Origin: Hirschia maritima DSM 19733
GTDB taxonomy: Bacteria > Pseudomonadota > Alphaproteobacteria > Caulobacterales > Hyphomonadaceae
Assembly: GCF_000378345.1 (NCBI RefSeq)
Contig: NZ_KB899545.1
Span: 248,001-312,000 of the forward strand
DNA: 64,000 nucleotides
Direction of reading: 5' to 3'
Positions 1 through 64,000 of this stretch are shown one piece after another. Numbering within the stretch: the stretch's first letter is position 1; each line of letters begins with the position of its first letter. The position numbers were made by a program, and so were the translations under genes. The notes beneath the pieces were generated by a model that was given only the letters and a program-made list of their open reading frames with translations, was not told the DNA's origin and ran no database searches.

Positions 1-1
1 G

Positions 2-964
2 TTTGATGTTATCAAATCTTGTTTCGCACCGCTTGTGACGTCGCCAAATGCTTATGCGTTGAAAGATGATGTTGCGTCTGTAGAGCCTCCAGAAGGCCGA
101 AAATTGATCATTACGACGGACACTCTTGTGGAGGGTGTCCATTTTTTACCGGATGACCCACTCGAATCTGTTGCTCAAAAATTGGTACGGGTAAACGTCT
201 CTGATGTTCTGGCTAAAGGCGGAGTACCTTGGTCGGCCGTTTTAACACTTAGTTGGAACAAAGAACGAAAGACATCACAGGTTCAGCAGTTCGCGGATGG
301 CTTGAAAGCTGATCTTAGACTTTGGGATATTTCGTTATTGGGCGGAGATACAACATCAACTCCGGGGCCGATGACTGTGGGATTGACCCTTTTAGGTCAT
401 TGTTCTGAACGAGGTCCAATTCTTAGGTCGGGCGCTCAAATTGGTGATGAAATATGGGTGACGGGCACAATAGGCGATGGCGCGCTTGGGCTGAGGGCGG
501 CTAAATCTTCTTTGGAAGATGTTTGCGAAGAAGATAAAGCGCTGTTGGCTTGGAAGTATCGGGTGCCTGAACTGCCTGATGGCGAGATTGCGAGAATTAT
601 TTCTCTATATGCGATGGGCAGTGCAGATATATCTGATGGTTTGCTTGCTGACCTTGGCAATATTACAGAAACGTCCAACGTGTCTGCTGTAGTGAATGGC
701 GATGATGTGCCACTTAGTGAAGCCGCGCAGGCGTGTTTGAAATTGGGAAAATTCAGCAAGCTTGACCTCTATACAGGCGGTGATGATTATCAATGTCTAT
801 TCACTGCATCTCCTGAAAAAAGAATTGAGATATTGAATGCAGCGAAGGGGGCAGGAATAGCTCTTGCCTGTATCGGGCATATTGAAGCTGGGCAGGGTGT
901 TTTTGTACAGATGAGTGATGGGCAGCGAGTGAAGCCCGCAAAAACCGGCTGGTCTCATCTGTGA
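2..964 (+). CDS. thiL: Thiamine-monophosphate kinase, 5' end outside window
   Basis: ThiL phosphorylates thiamine monophosphate to thiamine diphosphate with ATP in the cytosol, the last step of cofactor synthesis. The reading frame is open from base 2 and encodes the usual ThiL N-terminal pattern (FDVIKSCFAPL, then YALKDDVASV), so the real start is before the window and the GTG at 35 is internal. Visible motifs are the metal- and nucleotide-binding LKDD near the start, DTLVEGVHF, VNVSDVLAKGG, LLGGDTT, GSADISDGL and the C-terminal TGGDDYQCLF. All are typical of the PurM/ThiL fold. The stop is TGA at 962-964. In related bacteria thiL often follows nusB; nothing upstream can be seen here. Identity is very secure; only the missing first residues are uncertain. 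Confidence 0.95.
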   Translation, partial: FDVIKSCFAPLVTSPNAYALKDDVASVEPPEGRKLIITTDTLVEGVHFLPDDPLESVAQKLVRVNVSDVLAKGGVPWSAVLTLSWNKERKTSQVQQFADGLKADLRLWDISLLGGDTTSTPGPMTVGLTLLGHCSERGPILRSGAQIGDEIWVTGTIGDGALGLRAAKSSLEDVCEEDKALLAWKYRVPELPDGEIARIISLYAMGSADISDGLLADLGNITETSNVSAVVNGDDVPLSEAAQACLKLGKFSKLDLYTGGDDYQCLFTASPEKRIEILNAAKGAGIALACIGHIEAGQGVFVQMSDGQRVKPAKTGWSHL

Positions 965-1070
965 TTGATCATCAATAGTTGGAAATTAAACTGCCTTCAA
1001 AATAACTCATTCCAATAACGGAGTTTAAACTTCTCTTGTTTAGCCTATGGAGAGCTATCAGGAGACTTTA

Positions 1071-1505
1071 ATGCGCGGCTTTTCAAAATTTCTTGCAATT
1101 TGTGCCCTTGGGCTTGCCGTTTCAGCTAGCGGGCAATCTGCATATGCAGCTGGCGATGCAAACAAGAAAGAAGAAAAAGAGATCAATCGTTCTGTTGAAC
1201 TCAATGCGATGGTCTTCCCCGTGTTTGATAAAGATCGTGAAATTATCAACTATCTCTATGTAAATGCACGTATGTTGGTTGCCGATGGCAAAGGTGTTTG
1301 GGATTACCGTGAGAAGGCACACATTGTGCGCGATGTTGTTCTTCGGGCGGCACACCGGAAGAGTGTGCACTTAAAAGGCAATTACTCACGCATCGATGAA
1401 GAAAAAGCTGAAAAACTATTTGTTGATTCAGTGAACAAAGAATTGGGTGAAAAAGCTTTCACTTCAATCACATTTCTTCAAGTTGCTAGCCAAGAGCTTG
1501 GCTAG
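1071..1505 (+). CDS. Small secreted protein of unknown function
   Basis: The ATG at 1071 is preferred over the in-frame ATG at 1047 because AGGAG lies at the right distance (1060-1064) and the product then starts with a clean signal peptide, MRGFSKFLAICALGLAVSAS, with a likely cut after AYA. The mature part is about 115 residues, charged and mostly helical in appearance, without cysteines, so it is probably a soluble periplasmic protein. I do not recognise a family. It stands alone between thiL and the convergent bamE. A perfect 10-bp inverted repeat covers its last codons and stop. Confidence 0.8.
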   Translation: MRGFSKFLAICALGLAVSASGQSAYAAGDANKKEEKEINRSVELNAMVFPVFDKDREIINYLYVNARMLVADGKGVWDYREKAHIVRDVVLRAAHRKSVHLKGNYSRIDEEKAEKLFVDSVNKELGEKAFTSITFLQVASQELG

Positions 1506-1506
1506 C
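1485..1506. repeat. Inverted repeat across a stop codon
   Basis: GCTAGCCAAG, an AG centre, then CTTGGCTAGC: a perfect 10-bp inverted repeat covering the last codons and TAG stop (1503-1505) of the secreted protein. No T-run follows, so it is not a classic intrinsic terminator. It may be a 3'-end stability hairpin between the converging gene and bamE. Confidence 0.6.
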
Positions 1507-1554
1507 ATTGTAGTCATTTATCAGATTATTTAGACTTTAATTTTGTACGTTCTC

Positions 1555-2022
1555 TTACGAACCTGGTCCGTTGCGTTCATCGTCACCTAGGCCAGATGGT
1601 AGACCTGCTCCTATTGTTCCAAACAATTGCTCAAGAATGCCCAGCTCGCGACCACGTGTAGGCGTTTCCCGAGATACATAGTTTATGACTTCACCCGCAT
1701 CCATATCGTATGTGAGTACATCGGTAACTTGATCTTCTTCATCAAATTGAATTGCCACAATATTGCGTCTGACGACCTTCGGACGGTGGTAAGTCAACTG
1801 CTCACGCGTGGCTGACATATAAACCCAAAGGCTATCATCAAAGACACTTGTTGTTGACGGCGACCCTAAACGCGCAATAACAGTTGAGCGCGTATCAACT
1901 GATGGTTCGATGTCTGCAGGTAAAACCTGATCAGGCAGATAGCCATGAAAATTGCGAGAAGCCTGACAGGCATTTAACGCAAGAATTGCTGCGCAGGCTG
2001 TTAAAATCTTAAACTTCACCAT
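1555..2022 (-). CDS. bamE: Outer-membrane assembly lipoprotein BamE (SmpA/OmlA family)
   Basis: BamE is a small lipoprotein of the BAM complex that inserts beta-barrel proteins into the outer membrane. The start at 2022 is chosen over the longer open frame because GGAG sits 8 bases upstream and the protein then begins with a lipoprotein signal ending in the lipobox LNAC (Cys19). The SmpA/OmlA fold follows: DVLPADIEPSVDT-like N-terminus, TRSTVIARLGSPSTT, then strands WVYMSATREQ and VAIQFDEEDQVTDV. Length is 155 residues. The tail after LEQLFGTIG is Gly/Pro-rich. The gene is divergent from the cytochrome-bc1 chaperone gene with a 70-bp shared promoter gap, an order common in alphaproteobacteria. 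Confidence 0.93.
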   Translation of the reverse strand: MVKFKILTACAAILALNACQASRNFHGYLPDQVLPADIEPSVDTRSTVIARLGSPSTTSVFDDSLWVYMSATREQLTYHRPKVVRRNIVAIQFDEEDQVTDVLTYDMDAGEVINYVSRETPTRGRELGILEQLFGTIGAGLPSGLGDDERNGPGS

Positions 2023-2092
2023 ATGAGGAACTCCAACTCGTCGATACTGTGGTAACGGGTTGAGGTGTTGTTTGGCAAGCGGAGTATAGCAA

Positions 2093-2650
2093 ATGGGACT
2101 GCTGAAAAGTATTTTTCTGGGAAAAAAAGCATTAAAAGCCATTCCAGAGGGGCTTCACATTTCAATAATGGAGCAATCGCTTCAGCCAGCTTTCTTTGGA
2201 GATGGTAAAGTTGGCGACTCTTTTGCCGGACGGTTTGAGATTGTGTCCATTCATGCAGCTTTGTTATTTCGTCGGCTAAGAGAGTGTGGAGATGCCGGAA
2301 ACGACCTTGCTCAGGATACATTCAATGAATTGTTTTCTGGCTTTGATGATGCTCTGCGTGAGATCGGCACAGGAGATCTTAAAGTTGGAAAGAAAGTCCG
2401 TGTGATAGGTGAATCCTTTTATGGGCGCGCTAAAGCTTATGACGATGCGCTTGCCTCCGATGAGGAAGATGCGTTGAAAGATGCAATTGTGCGCAATATG
2501 GAGCTCAATGAAGAGTTTTCTGCTGTATTGGCGAAATATGCAAAAGAGGCCGTGTCTAATTTTACAAGGCAATCAGAGGAAGATCTGTTGAGTGGCAAAA
2601 TTCAATGGGCATCCTCAGAAGAAGTTTCACTTTGGGCACCCAAGCACTAG
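2093..2650 (+). CDS. Ubiquinol-cytochrome c chaperone (Cbp3-like)
   Basis: The protein resembles the ubiquinol-cytochrome c chaperone family (Cbp3/UQCC1), which in mitochondria helps cytochrome b mature for complex III; the bacterial role is less well studied. Evidence: 185 residues, helical, with the family pattern VSIHAALLFRRLRE, then FNELFSGFDDALREIGTGDLKVGKKVR and FYGRAKAYDDAL. A GGAG lies 8 bases before the ATG. It is divergent from bamE and upstream of plsX. In several relatives, as I recall, a DUF177 (YceD-like) gene sits between this gene and plsX; here only about 60 non-coding bases separate them. Confidence 0.88.
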   Translation: MGLLKSIFLGKKALKAIPEGLHISIMEQSLQPAFFGDGKVGDSFAGRFEIVSIHAALLFRRLRECGDAGNDLAQDTFNELFSGFDDALREIGTGDLKVGKKVRVIGESFYGRAKAYDDALASDEEDALKDAIVRNMELNEEFSAVLAKYAKEAVSNFTRQSEEDLLSGKIQWASSEEVSLWAPKH

Positions 2651-2709
2651 CTAACTTAGTTAGACGTGTTAATAGGGCAGGAAACAATAGTTAAGTATGG
2701 GCAAATTTA

Positions 2710-3777
2710 ATGACTGAAACTCAAGTCATTTCCATTGATGGCATGGGCGGCGATGACGGCGCGCAAATGGTCGTCGCGGGACTGGATCTGTTTGCAAAAT
2801 CAAATCAGGATGTGCGTTTTCTTGTATTTGGTGATGAGGCGATTCTAAAGCCGCTTTTGGATGCAACACAATTTGCAAAAAACAACTCTGAAGTTCGTCA
2901 CACCGAAAAAAGTGTGTCCATGGATGCAAAACCTGCTCAAGCTGTGCGGCAGGGCAAGGGCACCTCGATGTGGGGCGCTATCGAAGCTGTAAAAAAAGGA
3001 GAAGCATCTGCTGTTGTTTCTGCTGGAAATACAGGCGCATTGATGGCTATGGCCAAGCTAATATTGCGAACTATGGAAGGTATCCATCGTCCAGCTTTGT
3101 GTGCGAGTTGGCCGACTAAAAACGGTATGAGTGCTGTGCTGGATTTAGGAGCAGATATTACTGCCGATGGAGAGCAACTCGCCGAGTTTGCGATCATGGG
3201 TGAGGCATTTGCGAAAGCCGTGCATCATAAAGAAAACCCAAGTGTTGGTCTACTTAACATCGGGTCTGAAGATATGAAGGGGAATGATGCTCTGCGTTAC
3301 GCGGCCTCACTTCTCAATGACCCCAAAGTGACTATCAATTACACCGGTTTTGTTGAGGGGAATGATATTTCCTTTGGAAAAGCCGATGTTGTAGTAACAG
3401 ATGGGTTTACTGGAAACGTTGCTTTAAAAACTGCAGAAGGTGCGGTGAAGCTTATAGCCGAGTTTATGAGGGACGCTTTCAAATCGAATTTAATGGGAAT
3501 GATAGGGGCTGCCCTTGCGGCACCTGCATTAAAGCGTCTAAAGAGTAAAATTGACCCTAGGGAATCAAATGGGGCAGTTTTCCTTGGTCTGAAAGGTATT
3601 GTCGTTAAAAGTCACGGCGGTATCGACGCATACGGTTATGAAAAGGCAATTCGCGTTGCGGCTGATATGGGAAGCTGCCACTTTGCTGAATTCATAGAGC
3701 CACGTCTTGCTCAGCTTAAAGAAGTTGTGGAAGAAAACGAGAAGAAAAATCAGACTGATACTGAGGCGGCTGAGTAA
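2710..3777 (+). CDS. plsX: Phosphate acyltransferase PlsX
   Basis: PlsX makes acyl-phosphate from acyl-ACP and phosphate, feeding PlsY in phospholipid synthesis; it is a peripheral cytosolic enzyme. The 355-residue product has the family hallmarks: VISIDGMGGDDG at the N-terminus, SMWGAIEAVKKGEASAVVSA with the following GNTGAL loop, RPALCASWPT, LLNIGSEDMKGN and VVTDGFTGNVALKT, and a late KSHGGIDAYGYEKAI. The C-terminal ~15 residues are a charged tail. fabH starts 3 bases after the stop, so the two are certainly co-transcribed. There is no strong Shine-Dalgarno before ATG 2710. Confidence 0.97.
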   Translation: MTETQVISIDGMGGDDGAQMVVAGLDLFAKSNQDVRFLVFGDEAILKPLLDATQFAKNNSEVRHTEKSVSMDAKPAQAVRQGKGTSMWGAIEAVKKGEASAVVSAGNTGALMAMAKLILRTMEGIHRPALCASWPTKNGMSAVLDLGADITADGEQLAEFAIMGEAFAKAVHHKENPSVGLLNIGSEDMKGNDALRYAASLLNDPKVTINYTGFVEGNDISFGKADVVVTDGFTGNVALKTAEGAVKLIAEFMRDAFKSNLMGMIGAALAAPALKRLKSKIDPRESNGAVFLGLKGIVVKSHGGIDAYGYEKAIRVAADMGSCHFAEFIEPRLAQLKEVVEENEKKNQTDTEAAE

Positions 3778-3780
3778 AAA

Positions 3781-4767
3781 TTGAGTACCAATCAAACAGA
3801 GTTTCGCTCCGTAGTCACGGGTATTGGGGGATATCTTCCAGAACGGGTTTTGACGAATGAAGATTTGTCGAAAATGGTCGATACCGATGATAAATGGATC
3901 ACTGAACGTACTGGGATCAAATCAAGACATATTGCGGCTGATGGTGAGTTGACCTCTGATATGGGGGTAAAAGCAGCATTAAAAGCGATGGAAGATGCTG
4001 GCGTCTCTGCAGATGATATTGATCTAATCGTATGTGCTACAGCTACACCGGATAAAACATTTCCGGCGACAGCTGCAATCATTCAAGCTAAATTAGGCAT
4101 TCAACAAGGGGCTGCGTTTGATATCCAAGCTGTTTGCTCTGGATTTGTGTTTGCTATGGCGACAGCTGATAATTACCTAGCGCGTGGGCAGTTTAAGCGC
4201 GCGCTGGTGATCGGTGCGGAAACTTTTTCTCGTATTATAGATTGGTCAGACCGCGGCACGTGTGTGCTGTTCGGTGATGGCGGAGGAGCCGTGGTTCTAG
4301 AACGACAAGACGCAGAGCAGGCAGGTGAAAGCGGAGTGTTAGGTGCTCACCTTCGCACTGATGGGCGCTATGTTGATCTGTTACACGTTGATGGTGGGCC
4401 ATCTTCAACTCAAACAGTCGGCCATTTACGCATGGTTGGAAATCAAGTGTTTAAACACGCTGTAAATAAGATTTCTGAATCAGTGCGAGTGGTAGCAGGT
4501 GAAGCTGGGTTAGAGTTGGGAGCTATTGATTGGATTGTTCCTCATCAGGCAAACCAACGAATTCTTTCCGCCGTTGCAAGAAATCTAGGTGTTGAAGAAA
4601 ATCGAATCGTATCTACAGTAGCTACCCACGGAAATACTTCTGCCGCATCTGTTCCTCTCGCGCTAAATGAGCTGAACAAATCTGGCAAACTGAAAAAGGG
4701 TGATTCGGTACTAATCGAGGCGATTGGTGGCGGGTTATCTTGGGGTGCTGCGCTGTTTCGACTTTAA
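3781..4767 (+). CDS. fabH: Beta-ketoacyl-ACP synthase III
   Basis: FabH condenses acetyl-CoA with malonyl-ACP to start type II fatty-acid synthesis. The catalytic triad is visible: Cys119 in AVCSGFVFA, His255 in VPHQANQRI and Asn285 in HGNTSAAS. The N-terminus [20 protein letters not shown] and the IERTGI-like [12 protein letters not shown] are characteristic, as is the closing [13 protein letters not shown]. The start is TTG at 3781, immediately after plsX, so translation may be coupled. Length 328 is normal. Part of the lipid operon plsX-fabH with ihfA and a MerR gene downstream. Confidence 0.97.
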
Positions 4768-4871
4768 TTAATGAATGGTAAATAGATGTAATCGTTCATT
4801 ATTTGATGTAAACACACTTAACAAAGTCAGCATCTCGGGTTATGTTGAATCATAAACTTGGAGCGGCTGGC

Positions 4872-5180
4872 GTGACTGAAAAGACAATTACTCGAGCAGA
4901 TATCGTTGATGCATTGGTGCAGGAAGTAGGCCTCACCAGGCAAGACTCTAGTGATTATCTAGAGAGAGTCCTTGAGATGGTTTGTGAAGAACTGGTCTCT
5001 GATAACTCTGTAAAGCTAGCACGTTTCGGAAATTTTGTAGTTCGGCGCAAAAATGCGCGGGTCGGGCGTAATCCTAAAACAGGAAAAGAAGCCCCTATAA
5101 CCGCGCGCCGCGTTGTCACGTTTAAACCATCTCCTTTGATGCGTCGTCGTGTGGAATCCGCGCTCGCTTCAAAGGAATAA
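4872..5180 (+). CDS. ihfA: Integration host factor alpha subunit
   Basis: IHF-alpha pairs with IHF-beta to bend DNA at specific sites in recombination, replication and transcription. I choose GTG at 4872 over the ATG at 4842: GGAG (4860-4863) lies 8 bases upstream, and the product then starts with the standard VTEKTITRADIVDA. The protein is 102 residues and contains the HU/IHF core: LARFGNFVVRRKNARVGRNP, the beta-arm with its DNA-intercalating proline (GRNPKTGKEAPI) and RRVVTFKPS. A MerR gene begins 3 bases after the stop. Confidence 0.95.
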   Translation: MTEKTITRADIVDALVQEVGLTRQDSSDYLERVLEMVCEELVSDNSVKLARFGNFVVRRKNARVGRNPKTGKEAPITARRVVTFKPSPLMRRRVESALASKE

Positions 5181-5183
5181 AGA

Positions 5184-5765
5184 ATGAGTTCAATCGCTGC
5201 GAAGATCATCCATGATGATTTGGCTGAGATAAATCAAACTTCAGATGTTGTTTCTAGCCGTGATGAGAGCAGAAAAGTCTCAAAAGCTCGTGCGCTAAAA
5301 CGTAAATCAGCAGAAGCTTTTCGTACAATAGGTGAGGCAGCGAAGGAGTTGGGTCTTAAAACGCACGTGTTGCGCTTTTGGGAAACAAAGTTTTCGCAGA
5401 TATCACCAATGAAAAGACCCGATGGTAGGCGTTTTTATCGCCCGGAAGATATGTTGACGGTTCGGGCAATTCAGATTCTACTTCATGAGCGTGGAATGAC
5501 GATCAAAGGTGCTCAACGGTATTTGGAAACAACGCCGGTTGCTGAGTTGCTAAATGAAGAGAGAATGACAATGCCTGTTGTTGCTGCTGGAAAATCTGTT
5601 CGTGACCTACAAGATGTAGTTAGAAACGCTGTTGAAGGTGGTGCTTTCAAGGCGGTAGCAGAAACCGATGGTGAAGCAGATGTGCCAAGAGAGCGTTTGG
5701 ATCGTTTGTTGCAAGACCTTACAGGTTTAAAATCACGATTGGATGAAGTTCGTAAGGTATCCTAA
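5184..5765 (+). CDS. MerR family transcriptional regulator
   Basis: A DNA-binding regulator with a winged-helix MerR domain at residues ~46-115: [22 protein letters not shown], then the wing with [12 protein letters not shown] and the two-helix motif [15 protein letters not shown]. The N-terminal ~45 residues are charged, and the C-terminal part ends in a coiled-coil-like helix typical of MerR dimers. No metal-binding cysteines or effector domain are visible, so the signal is unknown. This MerR gene directly downstream of ihfA is a recurring alphaproteobacterial arrangement. A strong intrinsic terminator follows at 5791. Confidence 0.92.
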
Positions 5766-5790
5766 AGCGCGGATCTGAATTTAAAGAATG

Positions 5791-5826
5791 GCTCTGTATT
5801 TTCGTATTGGAATGCAGAGCTTTTTT
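5791..5826 (+). terminator. Intrinsic terminator of the plsX-fabH-ihfA-merR operon
   Basis: GCTCTGTATT (5791-5800) pairs with AATGCAGAGC (5811-5820), with one G-T wobble and a 10-base loop, followed by TTTTTTAT. It lies 25 bases after the MerR stop. Confidence 0.9.
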
Positions 5827-5860
5827 ATGTGTGAAGTATCGAAAATTAGACGAGTTTTGA

Positions 5861-5889
5861 TTGCAAGTCTCCAAGGGCTAGCTTATAAG
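5861..5889 (+). promoter_or_regulatory. Putative promoter of tRNA-Pro
   Basis: TTGCAA (5861-5866) and TATAAG (5884-5889) are separated by 17 bases, a good housekeeping-sigma layout that would start RNA about 10 bases before the tRNA. Confidence 0.5.
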
Positions 5890-5905
5890 AGCTGACTTGA
5901 TTTGT

Positions 5906-5983
5906 CGGAGCGTGGCGCAGCCCGGTTAGCGCACTCGCCTGGGGGGCGAGGGGTCGCAGGTTCAAATCCTGCCGTTCCGACCA
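5906..5983 (+). tRNA. tRNA-Pro (anticodon GGG)
   Basis: Acceptor arm CGGAGCG pairs with CGTTCCG (one wobble), starting with the C1 typical of proline tRNAs. The anticodon stem CTCGC/GCGAG encloses the loop CTGGGGG with anticodon GGG, reading CCC and CCU. The T-arm GCAGGTTCAAATCCTGC is intact and CCA is encoded (5981-5983). Length is 78 including CCA. Confidence 0.97.
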
Positions 5984-6175
5984 TTTTCAGCATGCAGGGT
6001 TACTGAGGAATGTATGTTTCTCATCTTTGCCGGACTCCTATTTCTCCTAAAGTTTCAATTATTGTGCATCGCTTTGTTCTTTTACTCGCGTGCATACCTA
6101 GTTTGAATGATGAAGACGTCACCGAACGAGCTTAATTATCTTTTCAGATTGCTGAGCAAGTTGAGAGAAAAAGAA

Positions 6176-6802
6176 ATGAAATTCGGTATTTTGTCTGGTG
6201 TAGCTTTGTTGGCCTTGGTTGGAGAATCTTTCGCGCAAGAAAGTGTGCAATCAATTTCAGTTGGATTAACTGTACAAACTGAACCTGAAACAATTTCTGT
6301 GAGCAAGTTTTCTGATGTCATGTTCCACTATGATGGGGGGGATTTTTATACAGTCGAAGGGGCTGCAGGGATGGATGCGACGCCTTCTGCCTGTTTAAAA
6401 GTAAGTACCGAAGAATTCGACATGAGGTTTGAGACCCAAAATGCTGCAAATGGTATTTTTCCGACGCTGCAAAACGCCGAATTAGATGATTTTGTGACGT
6501 ATGAAATAGGACCTTCGTTTGATCTAACCTTTGCGCCTAACACTGAGGGCAAAGTCAGTGGGGATAACTACGTAATCGATGGAGCGCAAATGAGGTATTC
6601 AACTGCTGGGCAAACCTTGGGAGAAAATGGGTGTGCATCGGATGAATATCAATTTGGTTTTTTTGTGTTTCTACATGCTTCCGAGCATCATGCAGACCGC
6701 AGAAGTTATAAATCGGTTATTGAGAATTCAAGCATGCAGGCAGGAAATCCATATGTATTTACCGACACCGTTCTTATAACTTTTTCTCCAGCTTTGGGGT
6801 AA
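6176..6802 (+). CDS. Secreted protein of unknown function
   Basis: ATG 6176 is preferred to 6107 because the product then begins with a signal peptide (MKFGILSGVALLALVGESFA, cut before QES). The mature part is about 188 residues, acidic, rich in Thr/Ser and beta-prone segments, with two cysteines (in SACLKV and GCASDE) that could form a disulphide. No motif I recognise. It stands alone between tRNA-Pro and a DedA-type gene. Base composition is more AT-rich than the plsX block, but no mobility gene or repeated tRNA end was seen. Confidence 0.75.
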   Translation: MKFGILSGVALLALVGESFAQESVQSISVGLTVQTEPETISVSKFSDVMFHYDGGDFYTVEGAAGMDATPSACLKVSTEEFDMRFETQNAANGIFPTLQNAELDDFVTYEIGPSFDLTFAPNTEGKVSGDNYVIDGAQMRYSTAGQTLGENGCASDEYQFGFFVFLHASEHHADRRSYKSVIENSSMQAGNPYVFTDTVLITFSPALG

Positions 6803-6930
6803 TCTATAAATTCGAAAGAGAATTTAAGGTCAATCAAAAGATATGATTTATTGACGCATTCAAGGTGAAATTACTTGCGAACACTGTCCAGAAGTGCCAA
6901 TTGCTTTGGGCATTGTTTACGGGTGGCACG

Positions 6931-7554
6931 ATGTTAGAGTCCTTACTCTCTTTTTTTGAAGTATACCCTTGGGGCATATACGCCTGCTTTGTAATTCTTC
7001 CGTTTATTCAGGAAGATGCGGCAGTATTGGGCTCTGCAGCGGCAGCTGTTGCAGGGCTTGGTGAGCCTATACTCCTAGGTGTCGCAATTCTTCTCGGCCT
7101 CTCACTTAGTGATTTGTGGAAGTATTGGGCGGGCCGCGCAGCGTTAGAACACAAATGGGCTAAGAAATACGCCGATAAGCCGAGTGTAAAAAAAGCAAGA
7201 GATAATGTTGTGAACCATTTGGCAAAAAGCTTGATGGTTGTAAGATTTGTGCCTGGTACACGCATACCGTTTTATGTCGCTTCAGGCTTTTTCAAAGCGC
7301 CGTTTGACAAGTTTTCGTTCTTTGTCGTGTTCTCCGGCTTGGTCTATATTCTTCTGGCTTTTGCTTTGTTTTACGTCTTTGGCGAAGTGTTTGGTGAGCA
7401 AGCTCACAAGTATTTGCCGTTCATTGCATTAGGCTTGGTCGTCTTGGTTGTTGGTGGGCAGTACTTACGTATAAAATTGCGTCCCACTTCGCCATTGGAA
7501 GAGGAAATTGGACACGTCCATGAGGATGAGCAGGTTAGCAAAACGACAAATTAA
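6931..7554 (+). CDS. DedA/VTT family membrane protein
   Basis: DedA-family (VTT domain) inner-membrane proteins include flippases for undecaprenyl-phosphate or phosphatidylethanolamine; the substrate cannot be read here. Evidence: hydrophobic segments around residues 12-32, 40-62, 120-150 and 160-180 (numbering from 6931), a re-entrant loop region, and the conserved arginine/glycine motif VRFVPGTRIPFYVASG followed by the Phe-rich FDKFSFF. The start is uncertain: GTG 6865 gives 22 more residues, but MLESLLSFFEVYPWGIYA is the usual family N-terminus. The gene converges on erpA. The acidic His-containing tail (EEEIGHVHEDEQ) is unremarkable. Confidence 0.85.
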   Translation: MLESLLSFFEVYPWGIYACFVILPFIQEDAAVLGSAAAAVAGLGEPILLGVAILLGLSLSDLWKYWAGRAALEHKWAKKYADKPSVKKARDNVVNHLAKSLMVVRFVPGTRIPFYVASGFFKAPFDKFSFFVVFSGLVYILLAFALFYVFGEVFGEQAHKYLPFIALGLVVLVVGGQYLRIKLRPTSPLEEEIGHVHEDEQVSKTTN

Positions 7555-7583
7555 TGCTCATATAACTAGTTTTGCATGCAACC

Positions 7584-7925
7584 TTAAACAGAAAAGCTTG
7601 TCCCGCATCCACAAGACGCGGTAGCATTTGGATTGTTGATTTTAAAAGATGAACCGATCAATTCGTTGACAAAATCAATCTCGCAACCCTCAAGAAAAGG
7701 CAGGCTTGTTTCATCTACAACGACCTTGGCTCCATCTCGTTCGAACACAAGATCGTCTTCATTTGTGTCATTGGCAAAGTCGAACGTGTATGAAAAACCT
7801 GAACAACCACCGCCAAGTACACCAATGCGCAACATGGATGCATTGCCTTGGTCTTCAAGGATAATTTTGATGCGGTCAGCTGCTGATTCAGTGATGACGA
7901 CTTTGTCTTGCATATTCGTAACCAT
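7584..7925 (-). CDS. erpA: A-type iron-sulfur cluster carrier/insertion protein
   Basis: ErpA-type proteins hand Fe-S clusters to apoproteins. The three ligand cysteines are present: Cys41 in GGGCSGFSY and Cys105/Cys107 in SCGCGTSFSV, plus the family motif FVNELIGSSFKINNPNA. Length 113 residues. An internal ATG at 7913 (MQDKVV) is an alternative start; neither has a clear Shine-Dalgarno. It is divergent from dgt, a pairing seen across alphaproteobacteria, which favours ErpA over IscA or SufA, since no isc or suf genes are near. Confidence 0.93.
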   Translation of the reverse strand: MVTNMQDKVVITESAADRIKIILEDQGNASMLRIGVLGGGCSGFSYTFDFANDTNEDDLVFERDGAKVVVDETSLPFLEGCEIDFVNELIGSSFKINNPNATASCGCGTSFSV

Positions 7926-8033
7926 ACTCGTTTAAAAGATGTGCCAATATTAATCTAAGATTATAATTGGTCCTATAAGGCATAATGTAGTAATAGCGCG
8001 CCGAAATTAAAAGCTTTTTTGGATTCATCTTTG

Positions 8034-9224
8034 ATGGTTGAAACATTTATCCCGCCACCTCGTGCAATTTATGCCACAGATCCACTTAAAACTCGTGGTC
8101 GAGCATATGAAGAGGGACCGTCAGCGACGCGGACGTGTTTTCAGCGCGATAGAGATAGAATCATACATTCATCAGCGTTCAGAAGATTGAAACAGAAAAC
8201 GCAGGTATTTGTCGCGCATGAAGGTGATTTTTACCGGACTAGACTCACACATTCACTGGAAGTGGCTCAGATTGCTAGATCAGTAGCGCGTACACTTGGT
8301 TTAGATGAGGATCTGGCGGAGGCATTAGCGTTGTCGCATGATATGGGACATCCGCCGTTTGGTCATGCTGGTGAAGACGAGCTTGATGAATGCATGGAAG
8401 AATTTAATGGATTTGATCACAATGCCCAAACACTGAGAGTTGTGACACGTTTGGAAAAACGATACCCACATTTTGATGGATTAAACCTGAGCTGGGAAAC
8501 TTTAGAAGGGCTGGTAAAGCATAACGGGCCACTTCTGACGGATGGTCAATCTATAGATTCACTTCCACAAGCATTTCGCGATTATCCTCAATTAGAAAAT
8601 TTGGAATTACATACTTTTGCAGGGCCTGAGGCTCAAGTTGCCGCTTTAGCAGATGATATCGCCTATAATAATCATGATATCGATGATGGGATTGCGGCAG
8701 GATTATTCACTGTTGAAGAAATCTGCGAAGTTCCTTTGGTTGGAGATGTTTTTAAAGCAGTCCGTAAAGAATATGCGTTTTTGGAACCTAAATTAATTGT
8801 TGCGGAGGCCGTGCGTCGATTGATTGGGATTTGGATTGATGACTTAGTCAAAGAAACGCGTCGTCGATTAAAGAAGCATAATCCACAAAGTCCAGAAGAT
8901 ATTAGAGGTCTTGATGAGCCTGTTGTCGCGTTTTCAAAACGGTTGAACGACAAACAAAAAGTGCTTCGGGCATTTTTATATGAACGTATGTATAAGCATT
9001 TTAAAGTCAATCGCATGCGATCACAAGCTCGCCGAATTCTACATGAATTGTTTGAGTTGTTTAACAATGAACCTAACACATTACCGCCACCTTGGCGTCA
9101 GGATGCGGAGCAAACATCTGGTGAGAGACGTGCGCGCATTGTGTGTGATTACATAGCAGGGATGACTGACAATTACGCTATTGAAGAGCATCGCCGATTG
9201 TTTAATCTTGATTCCATGATCTAA
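8034..9224 (+). CDS. dgt: dGTPase-like deoxynucleotide triphosphohydrolase
   Basis: An HD-domain enzyme that cleaves dNTPs to nucleoside and triphosphate, helping balance the dNTP pool. The metal-binding HD residues are visible: His73 in [10 protein letters not shown], His102-Asp103 in [13 protein letters not shown], and a later Asp in [16 protein letters not shown]. The N-terminal [20 protein letters not shown] is the family signature of dGTPase-like proteins. Length ~396 is standard. Start ATG 8034 is preferred; TTG 8019 would add five residues. In Caulobacter-type genomes I recall argS lying downstream; here a SPOR gene follows after 144 bases. Confidence 0.93.
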
Positions 9225-9368
9225 GAATCAAAAATAAATTTACTTAAATTTTTATCAATCAGTTTAGGCTGCATAAACCAAATCCACTTAAATTAACCGT
9301 GGAAAACTTAGTATGTGGACGGAATGTAAGTGAATTTAAGCTCAATTCTGTGCTTTTAGGCAAATGAA

Positions 9369-10289
9369 ATGACAGATCGTAAAACCAATCAGGCCGAAAA
9401 AAAACAGATGGCATACGCTGTATTGCCAGATGAAAATGGTGGATATGAGATACCCGATGACAACAATCGCGGTCCTCTAGTGCTCGCCATGGCGTTGGGT
9501 GTCATAGCTGTGTTTGGTGTCGTGGTTTGGAATGCTTATAAGCAAGGAGTGCGTCATTCCGATAGCTCGGCACTTCCGCAAATTGCTTCGGAAGGGGCTT
9601 TCAAGGTACGACCGGTAGATCCTGGTGGGCGCGCAGATGAAAACACAAATATTCGCGTGCTAGATCAAGTGGGAGGTACATCCCGAACTGAATTTGAAGC
9701 AACCGACATCAATGTACGTGAAGAGCCTGTTCCTGTTCTTGAGAAAGTGGCAATTGAAGCCAATCAATCTGGAGGATTGGCGTCTAAATCAGTTCAACCC
9801 GCAGTGAAACGCCAGGTTCAAAATCGGAAACTGGGTGAAAATGGTAAACCAGTTGATTTACGGCCTGGAGCAAAGCCTGCCAGCTCGTCGGTTGTTACTC
9901 AAGAAATTAAACCTCGCCCTGTGATTAAGAAACCACCGGTGCAATCTGCTGAGTTAAATGTGACGCCAATCCAGAAGCCTAAGCCACGCTCTGTCACGCC
10001 TAAATCTAGTGAAAATACACCTAAATTTTCCAGCGCTGGACGGTTTGTTGTACAGCTTGCTGCCGTAAAAACGACAGATGCAGTCGACTCTGTTTGGAAA
10101 AATGCAGGGAAAAAGGCACCAAATCTGTTCCAAAATGCAAAGAGACACGTGCAAACCGTTGACCTAGGGCCCAAGGGCGTGTGGCATCGTATTCAAGCCG
10201 GCAGCTTTGATTCGCGCGCAGATGCGAATGTTTTCTGTAAAGCGTACAAAGCGAGCGGGGGAGATTGTATCGTTGCAGAGAAAAAATGA
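9369..10289 (+). CDS. SPOR-domain cell-envelope protein
   Basis: A single-pass membrane protein of 306 residues: cytoplasmic N-terminus, membrane helix at about 35-54 (PLVLAMALGVIAVFGVVVW), a long Pro/Lys/Ser-rich periplasmic linker, and a C-terminal SPOR domain at ~223-305 (GRFVVQLAAVKTTDAVDSVW through IQAGSFDSRADANVFCKAYK). SPOR domains bind denuded septal peptidoglycan, so a role at the division site is likely. Its stop overlaps the nagZ start (ATGA), placing it in one operon with nagZ-scpA-scpB, a normal alphaproteobacterial order. Confidence 0.9.
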   Translation: MTDRKTNQAEKKQMAYAVLPDENGGYEIPDDNNRGPLVLAMALGVIAVFGVVVWNAYKQGVRHSDSSALPQIASEGAFKVRPVDPGGRADENTNIRVLDQVGGTSRTEFEATDINVREEPVPVLEKVAIEANQSGGLASKSVQPAVKRQVQNRKLGENGKPVDLRPGAKPASSSVVTQEIKPRPVIKKPPVQSAELNVTPIQKPKPRSVTPKSSENTPKFSSAGRFVVQLAAVKTTDAVDSVWKNAGKKAPNLFQNAKRHVQTVDLGPKGVWHRIQAGSFDSRADANVFCKAYKASGGDCIVAEKK

Positions 10290-11362
10290 ACGCACCAAAA
10301 GCTTGCATTCTTAGTGTATCAGGACCTGAACTTCGAGATGAAGAGGCGGTTTTCCTAGCGCAGAATAATCCCTGGGGTATTATTCTGATGGGCCGTTCCA
10401 TCAAAACTAAAAATCAAGTGCGCGCTTTAGTTGACTCAATTTGGTCTGCACTCGGTCGGCCATGTTTGATCTTTGTAGACCAAGAAGGTGGACGCGTGCG
10501 ACGTTTGAGGCCCCCTGAATGGCCTGACTTTCCAGCTGCAAAGGTTTACTCCGACCTATATAAAAAATCTCCAGAACTTGGTGAGGAGGCTGCTTGGTTA
10601 GGACATCGGTTGATGGCGGCTGAATTGCAGCCTTTGGGAATCTATGCTGATTGCGCGCCTAATTTGGACCTTTCGCATCCCGGTGCACATGACATTGTGG
10701 GGGATAGAGCATTTGGCGATACAGCTAGGCAGGTGTCAGCGTTAGGGGCTGCGGCTATTAAAGGATTAATGGATGGTGGTGTGGCGAGTGTCATTAAACA
10801 CATTCCCGGACATGGGCGCGCCAAGCAAGATAGTCATGAAGCTCTTCCAGTTGTTGATGCAAGTGCACAAGAATTGGAACAAGACTTTTCTCCGTTTTCT
10901 GCGTTGAGTGATGCGCCAATGGCGATGACAGCACATATTGCATATCAAGCCTATGATGCAGAAAATGCTGCGACGGTGTCTCGCAAGATCATTCGTGATG
11001 TGATCCGCAATCGAATTGGTTTTGATGGATTGTTGATGGGCGATGATCTGGGAATGAAGGCTTTGGGTGGAACGCTTGAAAGTCGAGCTCGAGCTTCTTT
11101 TGAAGCTGGATGTGACATTGCGCTGAACTGTTCTGGGTTTCAAAAAGACCCAGAGATTATCCTTTCTGAAATGCGTCAAGTCGCGGGGGCAAGTCCGCGT
11201 CTTTCGGGGCGTGCAGCAGAACGCGCAAAATTTGCCGAGGATGCAACACTTCATCGCAAACCCTTTGATATAGAAGCTGGACGTTTCAGGTTTGAGGAAT
11301 TGTTGGCAAAAGTGGGCGCAGATGAAATTGGACGAGATCCTACCAGTCGAGTCTCTGTGTAA
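10286..11362 (+). CDS. nagZ: Beta-N-acetylhexosaminidase NagZ (GH3)
   Basis: NagZ removes GlcNAc from anhydro-muropeptides during peptidoglycan recycling in the cytosol. Start ATG 10286 overlaps the SPOR stop by ATGA. GH3 motifs: FVDQEGGRVRRL with PPEWPDFPAA, the catalytic-loop KHIPGHG at 171-177 followed by DSHEALPVVD, and the nucleophile region MGDDLGMKAL (Asp253/Asp254). Length 358, typical. The stop overlaps the scpA start (TAATG), implying coupled translation of a recycling enzyme with a chromosome-condensation protein. Confidence 0.95.
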   Translation: MNAPKACILSVSGPELRDEEAVFLAQNNPWGIILMGRSIKTKNQVRALVDSIWSALGRPCLIFVDQEGGRVRRLRPPEWPDFPAAKVYSDLYKKSPELGEEAAWLGHRLMAAELQPLGIYADCAPNLDLSHPGAHDIVGDRAFGDTARQVSALGAAAIKGLMDGGVASVIKHIPGHGRAKQDSHEALPVVDASAQELEQDFSPFSALSDAPMAMTAHIAYQAYDAENAATVSRKIIRDVIRNRIGFDGLLMGDDLGMKALGGTLESRARASFEAGCDIALNCSGFQKDPEIILSEMRQVAGASPRLSGRAAERAKFAEDATLHRKPFDIEAGRFRFEELLAKVGADEIGRDPTSRVSV

Positions 11363-12192
11363 TGCGAAATACGCAGGATCAGTCTTTGCGAGATATGTCG
11401 CTTAAGGCTGAAGAGGCTGGGGCTGATGAGTTATTCTTTGTTGATATTCATGGCTTTGAAGGCCCATTACATATGTTACTGGAGCTTGCTAGGAAACAGA
11501 AAGTAGATCTGCTTCAAGTTTCTATCTTACAATTGGCAGAGCAGTTTTTAGACTTCATTTTGGAGGCTAAAACAAATCGCATTGATTTGGCAGCTGATTA
11601 TCTTTTGATGGCGTCATGGCTTGCTTATCTAAAATCCAAACTATTATTGCCCAAACTTGATAATAATGAGGATGTTGAGCCCGAGGCTGAGGGGATGGCA
11701 AGACGTTTAGCATTTCGACTAGCTCGTCTTGAAGCCATGCGGAATGCTTCGGATGAAATGAGCCATCTTGATATAACTGGGCGAGATGTTTTTTTGCGAG
11801 GGATGACCGAGCAAATTCAGATCAACAAAAAAACAACTTACAAAGCCTCGATTTATGATTTGATGAAAGCCTTTGGGAATATTCAGTCTCGTAAATCAAA
11901 AATCAGATCACATGTGGTAAGACGCCAACCCGTTCTCGCTTTAGAGAGTGCCAGAAAATCATTGAAAAAAATCGCTCCCAAACTTGATGATTGGGCGGCT
12001 ATTCAAGGGTTTGAACCTCCCAAAGATGAACCCGATGAAACTCCTAGGAAATCGGTCACTGCTAGCTATTTTGCAGCAGCTTTAGAATTAACCCGCGATC
12101 GTGCGGTTGATTTGAGGCAGGACGCTGCGCTATCTGATGTTTATGTGAGGCGAGCAAATACTAGCCGCGAAACACGTCGGGCTGCGGAATAG
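11362..12192 (+). CDS. scpA: Segregation and condensation protein A
   Basis: ScpA is the kleisin that bridges SMC heads in the SMC-ScpAB condensin. The N-terminal motif FEGPLHMLLELARKQKVDLL and the following ILQLAEQFLDFI are classic, as is LAADYLLMASWLAYLKSKLLLP. 276 residues. Its start overlaps nagZ by one base and scpB starts 3 bases downstream. No smc gene is in the window. Confidence 0.95.
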   Translation: MRNTQDQSLRDMSLKAEEAGADELFFVDIHGFEGPLHMLLELARKQKVDLLQVSILQLAEQFLDFILEAKTNRIDLAADYLLMASWLAYLKSKLLLPKLDNNEDVEPEAEGMARRLAFRLARLEAMRNASDEMSHLDITGRDVFLRGMTEQIQINKKTTYKASIYDLMKAFGNIQSRKSKIRSHVVRRQPVLALESARKSLKKIAPKLDDWAAIQGFEPPKDEPDETPRKSVTASYFAAALELTRDRAVDLRQDAALSDVYVRRANTSRETRRAAE

Positions 12193-12194
12193 AT

Positions 12195-13064
12195 ATGAGT
12201 GATAATTCAGATCCTGAAGCGATCCGCAAAGTCGTTGCGGAGCTTTCGCGCAAAGAAAAACGTAAAGCAAGAGATAGTCTCGAGCCAACCTCAGATGCTG
12301 AAGGCGATGAAGTGCCAATGGAAGTGGCTCACGCAATTTTGGGAAATGACATTCATAAACTCATGGATGAAGAGCCTGAGGATGTAACACCAAAAGACTC
12401 TGCTGAAATAGAAATTGATGCTTTGCGTCGCGCAGAGGCCATTTTGTTTGCAACCACTAAACCAATTGAAGCTGGTGAACTTGTTGAAATGTTGCCACCG
12501 GGAGCGGATGTGGCGAACATTTTGATGCAATTGCAGAAGACATACTCAGATCGCGGTATTCAATTAATGGAAATTGCAGGGGGGTGGCGGTTTCAAACCG
12601 CGCCAGATTTGGCATTCCTTTTTGAAGAAACACGCGAAGAGGAAAAAAAGCTTTCGAAAGCTGCGATGGAGACGCTGTCTATCATAGCTTATTGCCAACC
12701 TTGCACGCGTGCAGAAATTGAGGATGTGCGCGGTGTTGCTGTGTCCAAGGGAACGCTTGATGTATTGTTGGAGATGGATTGGATCAAGCTAAGGGGACGT
12801 CGTAAAACTCCAGGAAGGCCTGTTGTGTATGGAACTACCAATGCCTTTTTAGAACATTTTGGAATAGATAATCTGGATTCATTGCCGGGTCGGGATGAGA
12901 TGAAAGCGGCTGGATTGTTATCAGCAAATATCCCTGATGATTTTGATATGCCAAGACCCTCTGATTCAGAAGCAGACGATGATTTATTAGAGATTATCGA
13001 TGCGATTGATGATGATTTGTCGGATCCTTCAGAATTTCACACTGATTTTAATCAGGAAGAGTAA
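12195..13064 (+). CDS. scpB: Segregation and condensation protein B
   Basis: ScpB binds ScpA as a dimer of winged-helix pairs. Visible are ALRRAEAILFATTKPIEAGE, GWRFQTAPDLA, LSKAAMETLSIIAYCQPCTR and the second winged helix VRGVAVSKGTLDVLLEMDWI followed by GRRKTPGRPVVYGTT. The 289-residue protein has a ~70-residue charged N-terminal extension and an acidic C-terminal tail (many Asp/Glu after residue ~250), both common in alphaproteobacteria. Its stop is followed by ~97 bases before tatA. Confidence 0.95.
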   Translation: MSDNSDPEAIRKVVAELSRKEKRKARDSLEPTSDAEGDEVPMEVAHAILGNDIHKLMDEEPEDVTPKDSAEIEIDALRRAEAILFATTKPIEAGELVEMLPPGADVANILMQLQKTYSDRGIQLMEIAGGWRFQTAPDLAFLFEETREEEKKLSKAAMETLSIIAYCQPCTRAEIEDVRGVAVSKGTLDVLLEMDWIKLRGRRKTPGRPVVYGTTNAFLEHFGIDNLDSLPGRDEMKAAGLLSANIPDDFDMPRPSDSEADDDLLEIIDAIDDDLSDPSEFHTDFNQEE

Positions 13065-13161
13065 GAATATCTTGCGTTTATATTTGCGAAGCGTGATCAT
13101 TTAAACTAGATTGCCAGCTGAACACTGGAAAATGCTAAATATAGCAGGAGAGTAAATCGTT

Positions 13162-13404
13162 ATGGGTTTTGGTGGAATTCACCCTTTGCAATTGTTGATC
13201 GTGCTAGTTTTGGCTCTTCTGTTCTTTGGTGGGCGCGGCAAAATTTCTGCAATTATGGGCGATTTGGCAAAAGGTGTCACAAGCTTTCGTAAGGGCTTGA
13301 AAGAAGGTGATGAGCCAGACGAAACGAAGTCTGCAGAACCTAAATCTATTGATGATGGTGACACAATCAACATCACACCAAACAAAGATAAAACTGAAGT
13401 TTAG
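13162..13404 (+). CDS. tatA: Twin-arginine translocase subunit TatA
   Basis: TatA oligomers form the passage for folded proteins in the Tat system. 80 residues: short periplasmic N-terminus, one membrane helix (HPLQLLIVLVLALLFFGG), the FG-type hinge and an amphipathic helix (KISAIMGDLAKGVTSFRKGL), then an acidic tail. GGAG lies 9 bases upstream of ATG 13162. Followed by tatB and tatC in the standard order. Confidence 0.95.
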   Translation: MGFGGIHPLQLLIVLVLALLFFGGRGKISAIMGDLAKGVTSFRKGLKEGDEPDETKSAEPKSIDDGDTINITPNKDKTEV

Positions 13405-13473
13405 TAAGGCTTTGGCTTGATGAAAGCCATTCAGGGTTTGTTTTGAAATCCTGCCGCTGGAGTACTCGGGTAC

Positions 13474-13881
13474 ATGATCCCTCAGATCGGATTCATTGAA
13501 ATACTGGTGTTAGGCATTCTTGCGCTCGTCGTGCTGGGACCAAAAGACCTGCCGTTAATGATGCGTAAGTTTGGGCGTATCACAGGGAAAATGCGTATGA
13601 TGGCATTTGAGTTCCGGCAGAGTTTTGATGAATTAGGGCGTCAAGCAGAGCTTGAAGAGTTAAAAAAAGAGGTCGAAGCTCTTAAAAAAGAGAGTGGTCT
13701 GGACGAATTGCAATCTGACTTAGCATCGACCGAAGCAGATATCGCGAAAGATGCCAAAGAAGTTTCAAGCCAGATGAAGGCTGATTTTGAAAAGTCCAAT
13801 TCTGAGGCTGAAGAAAAGCTAGAAGTCGAAAAAACAAAATTAGATTCTAAAGTGCCGAAAAAAGATGAGGCTGCATCATGA
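13474..13881 (+). CDS. tatB: Twin-arginine translocase subunit TatB
   Basis: TatB works with TatC as the receptor for twin-arginine signal peptides. 135 residues with the N-terminal GFIEILVLGILALVVLGPKD containing the conserved Glu of the membrane helix and the GPKDLP hinge, then an amphipathic helix (MMRKFGRITGKMRMMAFEFR) and a long charged coiled-coil-like tail. It overlaps tatC by four bases (ATGA). Confidence 0.95.
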   Translation: MIPQIGFIEILVLGILALVVLGPKDLPLMMRKFGRITGKMRMMAFEFRQSFDELGRQAELEELKKEVEALKKESGLDELQSDLASTEADIAKDAKEVSSQMKADFEKSNSEAEEKLEVEKTKLDSKVPKKDEAAS

Positions 13882-14687
13882 GCCAAGAGATGCTGCCTGC
13901 AGGGCATGAGGATGTTGAAGCCAGCCGTGCACCTATGATGGATCATTTGATCGAATTACGATCCAGATTGGTGAAAGTGCTCATTGCAGTTGGTGTGTGT
14001 GCTGTGGTTGCGTTTGTTTTTTCACAATACATGTTTGATTATCTCATGCTTCCTTTCGATCGGGCCAAGGCAGAATTTGGCGCTTCAAATGCCATTGATG
14101 GTGTGATCTTCACAGATGCTTTCGAGATCTTGTTTATTAAATTGAGATTGTCACTGCTTGCAGGACTCGCGGTCGCATTTCCATTTGTTGCTTGGCAGGT
14201 ATATGGGTTTATTGCGCCGGGGTTGTATCAATCCGAACGTCAAGCAATGGTGCCATATATCACAATCACACCTTTCTTGTTTGTGCTTGGTGCAGCGCTC
14301 GTTTATTTCGTTATCCTGCCGTTTGTAATGCGTTTTGCGTTTATGCAGGAATTTGATGGTGTAACGTTTCTGCCTAAAGCCAAGCCGTATGTAGACTTGT
14401 CTCTCTCCTTGATTACAGCATTTGGAATCGCTTTTCAGACACCGGTGGTAATGTCATTGTTGGCTCGTGCTGGTGTGGTCTCTGCCAAGCAATTGCGGGG
14501 TGGACGTAAATACGCTGTCGTGGTGATTTTTGCCGTTGCAATGTTGATGACGCCTCCAGATCCATTCTCGCAAACAGCTTTGGCTTTGCCTGTTTATCTT
14601 CTCTACGAATTGGGAATTCTCGCTGCATCGCTTGTAGAGCGTAAGCGTGAAACGAAAGAAGATGAAGAAGAGCGCCTCAACGTTTAG
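13878..14687 (+). CDS. tatC: Twin-arginine translocase subunit TatC
   Basis: Polytopic receptor of the Tat pathway, 269 residues, six predicted membrane helices. The N-terminal cytosolic segment APMMDHLIELRSRLVKVL and the first-loop FDAFEILFIKLRLS-like sequence (TDAFEILFIKLR, with the conserved Phe-Glu) are diagnostic, together with GLYQSERQAMVPY. An inverted repeat (14670-14676 with 14687-14694) places the stop codon at the loop edge, but no T-run follows. Confidence 0.96.
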   Translation: MSQEMLPAGHEDVEASRAPMMDHLIELRSRLVKVLIAVGVCAVVAFVFSQYMFDYLMLPFDRAKAEFGASNAIDGVIFTDAFEILFIKLRLSLLAGLAVAFPFVAWQVYGFIAPGLYQSERQAMVPYITITPFLFVLGAALVYFVILPFVMRFAFMQEFDGVTFLPKAKPYVDLSLSLITAFGIAFQTPVVMSLLARAGVVSAKQLRGGRKYAVVVIFAVAMLMTPPDPFSQTALALPVYLLYELGILAASLVERKRETKEDEEERLNV

Positions 14688-14694
14688 GGCGCTC
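14670..14694. repeat. Hairpin at the tatC stop codon
   Basis: GAGCGCC (14670-14676) can pair with GGGCGCTC (14687-14694); the TAG stop at 14685-14687 is at the loop edge. No T-run follows, so termination is doubtful. Confidence 0.4.
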
Positions 14695-14710
14695 ATTCAT
14701 TGAAGCTCTT

Positions 14711-15187
14711 TTATTTGCTGAGAAGTGAGTTTACGAGATTACAACCCAACTTGAGCAATTCATTGCGTCTTAGAATTGCCAGCACGATAGAGCCTATCCA
14801 AACAACACACGCAGCATAAAAAAGGCCGCCGCCATCATTGTTCGGGTCAATACCTAATGGCGTGAAGAGGTGAAAACTAATCGCACCGGTCATGATGGCC
14901 ACACCGATGAGTGCGCCAAGACCTTGCAAGGTTTTATAGCCAAGGAAAAGACCTGTTAGAATGAGAAGCGATGCAACCAGTTCTGCGCCACCAATCACAT
15001 ATTGGCTGAACAACCCTGTTTGAGAGAAAACGCCTCCAGCGCCGAGTGTCTCTGCCCAAGCATCTAGTTTGCCAAATATTGTTTGAGTTTCGGGGGCGTT
15101 GGTAAATTTAAATCTCAGCGAATCAAGAAAGATGATCGCGATGAAAATTGAGATGACCCAGTGGCCATATTTTTTGATGTACAGCAT
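14711..15187 (-). CDS. DoxX-like small membrane protein
   Basis: 158-residue integral membrane protein with four hydrophobic segments: WVISIFIAIIFLDSLRFKF, YVIGGAELVASLLILTGLFL, LGALIGVAIMTGAISFHLF and AACVVWIGSIVLAIL. The GGAELVASLLILTG stretch and the later His-containing loop resemble the DoxX/DoxX-like family, whose biochemical role is mostly unknown. It is convergent with tatC and divergent from serS. No partner gene in the neighbourhood suggests its job. Confidence 0.75.
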   Translation of the reverse strand: MLYIKKYGHWVISIFIAIIFLDSLRFKFTNAPETQTIFGKLDAWAETLGAGGVFSQTGLFSQYVIGGAELVASLLILTGLFLGYKTLQGLGALIGVAIMTGAISFHLFTPLGIDPNNDGGGLFYAACVVWIGSIVLAILRRNELLKLGCNLVNSLLSK

Positions 15188-15389
15188 TCTTCATCCCCTT
15201 GCTTTACTATTGTGGGGCAAGGATAGCTCAAAAGGGGCGATAACGCCTACACAATTTCAAGTGAACATGATGTGTGGCAAATGTTATGTGAAGCAAATTG
15301 CCAATATGGCTGTTATTTTCTTCAAACAGTGCTATTGCCAATTTCACTGAATAACTATGACCAATTACCTGATTTCAGGAGCTGTAAAA

Positions 15390-16703
15390 ATGCACGATAT
15401 CCGCGCACTTCGCGAAAACCCAGAAGCTTTCCGTAATGGATGGAACCGCCGTAAGTCGGGATTGGGTGATGTTGTGTCCGAAATTTTGGAATTAGACGAG
15501 CAATTACGTGCGGCGGTGCATGAAATTCAAGAAGCCGAGCAAGTTCGCAACAAATCTTCAAAACTGATCGGTAAAGCTAAAGCAACAGGCGATGAAGATG
15601 AAGCCAAGCGCTTAATGACCGCAGTTGCTGATGCAAAAGCAACGATGGAAAAAATTGGCGAGAAAGAAGCAGGAATTCGTACCAAATTAGACGACATCCT
15701 GCTTGGTCTTCCAAATATTGTTCATGATGATGTTCCAGATGGTGAAGATGAAGATGACAATGAAGAAGTGCGTGGCTGGGGTGAGCCGACTAAATTGGCA
15801 TTTGCTGCCCAAGAGCACGCTGATCTGGGTGAAAAACTAAAAGACGAGAAGGGCTTTGCCCTGATGGACTTTGAAACAGCCGCTAAGATTTCAGGTGCAC
15901 GTTTTGTGGCACTACGTGGGAAAATGGCCAAACTTGAGCGTGCTTTGACGCAATTCATGCTGGATGTGCAAACTGAAGAGCATGACTATCAAGAAGTATC
16001 GCCGCCATTTTTGGTGCGCGGGGATGCACTTCAAGGTACCGGTCAGCTTCCTAAGTTTGAGGAAGATCTCTTCAAAACAACAAATGATTATTACACAATT
16101 CCAACAGCAGAAGTGCCAGTCACGAACTTGGTGCGCGAGCAGATATTATCTGAAGATCAATTACCTATCCGCATGACAGCGGCAACGCCTTGTTTCAGGT
16201 CTGAAGCAGGATCAGCAGGACGTGATACTAAAGGAATGATCCGTCTGCACCAATTTACAAAAGTTGAAATGGTATCGATCACTAAGCCAGAGGACAGTGA
16301 AGCTGAGCTAGAGCGCATGACACAATGTGCAGAGGCCATTTTACAAAAACTGGAATTGCCTTATCGCGTGGTGAAACTGTGTACTGGAGATATTGGGTTT
16401 GGTGCTAAGCGTACCTTCGACATTGAAGTATGGTTGCCATCACAAGATACATATCGTGAAATCTCTTCATGCTCAACGTGTGGTGACTTCCAAGCGCGCC
16501 GCATGAATGCACGCTTTAAACCTGCGCCGACAGAAGAAAACAAAAAGCCTAAAACACAATTTGTGCACACGTTGAACGGGTCTGGTTTAGCTGTTGGGCG
16601 TACACTTGTTGCTGTGCTTGAAAACTATCAACAAGAAGATGGCTCGATCAAAGTGCCAAGCGCGCTTGTGTCATACATGGGCGGCGTTGAGGTGATTGGA
16701 TAA
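15390..16703 (+). CDS. serS: Seryl-tRNA synthetase
   Basis: Charges tRNA-Ser with serine. Start ATG 15390 is chosen over 15357: AGGAG lies 8 bases upstream and the product begins with the standard [14 protein letters not shown]. The N-terminal coiled-coil arm (~30-105) is followed by class II motifs: motif 2 in [20 protein letters not shown] with HQFTKVEMV, and motif 3 in [18 protein letters not shown]. The serine/ATP region [15 protein letters not shown] is intact. 437 residues. A small orphan frame and surE follow. Confidence 0.97.
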
Positions 16704-16733
16704 TTGCTAAAATAGTTCAGTTAGAGGTTTAAC

Positions 16734-17066
16734 TTGGTGCTGAATAAAATTGAAAAAGATGTTTTCTCAAAGTTTTTGTTTGAAGAGGTCAGATTGTCTT
16801 TTTCTGAGTCTAAATTAGAATTGATCGACCGAACTTATACTGGAGTGGGTTTTTTTACAGAGATAAGAACACCTCAAAATTTTCCTTTGTTGTATGGCGG
16901 GCAGAGTTCAGTGTGGGGTAAAGTTGGAGCAACTTTGAACTTTGGAATAGAGGTAGGTTTTCTAATATTTATTGATAAGGGTATTCCGCGAGCAATCGAA
17001 GGATATACTTATGGTGATCAAAGTTGGCCAAGTTCAGTAAAAAATTTTGAACTATATAATCTGTGA
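16734..17066 (+). CDS. Small hypothetical protein between serS and surE
   Basis: 110 residues if TTG 16734 is used; GTG 16737 is one codon later, and GAGG at 16724-16727 could serve either. The product has no signal peptide. It is rich in Phe, Gly and Glu, with a segment YGGQSSVWGKVGATLNFG and ends GYTYGDQSWPSSVKNF. I do not recognise the family. The gene is clearly more AT-rich than serS and surE and interrupts an otherwise conserved block, so it may be a recent insertion. Confidence 0.55.
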   Translation: MVLNKIEKDVFSKFLFEEVRLSFSESKLELIDRTYTGVGFFTEIRTPQNFPLLYGGQSSVWGKVGATLNFGIEVGFLIFIDKGIPRAIEGYTYGDQSWPSSVKNFELYNL

Positions 17067-17097
17067 TTGATTGTAAGTAATATGCAAAGGAAAAGAA

Positions 17098-17865
17098 ATG
17101 CGCGTACTCGTCACTAATGATGATGGAATGGACGCTCCAGGCCTTAAGGTCATGGAGGAAATTGCGCGTTCTATCTCTGACGATGTGTGGATGGTAGCTC
17201 CTTTACAAGAGCAATCCGGACAGGGGCGAGCTATCACAGTGTCTGAAGCGGTGCGCGTTGATCAACGCGCGGAAAAACGTTTCCGTATCGAAGGCACGCC
17301 AACGGACTGTGTTGTGCTTGGTATTGAACACATCCTAGGAGACAAGAAGCCCGATCTTATTTTGTCTGGTGTAAATGCAGGTCAAAATGTTGGGGAAGAC
17401 ACATCTCAATCGGGTACTGTTGGAGCATGTATTCAAGGGATGATACTTGGTGTGCCGGGCATTGCTTTTTCTCAGACAAAAGGCTTTCGCAAAGGGCAGG
17501 GGGTAGCGTGGGATACAGCACGTCATTTTGGACCTAAAGTTCTAAAGCGTTTGTTGGAAACTGGCTGGCCAGAAGACGTTGTTATGAACGTCAATTTTCC
17601 TGACTGTGAAATAGAAGATGTTCAGGGCGTAGAGATCACTTCGCAAGGCATGCGTGATTTCCCTATTATCAATTCTGAAAAGCGCACAGATCCCCGTAAA
17701 CGCGATTATTATTGGTTGTCTCACGGTGGTCCAAAATCAGATCCACCTGCTGGAACTGATCTTCGTTGTATCTACGAAGACAAGATTAGTATATCGCCGC
17801 TGCACGTTGATTTAACGCATTATGCGTATCGTGATATTCTCGCCGAGTCTTTTGGCGATTTATAA
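17098..17865 (+). CDS. surE: 5'/3'-nucleotidase SurE
   Basis: SurE is a divalent-metal phosphatase acting on nucleoside monophosphates and related substrates under stress. The acidic metal site Asp8-Asp9 in VTNDDGMDAPG, Ser40 in PLQEQSGQGRAIT and Asn93 in LSGVNAGQNVG are all present, followed by GTPTDCV and YSGTVGA-like SGTVGACIQG. 255 residues. It precedes pcm and a LysM/M23 gene, the same surE-pcm-nlpD order known in gammaproteobacteria. Confidence 0.96.
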   Translation: MRVLVTNDDGMDAPGLKVMEEIARSISDDVWMVAPLQEQSGQGRAITVSEAVRVDQRAEKRFRIEGTPTDCVVLGIEHILGDKKPDLILSGVNAGQNVGEDTSQSGTVGACIQGMILGVPGIAFSQTKGFRKGQGVAWDTARHFGPKVLKRLLETGWPEDVVMNVNFPDCEIEDVQGVEITSQGMRDFPIINSEKRTDPRKRDYYWLSHGGPKSDPPAGTDLRCIYEDKISISPLHVDLTHYAYRDILAESFGDL

Positions 17866-17889
17866 GAGTTTTAAAAAGGTCTTTGACCG

Positions 17890-18537
17890 TTGAGTATAGT
17901 AGATCCTTATAGAGCTGCGCGGCTAGTCTTGCAGCTGCGGCAAGCGGGCGTGATGGACAATCGCGTTATGAGTGCGGTGGAGAAAACCCCGCGCGCGGTT
18001 TTTGTCCCGCCTGATTATCGCGACATGGCTTATGATAACCTGCAGGTGCCAATTGCTTGTGGACAAGAATTATCTTTGCCGGTCGTCGTTGGACGAATGC
18101 TTCAGGCTCTTGATGTGAAGGAAGATCACTCAGTTTTAGAAGTTGGAACTGGTGTTGGTTATCAAGCTGCTGTTTTGTCTCTGTTAGCGAAACGCGTATA
18201 CACAATAGAGCGTTTTCGGACCTTGCATGAGAAAGCAGCTGAAACCTTGCTTTCGCTTGAACTGGATAATGTTAGATTGTTCCACGGTGATGGATTATTG
18301 GGTCTTCAAGAACGAGCTCCATTTGACCGTATCATTCTCACAGGTTCTATTTCGCGTCCTCCCTATACTTTGGCTCAACAATTAAAACCTGACGGAATAT
18401 TGATCGCCCCAGTAGAAAAAGACGGTTCACAACACATAAATGTGTATAAAAGAGTAGAAAATCAGGTCGAAAAACTAACTTCGTTAGGGCCTTCTAAGTT
18501 TTTACCCCTCATTATTGGCACTGCAAGAGAGCTTTAA
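17890..18537 (+). CDS. pcm: Protein-L-isoaspartate O-methyltransferase
   Basis: Repairs isoaspartyl residues in damaged proteins using S-adenosylmethionine. Start TTG 17890. The SAM site VLEVGTGVGYQAAVL is at about 79-93, preceded by FVPPDYRDMAYDN and IACGQELSLPVVVGRML, and followed by VYTIERF. 215 residues, normal. It sits 24 bases after surE. Confidence 0.94.
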   Translation: MSIVDPYRAARLVLQLRQAGVMDNRVMSAVEKTPRAVFVPPDYRDMAYDNLQVPIACGQELSLPVVVGRMLQALDVKEDHSVLEVGTGVGYQAAVLSLLAKRVYTIERFRTLHEKAAETLLSLELDNVRLFHGDGLLGLQERAPFDRIILTGSISRPPYTLAQQLKPDGILIAPVEKDGSQHINVYKRVENQVEKLTSLGPSKFLPLIIGTAREL

Positions 18538-18580
18538 TTTGCAGGAGGTCGGGTGTTTTTGAGTATCCGACAGTTAAAGA

Positions 18581-20806
18581 ATGAGTGATTCAAAACTGAT
18601 TTCAATAAGATCAGTATTAACTGTAAGTGTCGTATCATTTGGTGCGATGTCTGGGTTTTTATGTGCGCCAGCTCATGCTCAATCTGGCCGCGAAACTGCC
18701 CCTGTTGAATTTCGTTCTGCTGCCCAGCATTCACAATATAGGGTGCCAACACCCAATGAATACGCGCCTGTATCGCAGGGAAGCCCATTGGAAAAACCCA
18801 ATGTTGAGTATTACGAGAAAGTTGCGAAAACACGCGAGCAGACCGAATTAAAGCGACAAGCAGCTGAGAGAGCTTCAAAGCAGGCGCAGCAGCAAACACA
18901 GCAGCAGGTTCAGCAAAGAACAAGCTATCAAGCTCAACAACAGGCGACACAACAAGCCCAACAGCAAATGTCTGGTCAGGCGCAATCTGTGGCGTCACAA
19001 CAAAACCCGCAAGTATTTCAGCAAGGTGTCGCTCAATCTCGCAATGGGTATGCGTCACCGCCATACGGGCAGGGTGTTCCTAAAACGGTACCGCAAACTT
19101 TGTATGAAGCTCCGTCTCAGAATATTCAAGCAGCGATAAACCAGTATCCTGCCGGGCAGACACCTAATTTCCAAACGCCGCAGGTGCAAATACCTCAGAC
19201 ACAAATAAATGTTCCACAAATGGGATATCAGGGGGGGAATATCCCTCCAATGTCGACCCCTGAAATGGCTATGAATATGCCATCCACAAATATCCCGGCG
19301 ATGAATGTTCCAGCTGCCACGATACCCGCAACGAATATTCCTGGCTCAGTTCCTGTGGAGTTTGGTAACGCAGTTTCAAAGGTTGCGTCTAATTCTGATC
19401 TTACAAAATACGCGTCACAAGCTGCGTCAAATACAGGTTCAGTTGTGAAGAGTGCGGCTCAAATCAGCGCGACTGCTGCGACGGTACAAACAATGAATTC
19501 GGCGGCTCCTGCGGCTGCTGGTACAGCAATTGGAGTTGCAGGTTCTCTCTTGGGGAAAGGTTTCTCAGCTCTAAAAGGCAAAAAAGACAGAAGTTCGCAA
19601 AGGACCGACTTTTCTAATGAAGACCTTATGTCCATGCGAGAGCACGCGGGTTATAAAAGTTTGGACTATGAAAATGCACAACCAGAGTTTCAACCGTCTC
19701 AACGTCCGCAAAATCAGCCCCCGCAACAGTTTAGGCAAGCAATAACCAATCAAGCTGGCATCGAACACAGAGCAGCGGCTCAACGTCCACTCACGCAACA
19801 GCCGATTTCAATTGCCCAGCAACCGCTCATTAAACAAGCGCCTATGGGGTATGGTGTGCAAGTGCTTCCCGGTGACACATTGTTTAGCTTGTCTGAACGG
19901 TATCGCGTTGCGCTGCGGGCATTGGTTGAAACAAACAATCTACAGCCTCCTTTTGCGCTAGAAGTAGGTAGTTTTATTCAGTTGCCGCCTCCAAATATTC
20001 ATGTCGTTGAAGCTGGTGAGACCTTATATGCAATCTCGCGGCGGTATAATGTCGACACGCGTTCGTTGGCAAACATGAATGCGTTGCCAAAGCCTTGGAC
20101 AATATATCCTGGGAATGAGATTTTACTTCCGAGTTTGGCAAGAGATGTCATGGCGTCTGAGGCAACTGCCATTGCATCCGCAAAGGCTCAAGAAATTGCA
20201 TTCGCAAAATCAACTGGGATTGCAGCTCCAATGGTTGGGCATGTAGCAACTGTAGCGTCTCCATCATCTCAAATGGTGGCGGTGAATAAGGTGCCAACTG
20301 AGTTGGCTGTTGATGCTGCCAAGCTTGCAAAGCGAAATACAAGCCTTGGGCGTTTTGATGAGGCGGCACCAACTAAGGCAACAAAAATTGTCAAAAATGT
20401 AGATTTGCCCGGAAAGGCAAAAGGGTTTGTGTGGCCTTTGCAAGGCAACTTAATTCGAAAATTTGGACTGTTACCAGACGGAAAAAAGAGTGATGGGCTC
20501 AACATTGCTGCGCGTTCTGGAGCGCCCATCAAAGCGATATCGGATGGTTATGTTGTGTATGCAGGAAGTGAACTTCCCGGTTTTGGTCATTTGATCTTGA
20601 TCAATCATGGTGGAGGTTGGGTGAGTGCATATGCCCATGCCAAAGAGCTTTTAGTAGAAGAAGGACAGGCGATTCTTCAAGGACAGGAAATTGCACGAGT
20701 CGGTGAGACTGGCTCTGTAGATAGCCCTCAATTGCACTTTCAATTGCGCAAAGGGAAGTCTCCAATTGATCCAACCGGGCATTTAACTGGAAAACAGCCA
20801 ATTTAA
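18581..20806 (+). CDS. LysM and degenerate LytM/M23 protein (NlpD-like amidase activator)
   Basis: A 741-residue secreted protein: signal peptide (to ~34, AHAQSG), a very Gln-rich low-complexity stretch (~85-260), two LysM peptidoglycan-binding repeats at ~424-470 and ~471-517 (VQVLPGDTLFSLSERYRV and HVVEAGETLYAISRRYNV), and a C-terminal LytM domain from ~610. The M23 zinc ligands are missing: the HxxxD position reads SDGLNIAA and HLH reads QLHFQ, while YAHA remains. Such domains usually do not cut peptidoglycan but activate amidases, as NlpD/EnvC do. Gene order surE-pcm supports this reading. Confidence 0.88.
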   Translation: MSDSKLISIRSVLTVSVVSFGAMSGFLCAPAHAQSGRETAPVEFRSAAQHSQYRVPTPNEYAPVSQGSPLEKPNVEYYEKVAKTREQTELKRQAAERASKQAQQQTQQQVQQRTSYQAQQQATQQAQQQMSGQAQSVASQQNPQVFQQGVAQSRNGYASPPYGQGVPKTVPQTLYEAPSQNIQAAINQYPAGQTPNFQTPQVQIPQTQINVPQMGYQGGNIPPMSTPEMAMNMPSTNIPAMNVPAATIPATNIPGSVPVEFGNAVSKVASNSDLTKYASQAASNTGSVVKSAAQISATAATVQTMNSAAPAAAGTAIGVAGSLLGKGFSALKGKKDRSSQRTDFSNEDLMSMREHAGYKSLDYENAQPEFQPSQRPQNQPPQQFRQAITNQAGIEHRAAAQRPLTQQPISIAQQPLIKQAPMGYGVQVLPGDTLFSLSERYRVALRALVETNNLQPPFALEVGSFIQLPPPNIHVVEAGETLYAISRRYNVDTRSLANMNALPKPWTIYPGNEILLPSLARDVMASEATAIASAKAQEIAFAKSTGIAAPMVGHVATVASPSSQMVAVNKVPTELAVDAAKLAKRNTSLGRFDEAAPTKATKIVKNVDLPGKAKGFVWPLQGNLIRKFGLLPDGKKSDGLNIAARSGAPIKAISDGYVVYAGSELPGFGHLILINHGGGWVSAYAHAKELLVEEGQAILQGQEIARVGETGSVDSPQLHFQLRKGKSPIDPTGHLTGKQPI

Positions 20807-20967
20807 TTGCAAATCTTGAATATCCAAAGTGCGTGCACACATTGCATTACGTGGGCCTATCGATATAGTCCGCGGCTGGAATGCGTTGTTAGTTGAGCCT
20901 TAGATTGCTCGCTAGCTCGCAACTGCTTTCATAAGAGAGCAGAAGAGGGATAATTTAAGAGGCGTTT

Positions 20968-21327
20968 ATGAGTATCGCACCACTAATTTTTCAAGCTGCT
21001 GGAGCAGCTGCACCAGGAGCTGCAGCTCAACCATCATTTCTAATTCAGATTCTTCCCTTTATCGGGATTTTTGCGGTCATGTACTTTTTCATGATCCGCC
21101 CACAACAGAAGAAGCAAAAAGAACACCAGGCAATGATCAATGCCGTTGTGAAAGGTGATACAATTATCACGACAGGTGGATTGATCGGTAAAGTTACGCG
21201 CGTAGAGGACACTGAAGTCGTTATGGATGCGGGCGAGGGTGTAAAGCTTCGCGTACTGCGTGGCATGATTGCAGATGTTCGTGGCAAGAACACACCACAA
21301 CCGGCCAACGATACTTCAAAAAGCTAG
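20968..21327 (+). CDS. yajC: Preprotein translocase subunit YajC
   Basis: Small single-pass accessory subunit of the Sec holotranslocon. 119 residues, membrane helix at about 22-43 (PSFLIQILPFIGIFAVMYFF) followed by the signature MIRPQQKKQKEHQAM and the conserved GDTIITTGGLIGKV. Upstream is a 160-base gap without a gene. secD starts 12 bases downstream. Confidence 0.96.
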   Translation: MSIAPLIFQAAGAAAPGAAAQPSFLIQILPFIGIFAVMYFFMIRPQQKKQKEHQAMINAVVKGDTIITTGGLIGKVTRVEDTEVVMDAGEGVKLRVLRGMIADVRGKNTPQPANDTSKS

Positions 21328-21339
21328 AGTCATTTAATT

Positions 21340-22932
21340 ATGTTGCAATTTCCACTGTGGAAACGTCTGCTCGTACTGGGCGTTGTGATGCTCGGAGCGT
21401 GGTTATGCTTGCCGAACCTGTTAAATGCAGGTCAGCGCGCAGGTTTGCCGGGTTTCGTGCCGTCTGAGACCGTAAAATTAGGGCTCGACCTTAAAGGTGG
21501 TTCCTATCTCTTGCTGGAGGTTGATCCAGAGGAATTGCAACAAAATAAGTTGCTAGAGCTTTCGCGCGATATTCAACGGTCGCTCATCAAAAAACCGAAC
21601 AATGTGAAATTCCGAGGTCGAGAAGTTATCGACGGTGGGGTTCGTTTTCGTGTTGTAGAGCCAAGTCAGGTTGATGAAGCTAAACGTCGGGTGCGGGAAC
21701 TTTCTTCTCCAGTCGGTGGTATTGGTGGTGCGCAAAGTTTGGACATTAGTGAACAGAACGGTGTGATGACTGTAAAGTTTTCTAATGCGCGTCTTGAAGA
21801 ACTTGAAGTTGAGGCGCTGGAAGACTCAATTGAAGTTGTTCGTCGTCGTGTGGATGGTTCAGGAACGACTGATCCAAATATTCAGCGTCAAGGTTCCAAC
21901 AGAATTGTACTCGAAGTGCCCGGATTAGATGATCCAACAGAGCTGATCGAATTGATTCAGCGCGCAGGTGTAATGACTGTGAATTTGGTGGATGATGCAG
22001 CTGATGCAACTCAATATCGCGTTGATGAGCCTCGTCTAGGTAAAGTAAAACGCTTGGATGCCTATACACCAGAGGAATATGTTGTTTTTGAAGACCCTAT
22101 TTTGACTGGATCTGATTTTACATCTGCTTCTCAAGGGTTTGATGAAAACAATAGCCCACAAATTAATTTTACTCTGAATTCACGTGGTGCAAAAGCATTT
22201 GGTGAATTTACAACAGAAAATGTTGGAAATCGGTTTGCTATTGTTTTGGATGGTAAAGTTGTCTCGGCAGCAAATGTTAGAACGCCGATCTTGAGTGGTT
22301 CTGGCCGCATCACAGGCCAGTTCACTATTCAGGAAGCAAACGCAATTGCAATCGTTTTGAGAGCAGGTGAGTTGCCGGCTAAGCTACAGGTGGTGGAACA
22401 ACGTGTGGTTGGAGCTGGCTTGGGTGAAGACTCCATCCGTGCAGGAACTATGGCATCTGCCATTGGTCTGGCTTTGGTCGCGGTGTTTATGATTCTTGCA
22501 TATGGCTTATGGGGCGTCTTTGCAGTCGTATCGCTTGCTGCCAACATTATGCTGTTGGTCGGAGCGCTTTCCGGTCTGGGAGCCACGCTAACTCTTCCGG
22601 GGATTGCAGGGATTATTCTAACTATCGGTATGGCTGTGGATGCTAACGTTCTTGTATTTGAAAGAATCCGAGAAGAAAATCGAAATGGTAGATCGCCAAT
22701 CAATTCGATCGAGATCGGTTATAAACAAGCTGGGTCAACTATTCTCGATGCAAACCTGACAACATTGATCGCTGCGGCTGTGTTGTTTTGGTTAGGATCA
22801 GGGCCGGTTAAAGGGTTTGCTGTAACACTTGGGATTGGTATTTTCACATCTGTGTTCACGGCATTTGTTTTAACGCGGATGTTTATGTCTGATTGGGTGC
22901 GTACTTTGCGCCCTAAAAAGCTGCCAGTATAG
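21340..22932 (+). CDS. secD: Protein translocase subunit SecD
   Basis: Uses the proton-motive force to pull proteins out of the SecYEG channel. 530 residues: first helix (LLVLGVVMLGAWLCLPNLL), the large periplasmic P1 region beginning LGLDLKGGSYLLLEVDP, and helices 2-6 in the C-terminal third with the signature GIAGIILTIGMAVDANVLVFERIREE. Followed by secF after 12 bases. Confidence 0.97.
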   Translation: MLQFPLWKRLLVLGVVMLGAWLCLPNLLNAGQRAGLPGFVPSETVKLGLDLKGGSYLLLEVDPEELQQNKLLELSRDIQRSLIKKPNNVKFRGREVIDGGVRFRVVEPSQVDEAKRRVRELSSPVGGIGGAQSLDISEQNGVMTVKFSNARLEELEVEALEDSIEVVRRRVDGSGTTDPNIQRQGSNRIVLEVPGLDDPTELIELIQRAGVMTVNLVDDAADATQYRVDEPRLGKVKRLDAYTPEEYVVFEDPILTGSDFTSASQGFDENNSPQINFTLNSRGAKAFGEFTTENVGNRFAIVLDGKVVSAANVRTPILSGSGRITGQFTIQEANAIAIVLRAGELPAKLQVVEQRVVGAGLGEDSIRAGTMASAIGLALVAVFMILAYGLWGVFAVVSLAANIMLLVGALSGLGATLTLPGIAGIILTIGMAVDANVLVFERIREENRNGRSPINSIEIGYKQAGSTILDANLTTLIAAAVLFWLGSGPVKGFAVTLGIGIFTSVFTAFVLTRMFMSDWVRTLRPKKLPV

Positions 22933-22944
22933 GAGGGATGGATT

Positions 22945-23928
22945 ATGTTACTTAAATACCTTCCTACGGAACCAAAATTCAAATTTATGAAATTCAGAAT
23001 GGCAGCATTTGCTCTGTCATTGATTTTGATTGTCGGTTCTATTGCAATGGTAGTTACGCGTGGCCTCAATTTCGGGATCGATTTTGTCGGTGGTGTCGTT
23101 GTTGAAGTTGAAACACCAACAAAAGTAGATATCGGTGAAATCCGTAGCGCATTATCTTCTCTGGATCTTGCTGGTGTCGAAGTGACAGAGATCAAGGACA
23201 ATCTCGTTGCTGAAGAAACAGATACAACGATAGCTTTGATCAAAACTAAAGCTCCTGAAGCGACGGGGGACGAAGTTGAAGCGGCTGTGCAAGCAACTGC
23301 TGCCGGGATCTTAACTGCGCTGAAGTCCGAATTTGGTGACATTGAAGAACGCCGTAAAGAGGCTGTTGGACCAAAAGTCTCTGGCGAGTTGATGCAAGAC
23401 GGTATTATGGCGCTTGTCGTCGCTTTGAGCTTGATGCTTGTTTATATCTGGTTCCGTTTCCAGTGGCAGTTCTCAGTAGGTGCCGTTTTGGCCCTCGTTC
23501 ATGATGTTATTTTGACTATCGGAATGTTTGCGGTGACTCAGTTTGAGTTCAATCTTTCAACAATTGCAGCACTTCTCACAATTGTTGGTTATTCAATGAA
23601 CGATACTGTTGTAGTATATGACCGTGTGCGTGAAGAATTGCGTCGATACAAGAAAATGTCGCAAATTGATGTGATAGACATGTCAGTAAATAGAACGCTT
23701 TCTAGAACATTGCTAACTTCTGGTACAACTTTACTGGCGTTGATATCAATCTTCTTGCTGGGAGGGGAGGTTCTTAGAGGTTTCTCTTTCGCAATGATTT
23801 GGGGTGTCGTTATAGGAACTTACTCATCGATCTTTATTGCATCGGCAATTCTGCTGCACACAGGGATGCGCCGTAGCACGATTGCTGGGGGCGAGGCCGA
23901 GCCAGATCCTCAAGGGGCCCAAGTATAG
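22945..23928 (+). CDS. secF: Protein translocase subunit SecF
   Basis: Partner of SecD. 327 residues with the N-terminal GLNFGIDFVGGVVVEVE motif and the six-helix RND-like core; the signature TIVGYSMNDTVVVYDRVREE is complete. An intrinsic terminator 43 bases after the stop closes the yajC-secDF unit. In many relatives a Mth938-domain gene and a squalene-synthase-like gene follow directly; here the latter is 3.7 kb further on. Confidence 0.97.
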   Translation: MLLKYLPTEPKFKFMKFRMAAFALSLILIVGSIAMVVTRGLNFGIDFVGGVVVEVETPTKVDIGEIRSALSSLDLAGVEVTEIKDNLVAEETDTTIALIKTKAPEATGDEVEAAVQATAAGILTALKSEFGDIEERRKEAVGPKVSGELMQDGIMALVVALSLMLVYIWFRFQWQFSVGAVLALVHDVILTIGMFAVTQFEFNLSTIAALLTIVGYSMNDTVVVYDRVREELRRYKKMSQIDVIDMSVNRTLSRTLLTSGTTLLALISIFLLGGEVLRGFSFAMIWGVVIGTYSSIFIASAILLHTGMRRSTIAGGEAEPDPQGAQV

Positions 23929-23970
23929 GTAGAATAGTACCGTTTTAAAACTCAATCTCTAATTCTTAAC

Positions 23971-24006
23971 GAGAGCGCCCGATTATATGATTGGGCGCTC
24001 TTTTTA
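23971..24006 (+). terminator. Intrinsic terminator after secF
   Basis: GAGAGCGCCC pairs with TTGGGCGCTC across a 10-base loop, then TTTTTTAT. Strong rho-independent form. Confidence 0.92.
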
Positions 24007-24371
24007 TATCTTGTTCGTTAATAGAAGGTGCTAAGGGTGTTAATTAATAATGTTGTAAAAGCAGATATATCGCCTTTAAGTTGAGGCGATGAGTGATTAC
24101 TATTTTGTTGAGAATGTAAGGATATATTTTTTTCAAAATTTTTTAAGGAGAAAAAAAGCTTTATTGTTCAGATGTTTGCAACAAATAGCACCGACTCAAA
24201 ATTCAAATTGTCCAATTGTGCTTAGCATTCTTACTAATTTTGATGGTTAAATTAACCTAACATTTGCACCTGCTGAGGCAGTATCACGCTGTGAAAGCGG
24301 AAATGTGGCCGGAATATTCTGTTGTGGGCACTTGATAATCCGTACCACTGATATGTTTTAAGGGTGATACC
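24007..24371. other. 365-bp AT-rich intergenic region
   Basis: No convincing gene. It holds a small hairpin (CGCCT/AGGCG, about 24071-24088), A/T tracts around 24125-24160 and presumably the promoter of the following TonB-domain gene. AGATATATCG at 24063-24072 is a 9/10 match to the palindrome discussed for the 44-61 kb region. Confidence 0.5.
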
Positions 24372-24695
24372 ATGAAGATGAAATTAGCATTGTCGGCTGC
24401 TGTGCTTTCAGTAGCAACAGTCTTTGGAACGACTGCTCCGGCATTGGCAGAAGCAAAAGTTGTTAAACAAGTTGCTCCTGAATATCCACGTGGAGCTGAG
24501 CGTCGCGAACTTGAAGGTGCTGTATCTCTACAATTTGATGTGAATGATGCAGGTAAAGTTGAGAATGTCACAGTGACTGATGCAACAATGCCTGGCGTTT
24601 TCGACAAAGCTGCAATCAAAGCGTTAAGCAAGTGGAAGTTTGAGCCTGGCTCACCAGATGCCGGCGTTAACGTTACGATTAACTTTCAGCTTTAA
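24372..24695 (+). CDS. Secreted, free-standing TonB C-terminal domain protein
   Basis: 107 residues: signal peptide MKMKLALSAAVLSVATVFGT with a cut after ALA-EA, then only a TonB C-terminal fold (VVKQVAPEYPRGAERRELEG, VSLQFDVNDAGKVENVTV, FDKAAIKALSKWKFEPG). There is no N-terminal membrane anchor or Pro-rich linker, so it cannot couple to ExbBD as classic TonB does. It may be a soluble periplasmic protein that binds TonB boxes or other partners. Flanked by terminators, so it is a single-gene unit. Confidence 0.88.
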   Translation: MKMKLALSAAVLSVATVFGTTAPALAEAKVVKQVAPEYPRGAERRELEGAVSLQFDVNDAGKVENVTVTDATMPGVFDKAAIKALSKWKFEPGSPDAGVNVTINFQL

Positions 24696-24710
24696 GATAT
24701 AAGCGAATCA

Positions 24711-24740
24711 AAACGGACTGCCAAAGTAGTCCGTTTTTTT
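24711..24740 (+). terminator. Intrinsic terminator
   Basis: AAACGGACT and AGTCCGTTT flank an 8-base loop, then a T-run. It ends the TonB-domain gene. Confidence 0.92.
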
Positions 24741-24785
24741 GGGGGATAAAAATTAACCATAATTTTTTTGTGGGGCGAGGAAAAT

Positions 24786-26825
24786 ATGTCTAAGTTAAAT
24801 CACAACTTGATTAGAGTACGACTACCAGCAGCATTCGCAGCCGCAGGCTTTACCATAGCTGGCGCGTCGGGTATTTCAATTTCGGCTCTAGATACATCAA
24901 GTGATGGTTTAAAAGATGTTGTAAACGAAAAACTTCCTCTGATGAAAGCTGCCGATGGAATGGGCGCTTCCTCATCAGTACTTAAAACCGCAACAAAAGG
25001 GTTTGCAGGGGTTTCAAACGAAACTGACCGCACCGCTTCGATGGGCGAGCTCGTAAACTTTCTTGCCGATATCGACAAAAATATTGCTGAATTAAAAGCT
25101 GCAGACGATGTAGGGAGTTTATCTCAAGTCGGGTCTGCGGTTGATGAAATGCAAAATGCTGTAAATTCACTAAACAGCGTGGTATCAGACAGAATTTCCG
25201 TTGAAAACAGATTGCACTCCGCTATGGCCGATATGCGCAACATTAGAAGCGCGGTTGTTAATGCTGTAGAAGCTCAGCTTGATGAAGCTGATGAGGGTGA
25301 TATTGAAACTCTTCTGAGAATTAGTCTTTCTGCTAACACAATGAACTCATTGTTCGGCGAAATTGAGCTTTCTACTGAAGTTGGAAACATAGCAGCTGTC
25401 GAAGATAAACTTTTCGATCAAGTAGATGAGATTACGGTAAATGTTGCGATCTTAGGCGATGTTGCCAGTGCGGATTTGAAAAACGCATCAAGTAGTCTTG
25501 TTGAGTATGCTGACGGCGACAACACAATAGCTTCCATGAAGAGTAGTGTGCTAAAAGCTGAGCTAGAAGCACAATCAATCGCTGGTCAAGCAAATGCAGC
25601 TGCTGAAACTCTTGAGGCTGCTACTATTGCATTGGCGCAGTCTATTCGTGCAGATGCAGAGTCAACTGCTAAATCAGCGCTTGGTACAAACACAACAGCT
25701 TCTACATTATTGATTTTGATGACTTTAGCATCATTGTTAGGAGCAGGTTTAGTTGGATATTTCTATGTTGAACGTAGAATTTCAAAGCGTCTTACAAAAC
25801 TGAACAATGCTATGGCTCGCATGGCTGATGGTGACTTTGATGTTGACATGGAAGGTGTCGATGGAAAAGATGAAATTGGCCAAATGTCTCAAACATTGCG
25901 CGTATTTGAAGAAAATGGTCTCGAGAGAATTCGTCTTGAAGAAAGCGCACAGAGAGAAGCTGCAGAGCGTGAGAGACGTACGCAACAGATCGATAGCTTC
26001 ATTGAAGACTTCGATGGTAAGATGAAGGACACGTTCGAGATTATGTCTCGTGCTACTTCTGAATTACAAAATACTGCGTCAGTAATGCGCGGTTCAGCAG
26101 AAAACGCTACGAATGAAACTGGCTCTGCTGCCGGTGCTGCGGATCAGGCATCTAACAATGTAAATACGGTGGCTAGTGCGGCTGAAGAAATGTCAGCGTC
26201 TATTTCTGAAATCGCAAACCAAATTGTTCACTCAACTTCCATCGCTAAAGAAGCAGTGGATGAAATGCAGGTTTCTAGTGAAAGCGTGAAAGGCCTAGAT
26301 CGCGAAGCAGAGGCTATTGGTGAAGTAGTTGACCTCATTAACAATATAGCGGGTCAAACTAACCTACTTGCTCTAAACGCTACAATTGAAGCTGCGCGTG
26401 CTGGTGAAGCAGGTAAAGGTTTCGCTGTTGTGGCAAACGAAGTTAAACAACTATCAAGTCAAACAAGTAAAGCAACTGAGCAAATTGCCAGCCAGATCTC
26501 AAGCATCCAGGCTGCTTCAGGTGGTGCTGTGTCGGTGATGAATAAGATTTCGACGCTAATTAGCGATATAGATACAATTTCTTCATCGATTGCATCTGCG
26601 ATGGATCAGCAACGCGCGGCAATCATGGAAATCTCTCGCTCCGCACAAGAAGCCGCGAGTGGCGCGCAATCTGTAAATGACTCAGTGCAATCACTAAGCG
26701 CTACAACATCCGAAACAGGGCAGTGTGCTCAACAGGTTGAAAGTGCTTCAACTGGGTTGGCTGGAGAGGCCGATCAATTGCAAACATCAGTTGTGGACTT
26801 TTTGCAGAAAGTTCGCTCTGCATAA
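24786..26825 (+). CDS. Methyl-accepting chemotaxis protein
   Basis: Transmembrane chemoreceptor of about 679 residues. Start ATG 24786 follows GCGAGGA. Layout: first helix ~10-33, a helical periplasmic sensor of ~270 residues, second helix ~305-327 ([20 protein letters not shown]), HAMP ~328-380 ([26 protein letters not shown]) and a cytoplasmic signalling coil whose hairpin tip at ~519-558 reads [20 protein letters not shown], with the Gly-rich FAVVANEV following. No CheR/CheB-binding pentapeptide is present. The ligand is unknown; no other chemotaxis gene lies nearby. Confidence 0.95.
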
Positions 26826-26850
26826 TCCATAGTTATAAATCAAAAAGATT

Positions 26851-26877
26851 AAGCCCGCCAATTGGTGGGCTTTTTTT
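26851..26877 (+). terminator. Intrinsic terminator after the chemoreceptor
   Basis: AAGCCCGCCA and TGGTGGGCTT form a short-loop hairpin followed by seven T. Confidence 0.92.
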
Positions 26878-26892
26878 GTGTCAAATGCCATT

Positions 26893-26922
26893 AAAAAAAA
26901 GCCGCTCTCAAATGAAGCGGCT
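26893..26922 (-). terminator. Intrinsic terminator after sodB
   Basis: GCCGCT and AGCGGC flank a 9-base loop; on the minus strand the hairpin is followed by an uninterrupted T-run (the A-run at 26893-26900). Confidence 0.88.
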
Positions 26923-26954
26923 TTTGGTGTCATAAATCGATGTTTTGTATAGAC

Positions 26955-27545
26955 TTAGCTAGCGTCAGAAAGGTTTTGGTTCACGAAGTCCCAGTTCACC
27001 AATTCGTTTAAGAACGTTTCGATGTAAGCAGGGCGAGCGTTTTGGAAGTCTAGGTAATAAGCGTGTTCCCAAACATCCATTGTTAGAAGTGGTGTAACGC
27101 CATCTTCAGTTAGTGGTGTTTCAGCATTTGGTGTCTTGCGAACTTCAAGTTTACCGTTTGCAAGAACCAACCAAGCCCAACCAGAACCAAATTGAGTTGC
27201 GCCAGCAGTTGCAAAAGCTTCTTTGAATGCTGCGTATGAACCGAAGTCTTCATTGATTTTGTCAGCGATAGCACCTGTAGGTTCGCCGCCGCCTTGTGGT
27301 TTCATTGAGTGCCAGAAGAATGTGTGGTTCCAAACTTGAGCAGCGTTGTTGAATACACCGCCATCAGAAGATTTGATGATGTCTTCTAGAGACTTGCTTT
27401 CAAAGTCTGTACCTTCGATCATTTTGTTCAGGTTCACTACGTAAGCATTGTGGTGCTTTGCGTGGTGAAAGCTAAAAGTGTTCGCTGACATGTGTGGTTC
27501 AAGAGCGTCAGTTGCGTAAGGAAGCGCTGGTAATTCAAAAGCCAT
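26955..27545 (-). CDS. sodB: Superoxide dismutase, iron type
   Basis: Converts superoxide to oxygen and peroxide in the cytosol. The four metal ligands are His27 (SFHHAKHH), His74 (VWNHTFFW), Asp157 and His161 ([15 protein letters not shown]). Gln70 in AAQVWNH is the residue that favours iron over manganese. 196 residues, normal. Single-gene unit between its own terminator and the divergent squalene-synthase-like gene. Confidence 0.96.
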
Positions 27546-27610
27546 TGGAGAGCCTCTTTATTTAATTATGGAATCTAGATTAATTTCACTATCTGACCAT
27601 ATATGATTTC

Positions 27611-28303
27611 ATGAGCCAAACTACTAGCCCCCAAATACGCGCAACAGCAAAAGAGCTGGATTTAAAGTTAAAAACTGTGGATGAAGATCGGTGGTTGGCT
27701 ACTAGGTATTCGCCCAAGCCAATTCGATCACGTCTGGTTGCTTTTTATTGTCTCGTTCACGAATTGGATCGAACTTTGACAATGTCTGAACCAATGCTGG
27801 GGCATATTCGTGTTCAGTGGTGGCGCGAAGTTGTTGAGCAGGTTTATTCCGGTCAAACAGTTCGGTCACACGACTTGGCGCTAGCGTTGAAGGAAGAGCT
27901 GGGCTCTCTAGAGCATCTTCTAAGTGATTTTCTTGATCTTTTTGAAGCTTATGACGACGTGTTGGAAAAGGGGGTATCTGACCATAAATCTCGCATTGAG
28001 GCGGGGGCTCAGGTGTCCGCTACGGCGTTTAAAATTGTTCGTTTGAAAAACGATGAACATTTGAAAATCGTCGAAAATTGTGGCCGGGCATACATTGCTA
28101 GCCGGCTAAATGCCGAAAACACTACGTTATTATATGACCTTGCGAGACGGGATTTCAAAATCATTCCAATCGAGTTTGGAGGTGTTGTAAATCATGTTTC
28201 GCTTGTCCCTGCTTATGTGAAATCAACTCGTTTAAGTGGGATAAAGAAACGTTGGCTCATCTTTAAAGCGGTGTGTTCAGGTCGTATCGGAGCTCTGGTG
28301 TGA
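27611..28303 (+). CDS. Squalene/phytoene synthase-like protein (NDUFAF6-type)
   Basis: Related to the squalene/phytoene synthase family; the short alphaproteobacterial members resemble NDUFAF6, an assembly factor of respiratory complex I. Evidence: DRWLATRYSPKPIRSRLVAF, YCLVHELDRTL, then LGHIRVQWWREVVEQV, the counterpart of the second family helix. The Asp-rich catalytic pairs of true synthases are not evident and the 230-residue length is somewhat short, so prenyl synthesis is unlikely. The stop overlaps the next start (GTGA), so it is co-translated with a methyltransferase. Confidence 0.78.
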   Translation: MSQTTSPQIRATAKELDLKLKTVDEDRWLATRYSPKPIRSRLVAFYCLVHELDRTLTMSEPMLGHIRVQWWREVVEQVYSGQTVRSHDLALALKEELGSLEHLLSDFLDLFEAYDDVLEKGVSDHKSRIEAGAQVSATAFKIVRLKNDEHLKIVENCGRAYIASRLNAENTTLLYDLARRDFKIIPIEFGGVVNHVSLVPAYVKSTRLSGIKKRWLIFKAVCSGRIGALV

Positions 28304-28884
28304 GCCGCCTTTTATGGAGGACGCCTCTGCTTGGGAAATTGATCTTCAATGCTTGGAGGTTAGATGCGAGCAGAAAACTAAATTGGACAAAGGATTGGAT
28401 ATCTAAAACTGATACCATTCTAGAAATAGGTTCTGGGCCGGGCAGTGTATTGTCAGTTTTTAGAGATGCTGGATATTCAATCGAGGGTATCGATGTTTCA
28501 GATTCGAGTTTTGCACAAGAATTAGCGCCTAGATTATATGATGGTGAAAAAATGCCTTTTGAAGATAGGCAGTTTAATGTGAGTTTGTTGCTGACAATGC
28601 TTCACCATACCCCCAAGCCGGATGATATATTGATTGAGGCTAAGCGTGTTTCAAAATGCCTCATCATTGTTGAGGATGTCTATAACGGTCCAATTCAGCG
28701 TGAGTTGACTAAAGTCGCAGATAGCATAACCAACCTAGAATTTATCGGACATCCGCACACCAATCGGTCAGATGAAGAATGGTGTGCGACTTTTGATCGT
28801 TTGGGATTAGTTCTAAAATACAAAACCATTTACCGCGTTGCGGGGTATTTTCTGCAAGCGGTTTATGTTGTTGATGTTATCTAG
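28300..28884 (+). CDS. SAM-dependent methyltransferase
   Basis: Class I methyltransferase of 194 residues. Start GTG 28300 overlaps the upstream stop and has CGGAG in front; GTG 28273 is an alternative. SAM motif I is [15 protein letters not shown], with acidic IEGIDVSD at the end of strand 2, [20 protein letters not shown] as the post-motif region, and a later family-type [14 protein letters not shown]. The substrate cannot be told. It converges with trmFO and the two stop codons overlap in the sequence CTAG. Confidence 0.85.
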
Positions 28885-30308
28885 TGCTGTTGTAGGTCTA
28901 ACCAACCATCAATATCCTTAAGTGCCCGAACTGACATTGCTCGTTTTTTGGCGCGTCCTTTTTCTTTTCCGCGATAACGTTTGCCTGTTTTTGGGTCAAC
29001 TTTTTCAAATTCAGTGATCTCAGGGAATAGTCCGAAATTGACGTTCATTGGTTGGAAAGTGGCTTTGCCTTCAAGGTGGCCGCCTGTTACGTGAGAGATA
29101 AGTGAGCCTAATGCGGTTGTTTCTGGTGGAGGCGGCACTTCATGGCCTAAGCGCTCAAAAGCTGCAAAGCGACCAGCCAGCAATCCCATTGCGGCACTTT
29201 CGACATAACCTTCAACACCCGAAACTTGGCCAGCAAATCGGATGCGTGGCTGTGATTTGAGTTGAAGCTTGTCGTTCAATACTTTGGGGCTGTTAATGAA
29301 AGTATTGCGATGAATACCGCCTAATCGCGCAAACTCGGCGTTTTCAAGACCAGGTATCATGCGCAAGACTTCTTTTTGCGCGCCATAGGTCATTTTTGTT
29401 TGAAATCCCACGATATTCCAGAGCGTGCCGAGTTTATTGTCTTGTCTTAATTGTACGATAGCATGGGCTTTGACATCCGGCTGGTGAGCGTTCGTTAAGC
29501 CTACGGGTTTGAGGGGGCCGTAGCGCAAAGTATCTGGACCGCGAGAAGCCATGACTTCAACCGGCAGACAGCCTTCAAAATATGGGGTGTCTTTTTCCCA
29601 TTCTTTGAATTGAGTTTTGGGTGCTTCATTCATTGCCTTTAGGAATGCAAGGTATTGCTCTTCACTCATAGGGCAATTGACATATGCATCTGTTTCGCCT
29701 GAGGGGCCGGGTTTATCATAGCGAGACTGGCGCCATGCTTTGCTCATGTCGATGCTGTCATAGTAAACGATAGGCGCAATGGCATCGAAGAATGACAATT
29801 CGTCTTCGCCTGTCAGTTCCTTGATCGCTTCTCCCATAGAGGGAGATGTGAGGGGCCCTGTTGCAATGATGACATTGTCCCATTCTTCAGGTGGAATACC
29901 CGGAACTTCTTCACGTTCGATAGTGATGAGCGGATGTGCTTCGAGCTTTGCCGTGACATCTTGAGAAAATGCATCGCGGTCAACAGCCAAAGCGGAACCG
30001 GCTGGTACCTGATGGTCATGTGCCGTGGAAATGATTAATCCATTTGCGCGGCGCATTTCTTCGTGAAGCAAACCAACAGCGTTATTCTCATAGTCATCAG
30101 ATCTAAATGAGTTAGAACAAACTAGTTCCGCAAATCCATCTGTTTGGTGGGCTTCTGTTTTTCTGACTGGACGCATTTCATGCAGAACAACAGGAACTCC
30201 AAGATTAGCTGCCTGCCAAGCAGCCTCACTACCAGCCATGCCTCCGCCAATAATGTGGATGGGATCAGGGCTTGATTTTTTTTGATCATCACGTTCTAGT
30301 TGTGTCAT
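28881..30308 (-). CDS. trmFO: Folate-dependent tRNA (uracil-54) methyltransferase TrmFO
   Basis: Uses FAD and methylenetetrahydrofolate to make m5U54 in tRNA. ATG 30308 is chosen; the longer frame would add 50 unlikely residues. FAD motif [20 protein letters not shown] at ~18-37; catalytic Cys64 in [10 protein letters not shown] and Cys212 in [31 protein letters not shown] near the C-terminus. 475 residues. The last ~30 residues are basic. Confidence 0.96.
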
Positions 30309-30344
30309 CAGTTCGATAAGTTCCGAGTTTTTTTGGGGGGCACA

Positions 30345-31553
30345 ATGGAGATTTGTGTAAGAACCACAGGTAATAGATTTGTGGTAGCTTTTTTTGCCTT
30401 GTTGATGTTTTTTATGTTTTTGGTAGAGGAGGCAAGAGCTGAAGATTATGCGTCCCATTATGTAAAGGCGATCCAGGAAAAGAATTACTCAGAAGCGATG
30501 GTCGCGGCTCGAGCGATTTGGAAGAGGTGGGACAAATCCCATTCTTCCTCAGAAATTCAAGCTTTAGAATTCTTGAATACTGCGTTGAATGCGTCCGATT
30601 TTGAATTCATGAATTTAATAATTTCAGATTTGTTTCAAAGTCGCGCTGACGGGGGGCTTGTTTTTCAAAATGAAAGCTTGCTTACTCTGTTGGATGAGTA
30701 TGTTGCATTTAAAGTTTCTGACAAGCAAAAAATACCCAAAGAGGTAATAAATAAATTAGTCGCCCATGTTAAAAGTTCTAATTCTCAATATCCTATGATT
30801 GAGTTGAAAGTAGCTGATCTTCTCGCATTGCAAGCAACTAAACAAGGGCAAGCCCAAATCGCCCATGACTCGTATCAATCTATCGCCCTAATTTGGGAGA
30901 AGCAGGGGGACGAATTTATAGACCGTTGGTACTCCGCAAAAATTGTGGCCAATTATATTCATTTTGCGAATTATCAGAATAAAAACGCATTTTATGACAT
31001 TGCTCAGGCTGAAGAAAAATATCTAAAATATAGTGAATCAAATCTAAAGCCACACCGGACAAATGATCCACATATTTTTGATGATGGTCATGATCGACAA
31101 ATTAAACTGAGGGCTCAAGGTGATGTGTTAATGATGACTATGGAGGCTTATTGGAAATCTTCTGGTGAGCGGGTCCCGCGTTACAGATCCACCAATAGCA
31201 GTCATGAGCATCTTCCTGATGATGCGAATGTTGATCTGGAATCAGACAAAAGCACACTTCCTTTTTGCAAAGGAAAGTTGCTTCAAAAACCAAAAATGAG
31301 ATACCCAAAGGCAGCACGAAAAGGTTTTAAAGTTTTTGTTGGGTCATCAATGTTTCGAGTTGAGTTGGACGAAAAAGGAAAGCTAATCGACACAGAATTG
31401 TTGGCAGTATTTCCATCTCAATTGACGTTTGACGATAAGGCATTGGCTAATATGAAAAAGTGGTATTGGAAGCCAGAAAAAGGTCAAGATTTGTCTAAAT
31501 GTACAATGGCTACAACAGACATGATTTTACCATTTCAATTCGTGTTGAATTGA
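30345..31553 (+). CDS. Exported helical-repeat protein with a C-terminal TonB-like domain
   Basis: 402 residues from ATG 30345, which follows GGGGGG. An N-terminal hydrophobic segment ([20 protein letters not shown]) is probably a signal peptide. The middle ~270 residues are helical and repeat-like ([20 protein letters not shown]) without a clear family. The last ~90 residues match the TonB C-terminal pattern ([53 protein letters not shown]), with cysteines at its borders. It is divergent from trmFO, leaving only 36 bases for both promoters. Function unknown; compare the small TonB-domain protein at 24.4 kb. Confidence 0.72.
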
Positions 31554-31629
31554 TAAAGAGGAAATTTGAGATTGACGTTTTTGTACATCCAGTGAAATTC
31601 TAGACCCATTAGAATCTTAGGGGTGTTCG

Positions 31630-32622
31630 ATGAGCGATGAAGTAGAGGCGGGTGGTCTCTGGGGGCTAGCTAGATCTTTTCGAGCAGGAAAGAAGTCGAA
31701 ACCAGCGTTTGAGCATTGTCAAAATTGCGGAACAGAATTGACCGGTCCGTATTGTCACGCATGTGGTCAACTAGCGGACGATTTTCACAGGCCAATTTGG
31801 AGCTTAGTAAGAGAAGGGTTCACTGATTTATTATCCTTGGACGGTCGACTATGGAAAACGCTACCTCAATTATTGTTTAGGCCCGGGCACGTCACGCGCC
31901 AATACATAGATGGCAAACGAGCATCACAAGTACCTCCATTCAGATTGTACCTGATCGCTAGTTTGATTTTCTTTTCCACCTTTTTCTTATTTGGACCTTC
32001 TGGAGACGATGTAGAAACATTGTTTGGGGCAACGCCGAGTGCACAGGAAGCATGTGAAAAAGGGCGTGAAGCCGCGCAAAATGATCCTGATGCATTAGCA
32101 AAAATCGAAGAGATGTGTCAGCAAGCCAAAGAGAATGCGCTCGAAGAACGAACGATCGGACAAATCAATCTTGGTGAAGGGCGCGAAGAGCTTTCGAAGC
32201 GTATTCAAGAAAACGGTGATATGCTTCTCAAGGAACCACAACGTTTTTGGCTATTGGTACAGAGTTGGGCACCGCGTATCGCCTTTTTATTACTACCGTT
32301 TTTAGTAATTGGACTTGCCGTTCTATTTCCATTTAAACGCAACGTTTATGTTTATGATCATGTTGTGCTTTCATTGCATTATCTTACAATGTTGTTTTTG
32401 CTATGGACGACGACATTTATTCTGCCATCTTCTGTTGCAGGTTGGTATGTTTGGGTTTTGATGCTTTACCCATTTTTCTACATGTACAAATCATTACGTG
32501 TCGTGTTTGACGGTGGAAGAGTGTTGTCATTTTTACGATCATTGATTTTGTGGGGTGGGAGTTTTCTTGTTGTCTTATTCCTTGCGATGATCACAGTCGC
32601 GACAGTTACAATAGCTGCATAA
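31630..32622 (+). CDS. DUF3667 family zinc-ribbon membrane protein
   Basis: 330 residues. The N-terminal zinc ribbon HCQNCGTELTGPYCHACGQ (four Cys) followed by LVREGFTDLLSLDGRLWKTL and LLFRPGHVTRQYIDGKRASQ is the DUF3667 pattern. A membrane helix follows (LYLIASLIFFSTFFLFG), then a charged periplasmic or cytosolic loop of ~75 residues and four more helices. Function is unknown in the family. It stands upstream of another membrane protein gene after 60 bases. Confidence 0.82.
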   Translation: MSDEVEAGGLWGLARSFRAGKKSKPAFEHCQNCGTELTGPYCHACGQLADDFHRPIWSLVREGFTDLLSLDGRLWKTLPQLLFRPGHVTRQYIDGKRASQVPPFRLYLIASLIFFSTFFLFGPSGDDVETLFGATPSAQEACEKGREAAQNDPDALAKIEEMCQQAKENALEERTIGQINLGEGREELSKRIQENGDMLLKEPQRFWLLVQSWAPRIAFLLLPFLVIGLAVLFPFKRNVYVYDHVVLSLHYLTMLFLLWTTTFILPSSVAGWYVWVLMLYPFFYMYKSLRVVFDGGRVLSFLRSLILWGGSFLVVLFLAMITVATVTIAA

Positions 32623-32681
32623 GTTGTCGCCACGAGATGGATATGGTTAGACAATAGTTCAATCGTTTATGAGGTTTTAAA

Positions 32682-33599
32682 ATGGCTGATATTCCTGCGG
32701 GCAAAGTACCCATCATGGAGAGTGTAAAAGTTGCTTTCTCCTATTTGGGAGAGCATTGGCAGAAATGGCTTCCCGCATGCGCGATACTCGCATTGGCATC
32801 AGGTTGGTATCAGATGCAGACCGTTCGTACTGCTGTTGATGCAGCCAATGGGGTGAACTCAGGACTCATTGCATTTGGGGTGTTTTGTATTTTTCTTTTG
32901 ACCAGTATTATTGTCAGTGTTGGAATTTATAGACACGTGATCAGGGGTGAGTTTACGCCGCCAATTGGTATCGGGTTTGGAATTGATGAGATCCGAGTAC
33001 TAGGTGTGACGCTTTCATTATTGTTAGTGTTTTTCATTGGCTTTGGTTTCTTATTCATTCTGTTTGTTCTTGCTGCTTCGATACTTGTCGCCAGCAGCGG
33101 TCTTGACCCAGAATTAGCTCAAACAAATCCTGAATTGTTTTTACAGCAATTCTCTGAAGCATTGGGGACTGGCAATGGTCCGTTTCTAATTGTTCTTGGA
33201 TTAATCCTTGTAGCTGCGATGATGTTTGTTGGTGTTCGTTTGGCATTCGTGACGGCTGCGACGGTGTCTGAAGAACGAATGATGGTTTTCCAGACTTGGA
33301 GTTTTGCAAAAGGAAACTTTTGGAGAATTATTGGCGCTATATTACTGACCGTTCTACCATTGGCGATTATTGGTGGAATAATCATAGCTGTTTCAGATAT
33401 TGTAATACTCGGCAGTGCGGAAAGTGATGCTCGTGTAAATGCTTCACTTCAACAGCTATTCATAGTTTCGACTATTGAGGGGTTCGTAAATGCAATCATC
33501 TCGATCGCTAGCATCGCTTTGATGGCTTATTTATACAAAGGCTTGCGTCCATCCGATGAAGAATTGGAAAAAATGCGCGAAAAAGCTAATGAATCTTAG
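32682..33599 (+). CDS. Polytopic membrane protein of unknown function
   Basis: 305 residues with about six hydrophobic segments (~30-46, 60-82, 105-140, 168-195, 220-245, 262-290). The N-terminal SVKVAFSYLGEHWQKWLPAC and FARKGNFWRIIGAI-like SFAKGNFWRIIGAILLT recall bacterial membrane proteins with internal duplication, but I cannot name a family with confidence. The hydrophilic C-terminus is charged (SDEELEKMREKANE). Its terminator lies inside the 3' end of uvrA. Confidence 0.7.
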   Translation: MADIPAGKVPIMESVKVAFSYLGEHWQKWLPACAILALASGWYQMQTVRTAVDAANGVNSGLIAFGVFCIFLLTSIIVSVGIYRHVIRGEFTPPIGIGFGIDEIRVLGVTLSLLLVFFIGFGFLFILFVLAASILVASSGLDPELAQTNPELFLQQFSEALGTGNGPFLIVLGLILVAAMMFVGVRLAFVTAATVSEERMMVFQTWSFAKGNFWRIIGAILLTVLPLAIIGGIIIAVSDIVILGSAESDARVNASLQQLFIVSTIEGFVNAIISIASIALMAYLYKGLRPSDEELEKMREKANES

Positions 33600-33626
33600 T
33601 CACTTTATCTGATCAATTTATCCGGT

Positions 33627-33660
33627 AGCCCCAGCTTATTTGGCTGGGGCTTTCTTTTTG
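33627..33660 (+). terminator. Terminator hairpin overlapping the uvrA stop codon
   Basis: AGCCCCAGC (33627-33635) pairs with GCTGGGGCT (33643-33651), then TTCTTTTT. The uvrA stop (complement of 33636-33638) is in the loop and the right arm and T-run encode the last uvrA codons. It works for the plus strand; the minus strand has no T-run after it. Confidence 0.88.
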
Positions 33661-36600
33661 CGCGTCGTCTTTTTTGTCGCTTTTGATTTGGCAGTTTTTG
33701 CTGCTAATTGAGCTTTAGTCTTAGCGGGAGCGCGCGGTTTACGTATCGGCTTGTCCGCGGCTTCATGATCTTTCACCTCTGATTTTGAGATTTCCGCTCG
33801 AGCTAGAGTTTTCAACTTTTCTTTTTGACGCGCACTGCGTTCAGCTTGTCTTTCTAGGGTTTCTTTCAAGAAATGCCCGGTATGAGACGCTTCAATTTTA
33901 ATGATGTCTTCTGGCGTGCCTTCGGCAACAATTTGCCCGCCGCCATCACCTCCATTGGGGCCTAGGTCTATAACCCAGTCGGCTGTTTTGATGACATCAA
34001 GATTATGTTCAATGACGACAACCGTATTGCCATTATCGACTAGTTCTTGAAGTACCTCTAGCAGTTTTTTTACATCGTCAAAGTGTAATCCCGTTGTTGG
34101 TTCATCAAGGATATACATAGTTCGGCCTGTCGCACGGCGAGAGAGTTCCTTTGCGAGCTTAACACGCTGTGCTTCACCACCTGATAACGTGTTTGCTTGC
34201 TGGCCAACTTTTACATAACCAAGTCCGACCCGATAAAGTGTTTCCATCTTGTTTCGAATACTTGGCACAGCTGCAAAGAAGTCTTTGGCCTCTTCGACGG
34301 TCATGTCCAAAACGTCAGCTATGGACTTGCCTTTGTAGAGAATTTCCAGTGTTTCGCGATTATAGCGCTTTCCGTCACATTCTTCACACGTCACATAAAC
34401 ATCAGGAAGGAAGTGCATCTCAATTTTAATGACCCCATCACCCTGACATGCTTCACAGCGTCCACCTTTTACATTGAACGAGAAACGGCCTGCTTTGTAT
34501 CCGCGTGCTTTTGCTTCAGGTAAGCCTGTAAACCAATCGCGGATCGGCCCGAATGCACCTGTATAAGTGGCGGGATTGGAGCGAGGTGTGCGTCCAATTG
34601 GTGATTGGTCGATGTCTATAATTTTGTCGAGATGTTCAATACCCTCGAGTTTATCAAAAGGAGCGGGAGCAGCTGACGTATTTTGTAGTTTCCGTGCGAG
34701 AGCTTTGTATAATGTTTCGATTATCAAAGTGGATTTTCCTCCACCAGATACTCCCGACACACATGTGAAAGTCCCTAGCGGAATATCAACATCCACCTTT
34801 TTTAGATTATTTCCTGTTGCACCTTTTAGAGAAACTTTCTTGGTTCTTGTTCCCCAGCGGCGACGATCTGGAATGGCGATTTCTTCTTCACCGTTGAGGT
34901 ATTTACCAGTCAAACTGTTTTCATTGGCCTGAATATCTTCAGGCGTTCCTGAAGCAACCACTTCACCGCCATGCACACCTGCGCGTGGTCCCATGTCGAC
35001 GACAAAGTCAGCGGTCAGAATAGCATCTTCATCATGCTCCACAACAAGCACAGAATTTCCCAAATCTCGAAGGTGGCGGAGTGTATCTAGTAGGCGTTCA
35101 TTATCACGCTGATGAAGGCCGATTGATGGTTCATCAAGTACATAGAGAACTCCAGTAAGACCCGAACCTATTTGGCTAGCGAGACGTATGCGTTGGCTCT
35201 CTCCACCTGAAAGAGTTCCGGATGAACGTGATAGACCTAAATAATCAAGTCCGACATCATTTAGGAATTTTAAGCGATCACGAATTTCTTTTAAAATGCG
35301 AGAAGCAATCTCTATCTGTTGCTGACTAAGTTTGCTTTCCACCTCATCAAACCAAACTTTAGCATCTTTGATAGATAGTTGTGTAATGTGACCGATGTGT
35401 TCATCGCCGATCTTAACACAAAGTGCTTCAGGTTTCAGGCGATACCCATCACATGCGCGACAAGGAGCAGACCCTTGATACTTTGCGATATCTTCACGAA
35501 CCCAAGTTGAATCTGTTTCGCGCCATCGGCGTTCTAGGTTTGGAATGACGCCTTCAAAAGTTTTGGTCACTTCATAACGGCGTGTTCCGTCATCATAGAC
35601 AAAGTCAACTTCGTCGGTGCCAGTTCCATATAGAATGACATCTTGGATCTTTTTTGAGAGTTTTTTCCATGGGGCATCGAGTTTGAATTTATATTTTTGG
35701 GCGATCGCGCTCAGCGTCTGAGTTTGATAAGGGGACGAAGATTTTGCCCAAGGCGCAATTGCACCTTCATCCAATGTTTTTTCATGATCTGGAACAATTA
35801 GATCCGGTGACATTTTTAATTGTTCACCAAGACCATCACAAGACGGACAAGCTCCAAAAGGGTTGTTGAATGAGAATAGTCTTGGTTCGACTTCAGGAAG
35901 AGTGAAGCCAGATTCTGGGCATGAAAATTTAGACGAATAAATAATGCGGCGAGGTGTGTCTTCGCCTTCTTCGGCTTTGGCAAACTCAGCGACTGCAAGG
36001 CCTTCAGCTAATTCTAACGCTGTTTCAAAGCTTTCTGCTAAACGTTGTTTCATGTTTTCGCGAACAACAATGCGGTCAACAACAACATCGATATCGTGTT
36101 TGAACTTTTTATCGAGTGTTGGTGGTTCTTCTAGATCATAAAATTCACCGTCAACTTTAACCCGTGCAAAACCGCGTTTTAGAAGGTCGGCGAACTCTTT
36201 TCTGTATTCTCCTTTCCGACCACGTACGATGGGGGCCAAAAGGTAAAGCCGTGTGCCTTCTTCTAAAGCTAGTGTTCTGTCCACCATTTGGGTAACGGTT
36301 TGGCTTTGAATAGGAAGGCCAGTGGCAGGAGAGTAGGGAATACCAACGCGGGCCCATAATAGACGCATATAGTCGTATATTTCTGTTACCGTCGCTACGG
36401 TGGAGCGAGGATTCCTTGATGTTGTTTTTTGCTCAATGGAAATTGCGGGTGATAGGCCCTCGATTGATTCAACGTCGGGCTTCTGCATGAGTTCAAGGAA
36501 TTGACGTGCATAGGCAGATAAGCTCTCGACATAGCGACGTTGGCCTTCAGCATATATGGTATCAAAGGCCAGAGAAGATTTTCCCGAACCCGATAGACCA

Positions 36601-36701
36601 GTCATTACAACCAATTCGTTGCGAGGAATGTCGATGTCTACATTTTTGAGATTGTGTTCTTTAGCACCGCGTACGCGGATGGACTTCAATTCAGTAGACA
36701 T
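33636..36701 (-). CDS. uvrA: Excinuclease ABC subunit A
   Basis: Damage-recognition ATPase of nucleotide-excision repair. 1021 residues. Two ABC modules: Walker [10 protein letters not shown] at 35-43 and GVSGGGKST near 650, signatures [12 protein letters not shown] (~500) and [12 protein letters not shown] (~840). The second zinc module is intact (CEAC, CEEC); the first has CPES where E. coli has CxxC, with ACPSC intact, a variant I recall from other alphaproteobacteria. The last ~60 residues are a Lys/Ala/Pro-rich tail that may bind DNA. Divergent from ssb across 321 bases holding an SOS box. Confidence 0.97.
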
Positions 36702-37022
36702 AAATGGATCTCTGCTGCTGTCATTATTTGTTTGCGTCTTTGCAACTCAATCAGACATAGATGATGAGAACGAAAAGGGAAACTCTTGATTTTTAACTTT
36801 TCGGGTTGGGACAACTATTTGCGGATGAGATTGACAAGAAACTGTCAGCAGTAATTTGGGTGACTTTACAATTAGCGCGGCAATGACAAGAACAATAAGT
36901 GAACATTAATCAAAAATGTTGTTAACAAATCGTTCCAAGCCATGATAGAGTGTTGGAAGATTGTTTTTAAGACGTATACCGTCTGCCGATTGAATCACAT
37001 AACTGTTTAGAAAGTCGATTAC
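36702..37022. promoter_or_regulatory. Shared uvrA/ssb promoter region
   Basis: 321 bases between divergent uvrA and ssb, no gene. It holds the LexA-type box at 36890-36904 and a GAAC...GAAA near-match at 36768-36782. The spacing suits control of ssb, and possibly uvrA. Confidence 0.7.
36890..36904 (-). promoter_or_regulatory. Putative LexA (SOS) box
   Basis: GAAC, seven bases (AATAAGT), GAAC; read on the minus strand it is GTTC-N7-GTTC, the known alphaproteobacterial LexA direct repeat. It lies 118 bases before ssb and 188 before uvrA, both typical SOS genes. Confidence 0.8.
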
Positions 37023-37496
37023 ATGGCCGGATCAGTAAATAAAGTTATCCTCGTTGGGAATTTGGGACGTGACCCGGAAATCCGTCAATTCCCGAATGGG
37101 GGATCTGTTGCAAGTTTTACGGTTGCGACATCCGAGAGCTGGAAAGATCGCAATACTGGCGAACGTAAAGAAAAAACTGAATGGCACCGTGTGGCTGTTT
37201 TTTCAGAAGGTCTTGTGAAGATAGTCGAACGCTACATTAAAAAAGGTTCGAAAGTTTATATTGAAGGCCAATTGGAAACACGTAAGTGGACGGACAATAC
37301 AGGGCAGGAAAAATACACTACTGAGGTAGTTCTGCGTAACTTTGGCTCCACACTAACAATGCTTGATGGGCGTGATGGTCCAAGCGGCGGTCGTGGAGTT
37401 AGCGAAGACGGCGGCGGGTTTGGCGGTGAGCCACGTCAAATGGACGGCCCACGTGAAGACTTTTCCGCCGACTTGAATGACGAGATTCCATTCTAG
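37023..37496 (+). CDS. ssb: Single-stranded DNA-binding protein
   Basis: Binds ssDNA in replication and repair. 157 residues: OB fold at ~1-115 ([48 protein letters not shown]), Gly-rich linker, and the protein-interaction tail DLNDEIPF. Divergent from uvrA with a shared SOS box. Confidence 0.97.
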
Positions 37497-37528
37497 AAAT
37501 CAGGAATACATCCAGAGGGGGAAGATTG

Positions 37529-38422
37529 ATGCAAACAACAAGTTTCTCTCTCTGGAGTTTTTGTGTGCTCGCGTTTCTTTTTACATCGTCTTGTAAAACA
37601 GATCAGTTTGAGCAAATTCACAACAAGAAACCAATTGATGTTTCCGGTCTGGTTCAAGATGCGGAAATAGAAGATGCTGCTCTATTAATTGTACGTTTGG
37701 AAGATCGGCAAGAATGGCAGGCCGGCGGTGATCGAATAGAGAAAAGATTTATACCTGCATCAACATCTAAAATTCCTCATACGCTCATTGCAATCGACGC
37801 GGGATGGGTCACTGGTCCAGAACAGGTTTTTCAGTGGGATGGTGTGAAGCGCTTTTCCAAAAACTGGAATAAAAACCAAAGCTTTGCAGCAGCTTTTCAG
37901 AATTCTACCGTGTGGATCTTTCAAAAAGTCATAGGTGAAGCCCCTCGCGATGAGTTGGTTTCCTATTTACAGGCTTTCAATTACGGCAACGCTGAAATTG
38001 GTGATGAGGCTCAACAAAGCAAATATTGGCTTGAGGGACCGCTGGCTATTTCTGCGCGGGAACAGATAGATTTTCTAATAGACCTTGTCGAAGAAGAATT
38101 ACCTGTAAAAGAGAGCGCCTACCAATTGTCCAAGAAAGTCATGTTGGAAGAAACTGGCATTCCAAAAGGGATGCTAGAGAATGAAGTTGGCAGCAGCTGG
38201 ACTTTGTTTGGTAAGACAGGATGGGGAGCTAACTTATCTGATTCAGCAGATATTGGGTGGTATGTTGGTTGGGTTGAAAAGACAAACAACGACAAGATTG
38301 AAAGATTTATTTTCGCTTTCAATATGGATATGCATAATCCGAATGCGGACCTTCGCAAGCGCAAATCAATTGTTCGTACAGCGTTAAAACGTGCTGGTGC
38401 ACTGCCAAGTGATGTAAATTAG
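37529..38422 (+). CDS. Class D (OXA-type) beta-lactamase-like protein
   Basis: Serine enzyme of 297 residues with every class D landmark: Ser78-Thr-Ser-Lys81 (PASTSKIPHTLIAID), Ser126-Thr-Val128, Tyr152-Gly-Asn154 (NYGNAEIG), Trp167 (KYWLEGPL) and Lys229-Thr-Gly-Trp (FGKTGWG). The N-terminus is a signal with Cys22 after FTSS, so it could be a lipoprotein, though the lipobox is weak. Class D enzymes hydrolyse penicillins; some relatives are sensors. The gene is plain chromosomal, between ssb and gyrA, without mobile elements. Start ATG 37529 follows GGGGGAAG. Confidence 0.88.
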   Translation: MQTTSFSLWSFCVLAFLFTSSCKTDQFEQIHNKKPIDVSGLVQDAEIEDAALLIVRLEDRQEWQAGGDRIEKRFIPASTSKIPHTLIAIDAGWVTGPEQVFQWDGVKRFSKNWNKNQSFAAAFQNSTVWIFQKVIGEAPRDELVSYLQAFNYGNAEIGDEAQQSKYWLEGPLAISAREQIDFLIDLVEEELPVKESAYQLSKKVMLEETGIPKGMLENEVGSSWTLFGKTGWGANLSDSADIGWYVGWVEKTNNDKIERFIFAFNMDMHNPNADLRKRKSIVRTALKRAGALPSDVN

Positions 38423-38568
38423 TCAAAACAGCTGTAAATACCCGCTTAAAACGAAGAATATAGGCGTTCCGCGTTTGCTGTAATGGTGCAAAACATCGTA
38501 AACTAAAAACCGAATCTATAAATATTGAGGGCAATGTTTGCGCTCGTTCGAATAGGTAGGTATTACGC

Positions 38569-41499
38569 GTGTCTGACGAAAACGAAAATCCAGAGAACGA
38601 AAACCCAGAAACTGGTAGTGCGGAAGCTGGTGGCCCAGACGAACCTCAGCTGCCTGTTCGTTTCGATCCGAATGAGGAAGGCGTTTCGCCTATAAACATT
38701 TCAGATGAGATGAAAAAGTCTTATCTGGACTATGCGATGAGCGTGATTGTTTCACGTGCTTTGCCGGATGTAAGGGACGGTTTGAAGCCGGTTCACCGCC
38801 GTATTTTGTTCTCGATGAATGAGAATGGCTATACATCAGACAAACAATACCGCAAATCTGCACGTGTCGTTGGTGACGTGATTGGTAAGTATCACCCTCA
38901 TGGTGACCAATCCGTTTACGATGCTTTGGTACGCATGGCGCAAGACTTTTCAATGCGTCTTCCATTGCTTGATGGACAAGGAAACTTTGGGTCCATGGAT
39001 GGCGACCCTGCGGCGGCTATGCGTTATACAGAGGTGAAACTTGAAAAAGTTGCTAATCACCTCCTGACAGACATTGATAAAGACACAGTCAATTTTCAAG
39101 AAAACTATGATGGCACTGAGAGTGAGCCTCAAGTTCTGCCCGCACGTTTTCCAAACCTCCTTGTAAATGGTGGTGGTGGTATCGCTGTTGGCATGGCCAC
39201 CAACATCCCGCCTCACAATTTGGGTGAGGTTATTGATGCAACTTTGGCTATGATTGATGAGCCAAATATTGATGATGAAGCACTACTCGAGATAGTGCCT
39301 GGGCCTGATTTCCCGACTGGTGCGCTGATCATTGGACGTTCTGGTTCACGTTCTGGTTTGATGACCGGACGCGGTTCCGTGATTATGCGGGCAAAAAGTT
39401 CAATTGAAGAATTAAAGAATGGTCGTGAAGCTCTTGTATTTACTGAAATTCCTTATCAGGTAAACAAAGCATCCATGATTGAGAAAATCGCGGAGCTGGT
39501 GCGTGATAAACGCATCGAAGGCATTGCGGATATGCGCGATGAAAGTGACCGTGATGGCGTGCGTGTTGTCGTAGAAGTTAAACGCGATGCCTCTCCGGAA
39601 GTCGTTCTCAATCAATTGTTCCGTTATACGCAACTCCAAACTTCTTTTGGTATGAACATGTTGGCGCTTAATAGCGGGCGTCCAGAATTGCTATCTCTTA
39701 AAGCCATTCTGCAAGCATTTATTATATTCCGTGAAGAAGTTGTTGCTCGGCGGACTAAATTTGAATTGAACAAAGCTCGGACTCGTGCTCACAATTTGGT
39801 TGGTTTGGCGCTCGCAGTTGCCAATATTGATGAAGTCATCAGAATTATCCGTCATTCTCCCGATCCTGCGACTGCACGTGCACAATTGATGGAAAAAGCG
39901 TGGCCTGCGATGGATATGCTTCCTTTGATCAATTTGATTGCCGACCGTCGGACACAAGCAAATGAAGCCGGAGAGATTAAGCTGTCTGAGGAACAGGCGC
40001 GCGGTATACTTGAGCTTCGCCTGCAACGACTTACAGCTCTAGGACGCGATGAGATTGGTGATGAAGCTAAAGGTCTAGCTGAACGGATTGCAGATTATCT
40101 GGATATCTTGTCTTCACGTCCTCGCGTCATGGACATTATCAAAGATGAACTACGCGTTGTGCGTGAAGAGTTTGCTGTACCTCGTCGTTCTCAGTTCATT
40201 GATGCTGAGTTGGATATGGATGATGAAGCATTCATCGAAAAAGAAGACATGGTCGTCATGTTTACGCATGGTGGATATGCTAAGCGTACGGCTTTATCGA
40301 CTTATCGCACACAGCATCGTGGTGGACGTGGCCGTTCGGGAATGGGCACTAAAGATGAGGATGCAGTCACACGTTTGTTTGTGGCAAACACTCATACAGA
40401 AGTTTTATTCTTCTCTTCAACTGGAATGGTTTACAAAACCAAAGTTTGGCGCATGCCGCTTGGAACCCCTCAGTCACGTGGTAAAGCGCTTGTAAACCTG
40501 TTGCCTTTGGATAAAGGTGAAACAATTACTTCGGTTATGCCTTTACCGGAAGACGAAGAAGAACGTGCAAACATGAATATCTTTTTTGCGACGCGCTCTG
40601 GTGGAGTTCGCCGTAATAAGTTGTCTGATTTTACGCAGGTAAACCGTAATGGTAAGATTGCGATGAAACTGGATGAAGCGCAGGTAGCTGGAGCAGACGA
40701 TGGAATTATTGGTGTCCAGATCTGTTCGCCAAATGATGATGTCATGCTTACCACAGCACTTGGTCAATGTATCCGTTTCCGTGTGGAAGATGTGCGCGTG
40801 TTTACAGGTCGTACGTCTACCGGTGTGAGAGGGATTAAACTCGCTGACGGTGATGAAGTTATCTCTATGTTGGTTCTAGGACATATGGATATTACGTCAC
40901 CTGAGGCTCGTGCATACCTCAAACATTCTTCAGCTATGCGCCGCGCATTAGGCGAGGAAGAGGGAGACATTGAATTCGTTTCAGATAGTGACGGAGAAGA
41001 TGAAGGTGATGAAGCAGCTTTATCTCCAGAACGCATCGCGGAGTTAACCGCAGCTGAACAATTCCTATTAACAGTTACCGAAGATGGTATGGGTAAACGA
41101 GCGTCGGCCTATGATTATCGTGTAACTGGTCGCGGCGGAAAAGGGTTGATAGCACATAAACTTAACGCTGGTCGCCGTCTTGCTGCCGCATTCCCGATTG
41201 AAGATGGGGATGAGATCATGTTGGTGACTGATGCAGGACAACTTATTCGGACACCAGCAAAACAGATACGAATTGCCGGACGTGCTACACAAGGGGTGAA
41301 AGTCCTACGTACAAGTGGTGCCGAACGTGTTGTTTCCGTTGAACGTCTCGCTGAGCAAGAAGATGATGTAAACGAAGCTGATACTGAAGGGAATGTTGAC
41401 GACAGCGCTGAAATTGTTGATGTAGCCACTGAGGGTGCACCACAAGGTGAACCAAGTAATGAAGACAGTGTCTCACCAGGCGATCAAGAAGAGTCGTAA
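38569..41499 (+). CDS. gyrA: DNA gyrase subunit A
   Basis: Cuts and rejoins DNA in gyrase. Start GTG 38569; 976 residues with a ~30-residue acidic N-terminal extension. Catalytic Tyr153 in [10 protein letters not shown]. The GyrA box QHRGGRG at 582-588 marks gyrase rather than Topo IV. Quinolone region [17 protein letters not shown]: the Ser83 position of E. coli is Gln114, while Asp87 is kept as Asp118. An acidic insert (~800-830, many Asp/Glu) sits in the C-terminal beta-pinwheel region. coaD follows after 61 bases. Confidence 0.97.
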
Positions 41500-41560
41500 A
41501 TGTGGGACTCCCAATCATGTGTTGATTGGTTAGTTTTCCAAGTGGGAGAGGCAAAATCTT

Positions 41561-42055
41561 ATGCGAGTAGGCTTATATCCAGGAACATTTGATCCGATAA
41601 CTTATGGACACATGGACATAATTAGTCGAGCTGTGAAACTGGTAGATAAACTTGTTATTGGCGTGGCAATGAATGAAGCGAAAGGACCATTGTTCAGCGT
41701 TGAAGAACGTGTGGAAATGGTTTTGCAAGAAACTGCACCTTTCGCAAAAGACGCCGAGATTGAAGCTAAACCTTTCAATAATTTGCTTGTGCATTTTGCG
41801 AGTGAAGTTGGTGCAAGCACTATTGTTCGTGGGCTGCGCGCCGTTTCAGATTTTGAATATGAATTTCAAATGGTTGCGATGAACCAAAAGATGGATAGCA
41901 GTATCGAAACTGTTTTCCTGATGGCTGACCCGCAACATCAAGCTGTTTCGTCACGACTGGTAAAAGAGATTGCTAAACTGGATGGAAGCATAGATCTTTT
42001 CGTCCCAGATGGTGTAAGCAAACGTTTATACTCTAAGTATGGTAAAACGAAGTAG
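41561..42055 (+). CDS. coaD: Phosphopantetheine adenylyltransferase
   Basis: Fourth step of CoA synthesis. 164 residues with GTFDPITYGHMDII (TxGH nucleotidyl-transferase motif), IVRGLRAVSDFEYEFQMVAM and HQAVSSRLVKEIAKLDG. Starts after GTGGGAGAGG. Its end overlaps or abuts the following cyclophilin gene. Confidence 0.96.
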   Translation: MRVGLYPGTFDPITYGHMDIISRAVKLVDKLVIGVAMNEAKGPLFSVEERVEMVLQETAPFAKDAEIEAKPFNNLLVHFASEVGASTIVRGLRAVSDFEYEFQMVAMNQKMDSSIETVFLMADPQHQAVSSRLVKEIAKLDGSIDLFVPDGVSKRLYSKYGKTK

Positions 42056-42068
42056 AGCAGGATTAACT

Positions 42069-42950
42069 GTGATTAAAAATATTGCCCTCGCATTCGCTGC
42101 ATTCAACATGTGTGCAACAGCGCCTTTAGCTATGGCGCAAACAGTGTTGTCAAAAGAAGCTGTTAAAGCTGATGCTGAAAATTGGCGTGCGGTTGACCCC
42201 GAGAATTTGGCTATTTTCGAAACGACAAAGGGCAAAGTATATATCGAGCTTGCCCCAGAAATTGCACCAAACCATGTTGTTCAAATTCGGAAAGTGGTTC
42301 GATCAGGACTTTACAGTGGAACTGAATTCCATCGTGTGATTTCCGGTTTTATGGCGCAAGGTGGTGATATAGCTGCGACCCTTGGACGCGAACCTGAGTT
42401 TGACAATGTTGACGGCGAGTTCGTATTCCGTCGTGACCCGAAAACCTTGTCTTTGGTTCCTGTAAATGAGGCAGACAAAACGAAACCTGAATATGAGGGT
42501 TATTACAAAGGCTTCCCGATTAAGACACGTCAGGATGAATTGTCGAACTATTCTGAAGATAATAGAGTTGAGAGTTGGATGCCTCACTGTGCAGGTGTTG
42601 TGTCCATGGCGCGTACAAATGATCCAAATAGTGCGAAAGATCAGTTCTTTCTAATGAGAGATGAGTCATCGTTTCTGGACAAAAAATACACCTCTTGGGG
42701 CCGCATGCTTAAAGGTTTGGATGTTGCCAAATCTTTGACTGTTGGTGAACCACCCGAGCGTCCTGACATTTTGGTTTCAGCTGTCATGGCAGCCGACTTA
42801 GGCGCAAATGAACGACCTGAAGCATGGGTTATGCGAAACGACGGCGAGAAATTTGGCTTGTTTTTGGATGGTTTAGGACGAGATAGAGATATTTGCGACC
42901 TACCGCAGACGCCATCACTAGTATTCGAAAATGAAAATGTAGAAGGATAA
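42069..42950 (+). CDS. Exported cyclophilin-type peptidyl-prolyl isomerase
   Basis: Folds proteins in the periplasm. GTG 42069 is preferred (AGGA upstream and a clean signal peptide IKNIALAFAAFNMC to AMAQ); ATG 42039 would overlap coaD by 17 bases. The cyclophilin domain is split by an insert: FETTKGKVYIELAPEIAPNH, FHRVISGFMAQGGD, then ~70 extra residues, then CAGVVSMARTNDPNSAKDQF and YTSWGRMLKGLDV. The ~50-residue C-terminal part is not part of the domain. Next gene is a second cyclophilin 4 bases later. Confidence 0.9.
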   Translation: MIKNIALAFAAFNMCATAPLAMAQTVLSKEAVKADAENWRAVDPENLAIFETTKGKVYIELAPEIAPNHVVQIRKVVRSGLYSGTEFHRVISGFMAQGGDIAATLGREPEFDNVDGEFVFRRDPKTLSLVPVNEADKTKPEYEGYYKGFPIKTRQDELSNYSEDNRVESWMPHCAGVVSMARTNDPNSAKDQFFLMRDESSFLDKKYTSWGRMLKGLDVAKSLTVGEPPERPDILVSAVMAADLGANERPEAWVMRNDGEKFGLFLDGLGRDRDICDLPQTPSLVFENENVEG

Positions 42951-42954
42951 TTTT

Positions 42955-43407
42955 ATGAGCGACTCACAAAACACGCTCGTGTTCACGCTTGCTGAAGGTG
43001 ATGTGAAGATCAATCTTCGTCCTGACTTGGCACCAAATCACGTTGCACGTATCAAGGAATTGGTAAGTGAAGGCTTTTATGACGGGCTAACTTTCCACCG
43101 CGTTATCGATGGTTTCGTGGCGCAAGGTGGTTGTCCTGAAGGTTCCGGAATGGGTGGTAGTGGTCAGAAGATCAATGCTGAATTCAACTCAGGTAAGCAC
43201 GTGCGTGGAGCTTGTTCTATGGCGCGTGCGCAGGACCCAAATTCAGCGGATAGTCAATTTTACATTTGCCTTGATGATGTGTCTTACCTTGATGGCCAAT
43301 ATACTGTTTGGGGTGAAGTCACAGAAGGTATGGAAGCGGTAGACGCGTTGCCAAAAGGTGAGCCACCTCGTGAGCCTGGTAAAATTATCAAAGCCGTTCT
43401 CGCATAA
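42955..43407 (+). CDS. ppiB: Cytosolic cyclophilin-type peptidyl-prolyl isomerase
   Basis: 150 residues, no signal peptide. Cyclophilin core: FTLAEGDVKINLRPDLAPNH, TFHRVIDGFVAQGGCPEGSG, RGACSMARAQDPNSADSQFY, GQYTVWGEVTEGM. It is in an operon with coaD and the exported isomerase, a pattern common in alphaproteobacteria. Ends before a strong terminator. Confidence 0.95.
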   Translation: MSDSQNTLVFTLAEGDVKINLRPDLAPNHVARIKELVSEGFYDGLTFHRVIDGFVAQGGCPEGSGMGGSGQKINAEFNSGKHVRGACSMARAQDPNSADSQFYICLDDVSYLDGQYTVWGEVTEGMEAVDALPKGEPPREPGKIIKAVLA

Positions 43408-43431
43408 ATTCTCTGCAATAGATCAAATTTG

Positions 43432-43466
43432 AAGGCTGCTCCGTTTTTGGGGGCAGCCTTTTTTAT
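43432..43466 (+). terminator. Intrinsic terminator after ppiB
   Basis: AAGGCTGC and GCAGCCTT flank a loop, then TTTTA. The T-run overlaps the stop codon of the convergent lipoprotein gene (43463-43465). Confidence 0.9.
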
Positions 43467-44092
43467 TGCGGTTTGGTTTTTCTATATTCAATTGTCGGCT
43501 GCAGCTTGGGTACGAAAGGTTTAGGTGCGGCGGGTGGGGCACACCGTAGCGCAAAGCCAATGCCTTTTAGATAACTACGTCTTTGCAAGCCTCTCTCATA
43601 GGCAAGCCGTATCTTCTTTTCATGATTACTCGCGCCAGTTGCGCGTCTAACAATACTTCGGAATGGAATGATATCCGTTGTAAAGCCTCTCATCGTGTCT
43701 AGCGTGTATTCTGCAGCTTCTTCTCCTGCTTCTTGAGAAAGCGGGGTATCATCATCAGAAGCTAGGGATTCATCATGGTCCGGACCGAGGATTGTATTCA
43801 GTCTTTGAACTTCGTCGGAAATCAGCGCGCAAGACTGAATTGGGGTTTGGTATGGTGATTCCATTTCCAACAGCATTTGAGGAATTTGTTGGCGTCTAAT
43901 GTTTAAATCAGTCAAAGGCTGAAGAGTCGCGTCCTCGAAACCTGCGCCTGTTTGGGAAACGGCGATGTCAATTCCTTGGCTAAAAGGTTTTTGTGTTGCT
44001 GTGTTTTCGTTAGAGCTTGCACAAGCTTGAAGCGCAATTGAACAGATCAACACACTGAATAATATAGGGTTATTTGGATTTGCGGTCATCAT
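43463..44092 (-). CDS. Putative lipoprotein of unknown function
   Basis: 209 residues. Signal ends in the lipobox LQAC (Cys24). The mature protein is mixed-charge, with LTDLNIRRQQIPQMLLEM, EYTLDTMRGFTTDIIPFRSIVRRATGAS-like middle (Gly/Arg rich, possibly amphipathic) and an Ala/Pro-rich C-terminus. The pattern recalls a conserved alphaproteobacterial lipoprotein family, but I cannot name it. Alternative start one codon later. Confidence 0.75.
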   Translation of the reverse strand: MMTANPNNPILFSVLICSIALQACASSNENTATQKPFSQGIDIAVSQTGAGFEDATLQPLTDLNIRRQQIPQMLLEMESPYQTPIQSCALISDEVQRLNTILGPDHDESLASDDDTPLSQEAGEEAAEYTLDTMRGFTTDIIPFRSIVRRATGASNHEKKIRLAYERGLQRRSYLKGIGFALRCAPPAAPKPFVPKLQPTIEYRKTKPQ

Positions 44093-44181
44093 CTACCGAT
44101 GTCTTTTGGTTGCTAAAAGGTTAAGCGATTTAGACGAATTTTTAGTATAGAAAAAAATACGTAGAAAGCACAAATTTCTTA

Positions 44182-44210
44182 TTGACGTGACCAACTTAGA
44201 TACATATGTT
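44182..44210 (+). promoter_or_regulatory. Putative promoter of tRNA-Lys
   Basis: TTGACG at 44182-44187 and TATGTT at 44205-44210 with a 17-base spacer, about 17 bases before the tRNA. Confidence 0.55.
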
Positions 44211-44226
44211 GCGGCCTCTCACTTGA

Positions 44227-44302
44227 GAGCCCGTAGCTCAGTTGGTAGAGCGGTTGACTTTTAATCAATAGGTCACAGGTTCGATCCCTGTCGGGCTCAC
44301 CA
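44227..44302 (+). tRNA. tRNA-Lys (anticodon TTT)
   Basis: Acceptor GAGCCCG pairs with CGGGCTC, discriminator A and CCA are encoded. Anticodon loop CTTTTAA gives UUU; T-arm CAGGTTCGATCCCTG is intact. 76 bases. Confidence 0.97.
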
Positions 44303-44346
44303 TTTCCTCCAGAGGGATTGCTTTTTGCTTTCCCTCTGGAAGGAAA
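44303..44346 (+). terminator. Hairpin downstream of tRNA-Lys
   Basis: CCAGAGGGA (44309-44317) pairs with TCCCTCTGG (44331-44339), extended by TTTCC/GGAAA with a mismatch. No T-run follows, so it may be a processing or weak termination signal. Confidence 0.45.
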
Positions 44347-44459
44347 ATATAAAAATCTCCAAAATCAATAAGTTATCAAGCTAAGTTTGTGTGCCACATT
44401 AAATTGTAACACACGCCTATAGCATTTTTTTGTTCCCACATCCTCGAATTTAGTCTAAA

Positions 44460-44469
44460 AGATATATCA
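44460..44469. promoter_or_regulatory. Palindromic operator-like motif upstream of leuC
   Basis: AGATATATCA, 9 of 10 to TGRTATAYCA, ending 18 bases before the leuC ATG. The wider context CTAAAAGATATATCATT resembles the sites at 47814, 50308 and 60976. Confidence 0.5.
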
Positions 44470-44487
44470 TTATGTTTTGAGGATGAT

Positions 44488-45885
44488 ATGCAAGGAAAAA
44501 CGCTTTTAGATAAATTGTGGGATTACCATCGCGTGGCTGATGCTGGGGATGGATATGATCTGTTAGCGATAGACAGGCTTTTACTCCATGAAAGAACCGG
44601 AGGAGTAGCGCTGAAATCTCTCGCTGAGAGAGGACTGCCTGTTAAAGCTCCTGACCGTGTTTTTGCCCTGATGGACCACATCGTATCTTTTCGTGAAGGC
44701 CGAGGCAGGGATGAGGCTAGGAGCCCTGGTGGTGAGGTTTTTATAACTCAAACACGAGAAATGGCTCAAAAAGAACAGATCCACTTAATCGACACTGACA
44801 GTCCCATGCAGGGAATTGTACACGTTGTTGCTCCGGAAAAAGGGATAGCGTTGCCTGGTTTGTCTATGGTCTGTCCAGATAGCCATACATGTAGTCTAGG
44901 TGCGTTAGGAGCACTGGCGTGGGGCGTTGGCTCTAGTGAAGCAGAACATGTCATGGCAACTGGCGCTATTCGCGTCAAAAAACCGGACCAAATGCAAATA
45001 GTCGTAAACGGAGAACTCCAGCATGGAGTTTCTGCAAAAGATTTGGCTCTGCATCTCATCGCGAAACATGGTGCGAGCGGCGGAAAGCGGTGTGCAATAG
45101 AGTTTAGTGGAACAACTATAGATGCATTGTCCGTGGAAGAACGACTTACCCTATGTAACCTAGCTGTCGAGTTTGCGGCTTTCACGGCGATAATTGCACC
45201 AGATAAAAAGACATTGGATTTTGTGCGAGACAGTGAGTTTGGTCCGCAAAAAAACAATATAGAAAAAGCCGAATCGATGTGGCTTTCATTGTGTTCTGAT
45301 GATCACGCTCAGTTTGATGAAATCATTGAAATCGATGCATCACAGATAAAGCCACAAATCAGTTGGGGAACGAGCCCCGAAGAGACGATTGGTGTGGATG
45401 ACGTCATCCCAGATACAGCGTCCTTAAAGTCGCTTACCTATATGGGGCTACAAGTAGGAGAAAAAATCCAAGGCAAAAATATAGGTGGAGCATTCATCGG
45501 TTCTTGTACTAATGGTCGCTTGTCAGATTTGATTTCGGCGTCTGAAATTTTGAGAGGTCAAAAAGTTGCTGCCGGCGTGAAGGCTGTGTGTGTTCCGGGC
45601 TCGAAAACTGTGAAACATGAAGCTGAGAAGCTTGGGCTGGACCAAATCTTCAAACAAGCCGGGTTTGAATGGGGAGAGCCTGGGTGTGCAATGTGTTTTT
45701 ATGCTGGCGGGGAGACCTTTCCACCTGAAGCACGAGTTGTGTCTTCGACAAATCGCAATTTTGAGGGCCGTCAGGGGCCGGGTGTGAGAACTCATCTGGC
45801 TGCACCATCTGTTGTGGCAGCATCGGCAATCGCAGGGGCTATATGCTCGCCGAGTGAACTTAAAAATTTTAAATGCGAGCAATGA
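44488..45885 (+). CDS. leuC: LeuC-type dehydratase large subunit (isopropylmalate/citramalate-like)
   Basis: Large [4Fe-4S] subunit of 3-isopropylmalate dehydratase or a close paralogue. 465 residues. Cluster ligands Cys340 (IGSCTNGR), Cys400 and Cys403 (GCAMCF) keep the E. coli LeuC spacing. Other motifs: DRLLLHERTG, CPDSHTCSLGALGALAWGVG and RNFEGRQGPG. leuD follows 2 bases later. No leuB, leuA or other leucine genes are near, while CoA-transferase and lyase genes are, so a catabolic role on a related hydroxy acid (citramalate/citraconate) is plausible. The symbol marks family only. Confidence 0.9.
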   Translation: MQGKTLLDKLWDYHRVADAGDGYDLLAIDRLLLHERTGGVALKSLAERGLPVKAPDRVFALMDHIVSFREGRGRDEARSPGGEVFITQTREMAQKEQIHLIDTDSPMQGIVHVVAPEKGIALPGLSMVCPDSHTCSLGALGALAWGVGSSEAEHVMATGAIRVKKPDQMQIVVNGELQHGVSAKDLALHLIAKHGASGGKRCAIEFSGTTIDALSVEERLTLCNLAVEFAAFTAIIAPDKKTLDFVRDSEFGPQKNNIEKAESMWLSLCSDDHAQFDEIIEIDASQIKPQISWGTSPEETIGVDDVIPDTASLKSLTYMGLQVGEKIQGKNIGGAFIGSCTNGRLSDLISASEILRGQKVAAGVKAVCVPGSKTVKHEAEKLGLDQIFKQAGFEWGEPGCAMCFYAGGETFPPEARVVSSTNRNFEGRQGPGVRTHLAAPSVVAASAIAGAICSPSELKNFKCEQ

Positions 45886-45886
45886 A

Positions 45887-46507
45887 ATGAAGAAAACTTT
45901 TAGTCGGCATTCAGGTGTTGCTGCTCCCTTATTGATAGATAACATTGACACCGATCAAATAATTCCATCACGCGAAATGAAGACCGTTAGTAAAGAAGGT
46001 CTTGGCGAGGGACTTTTTGCTGGGTGGAGATATACTGAAGTAGGAGGGCGTGAGCCTAATCAGGAGTTTGTTTTAAACCAAAATTCGAAAATAGATTCGA
46101 CCATATTGATTGCCGGATCGAATTTTGGGTGTGGCTCTTCGCGAGAGCATGCTGTTTGGGCGTTATCAGAATACGGCATAAGAGTAATTCTGGCCGTTTC
46201 CTTCGGGGAGATATTTCACGCCAATTGCTTACGCAATGGAATTCTCGCTGTTAGCTTAAGTCAGGACAATATCGATGCATTAGCCAACGCATCGAACGAA
46301 GGTGAAATTACTGTTGACCTTGTTGAGCAGACTGTATCGGCGGCAAGTATAAAAGATTGGAAATGCGATTTTGAAATAGGTGCATATCCAAAGAAAATGC
46401 TGATGGAAGGGCTTTGTCCAATTGAGATGACTCTCACTAATGAAAAAGCAATAGATGCTTTTCTTCAAGTAGATAAAGAAACTCGCCCTTGGGTATACAC
46501 AGTCTGA
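45887..46507 (+). CDS. leuD: LeuD-type dehydratase small subunit
   Basis: Swivelling small subunit that pairs with the upstream LeuC-type protein. ATG 45887 chosen; 206 residues. Signature GSNFGCGSSREHA at 77-89, preceded by LLIDNIDTDQIIPSREMK, which contains the substrate-recognition loop, and followed by FGEIFHANCLRNGILAV. Two bases separate it from leuC. Terminator hairpin 28 bases downstream inside the convergent caiB-like gene. Confidence 0.92.
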   Translation: MKKTFSRHSGVAAPLLIDNIDTDQIIPSREMKTVSKEGLGEGLFAGWRYTEVGGREPNQEFVLNQNSKIDSTILIAGSNFGCGSSREHAVWALSEYGIRVILAVSFGEIFHANCLRNGILAVSLSQDNIDALANASNEGEITVDLVEQTVSAASIKDWKCDFEIGAYPKKMLMEGLCPIEMTLTNEKAIDAFLQVDKETRPWVYTV

Positions 46508-46534
46508 AGTCGAAATTTGATATGAAAAGAGTTT

Positions 46535-46566
46535 GAACCAGCAGTTTATTCTGCTGGTTCTTCTTT
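46535..46566 (+). terminator. Terminator with the caiB-like stop codon in its loop
   Basis: GAACCAGCAG (46535-46544) pairs perfectly with CTGCTGGTTC (46551-46560), then TTCTTT. The convergent gene's stop is the complement of 46546-46548, in the loop. Confidence 0.85.
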
Positions 46567-47754
46567 GTTTGCGGTGTCAATTAATCCGCTAGATTTCAAA
46601 GAATTGATTTGCTCCGGGGCTAAACCGAGGGATGCTAGGATTTCATCTGAATGTTCGCCGACCTCAGGTGGGTTTTGGAATAGCTCAGGGCGCTCATCAT
46701 TAATTGCTATTGGCAGAGCAGGTAGAGCTATTTCTCCACCATCCGGGATGGTCATGTCCAATAAACCGCCGCTCTCTTTCAGGTGTTCATCCTCAAACAA
46801 GTCTTCTGGTTTCATTATTGGAGCAAAAGGTAAGCCTGTGGTTTCCAATTTTTCCATAAGCTGTTTCTTAGTATAACTGCTGAAGAGTTCACGAAGTTTA
46901 GGAATGATTTCGTCGCGTCTAGCTACGCGATTATTGTTTGCAGCTAGTTCTTCATCTGACGCCCAGTCGGTAAGGTTGAAAGCATCACAAAACAGTTTCC
47001 ACTGACTATCTGAGACAACACCCACAAATACTTTTTCGTCGTTTTTAACGTCAAAAACATCATAGACTGCCCAAGCAGAGATACGTGCAGGCATTGGAGC
47101 TGCGGGCTTTCCGGTTACGGCATATTGTGCCATGTGCTGCCCCACTAAGAATACAGTGGTTTCATACAATGAAGCCGAAACGTGTTTACCTTTGCCGGTT
47201 GAGTGTCGTTCATTCAGGGCCGCAAGCACACCAATTGCTCCAAACATTCCCCCAGTCACATCGATCACAGATGAGCCAGCTCTTAGCGGACGACCAGGAG
47301 GACCTGTCATGTATGCAAGTCCCCCCATCATCTGAGCGACTTCATCTAAGGCAGTACGGTGAGAATAGGGCCCATTTAAAAAGCCTTTTTCAGAACAATA
47401 GATAAGCCGTGGGTTGAGTTTGGATAAGTCTTCATACCCAAACCCTAATTTATCCAATGCGCCTGGTCTGAAATTCTCAATGAACACATCTGCTTTTTCG
47501 ATCAATTGGAGAGCGATTTTTTTGCCTTCTTCCGATTTAAGATCAATCGCTAGGCTTTTCTTGTTTCTGTTGTACATTGAAAAGTAGCCAGAACCGGATC
47601 CTCGTAAACGGCGTGTTTTATCGCCTCCTACAGGTTCTACTTTTATAACTTCTGCACCAAGGTCAGCTAGCATGAGGCCGGCAGCAGGTCCCATGACCAT
47701 ATGCGTGAATTCTACAACTTTTAAGCCTGATAGGAGAGATGCTGAATTTGTCAC
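46546..47754 (-). CDS. Family III (CaiB/BaiF) CoA-transferase
   Basis: Moves CoA between acids through an aspartyl intermediate. 402 residues; motifs LKVVEFTHMVMGPAAGLMLA, DLGAEVIKVEPVGGD and FIENFRPGALDKLGFGYEDL. The catalytic Asp is likely Asp165 in SSVIDVTGGM. The family covers carnitine, formate, itaconate and many other acids, so the substrate is open. It is divergent from the HMG-CoA-lyase-like gene with a palindromic site between them. Confidence 0.92.
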   Translation of the reverse strand: MTNSASLLSGLKVVEFTHMVMGPAAGLMLADLGAEVIKVEPVGGDKTRRLRGSGSGYFSMYNRNKKSLAIDLKSEEGKKIALQLIEKADVFIENFRPGALDKLGFGYEDLSKLNPRLIYCSEKGFLNGPYSHRTALDEVAQMMGGLAYMTGPPGRPLRAGSSVIDVTGGMFGAIGVLAALNERHSTGKGKHVSASLYETTVFLVGQHMAQYAVTGKPAAPMPARISAWAVYDVFDVKNDEKVFVGVVSDSQWKLFCDAFNLTDWASDEELAANNNRVARRDEIIPKLRELFSSYTKKQLMEKLETTGLPFAPIMKPEDLFEDEHLKESGGLLDMTIPDGGEIALPALPIAINDERPELFQNPPEVGEHSDEILASLGLAPEQINSLKSSGLIDTANKEEPAE

Positions 47755-47813
47755 GGTTTTTCTCCCTAATAAAACCTTTCATACGAGGTTTTGATTGTTT
47801 CTTCTGATTTAAT

Positions 47814-47823
47814 TGATATATCA
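47814..47823. promoter_or_regulatory. Palindromic operator-like motif between caiB-like and hmgL-like genes
   Basis: TGATATATCA, a perfect 10-bp palindrome, extended as ATTGATATATCATTTG, in the 114-base divergent intergenic region; 60 bases from one start and 45 from the other. Confidence 0.6.
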
Positions 47824-47868
47824 TTTGAAGAAAAGGTCACTCCCTAAGAGCAAAAAAGGATAATAAAA

Positions 47869-48795
47869 ATGTCAGTTTCAGAGGTGTTGATTAGTGAAGT
47901 TGGTCCAAGAGATGGGCTTCAGAATTGTAAATCTATAATGCCTACTGATTTGAAAAAGCAATGGATTTCAGAGTTAAGTCGTGCGGGAATCAAGGAAATA
48001 GAAGTCGGTTCTTTTGTATCTCCAAAACTTTTACCGCAAATGGCCGATACTGGTGAAATTACCCGGCATTCTAAGACAATTGATGGATTGGAAGTCGCCG
48101 TTTTGGTGCCAAATTTAAAGGGAGCTCAACTCGCGATTGAGTCGGGGGCAGACAAAATTACCCTTCCCTTGTCTGTCAGTGAAACACATTCGATTCGCAA
48201 TATCAGACGTACTCACGATCAAGTAATTGAAGAGGCGGAAGCCATATCTGAATTGATCAAAAGTTTACCTGAAAATGATCGGCCTCACTTTGAAGGTTCT
48301 CTTTCAACTGCATTTGGTTGCACTCTTGAGGGGGCAATAGATGAAAGGGTAATATTGAGTTGCGCCGAGCGTCTTATGGGCGCTGGATGTGACGAGGTTG
48401 GGGTGTCAGATACAACAGGTTATGGTGATCCTGTTTCTATCAAAAAGCTGATCAAGGCAGTTCAAGGAGTTATTGGCGAGAAAAACCTAACAGGCGTGCA
48501 TTTACACAATACGCGTGGACTGGGGTTGGCAAACGCTCTGGCAGCTTACGATATTGGAATTAAAACTTTTGATTCTTCGCTTGGCGGATTGGGTGGATGC
48601 CCAACAGCACCAGGAGCGAGCGGCAACATTGTGACTGAGGATCTCGTGTTCATGTTTGAATCGATGGGCGTAGACACCGGAATTGACATGGATGCTCTTA
48701 TGAAGACGCGGGAATTGTTGTCGCAAGGACTTCCTGATGAGCCATTGTATGGTTTTACGCCATTGGCGGGATTGCCTTTAGGTTTCAAGTCTTAA
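47869..48795 (+). CDS. HMG-CoA-lyase-family (DRE-TIM) acyl-CoA lyase
   Basis: 308 residues. Metal site Asp15 (VGPRDGLQN) and His211/His213 (HLHNTRG); the HMG-CoA lyase signature GGLGGCPTAPGASGN contains Cys244 and is followed by VTEDLVFMFE. HMG-CoA lyase cuts HMG-CoA to acetoacetate and acetyl-CoA in leucine breakdown; the family also cleaves shorter or related 3-hydroxy-acyl-CoAs. With LeuCD and a CoA-transferase beside it and no leucine-degradation acyl-CoA dehydrogenase or carboxylase, a different acid is possible. AGGA precedes the ATG. Confidence 0.9.
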   Translation: MSVSEVLISEVGPRDGLQNCKSIMPTDLKKQWISELSRAGIKEIEVGSFVSPKLLPQMADTGEITRHSKTIDGLEVAVLVPNLKGAQLAIESGADKITLPLSVSETHSIRNIRRTHDQVIEEAEAISELIKSLPENDRPHFEGSLSTAFGCTLEGAIDERVILSCAERLMGAGCDEVGVSDTTGYGDPVSIKKLIKAVQGVIGEKNLTGVHLHNTRGLGLANALAAYDIGIKTFDSSLGGLGGCPTAPGASGNIVTEDLVFMFESMGVDTGIDMDALMKTRELLSQGLPDEPLYGFTPLAGLPLGFKS

Positions 48796-48829
48796 ACAAT
48801 TGTGTGATTGAATAGGGAATGAGGAACAC

Positions 48830-50254
48830 GTGAACCTAACTGCACTGATCACTCTTCTAATATATGCATTAATTATAGTTGGTGTTGGGTATTGGGCTGC
48901 TCGAAAATCGAAATCGGAAGAAGCGTTTTTACTTGGTAACCGTGAATTGGGGCCGATTGTTGCTGGCTTGGCTTATGCTGCTTCAAGCTCAAGTGCTTGG
49001 GTTTTGTTAGGGTTTTCTGGATTTGTATACGCAGTCGGTATATCTGCCTTGTGGATGGTTCCAGGAATACTGATCGGGTATGCTGCTGTATGGTTGTTTG
49101 CTGGTCCCGTATTGAGGAAGGCTAGTACTCAAAATGGTAATCTAACATTGACTGATTTTTTGTTGGAAGGTTCAGGGCGGAGAACAGGACAAGCAATTCG
49201 TGCGGCTGCTTCTCTAATGATTGCGTTCTGTTTTGCTTACTATGTAGCATCCCAATTTCAGGGGGCCGGAATAGCTTTGGATGGCTTGTTTGGTACTGGT
49301 CTCACGGGTGGAGTATTAATCGGCGCAATCGTTATTCTTGCTTATACGTTCTTTGGGGGATTTCTGGCGGTATCGATTATAAATACCTTGCAAGGAATGC
49401 TTATAGCGGTGGTTGCAGTGGTATTGCCATTGCTCGCATTCTTAGCTGTTGGAGGGCTTGATGGGCTGTTATTGGCTGCCGGTCAGCAAGGAAGCGCTGA
49501 ATATCATTCTACATTCTTCGATATTTCTGGAGGAAGGACGGGGTGGCTTGCGACCGGTTTTATCGTGGGGCTCTTTGCGACCGGCTTTGGCGCATTGGGA
49601 CAGCCTCATTTAACGGCTTGGATAATGGCCATAAAGGACGCTAAATCGCGCGTAATAGGAGCTGGCGTTGCGCTTGTGTGGGGGCTGGCAGTTTACACTG
49701 GAATGGCAATTTTAGGAATTGCTGCTCGAGTAATTATCGGACCAGATGTGGCGGCGGAGAGTGTGTTTTTTCAATTGTCTGAGCTTTTGTTGCCTAGTAT
49801 TTTGTCCGGAATTGTTATCGCCGCAACGCTGTCTGCAATTATGTCTACGGTTGATAGTTTGCTTCTGGTGTCCGGTGCTGCGTTGGGGCATGACCTTGGT
49901 GTATTTAGAAAGCTAAATATAAATAGTGTTCTGGGATACCGTTTAGGAATTTTGTTGGTATGCATTGCGGCAGCCGTAGTGACTGTGAGCTTTCCTGCAA
50001 CTATTTTCGACCGTACGTTATTTGCTTGGATCGCATTGGGGGCATCATTTGGACCTACTGTGGTCGTTAGAGCAATGGGATTGAAACCAGCTGGCCTAGC
50101 AGTTTTGCTTTCCATTGTGTTGGGCTTTACTTTTTCGTTGTTGTTTGAGTTTGTGCTCGATGCGGGGCCCGGGGGAGTTTGGTCAAGAATCATCCCTTGG
50201 TTATTTGCGCTGCTGCCGTTTTTACTAATTAAAGAATTGAAGAAGCATTCTTAG
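48830..50254 (+). CDS. Sodium:solute symporter (SSS family)
   Basis: Inner-membrane Na+-coupled importer of 474 residues and about 12-13 helices, related to PutP/PanF/acetate permeases. GTG 48830 after AGGA. Visible: YWAARKSKSEEAFLLGNREL, ASSSSAWVLLGFSGFVYAVG, AYTFFGGFLAVSIINTLQGM and GFGALGQPHLTAWIMAIKDA, plus AIMSTVDSLLLVSGAALGHD. Substrate unknown; lying 34 bases after the lyase gene, it probably brings in the acid that pathway degrades. Confidence 0.9.
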   Translation: MNLTALITLLIYALIIVGVGYWAARKSKSEEAFLLGNRELGPIVAGLAYAASSSSAWVLLGFSGFVYAVGISALWMVPGILIGYAAVWLFAGPVLRKASTQNGNLTLTDFLLEGSGRRTGQAIRAAASLMIAFCFAYYVASQFQGAGIALDGLFGTGLTGGVLIGAIVILAYTFFGGFLAVSIINTLQGMLIAVVAVVLPLLAFLAVGGLDGLLLAAGQQGSAEYHSTFFDISGGRTGWLATGFIVGLFATGFGALGQPHLTAWIMAIKDAKSRVIGAGVALVWGLAVYTGMAILGIAARVIIGPDVAAESVFFQLSELLLPSILSGIVIAATLSAIMSTVDSLLLVSGAALGHDLGVFRKLNINSVLGYRLGILLVCIAAAVVTVSFPATIFDRTLFAWIALGASFGPTVVVRAMGLKPAGLAVLLSIVLGFTFSLLFEFVLDAGPGGVWSRIIPWLFALLPFLLIKELKKHS

Positions 50255-50307
50255 AAAGAGTTAAATTGGGGCTTGCCGATTATCGATAAATATGTCTAAT
50301 CTCTAAA

Positions 50308-50317
50308 TGGTATATCA
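50308..50317. promoter_or_regulatory. Palindromic operator-like motif upstream of DUF1838 gene
   Basis: TGGTATATCA within CTAAATGGTATATCATTTT, ending 18 bases before ATG 50336; the 12-mer GGTATATCATTT recurs (reverse strand) at the 60976 site. Confidence 0.55.
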
Positions 50318-50335
50318 TTTTTTCGGGAGAGGATC

Positions 50336-51244
50336 ATGAATTCAATTATTCGTTCGGCCTTAGTCACTGCATCAATTGCGGCTATGTCCGCTTGCGCAAG
50401 TATTGGCGTGGCAAAAGAACCAGCACAGCTTAATCCAGACAATGCAGCTGATACACTGCAGATTGTTCGTAAAATATATTGTTCAACTGAAGACAATACT
50501 CCGATTGTCTATTCTTGGAATGGAAAAGCGTTGAGCCGTAAGCAAGGTGAAAAAGATGTTCATCTTTTCGATGTTGAGGGAATGAATATCCGTCAATGTG
50601 GAGAAATAGAAAAAGAAGACGGGACTAAAGGTTTTCATCTCGTTTCCAGAGAGATCTTGCTTTATTTAGATAAAGACACTGGGGAAGTTCTAAAAACTTG
50701 GGATAACCCTTGGACGGATGAAACAGTTGAAGTGATGCATGTTGCCAATGATCCAGTTAACTTCAAAATGTATGAAGTGGGTCGAGGTGGAAAGCCCGCT
50801 AAATGGCAAGGTGAAATGCATGGAAATTTCTGGTGGCAGCGCAACACTGTTCCGCTTTGGTATCCTAGTCCGCTGGCTAGCAAGTATGAAAAAGAAATTG
50901 GCGGAACCTATCATTCCACTGAACTTTTCAATTTCTTTGGTAATGTCGACGAATTGCTAGATCCTTCTACAACTGGCGTTGAAGCAACTGTTGGTTGGTC
51001 TCGCTTTTCTGATTGGCTTCCATGGATGAACATGAATGGACGCGAAGGGATGCTTTATATGCATACCGCAGGTTCAAAGCTCGCCAGTTATGATGACCTT
51101 TCAGAAACGATGAAAACAGAAATTGCTCAGAGTTACCCAGAATACAGTGCTCCGCCTCCAGTGGGTGATGATCGTAAAAATATGACAAGTTGGGAATACT
51201 ATGACCAAGTTTCGGAAGGGCATATTGAGTTGCCAAAACGATAG
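50336..51244 (+). CDS. DUF1838 family lipoprotein
   Basis: 302 residues, N-terminal signal with lipobox MSAC (Cys20). The body matches the DUF1838 pattern: IVYSWNGKALSRKQGEKDVH, LFDVEGMNIRQCGEIE, GFHLVSREILLYLDKDTGEV, VEVMHVANDPVNFKMYEVG and late GREGMLYMHTAG. The function of DUF1838 proteins is unknown; they are often found near catabolic and TonB genes in sphingomonads and relatives. Own operator-like motif upstream, terminator downstream. Confidence 0.85.
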   Translation: MNSIIRSALVTASIAAMSACASIGVAKEPAQLNPDNAADTLQIVRKIYCSTEDNTPIVYSWNGKALSRKQGEKDVHLFDVEGMNIRQCGEIEKEDGTKGFHLVSREILLYLDKDTGEVLKTWDNPWTDETVEVMHVANDPVNFKMYEVGRGGKPAKWQGEMHGNFWWQRNTVPLWYPSPLASKYEKEIGGTYHSTELFNFFGNVDELLDPSTTGVEATVGWSRFSDWLPWMNMNGREGMLYMHTAGSKLASYDDLSETMKTEIAQSYPEYSAPPPVGDDRKNMTSWEYYDQVSEGHIELPKR

Positions 51245-51272
51245 CGAAATTGATTCTTAAGATTCAAGTTTT

Positions 51273-51305
51273 AAGGCCGATGAAGAAATTCATCGGCCTT
51301 TTTTT
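51273..51305 (+). terminator. Intrinsic terminator after DUF1838 gene
   Basis: AAGGCCGATG and CATCGGCCTT with an 8-base loop, then TTTTT. Confidence 0.93.
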
Positions 51306-51465
51306 GTAGGTATTTCAATTTGCGTGTTGTTAACCGTTTCAACGACCAAATTAGTTATACCTTTTGAAAGAGTATACCATAAAGCGAATTTTTTACCAAT
51401 TTTGTTAATATTTCCGGACTATTTGGTAATTGTTTTGTCCGATACGGATAAATTCTTACAAAAAG
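51306..51465. other. Upstream region of first TonB receptor leader
   Basis: AT-rich, no gene. Contains GAGTATACCA (51370-51379), an 8/10 match to the palindrome family, then runs into the conserved leader. Confidence 0.45.
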
Positions 51466-51692
51466 GTGTGTGACATTTGGGTCGCTATACACCTTCAAAC
51501 TATCAAAATTACCCATAAGGGGGGCTTGCAATGCCAAAACTTTTCGTCAGAGTAAAAGATATACCAAATGATCTGATAGCTGATCGAGAGGTTTCCTCTG
51601 TTCAGACTGCAGGCGAAAAAACAATAGGGATTATTGCGGAGTTGGATCCGACTATCGGAGACACTCCAGTTAGGCTCGGAGGAGGACAGAGA
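51466..51692 (+). repeat. Conserved leader of TonB receptor gene, copy 1
   Basis: 227 bases nearly identical to 54188-54414, ending just before the ATG. It carries GCTATAC (51484-51490), a possible minus-10 box of the alphaproteobacterial type, GGGGGGCTTGCAA, AGATATACCA (51557-51566), the near-palindrome AGTTGGATCCGACT, and the ribosome site GGAGGAGGA. The copy has a full frame from ATG 51531 to the receptor, coding 54 residues, but the base changes between copies are mostly amino-acid-changing, arguing for an RNA or DNA element rather than a peptide. Confidence 0.75.
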
Positions 51693-54059
51693 ATGAAAAA
51701 GAAAATTCTTTTGACGACAGCTGCAGCAGTTGCAGCGTTTTCACACACACAACCAATTTTTGCTCAGGAAGTGGCGCAAACAGCTGCCGAGGAAGAAAAA
51801 TCGGTTCAATCTACAATTGTTGTTACTGGGCGTAAGAGAGAAGAGACTCTTTTGGAGGCCCCAATTTCAGTGTCCGCGTTTGATGCCGAAGCGTTGAATG
51901 CTGTTGGTGCAACAAGTGCACAAGACATTGCAGATCTAACACCAGGTCTTCAAATTTCAGGAGATTTTGGACGTACAGGAGAACGTCCTGTTATTCGTGG
52001 TATAGCCAACCTCCGATCTGAAACTCCACAACCCGTTGGTCTATTTGTGGACGGTGTCTACGTACGGACTGGGATTATTTCGTCTATTTTGGACAACGTG
52101 GAAAGAGTGGAAGTACTCAAAGGGCCTCAAGGGGCGCTTTATGGCCGTTCAACATATGGTGGAGTGATAAATTACATTACTAAGAAGCCTTCGGATGAAT
52201 TTGAGGGCGTTCTTAAGGCAACTTATGCGGAACATGATGAGGTTGAGTTCTCCGGTAATGTTTCAGGGCCTTTGTTTCCAGGTGTAAACGGTCTTATCGG
52301 CGGTCGTTATTATGAATACGGTGGTGAATACGAAAATACTGCTGCTCTATCTCAAGGGGCACGTGACATCGGTTCACAAAAAACGACTGCTTTCTATGGT
52401 GCTCTAAACATAGCTCCAGAGAGCACATCTGCATTTGACGCAAATATCCGTGCATATTATTCTGAGGACGAAGATGGTCAATTCGCTGGTCAGTTGTTTG
52501 ACTCAACAAATAACAACTCAGCTCGAGCTGGCGGAACTGCTTGTCCAAATGTATTGGCTACGCGTTCATACTATTGTGGTGTTGTAGAGGTTCCAGATTC
52601 AGTTGCAATTTCAACAGCTGTTGGTGCTGGTGAGGTTGTAAATCCGACATCGTTCTTTGCTCCTGTTACAGCGGCTTGGGATTTTAGTGCCGGATTGAAC
52701 AATGAAACAACTCGGATTTGGGGTGATGCATCGTACGACATTACCGACAGCCTAACTTTATCTTACATGGGTGGATTCACGAAGTCTGAGTCACACAACA
52801 TCGTAAACCAATCTTATTCAGAGGTGATAGCCGGTTATTCCTTTGGTCCTGCGCGTGCTTCGGCATGGGTAACCGACAGTCAAGGTGAGCGTGAATATTG
52901 GTCTCATGAATTGCGCCTTAATGGTGAGATCGGCGATAACATTGATTGGATCGCAGGTGTGTTTGCTTATGATGAAGAGCAAACGGGAATTGACCGAAAC
53001 ATTCTTGAAACAGCTTATGACTTCAGTGGAGGAAGAAGCAATCAAGAAGTTGCGGCTTATGGATCAATTGATTTCAGTGTGACGGATAATTTCGGAATTG
53101 GTTTCGAAGGTCGCTATTACAGTGAAGATGTTGGTGCTGATCTGTCATCAGATGGTGAAACAGGTGACGACTTAACTGAGACATTTGATGGTTTCACTTG
53201 GCGTGCAACAGCTGACTACACGTTCAACAATGGTGCTCTACTGTACGGTAGTGTTTCTACAGGTAACAAATCTGGTGGGTTTAACACAGCAATTAACCCG
53301 AATGATCCTGAAGAAGCTCCTTTCTTGAGCTTTGATGAAGAGAAAGTGACTCAATACGAAGTCGGTTTCAAATCAGAGTTATTTGATGGTCGCGGTAGCG
53401 TTACTGCAGCGGTCTATGCGATTGATCTTGTTGATCAACAATTAAGTCAGGTCGTTATTCTTCGCGAAGGGCAACCAAACCAGGTTCAAACAACAGTTGT
53501 TCTGAATGTTGGTGAAACTGAAATTCGTGGATTTGAGGGTGACTTTAATTTCAATGTGACCGATCAGTTGAAAATTGGTGCGGCGGTTTCATTGTCTGAC
53601 AATGAATTCAAGAAAGGCTCGGACCCAACGCAAGCTACGATTATTGATAATGGAGTAACTGATCCAGCAGACCCGAACTATGGTTCTTTGGTAGGGTTCT
53701 CAGTTCCGCGCGTATCTAAAAATTCCGGTACAGTCATGGCTAACTATGAGTTCATGGATACTGGCGAGTGGACGGGTAATCTTCGTGTGGATGGAGTGTA
53801 TGCATCCAGCCGTTACGCACAGGTTCATAACCTTCAAGAAACTGGTGAAAGTTTCAAGACCAATTTGAGACTTACTCTGGCTCATGAAAACTCAGGTACA
53901 GACATTGTGTTCTGGGGGCGTAACATCGGAGATGATGACACAGCTGGTAACGTGTTCCGTTATGTTGACCCGAATGATTTCAGATTCTTTGCGAGATCAT
54001 ATGTGTCCTTCTTGCCGCGCGGTCGTCAGTTGGGTGTAACTGTCCGGAAGTCGTTCTAA
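51693..54059 (+). CDS. TonB-dependent receptor, copy 1
   Basis: Outer-membrane active transporter, 788 residues from ATG 51693 (signal peptide MKKKILLTTAAAVAAFSHTQ; cut near FAQ). TonB-box region VQSTIVVTGRKREE, plug domain with LTPGLQISGDFGRTGERPVI and RVEVLKGPQGALYGRSTYGG, then a 22-strand barrel ending in Phe (LGVTVRKSF). The substrate is unknown; by neighbours it is probably a small organic compound. The longer frame starting at 51531 reads through the leader and is unlikely to be the true start. Confidence 0.93.
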   Translation: MKKKILLTTAAAVAAFSHTQPIFAQEVAQTAAEEEKSVQSTIVVTGRKREETLLEAPISVSAFDAEALNAVGATSAQDIADLTPGLQISGDFGRTGERPVIRGIANLRSETPQPVGLFVDGVYVRTGIISSILDNVERVEVLKGPQGALYGRSTYGGVINYITKKPSDEFEGVLKATYAEHDEVEFSGNVSGPLFPGVNGLIGGRYYEYGGEYENTAALSQGARDIGSQKTTAFYGALNIAPESTSAFDANIRAYYSEDEDGQFAGQLFDSTNNNSARAGGTACPNVLATRSYYCGVVEVPDSVAISTAVGAGEVVNPTSFFAPVTAAWDFSAGLNNETTRIWGDASYDITDSLTLSYMGGFTKSESHNIVNQSYSEVIAGYSFGPARASAWVTDSQGEREYWSHELRLNGEIGDNIDWIAGVFAYDEEQTGIDRNILETAYDFSGGRSNQEVAAYGSIDFSVTDNFGIGFEGRYYSEDVGADLSSDGETGDDLTETFDGFTWRATADYTFNNGALLYGSVSTGNKSGGFNTAINPNDPEEAPFLSFDEEKVTQYEVGFKSELFDGRGSVTAAVYAIDLVDQQLSQVVILREGQPNQVQTTVVLNVGETEIRGFEGDFNFNVTDQLKIGAAVSLSDNEFKKGSDPTQATIIDNGVTDPADPNYGSLVGFSVPRVSKNSGTVMANYEFMDTGEWTGNLRVDGVYASSRYAQVHNLQETGESFKTNLRLTLAHENSGTDIVFWGRNIGDDDTAGNVFRYVDPNDFRFFARSYVSFLPRGRQLGVTVRKSF

Positions 54060-54080
54060 TTTTTGCGATTTATAAAATTG

Positions 54081-54114
54081 AAAGAGACGAACCGTGTGTT
54101 CGTCTCTTTTTTTT
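54081..54114 (+). terminator. Intrinsic terminator after TonB receptor 1
   Basis: AAAGAGACGAA and TTCGTCTCTTT, 7-base loop, then TTTTT. Confidence 0.93.
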
Positions 54115-54187
54115 ATGTGTAAATTTCATACATAAGCCAAAAGCAATTTCACACTCCGTTATGCGAATAGGAATTAATAACATAAAT
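54115..54187. other. Intergenic stretch between receptor 1 and leader copy 2
   Basis: No gene seen; probably carries the upstream promoter part of receptor 2. Confidence 0.4.
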
Positions 54188-54414
54188 GTGTGTGATATTT
54201 TAGCTACAATGCACGTCAAAACTATCAAAACTTTCCACAAAGGGGGCTTGCAAAGTTATAACTTTTTGTCAGAGTAAAAGATATACCAAATGATCTGATA
54301 GCTGATCAAGAAGTTTCCTCTGTTCAGACTTCAGACGAAAATACAATGGGGATTATTGCGGAGTTGGAACCGACTATCGGAGACACTTCAATTAGGCTCG
54401 GAGGAGGATAGAGA
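54188..54414 (+). repeat. Conserved leader of TonB receptor gene, copy 2
   Basis: Same length as copy 1 (227 bases) with no net indel. GCTACAAT (54203-54210) may be the minus-10 box; GGGGGCTTGCAA, AGATATACCA (54279-54288) and the hairpin-like AGTTGGAACCGACT are kept. The ATG of copy 1 is lost and CAG next to the receptor start is TAG, so no leader peptide can be continuous with the receptor. Confidence 0.75.
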
Positions 54415-56913
54415 ATGAAGAAGAAATTTCTTTTAACGACAGCGGCAGCAGTAGCTGCATTGTCGAATACGCAACCAATTTTTGCCCAAGAGGCGGCAGC
54501 ACCGGCGGCGGCTGAAGAAGAAAAATCAATACAATCATCGATTGTGGTAACTGCACGTAAAAAAGAAGAATTGTTGTTGGACGCTCCTATTGCGATTTCG
54601 GCGTTTTCAGAAGAAGCAATTGATGCAGCTGGATATGTAGATATCGTCGACATTTCCAAAGCTACACCTGGTCTATTTGTGGAGCCATTCAGTGACTCTC
54701 TTGCGCGGGTAAACACGACACCACGTTTTCGTGGGATTTTCTTCACCAGCGGTAGCCCACTTCAGCAGACAGCGACTGTTTTCTTAGACGGCGTTTATAT
54801 GTCTAGTGGTGCGTCTACGATTGGGATCAACGAACTTGCAAGAGTTGAGGTCATCAAAGGTCCTCAATCAGCTTTGTTTGGCCGTAATACTTTTGCCGGT
54901 GCAATCAATTATGTATCAAAAGACCCAAGTGACTACTTTAAGGGGGAGGTTGATCTAACTGTTGCATCTAAGAATGAACAGAGTATCGCTGTCGGATTTG
55001 AGGGACCAATTACAGATATGTTGTCATATCGGGTAGGTGGCTCATACGATTCAAAAGAGGGACACTACGACAACGTAGGGAACCCTGGACAAAAACTTGG
55101 TGATGAATCTCAGTGGAACATCAATGGTACTTTGTTATTTGAACCAACAGATGACTTAAGAATTAAAGTACGCGGTTCATATCAAGAAATCGATGATGGT
55201 CCAGCAGCTGTTGTAAGTCACTTTGGTACACTTCAGCACAATTTTGGTGGTTTTGCTATTGATCCTGTATCAGGTGCAGTAAACCAAGCCGATTCACAAT
55301 CACCAGCATTTGGTAGTCGAACAGAATCAGTTTTTGCTGGAACAATTACTGTTCCTCCAGCTGACCGCATTGGTGTAAATTCAACTTTTGAAAACCTAGA
55401 GACATTTAGAAACGCAATATTAGCTGACGGTCGATATGCTACAACTGACGCTATAAACGATTTTGAATATAATCCGTTTAACACAAATGACTTCGGATTG
55501 AACTTAGATTCTACTCGTATTGCTGCAAACCTTTCTTGGGATATTACTGATACGATTACATTAGATGTTCAAGGTGGTTACAACGAAGAATCAAATGGTT
55601 TCTGGTGGGATTTCGATGCCAGCCCAGACCATTCATTCATGTCATTCAGTGCGCGTGACATTGAAGACTATTCTGCAGAAGCGCGTTTGTCCGGGCTATC
55701 ACTTAACGATAAGTTGAGTTGGTCTGTTGGAGCGAGCATTACTGATATTGATATTACCAGCATTGGTGGTACTGCTAGTTTCTTCGGTCCTACGATCTTG
55801 TTCTCAGATATCTTTAGATCAGACCCGTTTCATGGTGGAGCAACAACAACAGGTTATTTCGCGTCTTTAGATTATGAGATAACAGATGATTGGTCAGTAA
55901 CTGTTGAAGGCCGTTTCCAAGAAGATGAAATTCGTGATGACGATGTGAATGCAAGTCTAACGACTCCTATTTCACCATCCACAATTGAAAGTTTCTTGCC
56001 ACGCCTTACAGTGCGTTGGGAGCCAAGTGATTCAACTACTCTCTATGCTACATATAGTGAAGGTAACTTACCTGGTGGATTCAATGCTGAAGTTGCTGAG
56101 CTTGATGCTGCACAGATAGCAGACTTGAATTCTAAAGTAAGTGGCGTGGGCGTAACGTTTGACGAGGAAACTCTTAAAAACCACGAGCTTGGATGGAAGC
56201 AGGAAATGTTTGATGGCCGCGTGGCTTTCAACACAGCTGCGTTCTACATGAAACGTGAAGATGAGATCTTCTCAGCATTTGAGTTGGTCATCGACACTAC
56301 GCCTGGAGCTCCAAACCCATTTAGAACTGTGTCATTTACAAACAATGGTGCATCAACTGAAATTTATGGTGTTGAAATTGACGGTAGAGCATCGATAACT
56401 GACAATCTGACCTTTGAAGGTTCTTTCGCATATATCGATGCTGAGATTGCTTCCTTCCCAGAAGGAACGAGTTCAGGTGATTTCAACGATATCTTTGGTG
56501 AAGCTGCAAATGTTGCTGGTCAACAAGCACCGCGTTTCCCACCTATGTCAGCTTCTGCTGCATTGAGTTATGAGCGAGATGTGTCAGGTTTTGGACCGTT
56601 TGATTCTATGTTTGCACGTGGTGACGTATTCTATACGGATGGTTTCTACAGCAGTAATGCGAATGTAGCTGAAACTGATACAGCAACTGATGTGAACATT
56701 CGCGGAGGACTGCGCAATGATAACTTCGGTGTAGAGCTGTTCGTAACGAACTTGTTTGAAGAAGATGTACCAGCTTCTGTTCAAAACTTCGCTGATACTT
56801 CATTTGGAACAAGGTTGCAGCCGGGTGGATTCTTTAACTTTAGTCGTGAAGGAAACCGTCTTGGTCTAAGAGACAAGCGTCAGATCGGGGTTCGTCTAAA
56901 CCTCACATTCTAA
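54415..56913 (+). CDS. TonB-dependent receptor, copy 2
   Basis: 832 residues. Signal peptide near-identical to copy 1 (MKKKFLLTTAAAVAALSNTQ), TonB-box-like SIQSSIVVTARKKEE, plug with FFTSGSPLQQTATVFLDGVY and RVEVIKGPQSALFGRNTFAG, barrel with terminal Phe (VRLNLTF). The barrel is much less similar to copy 1 than the leader and signal peptide are. Outer-membrane TonB-driven uptake; substrate unknown. A terminator lies just downstream, then a CpcT-like gene within 20 bases. Confidence 0.93.
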   Translation: MKKKFLLTTAAAVAALSNTQPIFAQEAAAPAAAEEEKSIQSSIVVTARKKEELLLDAPIAISAFSEEAIDAAGYVDIVDISKATPGLFVEPFSDSLARVNTTPRFRGIFFTSGSPLQQTATVFLDGVYMSSGASTIGINELARVEVIKGPQSALFGRNTFAGAINYVSKDPSDYFKGEVDLTVASKNEQSIAVGFEGPITDMLSYRVGGSYDSKEGHYDNVGNPGQKLGDESQWNINGTLLFEPTDDLRIKVRGSYQEIDDGPAAVVSHFGTLQHNFGGFAIDPVSGAVNQADSQSPAFGSRTESVFAGTITVPPADRIGVNSTFENLETFRNAILADGRYATTDAINDFEYNPFNTNDFGLNLDSTRIAANLSWDITDTITLDVQGGYNEESNGFWWDFDASPDHSFMSFSARDIEDYSAEARLSGLSLNDKLSWSVGASITDIDITSIGGTASFFGPTILFSDIFRSDPFHGGATTTGYFASLDYEITDDWSVTVEGRFQEDEIRDDDVNASLTTPISPSTIESFLPRLTVRWEPSDSTTLYATYSEGNLPGGFNAEVAELDAAQIADLNSKVSGVGVTFDEETLKNHELGWKQEMFDGRVAFNTAAFYMKREDEIFSAFELVIDTTPGAPNPFRTVSFTNNGASTEIYGVEIDGRASITDNLTFEGSFAYIDAEIASFPEGTSSGDFNDIFGEAANVAGQQAPRFPPMSASAALSYERDVSGFGPFDSMFARGDVFYTDGFYSSNANVAETDTATDVNIRGGLRNDNFGVELFVTNLFEEDVPASVQNFADTSFGTRLQPGGFFNFSREGNRLGLRDKRQIGVRLNLTF

Positions 56914-56957
56914 ATTTATGAAGTTATGATTTGTAACCATATATTCATTTAGTATTT

Positions 56958-56994
56958 GAGAGAGGCGGTATGATTTCGTCTCTCTCTTTTTTTT
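56958..56994 (+). terminator. Terminator/attenuator between TonB receptor 2 and CpcT-like gene
   Basis: GAGAGAGGCG pairs with CGTCTCTCTC (one wobble), then TTTTTTTT. Only about 17 bases separate it from the next ATG, so the following gene may be expressed by read-through. Confidence 0.88.
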
Positions 56995-57010
56995 GGGAAA
57001 AAAATTCGAT

Positions 57011-57931
57011 ATGAAATTAGATCGATTTATTGCTTTAGGATTATTTGTTGGTGCTTGTTCCACTGCACCAATAATGGCTGATGAAGCTGAGGAAACGGTA
57101 GAAGCTCCGGGGTGGTTGAAAAAGGATTTTCAGGAGTTTTCTACTCTACTTGCCGGTCGATGGGATAATGAACGTCATCGTTTTTTTGCTGAAGCAGCGG
57201 GTGTTGAAGGTGAGACTTTAGCACCTCATGTCCATATAGAAATCACTGCAGGCGAAGAAACAAAAAATGAAGAGATCTATGCATTTTCTTCTGTAGATCA
57301 GAAATCTGAAACACCGAATACAGCTTTGTCTCATGCAATTAGAATCTCTGAAGACAAAATGTCGATTACGCATTCAATTTCAAATTCTGAAACTGAAGGA
57401 GGTGGGTGTGTCATCAATTGGAGCCGCCGCGGCGATCAATTTGAAGGTAAAGGAACGGGTGCAAACTGTTCTGAGTATTTTGGTCAAAGTAAAGAGATAA
57501 AAAATGCAATCATTTCAACAACTCTTTCCGACTCGGAGTTTTGGGTTTCAACACAAGTAAACAATACAAATGTTGAAACTCGCATGCGAAAAGCGCGACC
57601 TTTTGAATGTTGGGCTGCAGTATTACGTGGTGTCGAACACGGTGACAGCGGTAAAGGAATAAATGATTGGTATTTCAAACGCGGCGTGAAAATACATGAT
57701 CAGGGCGGTGTAGCCGAACTGGAAACCGACGAAAATCCTGCTCGAACAATTCGACTTCGCTTACGTGATGTTGATTGGACCTATGGAAACAATCGTCCTT
57801 CGTTGACGCTATACGTTATGGAAGGCGAAGATGATCGCGCTGTGTCATATGCATGGGCCGAGGGTGGTGCAAACCGTATTGGAATTAATCTTCGTTGGAT
57901 ACAATTAAGCTGTACCAACCAAGAAAAATAG
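57011..57931 (+). CDS. CpcT/CpeT-like lipoprotein
   Basis: 306 residues from ATG 57011. Lipobox VGAC (Cys16). The body resembles CpcT/CpeT chromophore lyases: FSTLLAGRWDNERHRFFAEA at the start and GGGCVINWSRRGDQFEGKGT with following NCSEYFG. In cyanobacteria these attach bilins to phycobiliproteins; non-phototrophs carry relatives of unknown role. Placed directly after TonB receptor 2 and convergent with an Lrp gene. Family call is moderate. Confidence 0.7.
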   Translation: MKLDRFIALGLFVGACSTAPIMADEAEETVEAPGWLKKDFQEFSTLLAGRWDNERHRFFAEAAGVEGETLAPHVHIEITAGEETKNEEIYAFSSVDQKSETPNTALSHAIRISEDKMSITHSISNSETEGGGCVINWSRRGDQFEGKGTGANCSEYFGQSKEIKNAIISTTLSDSEFWVSTQVNNTNVETRMRKARPFECWAAVLRGVEHGDSGKGINDWYFKRGVKIHDQGGVAELETDENPARTIRLRLRDVDWTYGNNRPSLTLYVMEGEDDRAVSYAWAEGGANRIGINLRWIQLSCTNQEK

Positions 57932-57939
57932 ACATGGTG

Positions 57940-58392
57940 TTAGAGGGGAAGTTCAGTTGTATTTTTAATACATTCCATTGCGAATGTTGCGCTGACATCT
58001 GAGATTTCCATATCGGCGATAATCTGTTTGTAAACACGGTCGTAATCAGCGACCGTGTTTACAACTATTTTCAATAGATAATCGACTTCGCCTGCCATGC
58101 GATAAAATTCTACGACTTCCGGAATGTTTTTTGTCTTTTCCGTGAATCGTTCAAGCCATTCCGAAGAATGGTTATTTGTTTTGATTGATACGATAACGGT
58201 TTGTCCCAACCCAACAGATTCAGGATCAACGATAGCAACACGGCCGCTAATGATTCCCGTTTCTTCCAAGTGTTTCACACGTCGCCAACACGTATTTACT
58301 GACACATCAACTTTTGAAGCAATATTCTCCAAAGATAGAGTCGCATCTCTTTGAATTAATCTCAGTATTTGTTTGTCGGTTGCGTCAATCAT
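57940..58392 (-). CDS. Lrp/AsnC family transcriptional regulator
   Basis: 150 residues from ATG 58392 (longer frame to 58428 unlikely). N-terminal helix-turn-helix (MIDATDKQILRLIQRDATLS, LENIASKVDVSVNTCWRRVK) and a C-terminal RAM effector domain (FYRMAGEVDYLLKIVVNTVA). Such regulators respond to amino acids. Divergent from a PLP enzyme gene with 112 bases between starts, so that enzyme is the likely target. The stretch ATATCATTTTTTCG at its start also occurs at 50312-50325. Confidence 0.92.
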   Translation of the reverse strand: MIDATDKQILRLIQRDATLSLENIASKVDVSVNTCWRRVKHLEETGIISGRVAIVDPESVGLGQTVIVSIKTNNHSSEWLERFTEKTKNIPEVVEFYRMAGEVDYLLKIVVNTVADYDRVYKQIIADMEISDVSATFAMECIKNTTELPL

Positions 58393-58504
58393 ATCATTTT
58401 TTCGTATTTTATCGAATTTTATCACCAAATAAAAAGTATAACTATTGTTTTGTTGAAATGCAATTTGAAAGGAGATGATTCATAATGTCAGCGGGAGATT
58501 TTTT

Positions 58505-59551
58505 ATGGCTGATACTATTTCTTTAGAATCCAGATTGGATTTAAATTCTCGTTTTGACAGTTTGTCCAATCTCATAGGGCGGACACCTCTTTTGGCAGTG
58601 CATGTGCGCTGGAAGGGAGAAGAACGAGTGGTTTATGCTAAGGCTGAACATTATAGTTTAACTGGGTCGATTAAAGACCGTATGGCATATAATATTCTAA
58701 AGTGTGCTAGCGCTTCTGGTGAATTGAAACCGGGTGATATGATCGCGGAAGCTACAAGTGGCAACGCTGGTATTTCAATGGCCGCATTGGGGCGGGCTCT
58801 AGGCCATAAAGTTTGTATTTTTATGCCTGATTGGATGAGCAATGAACGGAAAGCTCTACTTAAATCAATCGGTGCAGACCTGCATCTCGTCAGCAAGGAA
58901 GAGGGCGGGTTTCTAGGTTCTATTGCTGCAACTGAAAAATTAGCTGCGGAACGTGACGATGTTTTCTTGCCGTGTCAGTTTAGTAACCGCGATAATTGTG
59001 GCGCACATGAAGTAGAAACTGGCCAAGAATTATTGAAACAATTGTCGTCTATTGGGAAGTCACCAGATGGTTTTGTAGCTGGCGTAGGAACAGGTGGCAC
59101 AATAATGGGAGTTGGACGCGCGTTACGAGAAGCAAATGCGAAAGTTTCAATTCATCCGTTAGAGCCGTCTGAATCGCCAACTCTGACAACTGGCTACAAA
59201 GTTGGTGCACACAGAATTCAAGGAATCTCCGATGAATTCATACCTTCGATCGTAGAATTGGACAAAGTCGATGACGTAATTGCTGTTAGCGACGGTGATT
59301 CAATTATTATGGCTCAAAAACTGGCATCTCAACTTGGCTTGGCCGTGGGTATATCATCTGGTGCCAACCTGCTGGGTGCTCTTAAGGTACAAGACAAGTT
59401 AGGCTCGAACGCAATCGTCGCAACAGTTTTTGCTGACGACAATAAGAAATACCTTTCTACAGACTTGGGTCGCGAAGAATCGGTAAAGCCAGAATATATT
59501 GCCCCGAATGTAGAGTTGTTGGGATTTGAAGCTATTCAATGTCCAGCTTAG
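58505..59551 (+). CDS. PLP-dependent cysteine-synthase-family enzyme
   Basis: 348 residues. ATG 58505 chosen (GGGAG upstream; 58475 has no merit). Fold-type II PLP enzyme: Lys57 in [10 protein letters not shown], Asn loop [15 protein letters not shown], phosphate loop [13 protein letters not shown], and [13 protein letters not shown] near the end. This family includes cysteine synthase, cystathionine beta-synthase and desulfhydrases. The Lrp neighbour suggests amino-acid-linked use rather than core cysteine synthesis. Ends in a perfect inverted repeat shared with the oxidase gene. Confidence 0.88.
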
Positions 59552-59560
59552 CTGGACATT
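59538..59560. repeat. Perfect inverted repeat holding two convergent stop codons
   Basis: AATGTCCAGC, TTA, GCTGGACATT: perfect 10-bp arms. The plus gene stops at TAG (59549-59551) and the minus gene at the complement of 59548-59550. No T-run follows in either direction. Confidence 0.85.
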
Positions 59561-60942
59561 AGATCCATAACTTCAAACGCAGCACGATCTCCTGATTCCA
59601 TCGCGCCTTCCATGCCTGTGTGGAGGTGCGATGTGTGTTCACCAGCAAAGTGTAATCGACCTGCAGGGGTCGCCATGTTTTCTGCAATTTTGGCGGCTTG
59701 GTTTGGTGACCAGTGCATATAAGCTCCACCGCTCAATGGTTGGTTCTTATCCCATCTAATAACTTTAGAGGCTGTAGTTTTTGCACCTCTTAGATCCAAC
59801 ATAGTTTTCTCGGCGAGATCTTTCCATTCTTGATCGCTAACGTTGGGCTTTGTGCCAGTTCCATTAATCCAACACGTAAGAGAGACTGTTTCTCCATTTG
59901 CGTTGCGAACAGGAAAAACTCGTTCGATAGGTGTATCCGTCCACATCGTCGTCGGAAGACCATCATTCTTCCAGAATTCATTTTCTACGGTAAGATGCAC
60001 TTGCTGTATTTGTGTGTATGGTAGTGAATTAATGCCTTCACGTGTTGCTTCATGAAGTGGGGCGTTGATTTTTACTTTTTTCATGACTGGAAACGGCAAT
60101 GTCGATATCACGAATGAGCCTCGAATAGTGCCTTGGTTGGTGTGAACATCAACTCCATTCAGGTCGACGTCTATCCCTTGAACCATTGTGTTGGTTTTTA
60201 TCGTCCCATCATCTAAACTTTTTGCCATGGCTTCTGGTAGGCGTTGGGCTCCGCCTTCAATTTCATTCGAGCTGCCTCCTTGGAACGACTGGCTGAATAT
60301 TACTAATGAACGCCAGACATTCAGCATGCTGTAAGTGTCTAGTGAGTTTGCATTTAAGGCAATATCAATCTGCTTCAAGCTTTGCTCATCGAATCCCGAT
60401 TGTTCAAGAAATGATTTGGCAGAAAGGTCGCTCTGAGCCGCTAATTCGCGCCATGCGTATTCATCTTCAAGTGGGTTTTTTTGAGATGCAGCTACAAAAA
60501 GTGCGCTGTCAGGTGTAAATCTCTTTAATGCATCTGGAAAAGTGTTGTGCGGTGATGCCGCCCAATCCGAAGCATTTAAAAGATCGCCGTTGATCGCTAG
60601 CGTTTTGTCTCTTGAACCACCAGGGGCAGGCGGAACAATGTTTAAACCAAGATCATCTGCTGTGGACAATATTCTCGCATATGTACTGCCAACCTGTTGG
60701 CCTCCAGCTTCTGGACGTCCGGGGACATCATCAAGAGTATACATTCGACCACCGATGCGATTGCTGCCCTCCAGAACAAGAACTTTGGCTCCCTCACTTG
60801 CCAAAAGGCGTGCGGCGTTCAACCCTGCTAATCCGGCACCGAGAATGATAACATCCGCATGGAGTGACTTCTTTTGAGCAGGAGCGCAAGACAATGTTGC
60901 AAGTGTACTACCAGCGATCAAAAATTGGCGTTTCGTCAACAT
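59548..60942 (-). CDS. Exported flavin-containing amine oxidase
   Basis: FAD enzyme oxidising amines or amino acids. 464 residues from ATG 60942. The leader [19 protein letters not shown] could be a lipoprotein or Tat-like signal (KRQFL, Cys19). Dinucleotide motif [20 protein letters not shown] at ~30-50 with [10 protein letters not shown]-terminal FAD motif [20 protein letters not shown]. Convergent with the PLP enzyme and divergent from MFS, with an operator-like palindrome between. Confidence 0.88.
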
Positions 60943-60975
60943 GTTTGCTTGACCTCTCTCGACATACCGATGAAA

Positions 60976-60985
60976 TGATATACCA
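60976..60985. promoter_or_regulatory. Palindromic operator-like motif between oxidase and MFS genes
   Basis: TGATATACCA (reverse TGGTATATCA), in AAATGATATACCATTAG; the reverse strand reads CTAATGGTATATCATTT, a near-copy of the 50308 site. Confidence 0.6.
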
Positions 60986-61041
60986 TTAGACCTCATAATA
61001 GACAGTCCGCCAAGGGCAAACGTAATTTTTGGGAGGAAGTT

Positions 61042-62580
61042 TTGGGTTTTAAAGCAGAATTTAGTGAAGGATGGCCAGTTTTGACCGCGGCTGCTGTCGG
61101 TGTCGGATTGGGTCTGTCCCCACTACCGTTTTATACCATTGGAGTATTTATTCCTCCTTTAATGCAGGAATTTGCTCCATTGGGGTGGTCGGTAGGCGAT
61201 ATTTTAAACGCACTTGCAATATATACATTTGGAGCATTTGCTGCAGCACCCATAATTGGTCTTCTTGCTGAAAAATTTGGAGCTCGTAAAGTTGCTCTGA
61301 TCTCAATTGTAACTTTCAGCCTCTCCATGATGGCGCTTTCCTTAAATACAGGAAACAAAGCGTTGTATATTTTCCTGTGGCTTATGCTAGCGTTTACAGG
61401 TGCGGGAACCTTACCCATCACCTTCACAAGGCCAGTCGCAAATTGGTTTGTGAAGAACAGGGGAATTGCGTTGGGAATTGCGTTAATTGCAACAGGGATG
61501 TTTGGTGCTTTAGCCAAGTTTTTCGCGCAATTCATTGTTTCCAATGAGGCATTTCATTTTGTTGGTGGTTCAGGTTGGCGGTCAGCTTATGTTTTAATTG
61601 GACTTTTGCCTCTTTCTATTGCGCTTCCTATGTCTTGGCTGAGTTTGCGGGATGTGAATGATGAATCAGCCAAAGATGCAAACATTTCAAACTTCAAATA
61701 TCCAATTCTAGGTGTGTCTTTAGTGGGAACATTAGGGCTGATATGGATTGTTGTTCAGCAAGTGTCACCATTGGTAGAAGCAAATGGGCTTCGCCTAGAA
61801 TATTTTATGGCATACTTTTTCTGTGCGGTAATTCTAATACCTGTAGGATTGATGCTTTGCTTGGATATTAAAAAGGCACCTCCCGAAGCATCCGCTAACC
61901 AGTCGATGAAAATTGAAGGATTGTCTTTAATGGAAGCGATGAAGGGCTGGCGTTTCTGGTTGTTGGCTGCTTGTTTCGTTCCAATTTCATATTCTGTAGG
62001 GGCTATTATTCCTAATATTGAGCGTGTCCTGACTCACAATGGAATAGGTATGGATGAAGCAGTGGGGCTTGCCACTCTAACAGGACTTGCGGTTCTAAGT
62101 GGAAGAATTATCGGTGGTTACCTTATCGATCGGTTCTGGGCACCAGGCGTAGCTTTTGCTTTCTTGGCGTCTCCTGCTTTTGCTCTATGGTTGTTGGCGC
62201 AGCCAGGTGTTGATGCAAACACTGCAACCATTGCCATCTTGATGATTGGTTTTGGTGCTGGTGTTGAATATGATTTCATGGCTTTCATGATTTCAAAGTA
62301 TTTTGGGATGAAAAGTTATTCTGCAATTTACGGTGCGATCTATGGTTTCTTCGCACTTGGCGCGGGATTAGGCCCATCAATCATGACCGATATCGCTGAT
62401 GGTCGCGGTGTTCATTTCCTTGGGCTGGACCTCGGTATTTTACCGGGTAAAGATTGGGCTTATACCCTAACATCAGCTGCGATCATTTTGTTTGTTGCAA
62501 CGGTACCATTGCTCTTCCTAGGAAAATACCAGTTTGATCATGAGAAGAAGGACAAAACGGATTCTGAATCGGCTGATTAG
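61042..62580 (+). CDS. MFS transporter (oxalate/formate or MCT-like)
   Basis: 512 residues, 12 helices. TTG start with GGAGG (61033-61037). Visible are GLLAEKFGARKVALISI (the loop 2-3 motif), FTRPVANWFVKNRGIALGIA and LAVLSGRIIGGYLIDRF. The long central loop and the layout recall the monocarboxylate / oxalate:formate group of MFS. Likely imports or exports an organic acid. Terminator follows. Confidence 0.88.
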   Translation: MGFKAEFSEGWPVLTAAAVGVGLGLSPLPFYTIGVFIPPLMQEFAPLGWSVGDILNALAIYTFGAFAAAPIIGLLAEKFGARKVALISIVTFSLSMMALSLNTGNKALYIFLWLMLAFTGAGTLPITFTRPVANWFVKNRGIALGIALIATGMFGALAKFFAQFIVSNEAFHFVGGSGWRSAYVLIGLLPLSIALPMSWLSLRDVNDESAKDANISNFKYPILGVSLVGTLGLIWIVVQQVSPLVEANGLRLEYFMAYFFCAVILIPVGLMLCLDIKKAPPEASANQSMKIEGLSLMEAMKGWRFWLLAACFVPISYSVGAIIPNIERVLTHNGIGMDEAVGLATLTGLAVLSGRIIGGYLIDRFWAPGVAFAFLASPAFALWLLAQPGVDANTATIAILMIGFGAGVEYDFMAFMISKYFGMKSYSAIYGAIYGFFALGAGLGPSIMTDIADGRGVHFLGLDLGILPGKDWAYTLTSAAIILFVATVPLLFLGKYQFDHEKKDKTDSESAD

Positions 62581-62588
62581 TCCTAGTC

Positions 62589-62625
62589 GTTTGTAGTCGC
62601 AGCATGAGCGACTACAAAACTTTTG
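62589..62625. terminator. Terminator between convergent MFS and hydrolase genes
   Basis: TTTGTAGTCGC (62590-62600) pairs with GCGACTACAAA (62608-62618), 7-base loop; followed by ACTTTTG on the plus strand and an AT-rich stretch on the other. Confidence 0.75.
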
Positions 62626-62645
62626 AATTGTTGGATTTTTTCGGG

Positions 62646-63461
62646 CTAAGCGTCAAGCTTGGCCCGTATAAGTGAGGCAACACCTGTAGGGTCTGACATT
62701 AGAAAATTATGAGACCATTGCGGAGTTTCTACTACTTCTCCATTTTTGAGAAGTTTTGCGACTCTCGGTGTGCAGAAATGTAGGTCGTCATTGGGATTTA
62801 GAACTGTAATTCTCTGTTGAATTTGAGAGACGCGTTCATTGAATTCTTTATCATAGGCAAAGGCTATAGTGTGACCCCACTCATATGCTTCACCTGCCAT
62901 CATTGTCATGTAGAAAGAGCGTTCCATCATTTCGAGGGTTAAACCTTCTGAATCTGCTTTTCGTTCCACAATTCGTGCCCAATTTGTGTGAAACCTTGTG
63001 CCTTTTTCATCCAGTGGAATTGGAGTAAACAAATTCTCAAATGATGCACGCTCTTCTGCTGTCAATATTGCAGCTGATACCATTGCGATAGCGTGTACTT
63101 TTTCTGGGCGCATGGTGGTCATTTCTACAGCCACTTTGCCCCCAGTATGATTGCCGAACAAATCGATTGTTTTGTGGCCTAATTCATCTACTACTTGCCA
63201 CCCAGCTTGGGCATACGCTTCAATGCTTATGTCTTCTTCTCGGTCAGGACCATCCGACATTCCGTATTTTGGGTAATCGAACGCAATCACTTCACGATCA
63301 GTTGAAGCTGCTTCCATAAAGCCTTCAAACTCAAGAGAAGACTTGGGGCTTTGATGTAAACAATAGAGAGGAGGGGCGCTAGTCGGTTGCTTGGGTCTGG
63401 CAATGCGAACGTGTATTTGTCCAAATGACCCATCTACATATTCGCGTCGAATGCGCCCCAT
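62646..63461 (-). CDS. Alpha/beta hydrolase with His at the nucleophile elbow
   Basis: 271 residues, alpha/beta hydrolase layout: PPLYCLHQSPKSSLEFEGFM (oxyanion region), VIAFDYPKYGMSDGP, elbow DLFGNHTGGKVAVE at ~100-113 where the usual GxSxG reads Gly103-Asn-His-Thr-Gly107, acid in LNPNDDLHF and His251 in QWSHNFL. The nucleophile Ser is therefore absent; a subfamily with GxHTG exists to my recollection. 17 bases from the oxidoreductase gene, likely one operon. Confidence 0.88.
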   Translation of the reverse strand: MGRIRREYVDGSFGQIHVRIARPKQPTSAPPLYCLHQSPKSSLEFEGFMEAASTDREVIAFDYPKYGMSDGPDREEDISIEAYAQAGWQVVDELGHKTIDLFGNHTGGKVAVEMTTMRPEKVHAIAMVSAAILTAEERASFENLFTPIPLDEKGTRFHTNWARIVERKADSEGLTLEMMERSFYMTMMAGEAYEWGHTIAFAYDKEFNERVSQIQQRITVLNPNDDLHFCTPRVAKLLKNGEVVETPQWSHNFLMSDPTGVASLIRAKLDA

Positions 63462-63478
63462 GATTATATCCTCTTATT

Positions 63479-64000
63479 TTATTCTGCGGCCACTGTTATG
63501 ACTGCTTTTCCTTTGTTTTGACCGTTCATAAGACGCTCAAAAAGGATAGGTGCGTTTTCCAACCCATCCATGCGATCTTCTACGATTTTCAGTTTGCCCT
63601 CGCGGATCCATGGAGCAGCTTCCGCTATGTATTCATTCCATCTTTCGTAGAAATCATACACAACCAATCCATGTAATTTGGCTCTCTTGCCGATCACCAT
63701 TCCAATATTCATAGCGTGCTGGCTTTGAGTTTTGGTTTGGTAGGCATCCACCAATCCGCACAAAACACCGCGTGCGTATAGGTTGGCATGTCCAAGAGCT
63801 ATCATCGCCATTTCAGCTGATACATTTTCAAAAAACACTGATAGTCCTTCAGGCAAAGCTTCACCTAAATCGTCTCGCCAACCATCTTTTTTGTAATCAA
63901 CACATTTATCAAAACCGTATTCGTTCTCGACGAGGGCACATTTCTCAGGGCCTCCTGCGATTCCGACAACGCGTTTGGCACCTTTGATTCTTGCGATCTG
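63479..64000 (-). CDS. NADP-dependent oxidoreductase (zinc-free MDR type), 5' end outside window
   Basis: The frame is open to base 64000, so the N-terminal part is missing; the visible ~173 residues are the Rossmann half of a medium-chain reductase (KGAKRVVGIAGGPEKC, YGFDKCVDYKKDGWRDDL, GLSVFFENVSAEMAMIALGH) and the end VITVAAE. Pattern fits quinone reductase / curcumin-reductase-like enzymes of the NADP-dependent oxidoreductase group. Upstream of the hydrolase on the minus strand. A TTG at 63856 is internal, not the start. Confidence 0.85.
   Translation of the reverse strand, partial: QIARIKGAKRVVGIAGGPEKCALVENEYGFDKCVDYKKDGWRDDLGEALPEGLSVFFENVSAEMAMIALGHANLYARGVLCGLVDAYQTKTQSQHAMNIGMVIGKRAKLHGLVVYDFYERWNEYIAEAAPWIREGKLKIVEDRMDGLENAPILFERLMNGQNKGKAVITVAAE

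Follow-up and report, generated by a model that had tools for sequence, protein, structure and literature searches.

Two genes for TonB-dependent receptors (TBDTs) with strongly different barrels lie in tandem in Hirschia maritima DSM 19733, each behind a leader resembling that of the other, which raises the question of how two such receptors came to have a common start section and whether the leader itself is a regulatory element. The window, i.e., the whole stretch of DNA that was analyzed, comprises 64,000 nucleotides of contig NZ_KB899545.1 (positions 248,001 to 312,000, forward strand); all coordinates refer to it, and all features lie on its plus strand. Receptor 1 (788 amino acids) is encoded at positions 51693 to 54059, with its ATG at 51693, and receptor 2 (832 amino acids) at 54415 to 56913. 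Both proteins score above the cut-off for PF07715 and PF00593, the Pfam Plug and barrel families, which identifies them as TonB-dependent receptors; the orthologs of receptor 1 align from the signal peptide onwards. As stated in an earlier note on this DNA, the barrels differ strongly; the amino acid identity is 26 to 27% in the barrel and 30% over the whole proteins. A Shine-Dalgarno sequence, GGAGGAGG, can be read in front of each gene (51678 to 51685 and 54400 to 54407), and a terminator scan placed terminator-like hairpins after the DUF1838 gene (51273 to 51300), after receptor 1 (54080 to 54110), and after receptor 2 (56958 to 56986). Given the first of these hairpins, the leader of receptor 1 probably begins its own transcription unit, and since each receptor gene is followed by a hairpin of its own, the two genes probably form separate transcription units. 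The minus-10 box that had been proposed before the leader is represented by one weak candidate per copy, read from the sequence (TATACA at 51486 to 51491, TACAAT at 54205 to 54210), but these candidates do not align with one another, and neither was found by the promoter scan.

The two leaders, 51466 to 51692 and 54188 to 54414, lie 2722 bases apart and can be aligned along all 227 positions with no indel; the coordinates and the lack of gaps are as reported before. They match at 196 of the 227 positions (86%) and differ at 31, and the match is far above chance (blastn E value of 4e-73; the next match in the genome has an E value of 0.35). The description of the copies as nearly identical applies to the core of the 5′ leader at 51536 to 51692, where 12 of 157 positions differ, but not to the 70 promoter-proximal bases at 51466 to 51535, where 19 (27%) do. 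Within this strongly diverged part, two 12-base blocks are kept (51497 to 51508 and 51520 to 51531). The core contains a run of 40 bases identical in both copies (51546 to 51585), which is unremarkable for copies that have diverged to this extent (P = 0.32 by chance). A repeat search showed the direct repeat to be longer than previously described, extending from 51458 to 51757 and from 54180 to 54479 (approximately 300 bases, 85% identity) and thus reaching into the signal peptide; over the first 27 receptor codons, 16 of 81 positions differ between the copies. Among the upstream regions of the genome's TBDT genes that were checked, none besides those of this pair contains GGGGGCTT, GATATACC, or GGAGGAGG.

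To describe the divergence along the repeat, a likelihood scan was applied to non-coding sites and coding third positions. Three segments fit better than a single rate (likelihood ratio of 35; 0 of 200 permutations), and the maximum-likelihood solution features a low-divergence tract of 173 bp at 51538 to 51710 in copy 1, corresponding to the same columns at 54260 to 54432 in copy 2, with approximately 7% differences and a rate of 0.075, compared to rates of 0.28 on the promoter side and 0.57 at the downstream coding third positions. Edges within 2 lnL range from 51520 to 51553 on the left and from 51691 to 51728 on the right, i.e., from the start codon to 12 codons beyond it; 3 of the 11 third positions of codons 2 to 12 differ, and all of the following 7 do. 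Synonymous sites of the signal peptide differ at 12 of 19 positions (63%), with a dS of 1.38, which is near saturation, and a dN of 0.07, whereas the leader core is 7.6% different (92% identical).

The relatives of the individual gene parts reveal where the common section ends. Specifically, residues 1 to 45 of receptor 1 (signal peptide and linker, 51693 to 51827) are 82% identical (37 of 45) to the corresponding part of receptor 2 (residues 1 to 46, 54415 to 54552, from the protein alignment) and only 37% (15 of 41) to the receptor 1 ortholog of genome G136; taken separately, residues 1 to 25 give 88% versus 40%, and residues 26 to 45 give 75% versus 31%. For residues 46 to 62 the order is reversed, with 65% identity between the two receptors and 94% to the ortholog, and this continues in the segment after residue 62 (37% versus 68%) and in the barrel (about 26% versus 61 to 67%). 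Different parts of receptor 1 thus track different relatives, and these mosaic identities indicate that one receptor gene took over the start section of the other in place of its own, up to a break near residue 45. Our firmest result, as judged from sequence comparison, is that a 5′ cassette of promoter region, leader, signal peptide, and linker became common to two old receptor lineages by recombination. Of the options left by the earlier note, the mosaic bears out that of a recombination or gene-conversion tract, with one start section in front of unlike barrels, and the shared block takes in the signal peptide and the linker as well. Orthologs of receptor 1 with 65% identity are present in two genomes of the same family (G136 and G397, which match Henriciella and Hyphomonas MAG records), and further ones with 53 to 54% in an Alteromonadaceae genome and in Pseudocolwellia; the nearest relative found for receptor 2 is only 51% identical (G356). 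The leaders of these receptor 1 orthologs and of the G356 gene are unrelated to the shared leader. A first search of genome contigs with receptor 1 alone as the query gave no match.

The most probable explanation, to which we assign a probability of roughly 0.6, is that a 5′ cassette some 360 bases long was moved by homologous recombination between tandem receptor genes and that its core was later re-homogenized by short-tract conversion. The cassette would comprise the promoter region, a 5′ leader of about 190 nucleotides, the signal peptide, and the linker up to the TonB-box region, and would have been copied between two receptor genes that now stand in tandem, the direction of copying being itself putative. 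Receptors of two lineages would then be produced behind one type of start section and would probably be co-expressed. With the synonymous sites of the signal peptide near saturation, the exchange of the cassette must be old rather than recent, and an old exchange combined with a weakly diverged leader calls for either later gene conversion or purifying selection. The last step may have been a gene conversion over a short tract, with the two direct repeats as partners, that evened out the 173-bp core once more and would account for a divergence of 7% there as opposed to 28% on the promoter side and 57% at downstream third positions.

Alternatively, purifying selection on the leader could account for the last step. 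The leader would then be a lineage-specific cis-acting RNA or operator, serving as a structured element, as the target of a regulatory RNA, or as a binding site for a protein and exerting the same control on both receptors since the cassette was shared long ago; we regard this as a tentative possibility. It agrees with the difference between the core and the adjoining synonymous sites, with the two 12-base blocks kept in the diverged promoter-proximal part, and with a low-divergence tract that may stop at the start codon: as the right edge is indistinguishable from the start codon, a constraint on the leader only fits about equally well. Background from Caulobacter points in the same direction, as sRNAs repress TBDT mRNAs there, including some whose leaders are long (RusT targets, PMC11005374; PMC6237742), the pairing of ChvR with chvT taking place within the leader (PMC6237742), and leaders of TBDT reporters reach up to 269 nucleotides (PMC11005374). 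In view of these examples from the same receptor class, the length of the present leader is ordinary, and control by an sRNA is possible by analogy; in contrast to the Caulobacter cases, however, the shared leader sequence is absent from the other genomes searched. A possible 13-bp RNA hairpin at 51538 to 51593, with one pair changed in a compensatory manner (C>T at 51545, G>A at 51586) and a single wobble substitution, would also fit a selected leader, but it is statistically unsupported: pair covariation amounts to this one compensatory pair, equal to shuffles (258/500), in a comparison of two sequences with low power.

The structural evidence beyond this hairpin speaks against a selected leader. 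Copy 1 folds better than its own shuffles (z = -2.5), whereas copy 2 does not (z = +0.46). Under a substitution null for the consensus fold of the hairpin, the core, and the whole leader, folds as good were obtained in at most 2.5% of the cases when starting from copy 2 and in 17 to 28% when starting from copy 1, and with this mixed outcome the consensus fold was not taken as support. Pairing of the Shine-Dalgarno sequence does not exceed that in 31 further TBDT genes of the genome, nor that obtained when the leaders are shuffled, and the 40-base run is of a length that chance provides. Of the palindromes previously assigned to the leader, the core holds only one, of about 10 nucleotides (51640 to 51653), and it is not kept in copy 2. 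Searches for homologs gave a consistent picture. The genome contains two copies of the leader only, despite its 45 TBDTs (blastn and covariance model); none was detected in two congeners, 105 family genomes (covariance model), 398 genomes of the order, and 385 of the class, these samples overlapping, and the covariance model run over the own genome, the genus, and the family returned just the two known copies. The cobalamin riboswitch forms a long leader before btuB-type TonB receptors, but neither this nor any other riboswitch family matches here; comparison with Rfam gave no leader match near the gathering score, the weak matches falling mostly on terminator hairpins. The suggestion of a regulatory RNA thus found no support in further copies, known families, fold, covariation, or Shine-Dalgarno pairing, and similar leaders at two genes are by themselves no evidence of one. 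In a further-reaching reading, the 157-nucleotide leader would be a novel cis-regulatory element specific to this lineage, which selection preserved as the promoter flank and the synonymous sites of the signal peptide diverged around it; a receptor of another lineage would have acquired it along with the signal peptide, bringing both receptors under one control. This reading appears doubtful. As no structural or sequence signature of leader function could be shown, we lean towards gene conversion; it is favored over purifying selection by a small margin as the cause of the low leader divergence, the data do not separate the two, and two copies in one genome are insufficient as proof of conversion.

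The remaining explanations are far less probable. A recent tandem duplication of the whole receptor gene followed by fast diversification of the barrels would account for two genes in tandem on the same strand with a direct repeat 2722 bp apart, and a very recent duplication had been named in the earlier note as part of what would refute its reading. Such an origin is very improbable, since each receptor resembles a relative in another species (65% and 51% identity, respectively) more than it resembles its neighbor; barrels of about 27% identity and the nearly saturated synonymous sites of the signal peptide exclude a very recent event, and the mosaic refutes duplication of the whole gene. Similarly, there is hardly any likelihood that the leader is coding, whether it extended receptor 1 at the N terminus or specified a leader peptide. 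An ATG at 51531, preceded by a G-rich run, does open a 54-codon frame into receptor 1, but in copy 2 this ATG is AAG and stops occur at both ends of the frame. The differences in the receptor frame comprise 8 nonsynonymous ones, 1 synonymous one, and 1 stop (dN of 0.08, dS of 0.03), so that, in agreement with the earlier note, the leader is not kept as a peptide; a product would, moreover, lack any Pfam or NCBIfam match and would bury the signal peptide. The longest open reading frame of receptor 1 begins at this ATG, in frame through the leader (51531 to 51692), which is probably a false start, and automatic annotation may consequently add a false N-terminal extension of 54 amino acids. Least probable of all is a twofold insertion of the cassette as a mobile or repetitive element: apart from the existence of two copies nothing suggests it, no further copy was found in the genome or in plasmids, phages, and viral contigs, and the block fades into homologous signal-peptide codons instead of showing a sharp insert end.

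The transfer of the cassette by recombination and its proposed later conversion resemble gene conversion between tandem paralogs and the sharing of promoters and leaders in the local high identity between old, divergent neighbors and in the mosaic gene ends; the difference is that here the non-coding start section and the signal peptide are common, and not the coding core. In the invertible promoters and SusC-SusD shufflons of Bacteroides, one start section can in principle serve different receptor barrels. The present repeats are direct, however, with one start section per gene and no inverted repeats flanking a segment; the pair shows no sign of switching, and no site-specific recombinase was seen among the open reading frames of 46000 to 62000, which were read and not all scanned against families. 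Many alphaproteobacteria possess dozens of TBDTs, and little is known of how new receptors are integrated into expression. The locus offers a small, clear example of a start section, including the signal peptide, moving as one block between receptor lineages, by which a shared control can be gained.

The receptor pair is part of a cluster at 46546 to 62580 that includes, with names partly read from the sequence, a CoA transferase, an HMG-CoA lyase-like protein, an SSS symporter, the DUF1838 protein, the two TBDTs, an Lrp/AsnC-like regulator, a PLP enzyme, an FAD amine oxidase, and an MFS protein. Two congeners lack the DUF1838 gene and the PLP enzyme, which flank the pair, and at the thresholds applied neither has a close relative of either receptor, so that the cluster is accessory. 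In L071, too, an FAD amine oxidase (34% identity) is found close to the ortholog of receptor 1. Upstream of receptor 1, at 51434 to 51452, an imperfect inverted repeat, TTTGTCCGATACGGATAAA, was noted, and the starts of receptor 1 orthologs are preceded by TTGTCCGGACAT (L052/L069, L070), TTGTCCGTACAT (L071), and TTTGTACGTACAAA (L072). These TTGTCCG-type palindromes are not part of the leader, and a search of the window for the strict pattern showed no enrichment; TTTGTCCGATACGGATAAA could serve as an operator of receptor 1 rather than of the leader. Similar palindromic motifs were observed, at approximate positions, upstream of relatives of receptors 2 and 1, namely AAATGATATAAC...GTTATATCATTT (L049:1380-1450) and CAAATGGTATATCATTTG (L052:1415-1440), and possibly represent a common receptor operator in the family.
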